In this document: piece by piece, positions 1 through 31,066 of the stretch
Layout: the number at the start of each line of letters is the position of its first letter
Position numbering within the stretch: the stretch's first letter is position 1
Translations under genes and position numbers: made by a program
Notes under the pieces: model-generated
What the model saw: the letters and a program-made list of their open reading frames with translations, nothing else
Databases searched by the model: none
Told to the model about the DNA's origin: nothing
From: a virus
DNA: 31,066 nt
IMG/VR virus record: IMGVR_UViG_3300031539_000191
Span: 1 to 31,066 of that record
Direction: 5' to 3' (one strand)

Positions 1-2
1 GC

Positions 3-215
3 GGGGGGCGGCACTGGCCACCGACGGCGGGGCTGGACCCGTGGGCGGCGAGGAAAGGGCTTGATCCGTTCCTGGTGGCGCGGGCGATTGGGAGGCGGGG
101 AGGGTTGGTGCCGAGGCGGTATTTGCGGGGGGCGTTGGAGGAGAATTTGGGGCGGATTAAACGATTGTTAGGGAAGATGGGGGAGGAGATTCGGGGGAAG
201 TGGGATAGTCAGTAG
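3..215 (+). CDS. head-tail connector, HK97 gp10-like, C-terminal part
   Basis: Only the last 70 codons are in the window; the reading frame is open from the left edge and ends at TAG 213-215. The visible tail reads LVPRRYLRGALEE followed by a basic helix. This resembles the C-terminus of HK97 gp10-type connector or tail-completion proteins, where a conserved proline-arginine segment precedes a helical end. Such proteins act at the head-tail joint, and the position just before a tail-terminator-sized gene fits. The stop codon lies inside the first unit of a 7-bp tandem repeat that fills the following gap. The family call rests on a short segment and on gene order. Confidence 0.5.
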   Translation, partial: GGRHWPPTAGLDPWAARKGLDPFLVARAIGRRGGLVPRRYLRGALEENLGRIKRLLGKMGEEIRGKWDSQ

Positions 216-272
216 ACAGTAGGCAGTAGACAGTAAACAGCAAAGAGTAAAACGTAAAACGTAAGGAGTAAG
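210..272. repeat. 7-bp tandem repeat (CAGTAGA type), nine units
   Basis: Nine consecutive heptamers start CAGTAGA, CAGTAGG, CAGTAGA, CAGTAAA and drift to ACGTAAA and GAGTAAG. The stop codon of the connector gene lies in the first unit. The same family recurs at 3034-3068 and, as CAGCGGT, at 1860-1887. Confidence 0.85.
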
Positions 273-282
273 CATGGCATTG

Positions 283-376
283 CCCCGCACAGAGTGCGGG
301 ACTGCGGCCAGGATAGGGACCGCGGGTTGATGGAGTAGACATGGCCTTGCCCCGCAAAAGAACGCGGGACTTCGGC
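283..376. repeat. two copies of a CCCCGC/GCGGGACTTCG hairpin repeat
   Basis: Two related copies (283-307 and 350-376) each contain CCCCGC, a short loop and GCGGGACT(T/G)CGG. They are preceded by near-identical ATGGC(A/C)TTG text. The element recurs at least ten times in the window, in gaps and inside genes (10371-10395, 24927-24998, 25158-25182, 27680 region, 28441 region, 29315-29360 and others). CCCGC and GCGGG can pair as a small hairpin. Confidence 0.75.
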
Positions 377-409
377 CGCCGAAGTTGCGTTGTGGAGAAG
401 GAGTAACAA

Positions 410-823
410 TTGGCCTTGCAGGATGCTATTGACTGGGTGCAGGATACGATTGGGGGGCTGGATGGGATCCGGGCGGCGCCGCACGAGCCGACGGAGAGCA
501 TTAAGGTGTTCCCGTTTTCGCGGGCGTACGCGAGCGAGGGTGTGATCGAGGTGGGGGCGGTGGGGACGGATCGGGCGCTGCACACGATCGTGGTGGAGAT
601 CCACGTGGCGCGGACGGACCTGCCGAGGGATGTGGCCAAAGCAATGCCGTATGTGGACAGTGTGCCGGCGGCACTGCTGGCGGATCCGAGGCTGGGGGGG
701 ACGGTGAGCACGTTTGGGTCGATCCGGTATCGGTTTATGCCGATGCAGGTGGCGGGGCAGGATACGATCGGGTTTCGATTCTGGTTAGAGGGAGTGAAGG
801 TATTGACGGCGACGGCACGGTGA
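410..823 (+). CDS. phage tail terminator / tail completion protein (putative)
   Basis: A 137-residue protein starting at TTG 410 behind a clear GGAGAAGGAG ribosome site; no ATG fits. No catalytic motif or membrane segment is visible. It has alternating beta-prone stretches, such as HTIVVEIHVAR and IRYRFMPMQV, and a hydrophobic C-terminal strand. Its length and position, between a gp10-like connector and the tail tube gene, match the tail terminator or completion protein that caps the tail and joins it to the head. The call is by synteny and fold impression, not by a signature motif. Confidence 0.5.
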   Translation: MALQDAIDWVQDTIGGLDGIRAAPHEPTESIKVFPFSRAYASEGVIEVGAVGTDRALHTIVVEIHVARTDLPRDVAKAMPYVDSVPAALLADPRLGGTVSTFGSIRYRFMPMQVAGQDTIGFRFWLEGVKVLTATAR

Positions 824-838
824 GAAGGGGGGCGAGTG

Positions 839-1720
839 ATGGGGAACCGGCAGGGAAAAAGCACAAATCGCAACGGAAATAACCAAAAGGGGAACCGGTT
901 GGTGTTGTGGACGCAGTTGGTGACGCCGGGGATGGACGATGCGGCGGTGGTGGCGGCGGAGCGGGTGGCGGGCAGGGCGGCGGCGTTGGGGTACAACCAC
1001 CTGGTGCAGGGCTACCGGCGGACGGACGATGCCCGGAACAAGGCGGTGCTGGCGTTGTCGAAGGTGGCGCGGGATGACCGGGATGTGTTGGTGATGCTGG
1101 ACGCGGATCATATGCACCCGATGGACGTGATCGAGCGGTTGGTGGCACACGACGTGGGGGTGGTGGGGGCGATGTATTTTCGAAGGGGGGAGCCGTTTGA
1201 CGTGTGTGCGTTTCGGCGGGGCCCGGATGTCCCGCAACAGGAAGCCCCGCAGGGGCAGGCGGGACAGGCGGGATCTACGAGCGGGCTGGTGGCGGTGGGG
1301 CGGGAGGAGACGGGATTACACAAGGTGGCGGTGGTGGGGACTGGTGCGATCGCGATTCAGCGGTGGGTGTTTGAGCGGCTGATGGAGAAGGGATACGGGT
1401 GGCCGCATTTCCGGTATGCGTATGCGGAGGGGTCGCTGGATCAGCCGACGGAGGATATGTATTTCGGGGCGATCTGTGAGGAGGCGGGGATTCCGCATTA
1501 CGTGGATTGCGATCTGGTGACGCCGCATTTGAGGACGTTGGTGATTGATCGATCCTATGCCGTGGGGTGGGCGGAGGCGCGTGACGATGAGGAGAGGGCG
1601 GGTGGTGATGGGGAGAGGGCAGCCACCCCGGCCCGAACCGCGAAGCCGGGGCGGGCAAGGCGGGCACCCACAAGGGGTGCCCCTACGAATATCATGGCGG
1701 TGGAGGTGGAGGCATGCTGA
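839..1720 (+). CDS. phage glycosyltransferase, GT-A fold (GT2-like)
   Basis: An approximately 293-residue glycosyltransferase of a type common in phage tail modules. The DxD metal/nucleotide-sugar motif is D88-A89-D90 in MLDADHMHP, followed by VGAMYFRRGEPFD. Later come a GTGAIAIQRWVFE segment and a PTEDMYFGAICEEAGI segment, as expected for an acceptor-site acidic residue. It probably decorates a virion or host glycan, but donor and acceptor are unknown. ATG 839 is preferred over GTG 836; a purine-rich AAGGGGGGCGAG lies upstream. Two repeat elements are read in-frame: one at about 1228-1288 between the two halves (GPDVPQQEAPQGQAG) and another near the C-terminus (1662-1687). Both look like later additions to the fold. 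Confidence 0.72.
   Translation: MGNRQGKSTNRNGNNQKGNRLVLWTQLVTPGMDDAAVVAAERVAGRAAALGYNHLVQGYRRTDDARNKAVLALSKVARDDRDVLVMLDADHMHPMDVIERLVAHDVGVVGAMYFRRGEPFDVCAFRRGPDVPQQEAPQGQAGQAGSTSGLVAVGREETGLHKVAVVGTGAIAIQRWVFERLMEKGYGWPHFRYAYAEGSLDQPTEDMYFGAICEEAGIPHYVDCDLVTPHLRTLVIDRSYAVGWAEARDDEERAGGDGERAATPARTAKPGRARRAPTRGAPTNIMAVEVEAC
1662..1687. repeat. palindromic interspersed repeat ending GCCCCTACG
   Basis: First of about nine copies of a short inverted repeat with GGGC on one arm and GCCC followed by CTACG on the other. This copy lies inside the glycosyltransferase coding sequence. Other copies are at 8076-8102, 22597-22623, 23022-23047, 25990-26015, 28251-28275, 28859-28884, 29507-29527 and 31043-31066. 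Confidence 0.8.
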
Positions 1721-1986
1721 GATATGTTGGAGGCGGGTTCATTGGCGGGGTGCCGGCCCGGGACCTGACGGAGGCGGAGGTTAAGGCGGGCCCCGCTGAC
1801 GGGACAGGTGGTTGGGATCGGGAGGCGTTGGTGGGGACGGGATTGTATGTGGAGGCGGGCAGCGGTCAGCAGTCAGCGGTCAGCCCCGCAGGAGCAGGCG
1901 GGGCGGGCGGTCAGCCCCGCGATACAACGCGGGACAGGCCGGCCAGGGAGAAGGGTGAGAAAGCGCAAATTTCAAATAGCAAATGA
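1714..1986 (+). CDS. small conserved-looking phage protein (YVGGGFIGGVPARDL)
   Basis: A 90-residue product whose ATG overlaps the glycosyltransferase stop (ATGCTGA), so translation is probably coupled. Residues 1-48 contain YVGGGFIGGVPARDLTEAEV and end LVGTGLYV. I recognise this pattern from small phage proteins encoded just before the tail tube gene, with no known function. From residue 49 onward the protein is a translation of repeat DNA: CAGCGGT heptamers (1860-1887), CCCCGC hairpin repeats and CAAAT heptamers holding the stop. The original gene probably ended near residue 48 and was extended by repeat insertion. Confidence 0.6.
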   Translation: MLRYVGGGFIGGVPARDLTEAEVKAGPADGTGGWDREALVGTGLYVEAGSGQQSAVSPAGAGGAGGQPRDTTRDRPAREKGEKAQISNSK

Positions 1987-2007
1987 CAAATATCAAATAT
2001 CAAATAC
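1966..2007. repeat. 7-bp tandem repeat (CAAATxx), six units
   Basis: Six heptamers CAAATTT, CAAATAG, CAAATGA, CAAATAT, CAAATAT, CAAATAC. The stop codon of the preceding gene (1984-1986) lies in the third unit. The same family recurs at 24663-24683, 25600-25641, 28381-28415, 29278-29305 and 30109-30150. Confidence 0.85.
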
Positions 2008-2029
2008 CGGAAATGAGGAGGGATAGACG

Positions 2030-3031
2030 ATGGGTGTGAAGGCGCTTCGGAAGATTCAGATGGGGTTGGAGACGACGGCGGGAACGGCGGTGCCGGCGAC
2101 GACGATCTGGCGGGGGACGGGGACGATCGAGGATCAGCGGGAGATCCGGCGGATCGATGAGGATGTTGGGGTGCTGCAGCGGGTGAACCGGACGGCGACG
2201 CCGAAGTTGCTGGCGGGGCTGGCGATGGACGCGGTGCCGGCGACGTTCGAGCAGCTGCCGTATATCCTGGAGGCCGGGATCAAGCAGGTGAACACGGGGG
2301 CGGCGGATGGGGCGGGCAGCGGGCTGATCTATGCCTACACGATGCCGATCACGGCCGCGAACACGCTGTCGTATTACACGATCGAGGGCGGGGACGACCA
2401 GCAGGCGGAGGAGATGGAGTACGCGCACGTGCAGTCGTTCGTGATCGCGGGTGAGGGGGCGGATCTGGTGACGATGGCGGCCCAGTGGGTGGGGCGGCAG
2501 GTGAGCCTGTGCTCGTTCACGACGGGCCAGTCGATCCCGACGGTGGAGGAGATCCTGTTCGGGAAGGGGTCGGTGTGCATCGATGCGGCCGGCGCGATGG
2601 GGACTACGCCGAAGTCGGGGACGATCCTGGGGTTCGAGTTGAACGTGGCCAACACCGGGGTGCGGCAGAAGTGGCCGGCGGATGGGCTGGGCACGTTTTT
2701 CTCGTTTATCGTGACGGTGCCGGCAGAGGCGACGTTGCAGCTGACGTTCGAGCACGACGGAACCGGGGTGGCGGAGAAGGCGGCGGCGGTGGCGGAGACG
2801 CCACGAGCGGTGCGGCTGAGTTTCGACGGATCGGCGCTGACGACGGCGGGCACGACCTACACCTACAAGACGTTGCAGATCGATGCCTGGGGCTACTGGG
2901 ATCCGTTCTCGAAGATCGACGAGCGGGATGGGAATGACATCGTGACGGGGACTTTGCAGCTGTGCTACGACCCGACGGATGCGAAGATGCTGGAGATCAC
3001 GGTGGTGAATGAGCTGGCGACGTTGACGTAA
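2030..3031 (+). CDS. major tail (tube) protein
   Basis: A 333-residue soluble, beta-rich protein starting at ATG 2030 with a GAGGAGGG ribosome site about 8 bases upstream. It begins MGVKALRKIQMGLETTAGTA, and long strand-rich stretches follow with many T/V/A residues and no membrane segment. This is the usual look of siphovirus tail tube subunits in the phage_tail_2/TTP class, whose N-terminus carries the GxETTxGTAVP pattern of a 'sees the template as a target' protein. It lies before the tail assembly chaperones and tape measure, the canonical position. It would polymerise around the tape measure to form the tail tube. Confidence 0.75.
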   Translation: MGVKALRKIQMGLETTAGTAVPATTIWRGTGTIEDQREIRRIDEDVGVLQRVNRTATPKLLAGLAMDAVPATFEQLPYILEAGIKQVNTGAADGAGSGLIYAYTMPITAANTLSYYTIEGGDDQQAEEMEYAHVQSFVIAGEGADLVTMAAQWVGRQVSLCSFTTGQSIPTVEEILFGKGSVCIDAAGAMGTTPKSGTILGFELNVANTGVRQKWPADGLGTFFSFIVTVPAEATLQLTFEHDGTGVAEKAAAVAETPRAVRLSFDGSALTTAGTTYTYKTLQIDAWGYWDPFSKIDERDGNDIVTGTLQLCYDPTDAKMLEITVVNELATLT

Positions 3032-3033
3032 GT

Positions 3034-3068
3034 CAGTAGTCAGTAGACAGTTGTCAGTAGACAGAAGG
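3034..3068. repeat. 7-bp tandem repeat (CAGTAGA type), five units
   Basis: CAGTAGT, CAGTAGA, CAGTTGT, CAGTAGA and CAGAAGG start three bases after the tail tube stop codon. Confidence 0.8.
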
Positions 3069-3076
3069 GGATGGGG

Positions 3077-3105
3077 TTGACTGTGGGGCGAAAGTGTGGT
3101 ATGAT
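3077..3105 (+). promoter_or_regulatory. sigma70-type promoter of structured leader 1
   Basis: TTGACT (3077-3082), a 17-base spacer and TATGAT (3100-3105) match the housekeeping consensus closely. The spacer ends GTGTGG, as does the matching promoter at 14201-14229, so the two promoters look homologous. The predicted start is near 3112, exactly where the structured leader begins. Confidence 0.75.
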
Positions 3106-3111
3106 GGTGGC

Positions 3112-3285
3112 AGACTCGCAAAAGTTTGATGGACGGGCAGTGTTTGTGCCGGTGCCCCACAATCGAATACCGGTTGCGGTCAAAGAGCCGCGTGGCAGAC
3201 AGCCTGTCCTGACTTTTGCGAGTCCAGCTGGCACATCTGCCACGTGGCTCTTTGCATTTCCAGGACAGAAAGGACTCGCAAAATG
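3112..3285 (+). ncRNA. structured 5' leader RNA 1 (candidate translational switch)
   Basis: About 171 bases separate the predicted start from ATG 3283. Segment 1 (3114-3125, ACTCGCAAAAGT) is complementary over 12 bases to segment 2 (3212-3223). Segment 2, shifted by two bases (3214-3225), is also fully complementary over 12 bases to segment 3 (3272-3283, GGACTCGCAAAA), which contains part of the ribosome site and the A of the start codon. A second helix of 18 pairs including one G-U (3182-3199 with 3236-3253) brackets segment 2. Pairing with segment 1 would make a pseudoknot, while pairing with segment 3 would hide the start. A small hairpin (GGCA/TGCC near 3136-3149) and a core around 3150-3181 are shared with leader 2 at 14236. 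No known RNA class was recognised. Confidence 0.7.
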
Positions 3286-3513
3286 AACATGCAGTCGATC
3301 AAGTATGGTTTGGTTACCCTCAGTTTCCATGCGGGGGACTGCCATCTCCTGGCAGAGGCGTGTGAAACAGCCCTTGAGAACGAGGCCGGATGCGAAAGCG
3401 AAGCGGACGTGCTGCGCCTGGAGGCGATGGGGGCGGCGTTTCAGGCGGCGGCGATCGCTGGCGATTTGCAGACGGAGATGGTTCCGGGGGGGGACGTGAT
3501 GGATCATGAGTGA
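3283..3513 (+). CDS. small protein controlled by leader 1
   Basis: A 76-residue acidic protein with no recognised family. The start is ATG 3283, with an AAAGGA ribosome site; a second in-frame ATG at 3289 is possible. The sequence is mostly helical, with four acidic-rich turns (LENEAGCESEADVLRLEAMG) and a cysteine in each half. Its end overlaps the next gene (ATGAGTGA), which couples it to the tail assembly chaperone. Its 5' region is the structured leader, the same layout as the 83-residue gene at 14405. The two proteins share only a weak D-x-LRL/A-x-FMA-like stretch, so homology is unproven. Confidence 0.6.
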   Translation: MNMQSIKYGLVTLSFHAGDCHLLAEACETALENEAGCESEADVLRLEAMGAAFQAAAIAGDLQTEMVPGGDVMDHE

Positions 3514-3832
3514 TCCGAAAGGGGGCGACGAAATGGTGAAGCAACAGAAGTTGGTGTTTGAGGTGCCGGACGATGATACGCCGAGCTTTCTGCGACGGCA
3601 ACGGCAGGGGATGGCGTACTTCCAGAGGCTGGAAACGGCGGGAGCGGACCCAACGCTGATAGATGAGGTCATTGAGTTCCTGTTGCCCTGCGTGACCCAG
3701 CCAAAGGATCGGGACGAGGCGCGAGAGGCGCTTCTGGACGCCAGCAAGCGACAGTATATGGATCTGCTGGCAGCGGCCACCGGCGGTGCCGTAGAGGACC
3801 CTACGCCAGACGAGAGCGAATCGACGAAATAA
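3506..3832 (+). CDS. tail assembly chaperone (gpG-like)
   Basis: A 108-residue acidic protein that sits immediately before the tape measure, where siphoviruses carry the G / GT tail assembly chaperones that hold the tape measure before tube polymerisation. It contains LVFEVPDDDTPSFLRRQRQG, a helical middle (IDEVIEFLLPCVTQPKDRDEAREALLDASKRQYMDLL is spread over residues 50-90) and a low-complexity acidic tail. The -1 frame is open across its stop codon into the 49-residue gene at 3862, as expected for the GT pair, but no clear slippery heptamer is visible. Confidence 0.65.
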   Translation: MSDPKGGDEMVKQQKLVFEVPDDDTPSFLRRQRQGMAYFQRLETAGADPTLIDEVIEFLLPCVTQPKDRDEAREALLDASKRQYMDLLAAATGGAVEDPTPDESESTK

Positions 3833-3861
3833 ATCGAATCGTTCATTGGAGCAGGGGTGTC

Positions 3862-4011
3862 ATGGGCGTTCAACCGCCGGCTTACGCGCTTATCTGTGAG
3901 GCAGCGAAGGAATGGGGTATACCACCGTGGCAGGTTGAGGCAGAGTGCACAGCCTACTGGTGGAAGAGGTGGCTCAGATATCGGATGGGGGGGATCAAGG
4001 CAATGAAGTAG
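3862..4011 (+). CDS. second tail assembly chaperone segment (GT-like small protein)
   Basis: A 49-residue frame starts at ATG 3862 behind GGAGCAGGGG. It encodes EAAKEWGIPPWQVEAE and a tryptophan-rich, basic end (YWWKRWLRYR). A W-G-I-P-P-W motif near the start is typical of the short ORF between chaperone and tape measure in many phages. The frame is -1 relative to the preceding gene and stays open upstream of its ATG. It may therefore be made alone, by reinitiation, or as a frameshifted extension. It is followed at once by the tape measure start. Confidence 0.55.
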   Translation: MGVQPPAYALICEAAKEWGIPPWQVEAECTAYWWKRWLRYRMGGIKAMK

Positions 4012-4012
4012 T

Positions 4013-7000
4013 TTGGCCGAAACGCTAGAAATTGTCATCCGGGCAACAGATAAGACAGCCGGCGCGTTAAAGACGACTCGCGGGGACGTTGCTGGTCTGG
4101 AAAAGGAGACCAAGAGCGCGTCCCAAAGGATGGTCTCCGCCTTTAAGCAAATTGGTGCGGCCGCAGCGACTGGCCTTATCGTCCGTAGTGCCGTCCAATT
4201 TGGCAAGGCCAGTTATGATGCGGCGGCCAGAGTCGAACAGCTGGGCGTAGCCACTGAGAACCTGGCCAAACAGATGGGCAGCAGCCGGAACGCGATGGTC
4301 AGCGCCATGCAGGCTGCCTCCAAGGGCACGGTTGACGAGATGGCGGCGCTGGAAGCCGCCAACAAGGCCATGATGTTCGGCATCGTGCAAACCGAAGGTG
4401 AGATGGCGGAACTGACGAGCATCGCCATCACGCTCGGTTCAGCGATGGGCATGACTGCCAAGAGGTCAGTCGACGACCTCACCACGGCGCTGGGGCGCAA
4501 CTCCTATCAAATCCTCGACAACCTAGGCATCAGCCTGAAACAAGCGGATGCTGAACGGCGATACGCGGCATCTATCGGCAAGACAGTCGACCAACTCACC
4601 GAAGAAGAAAAGGCACAGGCATTCCGGGCGGCGGCGATGATCGAAGGCCGCAAACGGATGGAGGAGCTGGGGGGGATCACTGAAACCAACGCCCTGAAAG
4701 CAGAACGGCTTGATGCGGCTTGGGCGGATTTCCACATTACGTTTGGACGACTACTGCAAGTGATCGGGGGCGGCATTGACCCGATCACGCGATTTGTGAA
4801 CAAACTCAGTGAAGGGGCTGAGGCGTGGGGCTACGTCATAGAGGTGGCGGCGCCAGCCATAGCGCAGTATTTGGGGCTGGCGAAGGCCGAAGATATGGCC
4901 ACGCAAGCGTCTCAGGCGCGAGCATCAGCGCTGTACACCCAGCTCATCCCGGCTGAATACTCGCTGGCGCAGGCGATGCTCAACACCGAACAGGCAATCA
5001 TACGTCGCACGGGCGCGATGACGCAAGAGATGGAGCGTTACATCCCCTTCGCCCAGGAACGAGCCGACGCGATCATTGAAGGGTTGAACGAAGAAAAGCT
5101 GGCAGCGGAAGATACCGCCGAGGCGGTGGCCCAGGCAGTTGAGAATCAAATACTGGCCTATCAGAACCTGCAATCGGGCTATGCTGATTACGTGCTCGGG
5201 GTGCAGGGGCTGCAGGAGGGGCTGAGAGCTGGGCAGGCCAGTACTGCGTCGAGCATTGCCGCTGCTGAAGCCCAGGCGAATGAGGGCCGGGCAGCGGCAG
5301 GTGTGCGCCTGACCGAACAACTCGTCAAGAATGAGGAGGATCGGGCCGACGCCATCCACCGGGTTATGGAAGGGGCCCACGCGCGGAGCGCCGAGCAGAA
5401 TGCGGCAGACCTGCAGTGGTGGAACGACATCTACGATCAGAAAGAAACTGACCTGCGCGCGGCCTACGACGAGCAGAATGCCGCCATCGATGAGAAATTG
5501 ACTGAGCGCACGTCCGCGCTGGCAACGGCAGACGCTAACCGAGCTGGCAAAGAGAAGGAGGCCATGGATGACCTCAAGCTGCTGGCCGCGCTGACGGTGA
5601 TGGAAACCTCCGGTGAGTTGGTTAAATTCACCGGTGGGATGGCCACTTCGGCTGAGGAAGCTGCCAAGCTGATTGAGGCTGGAATTCTGCCGGTAACGGA
5701 TACGATGGCGACAAAGTTGGGGCGGGTCATCTCTGGACTGGATACCCAGGCCACAACCATGACCCGGCAGCAGGGTGTGAATGCCACCACGATGGAGGGG
5801 GTATTCACGGGGGCGTTTGCCAGGACAACCACACTGGCTGAGGCAATGGGAGCGACCGGGTTTACAACCGGCACCAAAGTTGCCAGTGGGTTCGAGGCGG
5901 CGCAAAGCGCCGCTGGACAGCTGAAGGTCGCGTACGATGACTTCCTGACAACTTTCGAGGATACCATCACCGCGATGCCAGCCGTGGTAGAGGCGATTAA
6001 GTGGGATGAGGTGGGCGAGAACATTCTCCTGGGCATTAAGGAGGGTGTTGAGGAAAAGCGGGGCGAATTGCTGGAGGCGATCAGGCAGACTGGAGAGGAA
6101 GCCTATCGCGTGATGATGGAGAGTATTCAGGCACAGTCTGCCTCTAAAAAGTTTATGAAGGTCGGCCTCGCCATCGCCCAGGGCGTGGCGGTGGGAATTG
6201 AGAACAGTGCCACGTTCATCAGCGATGCCGGGCGGACGGTGCTGGATCGGTCCTTCAAGTCGTGGCTGAGCTTCATGAAGCTTGAGTTGGGCAAGGGTTC
6301 TGGCGAACTGAAACAGATGTTGTGGAAGCTGACGGACAAGACGCTCAACTACCTGGTGGTGAGAAGCGGTGAAACGGCGGGCGAGGCGATGCAGCGGGCG
6401 CTGGACAAGATCATCGGGCAGGTGGCAGCATTCAGTCCGAGAATCGCAAAGCACCTGGCGCTGAGTCAGGGAACGCTGTTCGAGATGCTGGGGGAACAGG
6501 CGGGCACGGTGGTGGGATTCGGGGGGGGTGAAAAGTTTGCAGCCTTGATGAGCGCGGCCGGCGTGTTCGGCGGGCTGGGAGGGACGGCGGGCAGCCTGTT
6601 GCAGGAGCGGCGGCTGGGGCCGATCCAGGAGACGATCCGGGCGCTGGAAGAGCAACTGGCGCTGATGCAGGAGCAGGGGGCATCGCTGGAGGATCAGGCG
6701 AAGGTGGTGAAGGCGCTGAAGGAGGAGCGGAAGGAGGCGGCGTCGATCGAGCGGGATATGGCGGCGCTGGCGAAACAGCAGGCGGATCTGCAGTTCATCC
6801 AACAGCAGAGCAACCTGATCCAGATGATCAAGGACAACGGGTTGAACGTGAAAAACATTTTGGGAGGGTTGAAGCTGGGGCTGGATGCGGACTTGCAGGG
6901 GCTGATCCAGGCGATGACGCGGGCGATGCAGGCGATGATCGGGGCGGCGGAGAAGGAGTTGGGGATCGCGTCTCACAGCAAGAAGGGCTTTGCGCTGGGT

Positions 7001-7189
7001 CGGAATTTCATCGAGGCGATGGGCATCGGAGCCCTGGAGGCGGTGCCGGCGACGGCGATGGCGATGGGGGGAGCGGCGGGGCAGGTGACGAATATCAAGA
7101 ACTACTATTTCGAGCCGCATTATTCGACCCGGCAGTCGCCGAGCAGTTTGATGCACGATATTGCGGTGTTGAGGGTGATGGAAGGATGA
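4013..7189 (+). CDS. tail tape measure protein
   Basis: A 1058-residue protein and the largest gene here, as usual for the tape measure that sets tail length and helps DNA ejection. The N-terminus (IVIRATDKTAGALKTTRGDVAGLEKETKSA) and the following helical region with LGVATENLAKQMG and LTTALGRNSYQILDNLGI match phage tail length tape-measure domains. Residues about 340-500 and 860-930 are long charged coiled coils. Hydrophobic stretches occur near 45-60 and 600-650. The start is TTG 4013, two bases after the previous stop, with no strong ribosome site, so translational coupling is likely. Codon choice changes near nucleotide 6300-6500: the upstream part is mixed, and the downstream part is G-ending like the neighbouring genes. 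This suggests a recombination seam. Confidence 0.9.
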   Translation: MAETLEIVIRATDKTAGALKTTRGDVAGLEKETKSASQRMVSAFKQIGAAAATGLIVRSAVQFGKASYDAAARVEQLGVATENLAKQMGSSRNAMVSAMQAASKGTVDEMAALEAANKAMMFGIVQTEGEMAELTSIAITLGSAMGMTAKRSVDDLTTALGRNSYQILDNLGISLKQADAERRYAASIGKTVDQLTEEEKAQAFRAAAMIEGRKRMEELGGITETNALKAERLDAAWADFHITFGRLLQVIGGGIDPITRFVNKLSEGAEAWGYVIEVAAPAIAQYLGLAKAEDMATQASQARASALYTQLIPAEYSLAQAMLNTEQAIIRRTGAMTQEMERYIPFAQERADAIIEGLNEEKLAAEDTAEAVAQAVENQILAYQNLQSGYADYVLGVQGLQEGLRAGQASTASSIAAAEAQANEGRAAAGVRLTEQLVKNEEDRADAIHRVMEGAHARSAEQNAADLQWWNDIYDQKETDLRAAYDEQNAAIDEKLTERTSALATADANRAGKEKEAMDDLKLLAALTVMETSGELVKFTGGMATSAEEAAKLIEAGILPVTDTMATKLGRVISGLDTQATTMTRQQGVNATTMEGVFTGAFARTTTLAEAMGATGFTTGTKVASGFEAAQSAAGQLKVAYDDFLTTFEDTITAMPAVVEAIKWDEVGENILLGIKEGVEEKRGELLEAIRQTGEEAYRVMMESIQAQSASKKFMKVGLAIAQGVAVGIENSATFISDAGRTVLDRSFKSWLSFMKLELGKGSGELKQMLWKLTDKTLNYLVVRSGETAGEAMQRALDKIIGQVAAFSPRIAKHLALSQGTLFEMLGEQAGTVVGFGGGEKFAALMSAAGVFGGLGGTAGSLLQERRLGPIQETIRALEEQLALMQEQGASLEDQAKVVKALKEERKEAASIERDMAALAKQQADLQFIQQQSNLIQMIKDNGLNVKNILGGLKLGLDADLQGLIQAMTRAMQAMIGAAEKELGIASHSKKGFALGRNFIEAMGIGALEAVPATAMAMGGAAGQVTNIKNYYFEPHYSTRQSPSSLMHDIAVLRVMEG

Positions 7190-8073
7190 GCATTACGGTG
7201 ATTCGGGGGGCGGCGCAGACGTCGATCACGGATGGGACGCTGACCTGGCTGGAGGGATATGCCGGGCTGGGGCGGGCGCCGATGCACACGATCACTGAGC
7301 GGGGGCCGGAGCAGCATGGGGAGACGCTGATCGATTTCCGGCTGGACCCGCGGGTGTTCAGCCTGGTGCTGGGGCTATCGCCGGCGACGGCGGGCGGTCT
7401 GCAGACGGATAAGGATACCATCCTGGACCTGTTCTCCCCGGTGGCGGGCGGGGATCTGATCAATCTGGAGTGGGGGCTGGCGAACGGGAACACGCGGCGG
7501 ATCGCCTGCAAGCCGATCGGCGATTGTGATATGCCGTCGGCGGACAAGGCCGGGTTCTACCAGAAGGTGGCGGTGGTTTTCCACGCGCCGGATCCGACGT
7601 TTTACGATCCGACGGCGGAGGCGGTCACGTTCGCGCTGGGCGGTGGGGCCAGCGGGTTCACAGTGCCGACGCCAGTGCCGACGGCGATCGGAGCCGGCAC
7701 CATCGATCAGAGCCGGGTGATGACGAACAACGGGAACTGGCACTCGTCCCCGTTCATCCGGATCACCGGGCCGATCACCGATTGTATCATCACCAACACG
7801 ACCACGGATAAACAGCTGTCGTTTGTGGGCACGACGATCGCGGCGGCGGATTATTACGACGTCAATCTGACCTATTTGCAGAAGACGATCGTGGATAAGG
7901 CGGGCGCGGACAAGTTGGGGGATCTGGTGGAGGGGTCGCATCTGGGTACATTCATGATAGCGGCCAAACCGATGGCGCCGAGCGGCAACAATAACATCCA
8001 GGTGACGGGCAGCGCGGTGACGACGGCGACGAAGGTGGAGGTTACGTTTTATCATCGGTATTTGGGGATTTGA
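7186..8073 (+). CDS. distal tail protein (Dit-like)
   Basis: A 295-residue protein whose ATG overlaps the tape measure stop (ATGA). Position and size fit the distal tail protein that forms the hub at the tube tip. The N-terminal half carries beta-rich text (GETLIDFRLDPRVFSLVLGLSP and LEWGLANGNTRRIACKPIGD). It then has PDPTFYDP, a signature often seen at the boundary of the N-terminal beta barrel in Dit/phage tail family proteins ('HAPDPTFYDP'). The C-terminal half has galectin-like strand patterns. No enzymatic motif is visible. Confidence 0.7.
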   Translation: MSITVIRGAAQTSITDGTLTWLEGYAGLGRAPMHTITERGPEQHGETLIDFRLDPRVFSLVLGLSPATAGGLQTDKDTILDLFSPVAGGDLINLEWGLANGNTRRIACKPIGDCDMPSADKAGFYQKVAVVFHAPDPTFYDPTAEAVTFALGGGASGFTVPTPVPTAIGAGTIDQSRVMTNNGNWHSSPFIRITGPITDCIITNTTTDKQLSFVGTTIAAADYYDVNLTYLQKTIVDKAGADKLGDLVEGSHLGTFMIAAKPMAPSGNNNIQVTGSAVTTATKVEVTFYHRYLGI

Positions 8074-8075
8074 GC

Positions 8076-8102
8076 GGGCGACCACAAGGGATCGCCCCTA
8101 CG
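8076..8102. repeat. palindromic interspersed repeat ending GCCCCTACG
   Basis: An inverted repeat copy in the gap between the distal tail gene and the receptor-binding gene. GGGCGA pairs with TCGCCC, followed by CTACG. Confidence 0.8.
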
Positions 8103-8127
8103 CAAATCGCCCGAGGGAAGGTGAGAC

Positions 8128-9090
8128 ATGGCAGCACCAACTGAGATGAGTTATCTGTGGACGACCGGCGGGGCCGGCGACGGGGCGGCGACGTACACTG
8201 TGAGCGACTGGCACAAGATCGTCGAGATTGTTGGCTGTTGCCACGGCGAGGAGGGGGTGGGTGACTTTGAGAATCATTACGACGCCACCTTTGCCGCCAA
8301 CACGGTCACGATCGATACCGGGATGGGGATCAGCGACGGCAAGCCGCATCACTGTTCGGTGGCGGGGGATATCACCATCCCCAGCGCGGTGGGCGGTGGA
8401 AACACGCGGATCGACCGGATCGTGCTGCGGGCGGACTGGACGGCGCAGACAGTGCGGCTGACGCGGATCGCGGGGACGGACGCGGCCAGCCCGACGGCGC
8501 CGGCGATCACCCAGACGAGCGAGACGACGTACGACATCATGCTGTACCAGGTGCTGGTGGACACCGGGGGAACCACCTCGCTGCAGGCGGATGAGCGGGT
8601 GTGGGCGGCGGCCGGGCTGGCGGGGAACGGGCTGGTCACCAACACCAGCGGCGGCATGGCGGTGAATGTGGATGGCAGCACCATCGAGATTTCGAGTGAC
8701 GCGCTGCGGGTGAAGGACGGCGGGATCGTGCTGGCGAAGATGGCGGCCGATTCGGTGGATGATAGCAAGGCGGGGAATCGTGTGCCTGCACTCACTCGGC
8801 GGCAGGGGGGCAGTGCTACGGTATGGACTACACAAGGAACCACAACATACACGCCTGCGGCGGTCCGAATACAGGCAGGCAGCCGCCTCATCGCTTCGAC
8901 GGGGACGGTTACGTTCCCTGTCGCATTCTCGTATGCGCCGATCGTTATTGCTATCGTCGATGCGGTAGGTGATCGTTTAGCTGTGACACTAGGGGGTGTG
9001 ACAAGCACGCAAGTAGCTTTCAATGTCTGGAACGACGCCGGGACTGGTGGCAACGGTACCGTATATTGGATGGCCATCGGTCCGGAATGA
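8128..9090 (+). CDS. tail tip / receptor-binding protein with lectin-like C-terminus
   Basis: A 320-residue protein. Residues about 1-210 (MAAPTEMSYLWTTGG, IVLRADWTAQTVRLTRIAGT and YQVLVDTGGTTSLQADERVW) resemble baseplate and fibre-attachment proteins that begin with a virion-binding beta domain. A short helix-like turn (DGGIVLAKMAADSVDDSKAG) acts as a hinge. Residues about 225-320 (VTFPVAFSYAPIVIAIVDAVGD to GGNGTVYWMAIGPE) look like an H-type-lectin-like or tail-tip beta sandwich. Codon composition changes near nucleotide 8760, at the hinge, suggesting that the binding domain was swapped in. A GGGAAGGTGAG ribosome site precedes ATG 8128. Confidence 0.6.
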   Translation: MAAPTEMSYLWTTGGAGDGAATYTVSDWHKIVEIVGCCHGEEGVGDFENHYDATFAANTVTIDTGMGISDGKPHHCSVAGDITIPSAVGGGNTRIDRIVLRADWTAQTVRLTRIAGTDAASPTAPAITQTSETTYDIMLYQVLVDTGGTTSLQADERVWAAAGLAGNGLVTNTSGGMAVNVDGSTIEISSDALRVKDGGIVLAKMAADSVDDSKAGNRVPALTRRQGGSATVWTTQGTTTYTPAAVRIQAGSRLIASTGTVTFPVAFSYAPIVIAIVDAVGDRLAVTLGGVTSTQVAFNVWNDAGTGGNGTVYWMAIGPE

Positions 9091-9233
9091 TGATGGGGCG
9101 AATTCTGCGGTGGTTGTCCCTAAGTGCCGGGATCATATGGCGCCTGGTGTGTGAGATCCTGTGGACGCTGTTTGTGCCAGATGAGGCAAATGATGGGATG
9201 CCCGTTCCGACTGAGCTGCCGACGAAGATGTGA
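9087..9233 (+). CDS. very small hydrophobic protein
   Basis: A 48-residue frame whose first ATG overlaps the preceding stop, followed by two more in-frame ATGs. The product (ILRWLSLSAGIIWRLVCEILW...) is a basic, tryptophan-rich hydrophobic helix followed by a polar proline-containing tail. It could be a small membrane-associated protein, but no family was recognised. The tight overlap with the receptor-binding gene supports it. Confidence 0.4.
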   Translation: MMMGRILRWLSLSAGIIWRLVCEILWTLFVPDEANDGMPVPTELPTKM

Positions 9234-9251
9234 TGGCGGGATGGATGATTG

Positions 9252-10355
9252 ATGGACGCGACGACGTACGAGTTGCGGCTGAACGATAGCGCGGGGACCT
9301 GGATCGGGCACTTTACCGATTTCCAGAACCTGGTGTACACCAAAAAGCGGAACGGGGTGGGCCGGTGCGAGTTCGACGTCCGGGCCGATCACCCCTACGT
9401 CGGCTCGCTCGCGGACAAATGCCAGCTGAAGGTGCGGCGGGAGAACGCGTCGATGGGGCTGGCGCAGCATACCGATTTCGATGGGATCGTGCGCTCGTTG
9501 AAGCGGAGCCGGACGGACCACACGATGTATCACTGTGTGGCGCTGGGATTGCTGCATTTTTTGTCGTGGCGGGAGGTGGCGTGGGACGCGGAGACGGCGA
9601 ATCGGACGGTGTTCACCACGGTGGCGGCGGAGACGATTATGAAGACGCTGGTGGATTATAACATCTGCGCCAACGCCACCGCCGTCAATGGCCGGGACCG
9701 GGACGGAACCATCACCGGGTTCACGATCCAGGCGGATGGGGCGGGGGGCAACGCGGTCGATTGGGCCTGCACCCGGGACAACCTGCTGGAGACGCTGCAG
9801 AAGCTGGCGGCGGTGGCTGGGGGGGATTTCGACCTGATCAACACCTCGGCGGCCAACTACCAATTCCGATGGTACACCGGCCAGCGGGGCACGGATCGGA
9901 CGGCGTCGGTGCTCTTCTCGCCCGATCGGGACAATATGCAGAATCCGGTGTACACGTTCGATCGGATGGGCGAGGCGACGGTGTGCATCGTGGGGGGGCC
10001 GGGGGAAGAGAGCGCCCGGGAGATCACTATCCGGACGGGGACCAACTACCACGCCACGACCAACAACATCGAAAGGTTCGTGAACGGATCCGATCTGAAG
10101 CTGGCGGCGGCGCGGGAGGCGTTTGGGGACAGCAAGCTGAGCGGGTGGCAGGCGCGGGAGGCGTTTGAGTTCGAGGTGCTGCAGACGAAGTCGTGTTTCT
10201 ATGGGGAGGTGGCCAGCGGGGGGCATTACGAGTTGGGGGATAAGGTGACGGCGACGTGGGGGAGCGATACGTTCACGCCGATCGTGGATGCGGTGACGAT
10301 CCAGGTGTTCAACGAGGGTGGGGATGAGGTGCGGGTGGAGTTTGCGGATGCGTAG
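9252..10355 (+). CDS. tail hub / baseplate protein, ReqiPepy6 Gp37-like
   Basis: A 367-residue protein with the layout of the siphovirus ReqiPepy6 Gp37-like family, a tail-tip protein of actinobacterial and related phages. The N-terminal beta domain reads YELRLNDSAGTWIGHFTDF and GRCEFDVRADHP. It is followed by FDGIVRSLKR, a YHCVALGLLHFLSWREVAW segment, a central LLETLQKLAAVAGGDFDL segment and a C-terminal YELGDKVTATW strand pair with RVEFADA at the end. ATG 9252 is preferred over TTG 9249. It probably forms part of the hub at the tail tip. No enzymatic motif is seen. Confidence 0.65.
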   Translation: MDATTYELRLNDSAGTWIGHFTDFQNLVYTKKRNGVGRCEFDVRADHPYVGSLADKCQLKVRRENASMGLAQHTDFDGIVRSLKRSRTDHTMYHCVALGLLHFLSWREVAWDAETANRTVFTTVAAETIMKTLVDYNICANATAVNGRDRDGTITGFTIQADGAGGNAVDWACTRDNLLETLQKLAAVAGGDFDLINTSAANYQFRWYTGQRGTDRTASVLFSPDRDNMQNPVYTFDRMGEATVCIVGGPGEESAREITIRTGTNYHATTNNIERFVNGSDLKLAAAREAFGDSKLSGWQAREAFEFEVLQTKSCFYGEVASGGHYELGDKVTATWGSDTFTPIVDAVTIQVFNEGGDEVRVEFADA

Positions 10356-10370
10356 GGGGCGGTTCGCGAA

Positions 10371-10395
10371 CCCCGCAAAGAACGCGGGACTTCGC
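10371..10395. repeat. CCCCGC/GCGGGACTTCG hairpin repeat
   Basis: A copy of the hairpin repeat (CCCCGCAAAGAACGCGGGAC, then TTCG) in the 85-bp gap before the fibre gene. Confidence 0.75.
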
Positions 10396-10440
10396 CGCCC
10401 GTACAGGCACCGAACGGTCGAGAGAGGGGATAAGTAGGCA

Positions 10441-11451
10441 ATGTCTGAGCAGGTGGAGATGGGAATGGCGGCCCTTGTGGCGGACCTGCGGCGGCGGGTG
10501 GCGGCGCTGGAGCGGATGGAGGCGGCGGCGGGCGTCGATCCGGCGGGGCACGATCATGCCAAGCTGGTGGCGTCGGATGGCAGCCCGGATCCGGCGCTGT
10601 CAGCCGATGCCAGCGGCAACCTGACCCAGGCCGATGGTCTCTACATCGCCACCGACGAAATCCGAGCACGAGATGCTGGCGGGTTGAAGCTGTATGAAGA
10701 TGGTGGCAATGGTATTTTTGTGCAGGATAGTACTGGCAACGTCGGCGTCGGGATAACACCAAGCACGGAATTGGTGGTATGTGGTGACGCGGTTTGGGCT
10801 TCAAGTGCCGATGGTCAAATACGAATATCTGGGAAAACAAACGCCGACAAAAGGCTGAATCTTGGTTTCGATACTACCAATGAGTTCGGTTTCATCCAGG
10901 CCATAGAAGCTGCTGTTGCTGCACGAGATTTGGTTTTACAACCTGGCGGTGGCAACATCGGCGTCGGGGTGACGCCAACACAAAAATTGCAGGTCGCTGG
11001 AAGGATCATGGCTACCGGCACTGGCTATGTGGCCAATCCGGCAGGCCCGGTGTTTGGTCAGTATACTTCTACGCGTGGTTATGTTCAAGCACCTGCTGGT
11101 GGCACATTTGAAATATGGCAGGATAGTAGCGTTGCTACAGCTATATTCGAGGACGATGGCGATGTCTGGATGATCGCCAATTGCAGCGCCCTATCGTTCA
11201 CAGATCGATCACCTGTGTTTGTCGGCGACGCATTGGCAGCACTCAAGAAGATAAAACCACAGCTAAACAGTGAGGGAGATTGGCGTGAAGTGAATCATGA
11301 TACCTTGCCACAACGATTGCAGAAAGATAGTGGGGGCGAGAGAAGCCGTGATATTGGGGCCAACATACAGCTCAACTCCCGAGCTATCTGCCAGCTAACC
11401 GAGATGAATGAGCAATTCCAAGCCCGCCTAGAGAAATTGGAGAAGAAATGA
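10441..11451 (+). CDS. tail fibre with S74-like C-terminal helical region
   Basis: A 336-residue fibre. It begins with a heptad helix (MAALVADLRRRVAALERMEAAAG), continues as repeated beta turns including two GNVGVGITP / GNIGVGVTP 'GIG' motifs typical of trimeric beta-helix fibres, and ends with a DRSPVFVGDALAALKKIKPQ segment plus a helical RDIGANIQLNSRAICQLTEMNE tail. This ending resembles the intramolecular chaperone (peptidase S74-type) region of phage fibres. The Ser-Asp self-cleavage pair is not obvious, so cleavage is uncertain. Codon use shifts to lower GC from about nucleotide 10640 onward, suggesting a horizontally acquired distal part. It would bind the host surface. Confidence 0.65.
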   Translation: MSEQVEMGMAALVADLRRRVAALERMEAAAGVDPAGHDHAKLVASDGSPDPALSADASGNLTQADGLYIATDEIRARDAGGLKLYEDGGNGIFVQDSTGNVGVGITPSTELVVCGDAVWASSADGQIRISGKTNADKRLNLGFDTTNEFGFIQAIEAAVAARDLVLQPGGGNIGVGVTPTQKLQVAGRIMATGTGYVANPAGPVFGQYTSTRGYVQAPAGGTFEIWQDSSVATAIFEDDGDVWMIANCSALSFTDRSPVFVGDALAALKKIKPQLNSEGDWREVNHDTLPQRLQKDSGGERSRDIGANIQLNSRAICQLTEMNEQFQARLEKLEKK

Positions 11452-11507
11452 CAGACATAGACGAAACACAGAAGGTGATTGCTGAGGCAAGGAAAGGACA
11501 AACATGA
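11448..11507 (+). CDS. tiny coupled ORF (19 residues)
   Basis: ATG overlaps the fibre stop and its own stop overlaps the next ATG, giving a 19-residue acidic peptide (MTDIDETQKVIAEARKGQT). It may mainly serve translational coupling. The next gene has an AGGAAAGGA ribosome site inside this frame. Confidence 0.3.
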   Translation: MTDIDETQKVIAEARKGQT

Positions 11508-11884
11508 AAATCACACTAGAAAAGTTAGTCAATGCCACGGCAGCGCTCACCTGGTTGTCGGAAGTGTCGGATGTTGACCATCTGAATGCCACAGCCAAGT
11601 ACAACCTGGCACACCTGCTTGGTGCAATTGCACCTCACATGGCGGCCTACGAAGCAGCGAGGCTCGCTGCTGTGAGGAGGTACGGCGAAGAGGGTGAGAA
11701 TGGGTTTCAAGTCGCACCGAGGAACCTGGCAGCATTCGGGGACGAGATGCTGGAGTTGCTGCGCACCACCGAATGTGAGTTGCCGGACACTGTTATTCCG
11801 ACGATACCTCTTATGGAGATCATTACACCGATCCATCTGCTCCAGTTGGATTGGCTTTTAGAGAAACCGACCGAAGAGGACTAG
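11504..11884 (+). CDS. small helical phage protein, unknown function
   Basis: A 126-residue protein of about four helices. The repeated pattern (LEKLVNATAALTWLSEV, TAKYNLAHLLGAIAPHMAAYEAARLAAVRRYGEEGENGFQV) resembles uncharacterised phage proteins with a helical bundle and a conserved R-x-x-x-x-x-x-YG turn. No membrane segment or catalytic motif is visible. It lies between the fibre and the lysin, so an accessory tail or lysis-timing role is conceivable but unproven. The ribosome site GGAAAGGAC precedes ATG 11504. Confidence 0.55.
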   Translation: MKITLEKLVNATAALTWLSEVSDVDHLNATAKYNLAHLLGAIAPHMAAYEAARLAAVRRYGEEGENGFQVAPRNLAAFGDEMLELLRTTECELPDTVIPTIPLMEIITPIHLLQLDWLLEKPTEED

Positions 11885-11929
11885 ATTTGAATGGCGCGAT
11901 GGCGCATATTATTGACCCTAGGAGGGCTA

Positions 11930-14155
11930 ATGATGCAGACGTTAATTTGCCCGCATTGGGCACCATGCCACGCCGGGCAGGAGGACGACCAGTTTATGCG
12001 CGACCTCAAGCCCAAGGTGGTGAAACTGTTTTTCTTGGGCGACTCGATCCCCAGGCTGGACGTGGCGCTGGCGGCCGCCACCAACCTGGTGATATTGCGG
12101 CATCACGGGATCTCGGAGAATTACGATCGGCGGGGGATCCGGGACCGAGGCCATGCCGTGGAGATGGCCGGGGCGCACGCCGACGCCTGGTGGGGGTTGA
12201 TTCCGGCCGGCGTGCCTCGGGACCGGATCGCGGTGGAGGGGCTGAACGAGCCCCGGGTCTGGCCGTGGGGCAGCGAATCGCCGGAGCTGACCAGCGCCTA
12301 CTATGCCGAGCTGATGCGGCTGATGGGTGCCGGCGGGGTGCGGGTGGTGGCCGGCAACCTGAGCGTCGGCTGGCCGGGTAACGGCGAGCCGGAAATGCCG
12401 CCCGACAGCCCACCGATCTGGCGGGGCTTCGAGGAGATGATCGATGCCATCAATCGGCACGCTGGTTTCCTGGGCATGCACGAATATCACTTCACCAACG
12501 GGCCTCGGGATCCGGTGGTGGAGATCATCGACGGCAAGGTGAAGCGGTCAGGTGGCTGGGGCTGGTGGTGCGGGCGGTTCGAGGTATGCCCGTGGGACGT
12601 GCCCATCATCATCACCGAGGCCGGCATCGATGCCCACGTGATGAATCAGGACTACTTCGGCTGGCACGGGCTGGCGCAGCCTCGGGAGTCGACCTACTTT
12701 GGCTACCTGGTGGACTACGAGATGCAATGCATCCTGGATGGGCGGGTGGTGGCCATCACCCCGTTCACCCACGATTTCTACGATCGGATGTGGGCCACCT
12801 ACGACACCCGGCCGCGGGAGTTCAGGACTCTATGGCTGGCGCACGCCCGGGATATGGAGGCGGCCAATTACATCTTGCCGGCAGCCTGGTCGCTGCCGAC
12901 CTGGTCCAGCGAGCCGTGGAGACCGGACGGGGCGCCATTACCGCCATCTCCGCCGCCACCGGCGCCGGTGCCAGTGCCAGTCCCGGTGCCAGTCGCCGGG
13001 CCGGAGGTGGTCGATCTGGCACAGAATCGTCACGACCTGGCCTGGCTGACGAATGCCTACGGGGTCACGGTTGACTCGAGTCTGGTGAAGGGAGTGGGGC
13101 ACAATCTCCGCATGGTATCGATCCAGGCCCAGGAAACAGCGGGCCACATGCACGATGCCGTCCGGGGATATCACGAGGTGCGGCTGATAGATGAGGCCGG
13201 CAACGCGCTGGCCGGCTGGGCAGTGGGGCGCACCTGGCCGGGGGCGCCCAATGCCTGGCCGAACGGGGTGGCGCCGGATAACGTCACCTGCCCACCGGAA
13301 GCGAAGGCGGCCGCGATCTTTGGCACGACCAACGCCGACGGCTCGGTGAGCTGGGTCGCTGGGCCGGGCGACATCGCCCATAACAAGGATGGCGCCAATA
13401 CCTTCTGGCCACCATCTCACGAACTGGGCTGTGACGTGATGCGAGGGGGAGGCATCTTTGGGGATCCATCGGGCAAGGCGATCGTCTGGGTGCCCACCTT
13501 CCAGGTGGTGGAGGTCGGGGCGACCCAGCCGCCGCCGCCAACACCGACACCCACACCCACACCCGTCCCCGCAGAATGGGGAGACGCCCGGCTGACGCCC
13601 TGGAAGCCGCTGGTGATGGAGTGGAGCGACCGGCGGGAGATCGATCCGCTGGTGGTGGGCGCGATCGTTATGTTGGAGAGTGCCGGGCAGTCAGAGGTGA
13701 TCTCGACCAGCGGGGCGGTGGGGCTGATGCAGGTGATGCCCTTCGAGGCGGGTGCGGCTTTCAGCGATCGACCCACGACGGCTGAGTTGCTGAACCCAGG
13801 GTTCAATATCGAGTGGGGGACGAAGATACTACGAGACAATCTGGACCGGTACGGCGATCTGGCCCGGGCGCTGGCCGGCTATTACGGCGGTCGCCGGTGT
13901 GCGGAAAACCTGGATGACCCGGATTCTATCACCTACCTGGAGAAGTTCAGGGAGTGGTGGCGCCGGCTGTGGGGCACCGAGCCGCCGGTCCAGGTGGGAG
14001 AGCCGGGGGCTGTGAACGTCACCTCGATACGCTGGAACGCAGAGGAGGCGGTGCGGGAGATCGAGGCATCCCAAAAGCAGGATGCATCGGCCAGGGCGCG
14101 ATTGCTGGAGAATGTGATCGCGGGGCTGTACAAAATCGAGGGGAATAGCCCCTGA
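11930..14155 (+). CDS. modular lysin: glycoside hydrolase + lytic transglycosylase
   Basis: A 742-residue protein starting at tandem ATGs 11930/11933 behind AGGAGGG; an upstream ATG at 11891 lacks such a site. Residues about 1-335 look like a clan GH-A TIM barrel, with GLNEP giving the acid/base E107 and ITEAG giving the nucleophile E230. A Pro/Val linker follows. The middle domain (about 365-530, with SWVAGPGDI and VWVPTFQVVEV) may bind carbohydrate. A PTPTPTPTP linker leads to an SLT-type lytic transglycosylase: the catalytic-type E583 lies in MLESAGQ, followed by SGAVGLMQVMP and LAGYYGG. It would degrade peptidoglycan and possibly another surface glycan. No signal peptide is clear. It might be a virion-associated enzyme rather than the endolysin. 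Confidence 0.8.
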   Translation: MMQTLICPHWAPCHAGQEDDQFMRDLKPKVVKLFFLGDSIPRLDVALAAATNLVILRHHGISENYDRRGIRDRGHAVEMAGAHADAWWGLIPAGVPRDRIAVEGLNEPRVWPWGSESPELTSAYYAELMRLMGAGGVRVVAGNLSVGWPGNGEPEMPPDSPPIWRGFEEMIDAINRHAGFLGMHEYHFTNGPRDPVVEIIDGKVKRSGGWGWWCGRFEVCPWDVPIIITEAGIDAHVMNQDYFGWHGLAQPRESTYFGYLVDYEMQCILDGRVVAITPFTHDFYDRMWATYDTRPREFRTLWLAHARDMEAANYILPAAWSLPTWSSEPWRPDGAPLPPSPPPPAPVPVPVPVPVAGPEVVDLAQNRHDLAWLTNAYGVTVDSSLVKGVGHNLRMVSIQAQETAGHMHDAVRGYHEVRLIDEAGNALAGWAVGRTWPGAPNAWPNGVAPDNVTCPPEAKAAAIFGTTNADGSVSWVAGPGDIAHNKDGANTFWPPSHELGCDVMRGGGIFGDPSGKAIVWVPTFQVVEVGATQPPPPTPTPTPTPVPAEWGDARLTPWKPLVMEWSDRREIDPLVVGAIVMLESAGQSEVISTSGAVGLMQVMPFEAGAAFSDRPTTAELLNPGFNIEWGTKILRDNLDRYGDLARALAGYYGGRRCAENLDDPDSITYLEKFREWWRRLWGTEPPVQVGEPGAVNVTSIRWNAEEAVREIEASQKQDASARARLLENVIAGLYKIEGNSP

Positions 14156-14200
14156 GAGCGATTCTGGTGGGGAATTGGCAAATATCGTAGGGAATCGGGC

Positions 14201-14229
14201 TTGACGGGGAGCCAAGAGTGTGGTAGAAT
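14201..14229 (+). promoter_or_regulatory. sigma70-type promoter of structured leader 2
   Basis: TTGACG (14201-14206), a 17-base spacer ending GTGTGG and TAGAAT (14224-14229). The predicted start near 14236 coincides with the first base of the leader's 5' pairing segment. It matches the promoter at 3077-3105. Confidence 0.75.
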
Positions 14230-14235
14230 GGGGGT

Positions 14236-14407
14236 GAGCTCAGACCTCACCAAGCGACAAGTTTTTTTTGTCGGTCGCACCCATAAGCGAACAGTTTGTG
14301 GTCACAGGCCCGCAACGGCCAAACTTGTCTGCCGTGAGTTCTGAGCTCCCAGATCGGCAAAGCCGTTGCGGGCTTGTGCTATGTACGGGAAAGGAGCTCA
14401 GACAATG
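14236..14407 (+). ncRNA. structured 5' leader RNA 2 (candidate translational switch)
   Basis: About 169 bases from predicted start to ATG 14405, almost the same length as leader 1. Segment 1 (14236-14244, GAGCTCAGA) can pair with segment 2 (14340-14349, TCTGAGCTCC). Segment 2 can instead pair over 10 bases with segment 3 (14393-14402, GGAGCTCAGA), which holds the ribosome site. A long helix brackets segment 2: 14303-14319 with 14362-14378, including GCCCGCAACGGC/GCCGTTGCGGGC and one G-U. An internal hairpin (CGACAA/TTGTCG, 14254-14273) and the core 14272-14303 correspond to leader 1. Stem sequences differ between the leaders but pairing is kept, which is covariation support. Confidence 0.7.
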
Positions 14408-14656
14408 TCGAAGGCAGAAGAGCGTAGTGGCATGAGCATGGCGGACATGCAGGTGGCGTGGAGGGCGGTGCTGCGCTTGCTGGTCTTTCTGGGCCCTCGG
14501 GTGGGGGAGGAAAATGCCGAGGGGATCCCGGAGGAGATGCGAGCCCGGATCGCGGAGCACGCGTTGGTGCTGGATGGAGACCGGCTGCGGGCGGTGTTTA
14601 TGGCCATCTGTGAGCTGGTGATCCTGCAGTGGGAGGAGCAGGGATTGATGGCCTAA
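14405..14656 (+). CDS. small protein controlled by leader 2
   Basis: An 83-residue, largely helical protein with acidic and hydrophobic stretches (MSMADMQVAWRAVLRLLVFLGPRVGEEN, then LDGDRLRAVFMAICELVILQWEEQG is spread to the end). No family was recognised. The start is ATG 14405, with AAGGAG partly inside the pairing segment of the leader. A terminator follows at 14666-14695. The gene is a stand-alone unit between the lysin and the convergent integrase gene. It could be a holin-like or regulatory protein, but hydrophobicity is not high enough for a clear transmembrane call. Confidence 0.6.
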   Translation: MSKAEERSGMSMADMQVAWRAVLRLLVFLGPRVGEENAEGIPEEMRARIAEHALVLDGDRLRAVFMAICELVILQWEEQGLMA

Positions 14657-14665
14657 AGGGAGCCG

Positions 14666-14697
14666 AGCCCCCGCCACGATCGTAGCGGGGGCTTCTT
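14666..14697. terminator. terminator hairpin between convergent genes
   Basis: AGCCCCCGC (14666-14674) pairs with GCGGGGGCT (14685-14693) around a 10-base loop, itself nearly palindromic, followed by TCTTG. It lies between the end of the small gene and the integrase stop, so it may serve both directions. Confidence 0.65.
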
Positions 14698-14700
14698 GAT

Positions 14701-15704
14701 TCATAGCCCCCAGTGGTCCACCGGGCCCGCGCGGCGGTGGCCGTTTTCGCAATCGACCTGAGCGATGGCCAGGTAGCGTTTCACCATGTCGAGGCTGCTG
14801 TGACCCATGATCTTCTGGAGGGAATAGATATCGCCCTTGTTGCGGATGTAGTTGATGGCGAAGGTGTGGCGGAACCGGTGGGGGTTGCAGGGGCTGACGC
14901 CGGCGCGAGTGCCCAGGCGGCGGAGGTGGGTGGCCAGGTGGCGGCGGTCGATGGGGCCGCCGTCGGTGGTGAGGAACAGGATACCCCCACCCCGGCCCTC
15001 CCCCTGAGAGGGGGAGGGGGGATCGGCCTGCAGATATTGCCACAGGGCTTTGCGAGTGCGGGTGCCGAAATAGACGGTCCGCTGTTGGCCCTGGCCGGCG
15101 TTGAGGCGGCTTTTGCCCCGCACCAGGGCGGTGCCGTGCCGCAGGTCCACGTCTGCCCCGGCCAAGCCGCAGAGCTCGCTGGCGCGGATGCCGGTATCCA
15201 GCAGGAGCAGGACGATGGCCCGATCGCGGCGGACCAGGTGGGGCGGGCGGCCGCTGCGGATCTGGGGGCGGCTCTGCCAGGGATGGGAGGTGTCGATGGC
15301 GGCCAGGATGGCCTTCAGATCGTCCTCCTTGAATGGCTTGATCTGGTGGCGGCTGGCGCGGGGTGGGTGGACGGCCCGGGCCGCGTGGACATCCACGTAG
15401 CCCTCTTCGAGGGCCCAGGTCCACAGGCTGGCGATAGTGGTGTGGGTGTTCTGGATGGTCCTGGTGGATGGGAGCCGGGCTGGCCGGGGAGCGACGCCGG
15501 CCGGCGTGAGATATGTGGTCTGGAGTTGGTGGAGGAAGGCGCGGACGTCGGCGGCAGTGAGGTCACGCAGACGGGGATCCCCGTCCAGAAAGGCCGCAAA
15601 TCTGCGCAAATTTAGGGCATAATTGCTGAGGGTGTGGGGGGAACAGCCGACGACCTCTTTGGCCAACAAGAATCCGTCGACAGCTTGCGATAATCTGATC
15701 TCCA
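14701..15704 (-). CDS. int: tyrosine recombinase / phage integrase
   Basis: A 334-residue integrase. The start is the ATG ending at 15704, with AGGAG 10 bases upstream; the longer reading to 15789 lacks a ribosome site. Residues 1-110 form the core-binding domain (SAM-like). The catalytic residues are all visible: R174 (TGIRASELCGL), K198 (VRGKSR), H276 and R279 (PHRFRHTF), H302 (MGHSS) and nucleophile Y311. A repeat element at about 14982-15022 is translated in-frame as a Pro/Gly-rich insert (residues about 226-241), in the beta-hairpin region before the HxxR box. It is encoded next to the attachment site it probably uses. Confidence 0.92.
14982..15022. repeat. CCCTCCCCCT palindromic repeat inside int
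   Basis: CCCTCCCCCTGAGAGGGGGA lies inside a C-rich flank (ACCCCCACCCCGG). It is an inverted repeat of a kind dispersed in many high-GC genomes, and it is read in-frame by the integrase gene. Confidence 0.6.
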
Positions 15705-15705
15705 T

Positions 15706-15953
15706 GATATGTGGTCTCCTGTTGTTACGATTTGATATTGCGGGTGCAAATTTCGTAACGTTGGACCACACATAAGGGCGATTTGGCAAGCTGTGTCGTC
15801 AGGTGTTCGGTGCAAGGTGGGCGGTACAAGACTTGAACTTGTGACCTCATGCATGTCAAACGTGTGGCCCATAGCATCGACCCCTGACCACATATTGCCC
15901 CGATTTTGAGGTGATGTGTGGTCTACGGTTCTGCTGATATGTGGTCTACGGTT
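15706..15953. promoter_or_regulatory. putative integrase arm-type sites, five copies
   Basis: The word GATRTGTGGTCT occurs at 15706-15717 (+), as GGACCACACAT at 15763-15773 (-), GACCACATAT at 15886-15895 (-), GATGTGTGGTCTACGGTT at 15913-15930 (+) and GATATGTGGTCTACGGTT at 15936-15953 (+). The copies flank the tRNA-like core on both sides, as arm-type sites do in a phage attP. A sixth copy (15509-15521) lies inside int. The first copy overlaps the int ribosome site region, which would allow autoregulation. Confidence 0.65.
15816..15865 (-). other. attP: attP core: 3' half of a tRNA-Val(GAC)-like gene
   Basis: On the minus strand the sequence reads as the 3' half of a tRNA: loop TTGACAT with anticodon GAC, variable region AGGTC, T-arm ACAAG-TTCAAGT-CTTGT with a perfect 5-bp stem, then ACCGCCC and ACC. 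The sequence upstream (to 15900) does not fold as the 5' half: the acceptor has mismatches and the D-loop would be about 20 bases. It is therefore a partial identity, as in attP sites that integrate into tRNA 3' ends. Phage genes and arm-type repeats lie on both sides, so this is more likely attP than an attL/attR. Confidence 0.7.
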
Positions 15954-16210
15954 GGAATTCCGGTGGGCAGTTCTTTTGGTTTCACCAGAAACACGACTGC
16001 CAGCGTGCAGATGGCGCAAGCGACCAGCGCGCCGACTAAATCCAACCGATAACCAGCCCCGGTGCAGATGAGCAATGCCCCAACGCCCAGACCACGTTGC
16101 CTCTTATGATCGGCTATCAGCAGCGGCGCGCAGCCCAGTACGAAACCAAACAATGTGCTCACCATGAGCTGACCAATCTGAAAGCCTAGTTCTTTTGCGG
16201 CCTCTTCCAT
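15923..16210 (-). CDS. small membrane protein in the lysogeny block
   Basis: A 95-residue protein with three likely membrane segments (LMVSTLFGFVLGCAPLLI, LGVGALLICTGAGY and LVGALVACAICTLAVVFLV) and short polar ends. The ribosome site GGAGGTGAT is near perfect. It is co-directional with the repressor, 16 bases downstream of it, so it is probably co-expressed in the lysogen. A superinfection-exclusion role is a reasonable guess from position and topology, but nothing proves it. The 3' end overlaps two putative integrase sites. Confidence 0.6.
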   Translation of the reverse strand: MEEAAKELGFQIGQLMVSTLFGFVLGCAPLLIADHKRQRGLGVGALLICTGAGYRLDLVGALVACAICTLAVVFLVKPKELPTGIPTVDHISAEP

Positions 16211-16226
16211 ATATCACCTCCGCCAG

Positions 16227-16580
16227 TCAATCACCTGTTTTCGCCGGATAGCTGGCCCTGGTCTCCCGCAGCGCCCTGATCACCGCCCTGGCCTCGCGCT
16301 GGCCTCCCTCGTCCAGATCGCGGTAGTGGTATAGCAATTCCTCCTCATCCTCCCCTGGATCCCGTGATGGCGGCAACAGACCAGCTGCACGGAATACTGT
16401 CTCCGGCGGCACATCAAGTGCCCGAGCCATCGCGACACAGACCTCCGGTCCCGCGCCTCTCATTTCGCCTATGACTCGGCTGACAGAGGTCCTGGTTATG
16501 CCCGCTGCTCTGGCAAGATCGGCCTGAGTCCAGTCTCGTTTCTTCAATTCTTTTGCCAACCAGCTATGGAAAGTATCCAT
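16227..16580 (-). CDS. phage repressor, Cro/CI-type HTH
   Basis: A 117-residue DNA-binding protein. Residues 1-58 form an XRE-type helix-turn-helix (WTQADLARAAGITRTSVSRVIGE, split by its turn near residue 27). The rest is a charged helical tail with no LexA/CI-type autocleavage domain, so classic RecA-induced cleavage is not expected. It is divergent from the early gene at 16726, with three operators between them. The first operator abuts the start codon and no ribosome site is visible (GTTACCCC then ATG). A leaderless transcript, as for lambda cI from PRM, is plausible. It likely maintains lysogeny. Confidence 0.8.
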   Translation of the reverse strand: MDTFHSWLAKELKKRDWTQADLARAAGITRTSVSRVIGEMRGAGPEVCVAMARALDVPPETVFRAAGLLPPSRDPGEDEEELLYHYRDLDEGGQREARAVIRALRETRASYPAKTGD

Positions 16581-16582
16581 GG

Positions 16583-16696
16583 GGTAACACTATCTTACCT
16601 TAAAATTTGTTGGAATGGGGTAACAAAATGCGACCACCTATTGACATATAAGAGCAAATGTGATACACTGTTGCCACGGGGTCACAATTTGCGACC
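16583..16696. promoter_or_regulatory. three 17-bp repressor operators
   Basis: Imperfect dyads of the form GGTNRCA-N3-TGYNACC are at 16583-16599 (GGTAACACTATCTTACC), 16619-16635 (GGTAACAAAATGCGACC) and 16680-16696 (GGTCACAATTTGCGACC). The first touches the repressor start region. The second ends five bases before the -35 of the rightward promoter. The third lies just downstream of its -10. This is the layout of a lambda-like genetic switch. Confidence 0.8.
16641..16669 (+). promoter_or_regulatory. early rightward promoter (PR-like)
   Basis: TTGACA (16641-16646), a 17-base spacer and TACACT (16664-16669), bracketed by operators 2 and 3, so repressor binding would block it. It reads into the ribbon-helix-helix gene and toward the tas locus. 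Confidence 0.7.
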
Positions 16697-16725
16697 TGAT
16701 GCTGACACAATAATGGGAGGTGGCG

Positions 16726-16932
16726 ATGGAACAGAAAACAAAAGTGCCCGCGTCAACACCAGCCCGGGAGAACTCCGAACGACGTAGTATTTCACTATAT
16801 CCGCCGGATTGGGCGGTCATTGATGAGATCAGCGATCGCTTCGGCGTGAATGTGAGCAGTGCGGTGCGAATGATCGTGCGCACATGGGACGGGTTCGACG
16901 GCGGCTCGGTTGACAACAGCGATAGCAAATAG
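16726..16932 (+). CDS. ribbon-helix-helix DNA-binding protein (early regulator)
   Basis: A 68-residue protein with a CopG/Arc-type core: strand RRSISLYPP, helix DWAVIDEISDRFG, turn VNVSSAVRMIVRTW. It is the first gene of the rightward early transcript, in the place occupied by cro in lambdoid phages, so a Cro-like or autoregulatory role is likely. ATG 16726 has GGGAGG five bases upstream; the alternative GTG 16720 overlaps that site. A terminator follows directly. Confidence 0.7.
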   Translation: MEQKTKVPASTPARENSERRSISLYPPDWAVIDEISDRFGVNVSSAVRMIVRTWDGFDGGSVDNSDSK

Positions 16933-16934
16933 AA

Positions 16935-16967
16935 CCCTCAGGCGATGACCAGCTTGAGGGCTTTTTC
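16935..16967 (+). terminator. rho-independent terminator before tas
   Basis: CCCTCA (16935-16940) pairs with TGAGGG (16955-16960) and is followed by CTTTTTC. It separates the early regulator from the tas gene, so tas and array expression may depend on read-through, antitermination or an unseen promoter. Confidence 0.65.
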
Positions 16968-16989
16968 TGTCTCAGAAAGGGGCGGCACG

Positions 16990-17766
16990 ATGGCAAATAA
17001 CCTACTCCGAGCGTTAGTTGACCTACGGGATCGGCAAGTGCAAAAGGCGCGCATCCAATTCAGCAATCGATTGAGCGCGCTGGAACGGGGCGCCGATGAT
17101 GGTCACGACAGTGGCCAGGAGGAGATAGTGGAGCGGTGGTTCGACCGGTTTCGGAAGATGGAGGATGAACTTGACGCCGATATCGCTGAAATCGTTCCAG
17201 ATCATCCCTTTTTTATGGAGCTGAGCGCGGTGAGAGGCATCGGGCCGATGTACGCCGCCAAGTTGCTGGCGATGATCGACATTGAGCGGGCTGAGACGGT
17301 GAGCGCATTATGGCGATACGCTGGATGTGGTGTGGTGGATGGTAAGGCCGAGCGCCCAGTGAAGGGCGAGCCACTGCATTTCAACAAGCGCCTGAAGGTA
17401 GCAGTCTACCTGGTTGCTGGCTCATTTCTGAAATGCAACAGCCCGTACAGAGCGATCTACGACAGCGCCCGTGAATACTATGCCGCCAACCGGCTGGACT
17501 GGACCAAGGGGCATCAACACTATGCGGCGTTGCGGAAGATGGCGAAGGTCTTCCTCGCACATCTGTGGGAGCGATGGCGAATGCTGGAAGGGCTGCCGAC
17601 GCGGAGCCTCTACGTCCATGAGAAGCTGGGGCACAATCACCGCTATTCAGCCGAAGAATTTGGATGGCCCCAAATAGCCGATGGTAAGCAGAGGACCGAG
17701 GTAAATGAGCGAGCCGAATCGCGTGAGAGAACCAATGTATCCGAGCGAGCCAATAATGGCGAGTGA
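16990..17766 (+). CDS. Tas-like RNA-guided protein (Nop/IS110-C-terminal-like), nuclease-less
   Basis: A 258-residue protein starting at ATG 16990 behind AAGGGGCGGC; the upstream in-frame start at 16945 lies within a terminator. Residues about 10-75 are charged, coiled-coil-like. Residues 78-130 contain LSAVRGIGPMYAAKLLAMID and SALWRYAGCGV, then GEPLHFNKRLKVAVYLVAGS and a C-terminal helical part with KVFLAHLWERWR and HEKLGHNHRYSAEEFGW. This is the pattern shared by IS110 transposase C-terminal domains and the Nop domain of Tas proteins. The N-terminal DEDD/RuvC-like catalytic domain of IS110 is absent and no HNH is seen, so it resembles the binding-only Tas type. The last 25 residues or so are read from the adjacent array, and the stop (TGA 17764-17766) lies inside its fourth full box. 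Confidence 0.75.
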   Translation: MANNLLRALVDLRDRQVQKARIQFSNRLSALERGADDGHDSGQEEIVERWFDRFRKMEDELDADIAEIVPDHPFFMELSAVRGIGPMYAAKLLAMIDIERAETVSALWRYAGCGVVDGKAERPVKGEPLHFNKRLKVAVYLVAGSFLKCNSPYRAIYDSAREYYAANRLDWTKGHQHYAALRKMAKVFLAHLWERWRMLEGLPTRSLYVHEKLGHNHRYSAEEFGWPQIADGKQRTEVNERAESRERTNVSERANNGE

Positions 17767-18040
17767 CCCGGGTCCCGGAAGCGAGCCGTAGTAGTCGAGA
17801 GACCCATGTTGTACGAGCGAGCCAAAAAAGCCGAGTGACCCGTCACTAGCAAGCGAGCCGACCATGTCGAGAGACCCATTTTGCGTGAGCGAGCCGTATT
17901 TGCGGAGAGAACCGTCGGTCGTGAGCGAGCCAAAGCCTTTGAGAGGCCCGAGGATGAAAAGCGAGCCGTACCGCGAGAGAGAACCGCAAAGTGGGAAGCG
18001 AGCCGCCGAGGTTAAGAGAACCGTGAAGAATGAGCGAACT
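17671..18040 (+). repeat. TIGR-like array: alternating 9-bp boxes and 9-bp unique spacers
   Basis: From 17707 to 18040, nineteen 9-bp boxes occur every 18 bp. Two box types alternate strictly. Type A is GAGCGAGCC (17707, 17743, 17815, 17887, 17923) or AAGCGAGCC (17779, 17851, 17959, 17996), with a degenerate GAGCGAACT at 18032. Type B is GAGAGAACC (17725, 17905, 17977), GAGTGACCC (17761, 17833), GAGAGACCC (17797, 17869), GAGAGGCCC (17941) or AAGAGAACC (18014). Spacers are 9 bp and all different, except one of 10 bp (17986-17995). Degenerate boxes CAAATAGCC (17671) and CAGAGGACC (17689) suggest a decayed leader end. The A-spacer-B-spacer unit is 36 bp, the published length of mature tigRNAs. 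The array overlaps the 3' end of the tas-like gene and ends just before the gene at 18068. Confidence 0.85.
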
Positions 18041-18067
18041 TCAGAGCATAGAGAATGGAGGGGCAAG

Positions 18068-18283
18068 ATGGCGAAGGGTAAGCGGCCACGGATATTGTGG
18101 GAGGAACGGAGGGTGGCATGCGCTGGGTGGTGTGCTGATGGGGCGACAGTTGAGCGACGCAGCCAAATAGCACGGCGCGGCTGGCGGTACGTAAACGTGC
18201 CTTCGCTGAAATGGGGTTTCCCGGTGTGGATCTGCCCGAAATGCGCAGCCCGGTATGAGCAAGAGAAGGAAGGGGCAAAATGA
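18068..18283 (+). CDS. small zinc-binding protein downstream of the array
   Basis: A 71-residue basic protein starting 27 bases after the last array box, behind GGAGGGGCAAG. Two cysteine pairs (CAGWC at residues 18-22 and CPKC near residue 57) could form a zinc ribbon. The middle is arginine-rich (VERRSQIARRGWRY). No family was recognised. It overlaps the next gene by four bases. Whether it works with the tas locus is unknown. Confidence 0.6.
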   Translation: MAKGKRPRILWEERRVACAGWCADGATVERRSQIARRGWRYVNVPSLKWGFPVWICPKCAARYEQEKEGAK

Positions 18284-18687
18284 GCGACCCACTAGAACGA
18301 TATCGGAAGGCCTGGATCCAGGAGCAGGCCGATCGGCAAAAGCAGTTCCAGGCGGAGGAGGACGCACACCGGGACGTCTGGCGGCAGCGGGCCAGCGATT
18401 TCATCGCCGAGCATGACCTGGGCGAGTTGCTGGCCTTCTTTCACATCGGGGATCCGGAGTTCCCCAGCTCTGGGTGGGACATCGTGTTTCCATTGCGGAT
18501 CCCCTACGGCGGTGAACACCTGCCCGGGACGTTCTCCCTCTTCATCGAGGGAGAGAAGCTGATGGGAGCAATCGCATTCGATTGCGGTGACTACAGGAAG
18601 GTGTATGTGCCAACCACCGATGCTGACATCGGACACTGGTTGGCCGACCTGGAAAAGTGGCCGCTGTCGGCTGATCATTATTGTTAA
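18280..18687 (+). CDS. unknown phage protein (135 residues)
   Basis: An acidic protein with an N-terminal charged helix (IQEQADRQKQFQAEEDAHRD) and a beta-rich C-terminal half (LPGTFSLFIEGEKLMGAIAF). ATG 18280 overlaps the previous stop (ATGA), so it is in the same operon. A terminator-like hairpin follows at 18694-18719. No family was recognised. Confidence 0.6.
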   Translation: MSDPLERYRKAWIQEQADRQKQFQAEEDAHRDVWRQRASDFIAEHDLGELLAFFHIGDPEFPSSGWDIVFPLRIPYGGEHLPGTFSLFIEGEKLMGAIAFDCGDYRKVYVPTTDADIGHWLADLEKWPLSADHYC

Positions 18688-18693
18688 GGTGCT

Positions 18694-18724
18694 GGGGGCA
18701 GGTCCTTCAACCTGCCCCCTCTTC
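18694..18724 (+). terminator. terminator-like hairpin
   Basis: GGGGGCAGGT (18694-18703) pairs perfectly with ACCTGCCCCC (18710-18719) around a 6-base loop. It is followed by TCTTC, so the T-tract is weak. Confidence 0.5.
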
Positions 18725-18726
18725 GT

Positions 18727-18835
18727 GGGCCGGCGGATCGCGGGCAGCGATCGTGAATTGCGGCAAGCGACGGGTGCGCGAGAGGCTGCCGCCGCAAGCT
18801 GATGGCCTCCACGGGTTCGACTCCCGGCCGGTCCA
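18727..18835 (+). ncRNA. tRNA-like element (atypical, 109 nt)
   Basis: GGGCCGG (18727-18733) pairs with CCGGTCC (18828-18834) as an acceptor-like helix with one G-U. GATC/GATC around a 9-base loop (18736-18752) resembles a D-arm. The T-loop TTCGACT (18816-18822) sits in a 4-bp stem. The middle does not form a normal anticodon arm; instead it has GCGGCA/TGCCGC (18760-18765 with 18788-18793). There is no encoded CCA. It could be a decayed tRNA, a tRNA mimic or a chance fold. Confidence 0.25.
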
Positions 18836-18874
18836 TTTGTCCGTGTGTATCCATCATAGCATATGGAGGCGACG

Positions 18875-19177
18875 ATGTTGTCTTTTGTACTCTTTTTGGC
18901 CCTGGGCTGGGGGGTGATGTTCGCGTTAATGCTCCATTACGTCCCCATCGGCCGCCACATTGTACTTAAACACACCTGGTTGGCAGTGGTCATCGGTGTC
19001 GGTGTGGATCTGGCCCTGATGTCGCTGATCCTGCCTCTGCCATATTGGCTGGCCGTGGCCGCCATCATCGCTGCCTCCAGCATCGGTATGATCGCGCGCA
19101 GCCTGGCGATAGAGTCGCAGGAGTCGGAACGATTGATGGGAGTGTTGAATGCCCCGCAAACCGACCGTCGCCAATAA
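18875..19177 (+). CDS. small membrane protein
   Basis: About 100 residues with three predicted membrane segments: LSFVLFLALGWGVMFALML, WLAVVIGVGVDLALMSLIL and LAVAAIIAASSIGMIA. A polar C-terminal tail follows. ATG 18875 is preferred because GGAGG lies six bases upstream; an ATG at 18863 overlaps that site. Its end overlaps the next gene by 29 bases. No family was recognised. Confidence 0.55.
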   Translation: MLSFVLFLALGWGVMFALMLHYVPIGRHIVLKHTWLAVVIGVGVDLALMSLILPLPYWLAVAAIIAASSIGMIARSLAIESQESERLMGVLNAPQTDRRQ

Positions 19178-19409
19178 GCGCCTGGCCAACAAGATCATCT
19201 GGGCGCTGGAGGACATCACAGCCATGTGCCTCGATCTCCGCGATGTCTGGGGCTACTGCGTGGATCGGGCTACGGAGAACCAGGATGCCGTGATGCTCGC
19301 CTACCTTGCCCGGTTCCGCGATCGGCTGGCCGGCATTGAGGCCACGGCCCAGGCTGCCCGGCACGGCGAGTATCGGGACAAAGGAACGTCGGGAACATCG
19401 AGGACATAA
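19149..19409 (+). CDS. small helical protein, unknown
   Basis: An 86-residue basic, helical protein (KRLANKIIWALEDITAMCLDLRD, AYLARFRDRLAGIEATAQAA) that overlaps the membrane protein gene. It has no recognised motif. It belongs to the early operon by direction and spacing. Confidence 0.5.
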   Translation: MPRKPTVANKRLANKIIWALEDITAMCLDLRDVWGYCVDRATENQDAVMLAYLARFRDRLAGIEATAQAARHGEYRDKGTSGTSRT

Positions 19410-19429
19410 CACTGCTATAGGAGAGAAGC

Positions 19430-19744
19430 ATGCCAATGGATCGCGCTTTGTACCCGGCCAAATGGGATGAGATCAGCCTGGCGGTGCGCTTGGAGGCGGG
19501 CTGGTGTTGTGAGGGCAGCCCTGCCTACCCTGAGTGCCGGGCAGAGCATGGCCAGCCACACCCGGTCACCGGCTCCCATGTCGTCCTCACCGTGGCCCAT
19601 CTCGACCATAACCCGGCCAACTGCGAGCGGGGCAACCTGCGCGCCTGGTGCCAGCGATGCCACCTCACCTACGATGCCTCAGTCCACGCTCAGCACGCAG
19701 CCGATAGACGCAGGCAGCGAGGTGAGCGCGCGGCGGTAGAGTAG
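19430..19744 (+). CDS. HNH endonuclease-family protein
   Basis: A 104-residue protein with an HNH-type core: GWCCEGSPAYPEC supplies cysteines, VVLTVAHLDHNPANC supplies the H-L-D-H core and the asparagine, and NLRAWCQRCHLTYDA supplies the second zinc pair and final histidine. Phage HNH proteins of this size nick or cut DNA and often assist packaging or act as free-standing homing nucleases. The position within the early operon leaves its role open. AGGAGAGAAGC precedes the ATG. Confidence 0.75.
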   Translation: MPMDRALYPAKWDEISLAVRLEAGWCCEGSPAYPECRAEHGQPHPVTGSHVVLTVAHLDHNPANCERGNLRAWCQRCHLTYDASVHAQHAADRRRQRGERAAVE

Positions 19745-20185
19745 TAGAGGCAGGAGCGATGATGGTCCCAATGTTCCTAACATCCCACACGATGGGCCTG
19801 CCGGGGGCAACCCTGGAAACGCGGCGGGCCAGTGGGAGGGCCGGTCATCCTACGAGTCGTATAAGAATCTATTATACGAACCGTAGGACGACGTTCCGGC
19901 ATGGTGGCCTGGAAGTGGGGAGTAGGTGTGGTTTGTGGGGCGCAATGGGGCCTCCAGTGGGGTGTAGGTTGCGAGTGTGGCCCCACTCGTTCGGCGGGTG
20001 GCGGGCGATGGCTGGTGGTGGCGGCCAGCGAGGGGTGTTTCCTGGTGGGGCAGAACCCCCCACCAGCGCGGGCCAGGGGGGGCGGGGCTCGAAGTCTGGC
20101 GAAGCCGGCGGCCACAGGTGTTACGACCTCCGGAAAATCCGCAAATTCTGGACGCGTGAATGATTGAGGCGATGGGGCGAGACGT
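19745..20185. other. 441-bp gap with inverted repeat and no convincing gene
   Basis: Between the HNH and primase genes lie a strong inverted repeat (19848-19888, listed separately) and G-rich sequence. Frames 19759-20163 (with a plausible AGGAG site) and 19901-20167 (W/G/V/C-rich) are open on the + strand, but both have low-complexity products and recognisable homology to nothing. I do not call either. Confidence 0.5.
19848..19888. promoter_or_regulatory. dif/lox-like inverted repeat
   Basis: Two 17-bp arms (19848-19864 and 19872-19888) match at 15 positions around a 7-bp centre GAATCTA. The inner arms TCGTATAA and TTATACGA are perfect. The ATAA-N7-TTAT centre resembles tyrosine-recombinase crossover sites (dif, lox). 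No T-tract follows, so it is not an intrinsic terminator. It could instead be an operator. Confidence 0.45.
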
Positions 20186-22882
20186 ATGATCGACGTTGAG
20201 GAGATTAAGGCGGCGAACCCGATTGAGGGAGTGATTGGGGATGATGAGGCTTTGCAACAGAAGGCGCGGAGCCGATACCTGCGGGGGATTGAGCATGACA
20301 GCCTGGTGGTGGATACGCACGCCCAGTATTACGTGTGGAATAGCCGGGGTGAGACGGGGGACGTGTTCACCTGGTTGGAGAAACGGCGGCGGATGGACTT
20401 CCGGGCGGCGGTGGAGCACCTGTGCCGCCGGGCGGGATTACAGGATCCGCAATGGGGCGAGGAGGGGACGGCGCGGGTGGCTGCTGCGCGCCAGGCCTCG
20501 GATGCGCTGACGGTGGCATGTAGGTATTGGGTGGGGCGGTTGCAGGCCACAGGGGGCGCCCTGGCGTACTGTAGGGGCCGTGGGTGGACGGATGAGACGA
20601 TCCGGGAGGCGGGGCTGGGGTACGTGGATGGGGAGCGGAAGGCTCTTCGGGACGAATTGGAGTTGCACGGGATTGACGTGAAGGGGGGGGCGGTGAAGGC
20701 GGTGCTGATGGCGCCGAAGGGGAGCCTGGTGTATCCCTGCGTTCGGAGCAAACGGGTGACGTATTTCGCATGCCGCTCGATCGAGGGGAAACGGCACTGG
20801 AACCCTCCGGTGGAGCTGGTGGGGGAGCGGCGGGCGTTTTTCAATCACGCGTGGTCGCCGATGGCGGAGATGGTGGTGGTGGTGGAAGGCCAGGCGGACG
20901 CGGTGACGTTGGCGCAGTGGGAGGTGGCGGCGGTGGCGCTGGCCGGGACGAGTGCGAGCGAGGGGCTGCTGCGACTACTGGCCCGACACAAGCGGGTGGT
21001 GGTGGGCCTGGACGAGGGGGCGGAGGCGGCCAGATCGGGGATCTGCGACGGGCTGGGGCCGTTGACGCGGGTGGTGGAGTGGCCCGAGAAGGATGCGAAT
21101 GACTGGCTGCAGGCGGGCGCTAGCGCGGCGGAGTGCGCGGCGCTGATCGACGGGGCGGCGACGTGGGGGGAGATGGTGGCCAGGTCGGTGGGGGAGATGG
21201 AGGGCGTGGCCCGGGATGAGGGGTTGCGGCGGGCGCTGCCGCTGCTGGCCAGGATGGATGAGATGAGCCTGGCGATGCACCGGCCGGGGCTGGTGGCGTC
21301 GTTGGGGGTGGATACGCGGCAGTTCAACGCGCTGGTGAAGGCGGCCAAGGGGGAGATGGCTGCTGCTGGGAATGGGGATGGGGGTCGACCCCTGTACATC
21401 GTGGAGACGCCGGGAACGTTGGTGCAGGAGCATCTGCTGGAGATGATCGTGGTGCCGCCGGAGGATGAGCGGAGCGCGGACGGGGCGACGGGGTGGCGGA
21501 CACGGTTCGCGTGCCGGTTCCCGGACGGCCAGGTGCGGGAGATCCCATATCTGGACCTGAAGAACGTGCGATATCAGCCGCTGGCGCCGACGAACCGGAT
21601 TTTGACGGAGCGGGTGGTGCTGTTTCCGTCGGCGTTGGGGGAGCGGGTGCCGTTGGTGGATCTGGTGAAGCGGATCCAGGCGGTGATCCGGAAGTACGTG
21701 GATCTGGACCGGTTCTATGAGGGGCTGGCGGCGTATTACGTGCTTTTCACGTGGCTGTACGATGCGTTCAACACGCTGCCGTATCTGCGAATGCTGGGGG
21801 ACGCGGGGACGGGGAAGAGCCGGTTCATCCAGGTGGTGGGGGCGATGTGTTTCCGGCCGACGTTTGTGACGGGGGCGGCCACCACCTCGCCGATCTTCCG
21901 GCTGCTGGACCGATATCGGGGCACCCTGGTGCTGGACGAGGGGGATTATCGAGCCAGTGATGAGACGGCGGATATCATCAAGATCTTGAACACGGGCTTC
22001 CAGCGGACGCAGGGGCTGGTGCTGCGATCGGGGGATGGCAAGGGAGGGTTCGAGACGGAGGTGTTCCTCGTCTATGGGCCGAAGGTGATCGCGACCCGCA
22101 AGCAATTCGTGGATTACGCGCTGGAGAGCCGGTGCCTGACCTATGAGACGGGGGGGCCGACGATGCGGACGGATATCCCGATCGACCTGCCCCGGAGGTT
22201 CTGGACGGATGAGACGATGGCGATCCGGAACGCGCTGCTGCGATATCGATTGGAGATGTGGGAGCCGGAGATCGAGTTGGACTACAAGGGGATGGATCTG
22301 ACGGTGGAGAAACGGCTGAATCAGGTGACGGTGGCGTTGATGACGCTGATTAAGGATGACGAGTTGCGGGAGGGGCTGCGGGGGTTTATCCGGGAGTATA
22401 ACCGGCAGATGGTGGTGGAGCGGGGGATGACGTTGACGGCCAAGGTTTTGGAGGCGCTGTGTGGGTGCTGGTTTGGGGATCTGTATAACGACCTGGTGCC
22501 GGACGTGCGGATCAAGCGGGTGACGCAGGCGACGAATTTGCTGATGGACCGGGAGAATGAGGGAGGGATGGTGGAGGCGGACGACCGTGAGGGATCGGGC
22601 GACCACAAGGGATCGCCCCTACGGGAGGGGAAGGATAGGCCACAGCTGACGCCGAAGAAGGTGGGAAGCATCGTGAGGAAGCAGTTGCACCTGGGGACGG
22701 AACGATCGACGGCGGCGGGGCGGGCGTTTGTGGTGATCTGGGACGCGGAGCGGGTGGAGGCGTTGCGGCAGCGGTTTGGGGTGACGGAGGAATGGTTGGT
22801 GGAGATTGTGGAGGCGTTGAAGGATCTGCGGGAGGTTGGGAAGGGCGAGCAACAGAAGGAAATGGCATTGAACGATGAATGA
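20186..22882 (+). CDS. primase-helicase (TOPRIM + P-loop ATPase)
   Basis: An 898-residue replication protein. Residues about 1-95 resemble a DnaG CHC2-type domain that has lost its zinc cysteines (YYVWNSRGETGDVFTWLEKR). The TOPRIM region follows: VVVVEGQADAV (about 229-239) gives the catalytic glutamate, and VVVGLDEGAEAA (about 271-282) stands where DxD is expected, with the second acid shifted. An ATPase domain has Walker A GDAGTGKS (about 539-546) and Walker B LVLDEGD (about 581-587). The C-terminus (about 820-885) is a winged-helix-like domain nearly duplicated in the protein at 23389. A palindromic repeat (22597-22623) is read in-frame in the linker before it. Confidence 0.8.
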   Translation: MIDVEEIKAANPIEGVIGDDEALQQKARSRYLRGIEHDSLVVDTHAQYYVWNSRGETGDVFTWLEKRRRMDFRAAVEHLCRRAGLQDPQWGEEGTARVAAARQASDALTVACRYWVGRLQATGGALAYCRGRGWTDETIREAGLGYVDGERKALRDELELHGIDVKGGAVKAVLMAPKGSLVYPCVRSKRVTYFACRSIEGKRHWNPPVELVGERRAFFNHAWSPMAEMVVVVEGQADAVTLAQWEVAAVALAGTSASEGLLRLLARHKRVVVGLDEGAEAARSGICDGLGPLTRVVEWPEKDANDWLQAGASAAECAALIDGAATWGEMVARSVGEMEGVARDEGLRRALPLLARMDEMSLAMHRPGLVASLGVDTRQFNALVKAAKGEMAAAGNGDGGRPLYIVETPGTLVQEHLLEMIVVPPEDERSADGATGWRTRFACRFPDGQVREIPYLDLKNVRYQPLAPTNRILTERVVLFPSALGERVPLVDLVKRIQAVIRKYVDLDRFYEGLAAYYVLFTWLYDAFNTLPYLRMLGDAGTGKSRFIQVVGAMCFRPTFVTGAATTSPIFRLLDRYRGTLVLDEGDYRASDETADIIKILNTGFQRTQGLVLRSGDGKGGFETEVFLVYGPKVIATRKQFVDYALESRCLTYETGGPTMRTDIPIDLPRRFWTDETMAIRNALLRYRLEMWEPEIELDYKGMDLTVEKRLNQVTVALMTLIKDDELREGLRGFIREYNRQMVVERGMTLTAKVLEALCGCWFGDLYNDLVPDVRIKRVTQATNLLMDRENEGGMVEADDREGSGDHKGSPLREGKDRPQLTPKKVGSIVRKQLHLGTERSTAAGRAFVVIWDAERVEALRQRFGVTEEWLVEIVEALKDLREVGKGEQQKEMALNDE
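22597..22623. repeat. palindromic interspersed repeat inside the primase gene
   Basis: A GGGCGACC/GATCGCCC inverted repeat followed by CTACG, translated in-frame as a GDHKGSPL-type linker. Confidence 0.8.
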
Positions 22883-23388
22883 TGAATCTGGTACTTTGGG
22901 AACTTCGGAGCCGGGGTTTCCGAGGCATGCATTTTGTTTTGTGGATTACATAAGCTGATACAAGGCAAAATGACTCTTGGGAAAAACCTTGTTTTGATGT
23001 TCTCGAAGGTACGGCAGGAGAGAGCGACCACGAGGGATCGCCCCTACGACGGGGCAGGGCATAGGTTTTGGTAGATTCGTTCTGGTACTTAGTAACTTAA
23101 AGAAGGTTGATATATGGAGCGAATCGGTGTTTTTTGCTTTGCGGGACTTAACTGTTGATGTGTTTGTACCATTGAAAAGGGGGCAAAAAACGCCAAGTTC
23201 CTAACGTCCGGAAACGTTTTGGATGGCCATGAAATCTAGTGAAACCTATGTTGTTTTTGTCGAATCTGAGGAAATGTAAAGTTCCAGACAAATCTCAGTA
23301 AACCTGTAGGAGCGTGTGATTATGGTAAAGTCGGAACTGTCAAGTTGTTATGTGAACCAGGCGTGATATAGGAAGGAGGGAACGTAGG
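22883..23388. other. 506-bp AT-richer non-coding region (possible replication origin)
   Basis: No credible gene is seen. Composition is clearly lower in GC than its surroundings. It contains a 10-bp direct repeat TCTGGTACTT (22887-22896 and 23081-23090), several AAGTTCC words in both orientations (near 22898, 23200, 23280 and 23330), A/T runs and one palindromic repeat (23022-23047). Its position right after the primase-helicase gene would suit an origin or initiator-binding region. This is inference only. Confidence 0.4.
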
Positions 23389-23856
23389 ATGAGCACGTTT
23401 GTGTGCCCATATTGCGGTGGGCGAGTGAAGGTGGAGATGCGGTTCAGGGCGGAGACGGAATTGAAGAGGCGGCCGGTGAACGCTGAATTGGGGGGACCGG
23501 TGCTAGAGGCGATCTGTGGCCTGGGGCGGTTGGGGCGGCTGGATGAGGAGGGAGCTTTGTGGCGGGAGGAGGTGACGGTCAAGTGCGTGGCGGAGGCGGC
23601 GACTGCGTTGTTGAAGGCTGAGGGGCGAGAGGATTTGGGAGAAGGGTTGAAGCCGAGGAAGGTGGGAGAGGTCATTCGGCGGGTGTTGAGATTGGAGACT
23701 ATGCGGTCGAGCCCGGCGCGACGGGCGTATGTGGTGGTGTGGGATGAGGCGGCGATCGGGAAGTTGCGGGAGCGGTTTGGGGTGGACGAGGAGCGGCTGG
23801 GCGAGGTGGTGCGGATCCTGGAGGACTTGAGGGAGCGATTGAATGAAGCGGTGTAG
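23389..23856 (+). CDS. zinc-ribbon + winged-helix protein, paralogous to primase C-terminus
   Basis: A 155-residue protein. The N-terminus has one CPYCGG pair (C6, C9) with no obvious partner pair nearby except C38/C63-type singles. Residues about 85-150 (LKPRKVGEVIRRVLRLETM, RAYVVVWDEAAIGKLRERFGVDEERL) match the last 65 residues of the primase-helicase (LTPKKVGSIVRKQLHLGTE, RAFVVIWDAERVEALRQRFGVTEEWL). It may bind the same DNA or partner as the helicase. GGAAGGAGGG lies upstream, and the end overlaps the next gene by 14 bases. Confidence 0.65.
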   Translation: MSTFVCPYCGGRVKVEMRFRAETELKRRPVNAELGGPVLEAICGLGRLGRLDEEGALWREEVTVKCVAEAATALLKAEGREDLGEGLKPRKVGEVIRRVLRLETMRSSPARRAYVVVWDEAAIGKLRERFGVDEERLGEVVRILEDLRERLNEAV

Positions 23857-24571
23857 CAAATGCGGCGAGAGCAAGCCGGTGAGTGAATATTGGAGGCATA
23901 CGGACCAGCAGGATGGCCTGAACTCGGTCTGTAACAACTGTGTGCGGCGAAATCGCAGTGCTGAGTACTACGCAGCCAATAGAGACAAGATAAAGGCGTA
24001 CCGGGCTAAGTACTACGCAGCCAATAGAGACAAGATAAAGGCGTCCCAGGCTAAGTACCGCGCAGCCAATAGAGGGAAGATAAAGGCATACCAGGCTAAG
24101 TACCACGCATCCAATGCCGACGAGAAAAAGGAGCGCAAGGCTAGGTGCCGTGCAGCCAGTGCCAACGAGAAAAAGGAGCGCAGGGCTAGGTGGCGGGCAG
24201 CAAATCGAGACAAGAGCGCGGCATATGGGATGCGTCGGCGTGCCCGAAAGGGGAATGGAGGCGGCAAGGCCACGGCTAAGCAGATACGGGCCAGGTGGGA
24301 ATTGTACGGGGAGACTTGCTACATATGTGGGGATGCGGCGGAGGAGACAGATCACGTGATCCCGCTGGCGGCAGGGGGGATGAACTGGCCGGCGAACCTT
24401 CGGCCTGTTTGCAGATCCTGCAACAACGTGAAAGGGAGCCAATGGCCCTACGACTTTGCGGTGGCAAGAATAGAAAATGGCCTCCGCCGGGACGGGAAGG
24501 ACCCGGATCTCTGGCCAGGGGCCAGTGTGAGTCCCCATTTACTCACTTCGGAGGCCAACCCCCATGGTTAG
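23843..24571 (+). CDS. HNH endonuclease with zinc finger and repeat region
   Basis: A 242-residue protein with three parts. The first is an N-terminal zinc finger (C4-C7 and C30-C33). The second is a middle of six 15-residue repeats (residues about 42-131, each like YYAANRDKIKAYRAK), encoded by 45-bp DNA repeats from 23966 to about 24235. The third is a C-terminal HNH nuclease with CYICG, ETDHVIPLAAGG, NLRPVCRSCNNVKG. The repeats form a long basic helix that probably contacts DNA. Related HNH proteins with such repeats occur in phages and homing elements. The first three repeats are nearly identical in DNA, suggesting recent expansion. Confidence 0.85.
   Translation: MKRCSKCGESKPVSEYWRHTDQQDGLNSVCNNCVRRNRSAEYYAANRDKIKAYRAKYYAANRDKIKASQAKYRAANRGKIKAYQAKYHASNADEKKERKARCRAASANEKKERRARWRAANRDKSAAYGMRRRARKGNGGGKATAKQIRARWELYGETCYICGDAAEETDHVIPLAAGGMNWPANLRPVCRSCNNVKGSQWPYDFAVARIENGLRRDGKDPDLWPGASVSPHLLTSEANPHG
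23966..24235 (+). repeat. six 45-bp tandem repeats inside the HNH gene
   Basis: Three near-identical units start TACTACGCAGCCAATAGAG and three diverged units follow. They encode a basic helical repeat. Confidence 0.8.
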
Positions 24572-24665
24572 GGGGAACGCTGGGATGCCGTAGATGCAAC
24601 CGTTCGGCGCCAGTGGTGGATGTTCTCACCTCCAGCCAGGTATAGGATACCAGAGAAAACATCAA

Positions 24666-24896
24666 ATGACAAATGACAAATCCCAAGATGCCGGGAAGGT
24701 TTATCAAGGGCCGGGGGGTGATGGGTGGGAGGTGTGGGAGGCGGTGGAGGAGGGGTGTTTGGGGGAGTTGCGGGTGCGGGTGCGGAGTGTGGGTATGTCG
24801 GGCGGGCTGGTGTATGAGTGTGTGGTGGTGGGGACTGGGGAGGCGTTCTTCCTGGTGGAGAGGACGTTGAGGGAGTTTTGGCGGGAGGCAGGATGA
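24666..24896 (+). CDS. small acidic protein starting in a heptamer repeat
   Basis: A 76-residue frame starting at ATG 24666, inside CAAATGA heptamers (24663-24683), so its first residues (MTNDKSQ) derive from repeat DNA. The rest (DGWEVWEAVEEGCLGELRVRVRS then VYECVVVGTGEAFFLVERTLREFWREAG spread to the end) alternates strands and a final helix. No family was recognised. It overlaps the next gene (ATGA). It lacks a good ribosome site, so the start is uncertain. Confidence 0.45.
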   Translation: MTNDKSQDAGKVYQGPGGDGWEVWEAVEEGCLGELRVRVRSVGMSGGLVYECVVVGTGEAFFLVERTLREFWREAG

Positions 24897-25432
24897 TGCT
24901 GGTGAGAGGAAGGGGCATTGTGGGGGCCCCGCAAACAGCACGGGACTTCGCCCCGCAAACAGCACGGGACTTCGCCCCGCAAACAGCACGGGACTTCGCA
25001 GTGCGTCCGCGGGTGTATCTGCGGCCCAAGGTGGAGGAGGAGCGGATCTGGGTGGAGTTGGGGTGGGAGGAGTGTTTGCGGTGTGAGGTGCGGCCGGATT
25101 GTGATGAGGAGGATCCGCGATGCGGGCGGCGGCGAGTGGTGGAGCGGCGGGAGTCTGCCCCGCCAGGAACGCGGGACTTCGCGGGACACTGCGCGGTGGT
25201 GCCGGAGGGATATGTGAGCCTGCCGGAGATGGCTGCAGCGCTGGGGCGGACGGAACAATGCCTGTTGTATCGGATCAAGAATGGGTTGCTGGCGGCGGAG
25301 CGGTGGCAGATCGGGAAGCGGGATCGGTGGTTGGTGCCGGCGGAGGAGATGGAGCGGGCGGTCCGGGAGCCCTCCCGCAGCAGGAAGCGGGACGGGACTT
25401 CGCCGCCCGCATGGAGGGGAGGTGGGGGATGA
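24893..25432 (+). CDS. DNA-binding protein, MerR/excisionase-like HTH (paralogue 1)
   Basis: A 179-residue protein starting at ATG 24893, which overlaps the previous stop. Near residue 55 it has WEECLRCEVRPDCDEEDPRC, a possible zinc site. Near residue 105 there is a helix-turn-helix of the excisionase/MerR type (YVSLPEMAAALGRTEQCLLY, with an AAERWQIGKRDRWLVP wing). The cysteine block and HTH are nearly the same as in the protein at 27656. The N-terminal 40 residues contain three exact 8-residue units from a 24-bp hairpin repeat (24927-24998), and two more repeat copies are read later. The ancestral protein was probably shorter. Confidence 0.65.
   Translation: MMLVRGRGIVGAPQTARDFAPQTARDFAPQTARDFAVRPRVYLRPKVEEERIWVELGWEECLRCEVRPDCDEEDPRCGRRRVVERRESAPPGTRDFAGHCAVVPEGYVSLPEMAAALGRTEQCLLYRIKNGLLAAERWQIGKRDRWLVPAEEMERAVREPSRSRKRDGTSPPAWRGGGG
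24927..24998 (+). repeat. three exact 24-bp copies of the CCCCGC hairpin repeat
   Basis: Units at 24927-24950, 24951-24974 and 24975-24998 begin CCCCGCAAACAG and end GGGACTTCG. As 24 is divisible by three, the host gene's frame is kept and reads as a triplicated octapeptide. Confidence 0.9.
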
Positions 25433-26304
25433 TTACGATTGCGATTGTGAATCAGAAGGGTGGGGTGGGGAAGACGACGACGGCGGTGACGTTGGCGCAC
25501 GGGATGGCGTTGTGGGGGCTGCGGGTGCTGCTGGTGGATCTGGATCCGCAGGGGAATGTGGCGGATGCGTTGGGGTTGGAGAAGTCAGACGGGGTGTCTC
25601 AAATGCTAAATATCAAATATCAAATGACAAATGGCAAATCGAGGGAGAATGGGAGGGGGGTTGTGTTTAGTGGGCGGCCGGGGTTGGCGTGTGTGTTGGG
25701 GGATAAGAGTACGGTTCTGGCGCGGGAGTTGGTGATGGGGCGGGCGGATCGGGAGTATGCGGTGCGGGATGGGTTGGAGCGATTCGAGGGGGAGTATGCG
25801 GTGGCGGTCTTGGATACGGCGCCGGGGGCGGATGTGTTCCAGATCGGGGCGCTGGTGGCGTGCACGCATTATCTGATTCCGGTGTCGCTGGACCACCTGG
25901 CTGCTGTGGGGGCGGTGGATGTGTTGGGGAGTGTGGCGGGGTTGGTGGAGGCGGGGTTGGGACCAGGGGGGAGAGGGTACCCAGGAGGAGGGCACCCCTG
26001 GTGGGTGCCCCTACGGGGTTTCTTGGGGGTGTTGCCCACGATGTGGGATCGGGTGACGAATGAGAGTCATTTGCAGTTGGAGCGGCTGACGGAGATGTTT
26101 GGGGAGGGGGTGCTGCCGCCGATTCCGGTGGATGTGCGGGCGCGGGAGGCGCCAGCGCATGGGCGGACGTTGTGGGAGTATGGGCGGTGCCGGGCGCTGG
26201 ATGGGGTAGCGGTGGGGCCCCCTCACACAGCGCGGGGCTACGCGGGGCCAGTTGTGGGGGGGTATCGGGCGGTGTTGAGGCGGGTGATTGAGCTGGTGGG
26301 GTGA
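25429..26304 (+). CDS. parA: ParA-family partition ATPase
   Basis: A 291-residue ParA/Soj-type ATPase. The deviant Walker A is KGGVGKTT (residues 10-17), the A' motif is VDLDPQG (36-42), and VLDTAPG follows as the B-type motif. ATG 25429 overlaps the previous stop. Three repeat elements are translated in-frame: six CAAAT heptamers (25600-25641, about residues 58-71), a palindromic repeat (25990-26015) and a GGGCCCC/GGGGC-type element near 26215-26240. They fall in loops between conserved blocks, so activity may survive. No parB is obvious, though the ribbon-helix-helix protein at 27145 could be the centromere-binding partner. It may partition the genome as a low-copy plasmid. Confidence 0.85.
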   Translation: MITIAIVNQKGGVGKTTTAVTLAHGMALWGLRVLLVDLDPQGNVADALGLEKSDGVSQMLNIKYQMTNGKSRENGRGVVFSGRPGLACVLGDKSTVLARELVMGRADREYAVRDGLERFEGEYAVAVLDTAPGADVFQIGALVACTHYLIPVSLDHLAAVGAVDVLGSVAGLVEAGLGPGGRGYPGGGHPWWVPLRGFLGVLPTMWDRVTNESHLQLERLTEMFGEGVLPPIPVDVRAREAPAHGRTLWEYGRCRALDGVAVGPPHTARGYAGPVVGGYRAVLRRVIELVG

Positions 26305-27143
26305 TGCTGACGTTTGGTTCGCTGTTTGCGGGGATCGGCGGGTTTGATCTGGGATTCGAGCGAGCGGGGATGCGGTGCCTGTGGCAGGTGGAGATTGATG
26401 ACTATGCGAGGAGAGTGTTGGCAAAACACTGGCCGGACGTTGCCCGGTATGGAGACGTCCGGGAGTGCGGGGCGGATAACCTGGCGAGAGTGGATCTGAT
26501 ATGTGGTGGTTTCCCGTGCCAGGACATTAGCGTGGCCGGCAAGATGGCGGGATTGGAGGGAGGGCAGAGTGGGTTGTGGTCTGAGTTTCACCGGACGGTT
26601 TGCGAGCTTAAGCCACAATGGGTCGTGGTTGAGAATGTACGGAACCTACTTGCAATTGACGCTGGACGGGCAATGGGAGCGATACTCAGGGACCTGGCCA
26701 GGAGCGGGTATGATGCGCAATGGGACGTGTTACCAGCAGCGGCCGTTGGCGCCCCGCACCAGCGGGATAGGGTGTTCATCGTCGCGTATTCCGACGCCGA
26801 TCGCGGCGGACGCGAGGGGAACGAGAAATTCCACGGCGCGGAGGCTGCGGATACCGCCGTCTGGGATCCATTCGGGGGACACGTTGATGGATTGGGTGAC
26901 GAAGTGGCCGACGCCAACTACGAAGGGGAATCGGGGAACCTCGAGGGGGAGCAAACAGGCATATTCTGCGGGGCCGACATTAAGCGATTCGGTTGGTGGA
27001 TTTCCGAACCCGACGTGGGTCGAGTGGCTGATGGGGTTTCCCAGCGGGTGGACCGACTTGGATGTCTTGGAAACGCCGTAGTGCCGCAAGTGGCGGAGTG
27101 GATTGGGCGGCGGATTGTGGCCAGTGAAGAGGGAGGGGGTTGA
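26304..27143 (+). CDS. C5 cytosine DNA methyltransferase
   Basis: A 279-residue m5C methyltransferase; TGATG overlap with parA. Motif I is FGSLFAGIGGFDLGFERAG (SAM binding). Motif IV is GGFPCQDIS with catalytic C72. Motif VI is VVENV, motif VIII QRDRVF, and motif X the LGNAVVPQVAEWIG end. It probably protects phage DNA from host restriction or regulates it. The target-recognition part is short. Oddly, from about 26780 to 27081 the +1 frame also reads as typical phage methyltransferase sequence (PTPIAAD, WPTPTT, NPTWVEWLMGFPSGWTDL), ending at TAG 27079-27081. Either the two frames overlap genuinely or one is a relic of a frameshift. Confidence 0.88.
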   Translation: MLTFGSLFAGIGGFDLGFERAGMRCLWQVEIDDYARRVLAKHWPDVARYGDVRECGADNLARVDLICGGFPCQDISVAGKMAGLEGGQSGLWSEFHRTVCELKPQWVVVENVRNLLAIDAGRAMGAILRDLARSGYDAQWDVLPAAAVGAPHQRDRVFIVAYSDADRGGREGNEKFHGAEAADTAVWDPFGGHVDGLGDEVADANYEGESGNLEGEQTGIFCGADIKRFGWWISEPDVGRVADGVSQRVDRLGCLGNAVVPQVAEWIGRRIVASEEGGG

Positions 27144-27144
27144 T

Positions 27145-27528
27145 ATGGAACGGCGGGAGGTTAGGTTGGATCCGGCGGTGGCGGCGGTGTTGGGGGATGG
27201 GGCGCGGCGGGGGCGGCGGCGGCGGATGACGCGGCGGGAGCGGGCGCAAGCGGAACGGGATTCACGGCGGCAGCGGGTGACGCTGGAGTTGAATCCGGAG
27301 TTGGTGGGGTTGGTGCGGCGGGTGGCGGAGCATGAGGGGGTGAGCCCGGCGGGGGTGGTGAATGTGCTGCTGGTGAATGGGTTGAGGCGATACGCGGCGA
27401 GGGAGTTGGGGGTTGAGGAGCACGTGCGGCCGAGCGAGGGACCCCGGTATGATTGGGTGGTGGAGGTGGAGGTGGGGGAGTTGGGTGCTATGGTTGATGG
27501 ACGGATTGGGGAGGTTTTGGCGGGGTAG
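27145..27528 (+). CDS. ribbon-helix-helix protein (possible ParB-type partner)
   Basis: A 127-residue protein starting at ATG 27145, two bases after the methyltransferase stop. The N-terminal third is very basic (ARRGRRRRMTRRERAQAE). Residues about 50-92 form a ribbon-helix-helix-like unit: strand RVTLELNPE, helix LVGLVRRVAEHEG, turn and helix SPAGVVNVLLVNGLRRYA. The acidic C-terminus may oligomerise. Being in the parA operon, it could be the centromere-binding partner, but it may equally be a regulator. Confidence 0.6.
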   Translation: MERREVRLDPAVAAVLGDGARRGRRRRMTRRERAQAERDSRRQRVTLELNPELVGLVRRVAEHEGVSPAGVVNVLLVNGLRRYAARELGVEEHVRPSEGPRYDWVVEVEVGELGAMVDGRIGEVLAG

Positions 27529-27655
27529 GGTGGGGATGAAGGGTGGGGTTTGCGATCGGCAAGGGCGGGGTTGTATGGGTGGGGTTGGTGGAATTGGTAG
27601 GGTGGGGTGGGGCGAACGAGGGGGCGGCTGGTGAGGCGGGGTGAGGGAGGGTGGT
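27529..27655 (+). other. G-run-rich gap (possible G-quadruplex)
   Basis: The 127 bp between the two genes contain many GGG/GGGG runs on the + strand separated by short spacers (GGTGGGG, GGGTGGGG, GGGCGGGG, GGGTGGGGTTGG). Four-run combinations that could form a G-quadruplex are present. No gene is credible here. Confidence 0.45.
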
Positions 27656-28165
27656 ATGGTAGGAGGGAATGGACGGGAAACCCCGCAGGAGCAAGCGGGA
27701 TCTGCGAGGGCCGTAGGGGCAGGGGTGGCGCGTTGCAAGCGGTGTTTCCGGTGGAAGCCGGCGGCGGCGTTTGAGGGGATGGGGGGGCGGGTGTGCGTGA
27801 CGTGTGATGAGTGCCGGGCGTATCAGCAGGAGTGGTACCAGGCGCGGCGGCGGCAGGAGGAAGAGAGTGAGGGATGGGAGCCGGGGTGGGAGGAGTGTTT
27901 GCGATGTGAGGTGCGGCCGGATTGTGATGAGTCGGATTCGAGATGTGGGCGGCGGCGGGTGTTGGAGAGGATGCGGGCGGGGGAGATCGAAGCCAGTCGG
28001 CTAATGGTACCGCTAGGGTACGTGAGCGTGCCGGAGTTGGCGGCAGAGTTGGGGGTGGTGCGGAATTCATTATATGGGCGGATCGAGCGGGGGACGTTGG
28101 CGGCGGAGCGATGGCGGATTGGGAATCGAGTGCGGTGGTTGGTGCCGAGTGAGGCGGGGGACTGA
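27656..28165 (+). CDS. DNA-binding protein, zinc + MerR/excisionase-like HTH (paralogue 2)
   Basis: A 169-residue protein from ATG 27656 with GGGAGGG upstream; GTG 27641 is an alternative. A first zinc-type region has CKRC and CVTCDEC. A second cysteine block (WEECLRCEVRPDCDESDSRC) and the C-terminal helix-turn-helix (YVSVPELAAELGVVRNSLYG with AAERWRIGNRVRWLVPSEA) are paralogous to the protein at 24893. A hairpin-repeat insertion near the N-terminus is read as TPQEQAGSARA. A recombination directionality factor or transcription regulator role is possible. Confidence 0.65.
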   Translation: MVGGNGRETPQEQAGSARAVGAGVARCKRCFRWKPAAAFEGMGGRVCVTCDECRAYQQEWYQARRRQEEESEGWEPGWEECLRCEVRPDCDESDSRCGRRRVLERMRAGEIEASRLMVPLGYVSVPELAAELGVVRNSLYGRIERGTLAAERWRIGNRVRWLVPSEAGD

Positions 28166-28191
28166 CAAGGAAAAAACAATAATGGTAAGAT
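28162..28191 (+). promoter_or_regulatory. candidate promoter before the lysis/packaging block
   Basis: CTGACA (28162-28167), an 18-base A-rich spacer and TAAGAT (28186-28191). It lies in a 346-bp gap that otherwise holds repeats. Confidence 0.4.
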
Positions 28192-28511
28192 GAAGGTAGG
28201 TATGGGGGCAGGGGCAGCGACCCCGGCCGAAGATAGGGCGGTTCACGAACGGGCGGATCACGATCCGCCCCTACGGTAGGGAGGCTTCGTGCTTTGGGAG
28301 CGGGACCGTGGGGTTACTCCAAATACCCCCTGGAGCCGCCCGCCTCACGGTTTCGCTCCGAGGGCGCGAGGGACAAGGGGCAAATATGAAATAGCAAATA
28401 GCAAATAGCAAATAATTCGGGGACTGGGGAGTAAAGGGCGACCCCGCAGGGGCATGCGGGCCAGGCGGGGTGTCGTCCTTTTTTTGTTATCTCACAGGAG
28501 GAGTGTGACCA
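28166..28511. other. 346-bp gap made mostly of repeat elements
   Basis: It contains a possible promoter, a palindromic GCCCCTACG repeat (28251-28275), five CAAAT-type heptamers (28381-28415) and a hairpin repeat that acts as a terminator (28439-28485). No gene was seen. Confidence 0.6.
28439..28485 (+). terminator. rho-independent terminator built from a hairpin repeat
   Basis: CGACCCCGC (28439-28447) pairs with GCGGGGT...CG (28465-28475, 2-base bulge) and is followed by seven T residues (28479-28485). The stem is a copy of the CCCCGC repeat family. It lies just before the ribosome site of the next gene. Confidence 0.6.
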
Positions 28512-28829
28512 ATGAGTATTGAGTTGTTGCTGATCCTGGTGGGTGTACTGGCACCGTTTGTCATTCAGGGTGTCAAGCTCATTCACACCAAGCTGACAGG
28601 CGGTAATCTGTCTCCGGCCTCATCTATGGGCTGGACCTACGCTGTTTGTCTTGCCCTGGCCATTATAGCGAAGGTTTCTACCGGCGAGCTCATAATCCCG
28701 ACGGGAACGCTGGACGTTGTTCTTACCTCTATCTTCACTCAGCTTGGCATCGTGCTGGGGATGGCTACGGCTGTTTACAAGCTGTTCATCAGCGGTGATA
28801 CCGCACTCCCATTTATGGGGAGGCGTTGA
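28512..28829 (+). CDS. small membrane protein, holin candidate
   Basis: A 105-residue protein with two or three membrane segments: LLLILVGVLAPFVIQGV, WTYAVCLALAIIAKVS and IFTQLGIVLGMATAVYKLFI. Short polar ends include a basic ALPFMGRR tail. AGGAGG lies nine bases before the ATG. Size, topology and the adjacent membrane-anchored coiled-coil gene suggest a holin in a lysis pair, though the large lysin is 14 kb away. Codon use is more balanced than in its neighbours. Confidence 0.55.
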   Translation: MSIELLLILVGVLAPFVIQGVKLIHTKLTGGNLSPASSMGWTYAVCLALAIIAKVSTGELIIPTGTLDVVLTSIFTQLGIVLGMATAVYKLFISGDTALPFMGRR

Positions 28830-28858
28830 AAGGACAACCCACGGTGGGCGGGCAAGGA

Positions 28859-28884
28859 GGGCAACCACAAGGGTTGCCCCTACG
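28859..28884. repeat. palindromic interspersed repeat
   Basis: A GGGCAACC/GGTTGCCC inverted repeat followed by CTACG in the gap between the two membrane protein genes. Confidence 0.8.
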
Positions 28885-28905
28885 GGGGTGAGGTGAGGGT
28901 GTTGG

Positions 28906-29298
28906 ATGTCGGGTGAGGTGGTTGTTGGATTGATTGGGGCCGTGGCCGGGGCGGTGGGGGCGCTGGCCGCGGCCTTTGTGTTGATGAAACGGATGCGGTT
29001 GGAGGGGAAGAAGGCGGGCGTGGATACGGCGACGGCGCTGATGGCGGTGGCGTCGGAGATGGTGGAGGATTTGCAGGGGGAGTTGGGGCGGCTGCAGTTG
29101 CGGGTGGGGGTGTTGGAGGGGGCGGCGGCTGAGCTGCGGCGACAGTTGGATGGGGCCCAGGAGCGGATCCGCAATCTGGAGGCAGAGAACCGGCAGTTGC
29201 GGGAGGAGAATGTGTCGTTGCAGCAGTTGTTGGGGGAGGAGCGGGAGAAGCGGCAGGCGTTGGAGAAGCGGTTGGACCAAATGATAGATGGCAAATGA
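28906..29298 (+). CDS. membrane-anchored coiled-coil protein (spanin-like or tail-like)
   Basis: A 130-residue protein with one N-terminal membrane segment (VVVGLIGAVAGAVGALAAAFVLM) followed by about 100 residues of heptad coiled coil (LQGELGRLQLRVGVLEGAAAEL, LEAENRQLREENVSLQQLLGE). Such N-in/C-out architecture resembles inner-membrane spanin or i-spanin-like lysis proteins, but an outer-membrane partner was not found. The stop lies inside CAAAT heptamers (29278-29305), which supply the last residues. Confidence 0.55.
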   Translation: MSGEVVVGLIGAVAGAVGALAAAFVLMKRMRLEGKKAGVDTATALMAVASEMVEDLQGELGRLQLRVGVLEGAAAELRRQLDGAQERIRNLEAENRQLREENVSLQQLLGEEREKRQALEKRLDQMIDGK

Positions 29299-29556
29299 CA
29301 AATGGCAATGCTCGCCCCGCACAAGACATGCGGGACTTCGCCCCGGTGACAGAACGGGACTTCGCGCCTTGGGAGAGGGGCACCGGGTTCGCCCGCCACC
29401 TGCCCCGGTTACAGAACGGGACTTTGCCCCGGTGGCTTCCCAGCCTGGTGTCTCTCTCCGAGGACGCGAGTGGGCAGGCACCCCGGCCCGCTGGCGCGAG
29501 CCAGGGCGGGCAAGGCCTGCCCCTACGGGGGATGGTGGGTGAGTGGTGGGTGAGTG
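29299..29556. other. 258-bp gap composed of hairpin repeats
   Basis: At least three CCCCGC/CCCCGG-GGGACTTCG repeat copies (about 29315-29340, 29341-29366 and 29402-29425) are followed by a palindromic repeat (29507-29527). Open frames here are repeat translations. No gene was called. Confidence 0.6.
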
Positions 29557-30150
29557 ATGGGTGAGGGTGAGGTTGGGGTGTTGCCGGGGATGGAGGGGGC
29601 GGCGGATCCGGTGGCGGAGGCGCAATTGAGGAGCGAGGCGGCCAGGCGGATCTTCGAGGAGGTGGAGGGGGGCGAGGCTGTCTGGATGGCGGAGTATTGG
29701 TCGCTGGTGGCGGAGGGGTGGCCGTGGCGGCAGGCGGTCTATATGCTGTGGGCGAGCCAGCCGCGAGAGGGGCGATGGCCGAAGACGCAGGAAGCGCTGG
29801 CGACGGAGGTGTTGGGGCTGGGGAGTGACCGGCGGATCCGGGAGTGGCGGGCGAATAATCCGGCGATGGATGTGCGGGTGGCGAAGTTGTCGGCGAGCGC
29901 ATTGGGGAAGGCGCGGGCGGAGATCTATGAGGCGCTGATCAATGCGGCGAGCAATCCGGATCCGAGGGCGCACAGCGACCGGAGGCTGGCGTTGGAGATG
30001 ATGGGGGATTACGTGCCGAGGCAGCGGTTTGACGTGGGCCCGGTGGCGCCGGATGAGATGGGGGAGATGACGACGGAGGAGTTGGCGGCGTTGGCGCATG
30101 GGCCGGGGCAAATGACAAATGACAAATATGAAATATCAAATGGCAAATAG
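29557..30150 (+). CDS. terS: terminase small subunit
   Basis: A 197-residue protein with a helix-turn-helix around residues 75-115 (RWPKTQEALATEVLG, SDRRIREWRANNPAM) and a C-terminal helical oligomerisation region (IYEALINAASNPDPRAHSDRRLALEMMGDYVPRQ). This is the arrangement of phage TerS proteins that recognise packaging DNA. The large subunit follows. The final 14 residues (QMTNDKYEISNGK) are translated from six CAAAT heptamers (30109-30150), and the stop is the last three bases of that repeat. The terL frame is the same, 27 bases later. Confidence 0.75.
   Translation: MGEGEVGVLPGMEGAADPVAEAQLRSEAARRIFEEVEGGEAVWMAEYWSLVAEGWPWRQAVYMLWASQPREGRWPKTQEALATEVLGLGSDRRIREWRANNPAMDVRVAKLSASALGKARAEIYEALINAASNPDPRAHSDRRLALEMMGDYVPRQRFDVGPVAPDEMGEMTTEELAALAHGPGQMTNDKYEISNGK
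30109..30150. repeat. 7-bp tandem repeat (CAAAT type), six units, ending terS
   Basis: CAAATGA twice, CAAATAT, GAAATAT, CAAATGG and CAAATAG. The 42 bp are read in-frame and the last unit provides the TAG stop. Confidence 0.85.
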
Positions 30151-30177
30151 GACGCCGTCCCAGTGATAAATGACGTG

Positions 30178-31066
30178 ATGGTGGCTGCGCCGCCATCGGC
30201 GGTGGTGCAGGAGGTGCGGGGGCTGGCGCGGCGGGAGTTGGCGCGGCGGGAGTTGGCGCGGCGGCGGCTGATGCCGTTCGTGGAGTACACGTTTCGGGCG
30301 TATCGGGCGGCGGCGGTGCACCGGTTGCTGGCGGAGTATCTGGAGGGGGTGGAGTTGTATATCGCCAGTGGCGGCCGGGAGGGTATTGGGCGGCTGATGG
30401 TGTTTGAGCCGCCGAGGCATGGCAAGAGTGAGTTGGTGTCGGTGCGGTTTCCGGCGTGGTTTTTGGGGCGCAATCCGGATCGGCAGGTGATCGTGGCGTC
30501 GTGCACCGGGGATCTGGCGGTTTCGTTTGGGCGGCAGGTGCGGAACGTGATTGAGGGGGGCGAGTATCAGAACGTGTTTGGGCTGCGAAGTGGGCGGGTG
30601 ATGGAGGAGAGTATCTATTTGGCGGATGACAGCCGGGCGGCGAATGCGTGGTCGCTGGCCAGGCAGCGGGGGGGGCTGGTGGCGGCGGGTGTGGGGGGCA
30701 ACATTATCGGGCGGGGAGCGCATCTGGCGGTGATCGACGATCCGTTCCGGGGGCGGCGGGATGCGGAGAGCAAGGCGGTCCGGGATGGGGTGGATACGTG
30801 GTACAAGTCGGAGCTGTATCCACGGCTGGAGGTGGGGGGGGCGATTGTGCTGATGCATCAGCGGTGGCACGCGGACGATTTGGCGGGGCGGTTGCTGCGG
30901 CGGATGGTGGAGGACCCCGCAGGGGCCGGCGGGGCAGGTGCGGATCGGTGGGTGGTGTTGTCGTTGCCGGCGGTGGCGGAGGAATGGGCGGGTGAGGAGA
31001 GGGCACCCACGAATGGGGACAGGGCACCCGCGAATGGGGAGAGGGCACCCACAAGGGGTGCCCCTA
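30178..31066 (+). CDS. terL: terminase large subunit (partial, runs off right edge)
   Basis: About 296 residues are visible, with no stop before the edge. The Walker A-type motif is PPRHGKS (residues 78-84), the Walker B is LAVIDDPF (183-190), and GLVAAGVGGNIIGRGAHL precedes it as in TerL ATPases. MHQRWHADDLAG follows as the coupling motif. The nuclease domain lies beyond the window. ATG 30178 is chosen; GTG 30175 and 30163 are alternatives. Two near-tandem copies of GCACCC(A/G)C(G/A)AATGGGGA and a palindromic repeat (31043-31066) are read in-frame in the linker between the ATPase and nuclease domains. The ATPase motor packages phage DNA. Confidence 0.85.
   Translation, partial: MVAAPPSAVVQEVRGLARRELARRELARRRLMPFVEYTFRAYRAAAVHRLLAEYLEGVELYIASGGREGIGRLMVFEPPRHGKSELVSVRFPAWFLGRNPDRQVIVASCTGDLAVSFGRQVRNVIEGGEYQNVFGLRSGRVMEESIYLADDSRAANAWSLARQRGGLVAAGVGGNIIGRGAHLAVIDDPFRGRRDAESKAVRDGVDTWYKSELYPRLEVGGAIVLMHQRWHADDLAGRLLRRMVEDPAGAGGAGADRWVVLSLPAVAEEWAGEERAPTNGDRAPANGERAPTRGAP
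31043..31066. repeat. palindromic interspersed repeat at the right edge
   Basis: GGGCACCC/GGGTGCCC arms with the usual CTA start of the tail. The window stops inside this dispersed element, which could mark an assembly break. Confidence 0.7.

What the first reader, a model, noticed from the sequence alone, without database searches (positions are those of the whole stretch)
16990..18040. TIGR-Tas-like RNA-guided system in a temperate phage
Seen: a 258-residue protein with an IS110-C-terminal/Nop-like pattern (GIGPMYAAKLLAMID at residues 83-97, WRYAGCGV, NKRLKVAVYLV), directly followed by an array of alternating A and B boxes (9 bp each) and unique 9-bp spacers, 36 bp per A-B unit. Known: TIGR-Tas systems pair a Nop-domain Tas protein with arrays processed into 36-nt dual-spacer guide RNAs, and occur in phages. 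Inferred: this is a nuclease-less Tas that binds DNA by guide pairs, perhaps to silence host or rival-phage genes. The absence of a DEDD, HNH or RuvC domain argues against a transposase or cutter.
Basis: partly seen in the sequence, partly recalled or inferred. Interest (0 to 1): 0.97.

Follow-up and report, generated by a model that had tools for sequence, protein, structure and literature searches.

The report
Phage TIGR-TasA RNA-guided DNA-binding system
A temperate phage carries a complete, nuclease-less TIGR-Tas system (a small protein plus a ten-unit guide-RNA array) of a kind first described in 2025; it is a genuine new member of that family, and its natural target remains unknown.

Summary
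The protein at 16990-17766 is a Tas protein: NCBIfam TIGR_Tas scores 203 bits against a cutoff of 100 and IS110 fails (28 against 140); phmmer finds TasH (4e-27) and TasR (1e-24); the AlphaFold model (pLDDT 92.7) matches TasH-tigRNA and TasR structures first. It has no nuclease domain, so it is the TasA type.

The array (17676-18039) has ten edge-A-loop-B units of 36 bp, with truncated edges at both ends as in published TIGR arrays. Exact frame: 9-nt repeats AGCGAGCCR (edge) and AGAGAACCR-like (loop) with 9-nt spacers, about 8 nt of each really variable. The array overlaps the end of tas. Similar arrays lie beside Tas in about 55 of 75 viral relatives, in none of 50 control regions and in no shuffled window; edge bases 3/6 covary C-G/U-A.

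Most likely mechanism: 36-nt tigRNAs guide a TasA dimer to bind and bend 16-18 bp of DNA, silencing a rival element. Binding is inferred by homology; the role is a guess. I found no self-target, no excess of cross-targets (660 pairs, 2.26 Mb) and one chance-level hit for 4 of 10 pairs in IMG/VR. New member of a known kind.

The parts
16990..17766 (+). tasA: solo Nop-domain Tas protein, 258 aa; residues ~230-258 are encoded by the start of the array
   Evidence: NCBIfam NF052498 203 bits, cutoff 100; phmmer TasH 3.9e-27, TasR 9.6e-25; AF2 pLDDT 92.7, Foldseek best hits TasH/TasR
17676..18039 (+). TIGR array, 10 units edge-A-loop-B, 36 bp each
   Evidence: relatives
17676..17680 (+). 5'-truncated edge repeat (AGCCG) that opens the array
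   Evidence: sequence
17708..17743 (+). example full unit (unit 2): edge AGCGAGCCG, spacer A AATCGCGTG, loop AGAGAACCA, spacer B ATGTATCCG
17987..17996 (+). 10-nt spacer B9 (CAAAGTGGGA), the only one off the 9-nt length
18033..18039 (+). 3'-truncated edge repeat (AGCGAAC) that closes the array; no terminator follows
16935..16960 (+). intrinsic-terminator-like hairpin between the RHH gene and tasA
   Evidence: 2 found in the region, 1.6 expected by chance
16641..16669 (+). sigma70-like promoter TTGACA-17-TACACT, flanked by an imperfect direct repeat (16608-16646, 16669-16707)
   Evidence: 1 found, 0.6 expected by chance
16720..16932 (+). small RHH-like gene in the Cro position, upstream of tasA (family assignment weak)
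   Evidence: Pfam RHH_4 E 0.051, below cutoff
16227..16580 (-). cI-like HTH repressor, divergent from the tasA operon
   Evidence: Pfam HTH_3 2.9e-10; PHROG repressor 1.8e-8
14701..15789 (-). tyrosine integrase
   Evidence: Pfam Phage_integrase 1.1e-30

Best explanation
This is a TIGR-TasA system of a temperate tailed phage. Shown here: the gene encodes a Nop-domain Tas protein without a nuclease, and the ten-unit dual-repeat array begins inside its 3' end, on the same strand. Inferred from the experimentally studied members (PMC12045711): the transcript is cut, probably by a host RNase and with Tas needed, into 36-nt tigRNAs; a TasA dimer holds each tigRNA by its edge and loop boxes; spacer A pairs with one strand and spacer B with the other strand of a 16-18-bp site; the protein binds and sharply bends the DNA without cutting. 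Guess (about 50%): binding blocks transcription or replication of a competing element (another phage, prophage or plasmid), since the system sits beside the integrase-repressor region and probably acts early in infection.
For: Curated TIGR_Tas model 203 bits against cutoff 100, IS110 model 28 against 140. Sequence homology to solved TasH and TasR. AF2 model pLDDT 92.7; Foldseek: TasH 2e-13 (TM 0.79), TasR 3e-10, IS110s 7e-4 and weaker, Nop5p prob 0.96 but TM 0.34. Array of 10 units with truncated ends. Arrays beside Tas in ~55 of 75 non-duplicate viral relatives, 0 of 50 control stretches, 0 of 12 shuffles. In 58 arrays edge positions 3/6 are C-G in 47 and U-A in 9 (single edges: 399 C-G, 42 U-A, 20 U-G), loops show no such pairing; the first box-D base agrees between edge and loop in 51 of 58. 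No nuclease domain found.
Against: No RNA data, no binding data, no identified target. No terminator after the array, unlike the typical published array. One spacer of 10 nt. No spacer-target excess in 2.26 Mb of Tas-phage DNA.
Confidence: 0.88

Rival explanations
1. A TIGR-TasA system whose role is inside the phage's own life cycle: RNA-guided DNA bending that aids integration or regulates the phage's own or host genes, not competition.
For: tasA lies in the integrase-repressor-early region; Faure et al. suggest bending as an aid to integrases (PMC12045711).
Against: No A+rcB site in the phage itself better than 4 mismatches, same as control orders; relatives with homologous integrase, repressor and primase (L008, L009) share no spacer pair with the window.
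Confidence: 0.2
2. A decayed, inactive TIGR locus.
For: Loop repeats vary (AGAGAACC, AGTGACCC, AGAGGCCC), one 10-nt spacer, no terminator.
Against: Open frame that keeps the residues conserved among 43 Tas proteins, pLDDT 92.7; edge core AGCGAGCC unchanged in units 2-10.
Confidence: 0.07
3. The repeat is a coding tandem repeat, only translated (36 bp = 12 codons), not an RNA array.
For: The first 2.5 units are in the tas frame; ORFs 17864-18283 (+) and 17647-18066 (-) run through the rest.
Against: The tas frame stops after 2.5 units; spacer B9 shifts the frame; spacers vary freely; edge bases covary as RNA pairs across relatives.
Confidence: 0.02
4. An IS110-family transposase or its remnant.
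For: Pfam Transposase_20 20.4 bits, just under its cutoff of 21.3; PHROG label 'transposase'.
Against: NCBIfam IS110 28 bits against cutoff 140; N-terminal DEDD domain absent; adjacent TIGR array.
Confidence: 0.01

Closest known systems
TIGR-TasA with dual-repeat array (Flavonifractor plautii FpTIGR, Faure et al. 2025, PMC12045711)
   Same: Solo Nop-domain protein, 36-nt units, two alternating short repeats, tandem 9-nt spacers; truncated edges as typical of published arrays.
   Different: Array starts inside the tas gene; no terminator; box C is CCR and box D is AG (CCA and UG in TasR arrays). Not experimentally tested, and FpTIGR itself was not compared sequence by sequence here.
TIGR-TasH of Salicola phage CGphi29 (HQ634153)
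   Same: Phage-borne, about 35% protein identity over the Nop part, edge AGCGAGCCA and loop AGACAACCA, 36-bp units.
   Different: TasH has an N-terminal HNH nuclease; the window protein has none.
TasA of Ornatilinea apprima P3M-1 (L089)
   Same: 58% identity, four units with the same edge AGCGAGCC.
   Different: In a cultured bacterium's genome; array wholly downstream of the gene, with a terminator.
IS110-family bridge-RNA transposases (IS621, ISCro4)
   Same: Related RNA-binding fold.
   Different: Have a DEDD catalytic domain and bridge RNA; the window protein fails the family cutoff.

Membership tests
TIGR-Tas (TasA type) | Tas Nop-domain protein | tested here: met
   NCBIfam 203/100; TasH/TasR homology; fold
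TIGR-Tas (TasA type) | no RuvC or HNH nuclease domain (separates TasA from TasR/TasH) | tested here: met
   Pfam finds only the Transposase_20-like region; the protein begins at the Nop coiled coil
TIGR-Tas (TasA type) | adjacent array of two alternating 8-12-nt repeats with ~9-nt spacers, 36-nt period | tested here: met
TIGR-Tas (TasA type) | 5'-truncated first edge and 3'-truncated last edge | tested here: met
   AGCCG at 17676; AGCGAAC at 18033
TIGR-Tas (TasA type) | box C/D motifs agree between edge and loop; extra covarying pair in the edge only | tested here: met
   58 arrays
TIGR-Tas (TasA type) | intrinsic terminator after the array (typical, not obligatory) | tested here: not met
   none between 18040 and 18400
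TIGR-Tas (TasA type) | processing into 36-nt tigRNAs bound by Tas | not testable with these tools
   needs small-RNA sequencing
TIGR-Tas (TasA type) | tandem-spacer DNA targeting | not testable with these tools
   binding cannot be tested; target search found nothing above chance
IS110 transposase | full-length IS110 match with DEDD domain | tested here: not met
   28 bits against cutoff 140
CRISPR-Cas | single direct repeat of 25-36 nt with cas genes | tested here: not met
   two 9-nt repeats; in PADLOC only a weak Cmr5-like stretch, 18 bits
box C/D snoRNP | K-turn C/D RNA with a full Nop5 match | tested here: not met
   no Rfam hit; Nop5p TM 0.34 only

The most novel reading that the evidence does not exclude
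TasA here is an RNA-guided, non-cutting silencer used by a temperate phage against competing prophages or phages of its host (a phage-borne counterpart of type IV or V-M CRISPR interference), expressed from the early operon beside the immunity repressor.
Probability: 0.35. Interest if true: 0.75.

Novelty: new member of a known kind. Interest (0 to 1): 0.4.

Why it matters
The natural targets and the role of nuclease-less TasA are open (PMC12045711). This locus adds a clean phage example with its regulatory setting. The search around it found two experimentally accessible settings: a cultured bacterium (Ornatilinea apprima) with a close TasA and a short four-unit array, and dozens of isolated mycobacteriophages with Tas and what look like stem-loop arrays in a tractable host.

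Tried and rejected
Self-targeting: no site with fewer than 4 mismatches, no different from control orders. Cross-targeting among Tas phages: 660 pairs against 2.26 Mb show no excess over mismatched pairs; one exact 18/18 match (L017 unit 6 in L014 at 2677, about 0.02-0.04 expected), but an IMG/VR scan with that sequence gave one other contig, of an unrelated phage, so it may be chance. Four of the ten window pairs scanned exactly over IMG/VR: one hit, in L163, which shares no gene with the window; about one or two chance hits per scan are expected by my rough estimate. Mycobacteriophage stem-loop spacers (24 pairs) against 695 kb of mycobacteriophage DNA: nothing above control. Host by the tRNA-like attP sequence: only a 3-mismatch tRNA-Val in one Chloroflexota genome; inconclusive. 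Relatives by integrase sequence: none found. Single-sequence search for Tas relatives found none; an alignment query was needed.

Full report
What was claimed.

Check of the observation. The gene and the repeats are present. The array has a period of 36 with two conserved blocks half a period apart. A detector written for this shape finds it only at this place in the window and also finds the array of Salicola phage CGphi29, an experimentally studied TIGR system; it finds nothing in 12 dinucleotide-shuffled windows or in 50 control stretches of related contigs. Read exactly, the array starts at 17676 with a truncated edge (AGCCG), inside the end of the tas gene, and ends at 18033-18039 with a truncated edge (AGCGAAC). 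The edge core AGCGAGCC is constant; the loop is AGAGAACC with variants.

The protein. It passes the curated NCBIfam TIGR_Tas model at twice the cutoff and fails IS110. phmmer matches the solved TasH (3.9e-27) and TasR (9.6e-25). An AlphaFold model from 43 aligned sequences has pLDDT 92.7; its best solved matches are TasH-tigRNA and TasR complexes, then IS110 recombinases, with Nop5p far behind. There is no nuclease domain. So it is TasA by the naming of Faure et al. (PMC12045711).

Relatives. An alignment query brought in 80 viral loci with up to 63% identity. About 55 of 75 non-duplicate loci have a dual-repeat array within 2.5 kb of Tas, upstream or downstream. Across 58 arrays (window, two isolated phages and the viral loci) edge positions 3 and 6 are C-G in 47 and U-A in 9, loops show no such pairing, and the first base of box D agrees between edge and loop in 51. 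These are the rules reported from the TasR structure, so the repeats behave as tigRNA repeats and not as coding sequence. Near-identical phages share all or nearly all their spacers, while more distant ones, including the window's genuine relatives L008 and L009 (homologous integrase, repressor, primase and ParA), share no spacer pair with the window: spacers are inherited and replaced over longer times.

Setting. The tas gene lies on the plus strand next to a divergent cI-like repressor, a promoter-like sequence with a flanking imperfect repeat, a small RHH-like gene and a terminator-like hairpin; the integrase is further left on the minus strand. The promoter and terminator scans are near their chance expectation, so early, repressor-controlled expression is an inference from gene order. 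A tRNA-like 3' end lies beside the integrase (15816-15857). The host is uncertain: the nearest Tas in the genome collection is in Ornatilinea apprima (Anaerolineae, Chloroflexota; 58%), with a four-unit array followed by what reads as a terminator; only 1 of 301 Chloroflexota genomes has a convincing one.

Targets. None found. The window has no site for its own spacer pairs. True pairs do no better than mismatched pairs against 2.26 Mb of Tas-phage DNA. Four of ten window pairs searched exactly over IMG/VR gave one hit, in an unrelated contig. The target class therefore stays open; host genes, plasmids and phages outside the sample are not excluded.

Mechanism. By homology: host-processed 36-nt tigRNAs, a symmetric TasA dimer, spacer A on one strand and B on the other, binding and bending without cutting. 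The likeliest use is blocking a competitor's transcription or replication (about 50%), then a role in the phage's own integration or regulation (about 20%).

Known or new. The system type is known since 2025, including Tas in phages. This is a new member, with small local differences (array begins inside the gene, CCR boxes, no terminator).

Side finding. Tas proteins of isolated mycobacteriophages (BPBiebs31; 90 phage records match its locus at the DNA level, 74 over most of it) and of Arthrobacter phage Talia1610 also pass the TIGR_Tas model. Upstream of tas in the eight mycobacteriophages aligned lie about five stem-loops with conserved stems and variable segments of about 9 nt, some units shared between otherwise different arrays: this matches the published description of the stem-loop form of TIGR array. 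Faure et al. cite mycobacteriophages only in general terms in their main text, so whether this is new I cannot tell, but it offers a tractable host.

Noticed in passing
L004:3612-3955 (BPBiebs31) and L164-L170: About five consecutive stem-loops with conserved stems and hypervariable ~9-nt segments directly upstream of a Tas gene annotated as transposase or hypothetical in dozens of mycobacteriophages; units assort between phages. Looks like a stem-loop TIGR array in isolated phages of M. smegmatis.
   Followed up: partly
L177/W14 (phage Bruns) record 44099-44161: Close relative keeps only the last ~21 codons of tas: the Tas and array segment is gained or lost as a block.
   Followed up: no
L089:9980-10920: Cultured Ornatilinea apprima P3M-1 carries TasA with a four-unit array and a terminator-like hairpin.
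   Followed up: partly
L002:3950-4940: Microcystis phage Mvi-JY20 (isolated) has a TasA gene annotated hypothetical followed by a dual-repeat array.
   Followed up: partly
25120-26304: ParA-like partition ATPase in a phage that also has an integrase; homologues in L008 and L009. TIGR-TasA is sometimes paired with ParB-like proteins.
   Followed up: no
26301-27143 and 23843-24571: C5 DNA methylase; HNH/endonuclease VII gene with a 45-bp in-frame tandem repeat (23960-24205).
   Followed up: no
1966-2006, 24663, 25599-25639, 28380-28414, 29278-29308, 30109-30149: Short CAAATGA/CAAATAT heptamer repeats at many gene boundaries; function unknown.
   Followed up: no
15816-15857: tRNA-Val-like 3' end next to the integrase, a probable attachment site.
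   Followed up: partly
L017 unit at 10842 and L014:2677: One exact 18/18 spacer-pair match between two Tas phages in the predicted geometry; about 0.02-0.04 expected by chance, unconfirmed.
   Followed up: partly
L028, L043, L048, L065: Otherwise different arrays share a few whole spacer pairs or B spacers, hinting at shared targets or unit exchange.
   Followed up: no
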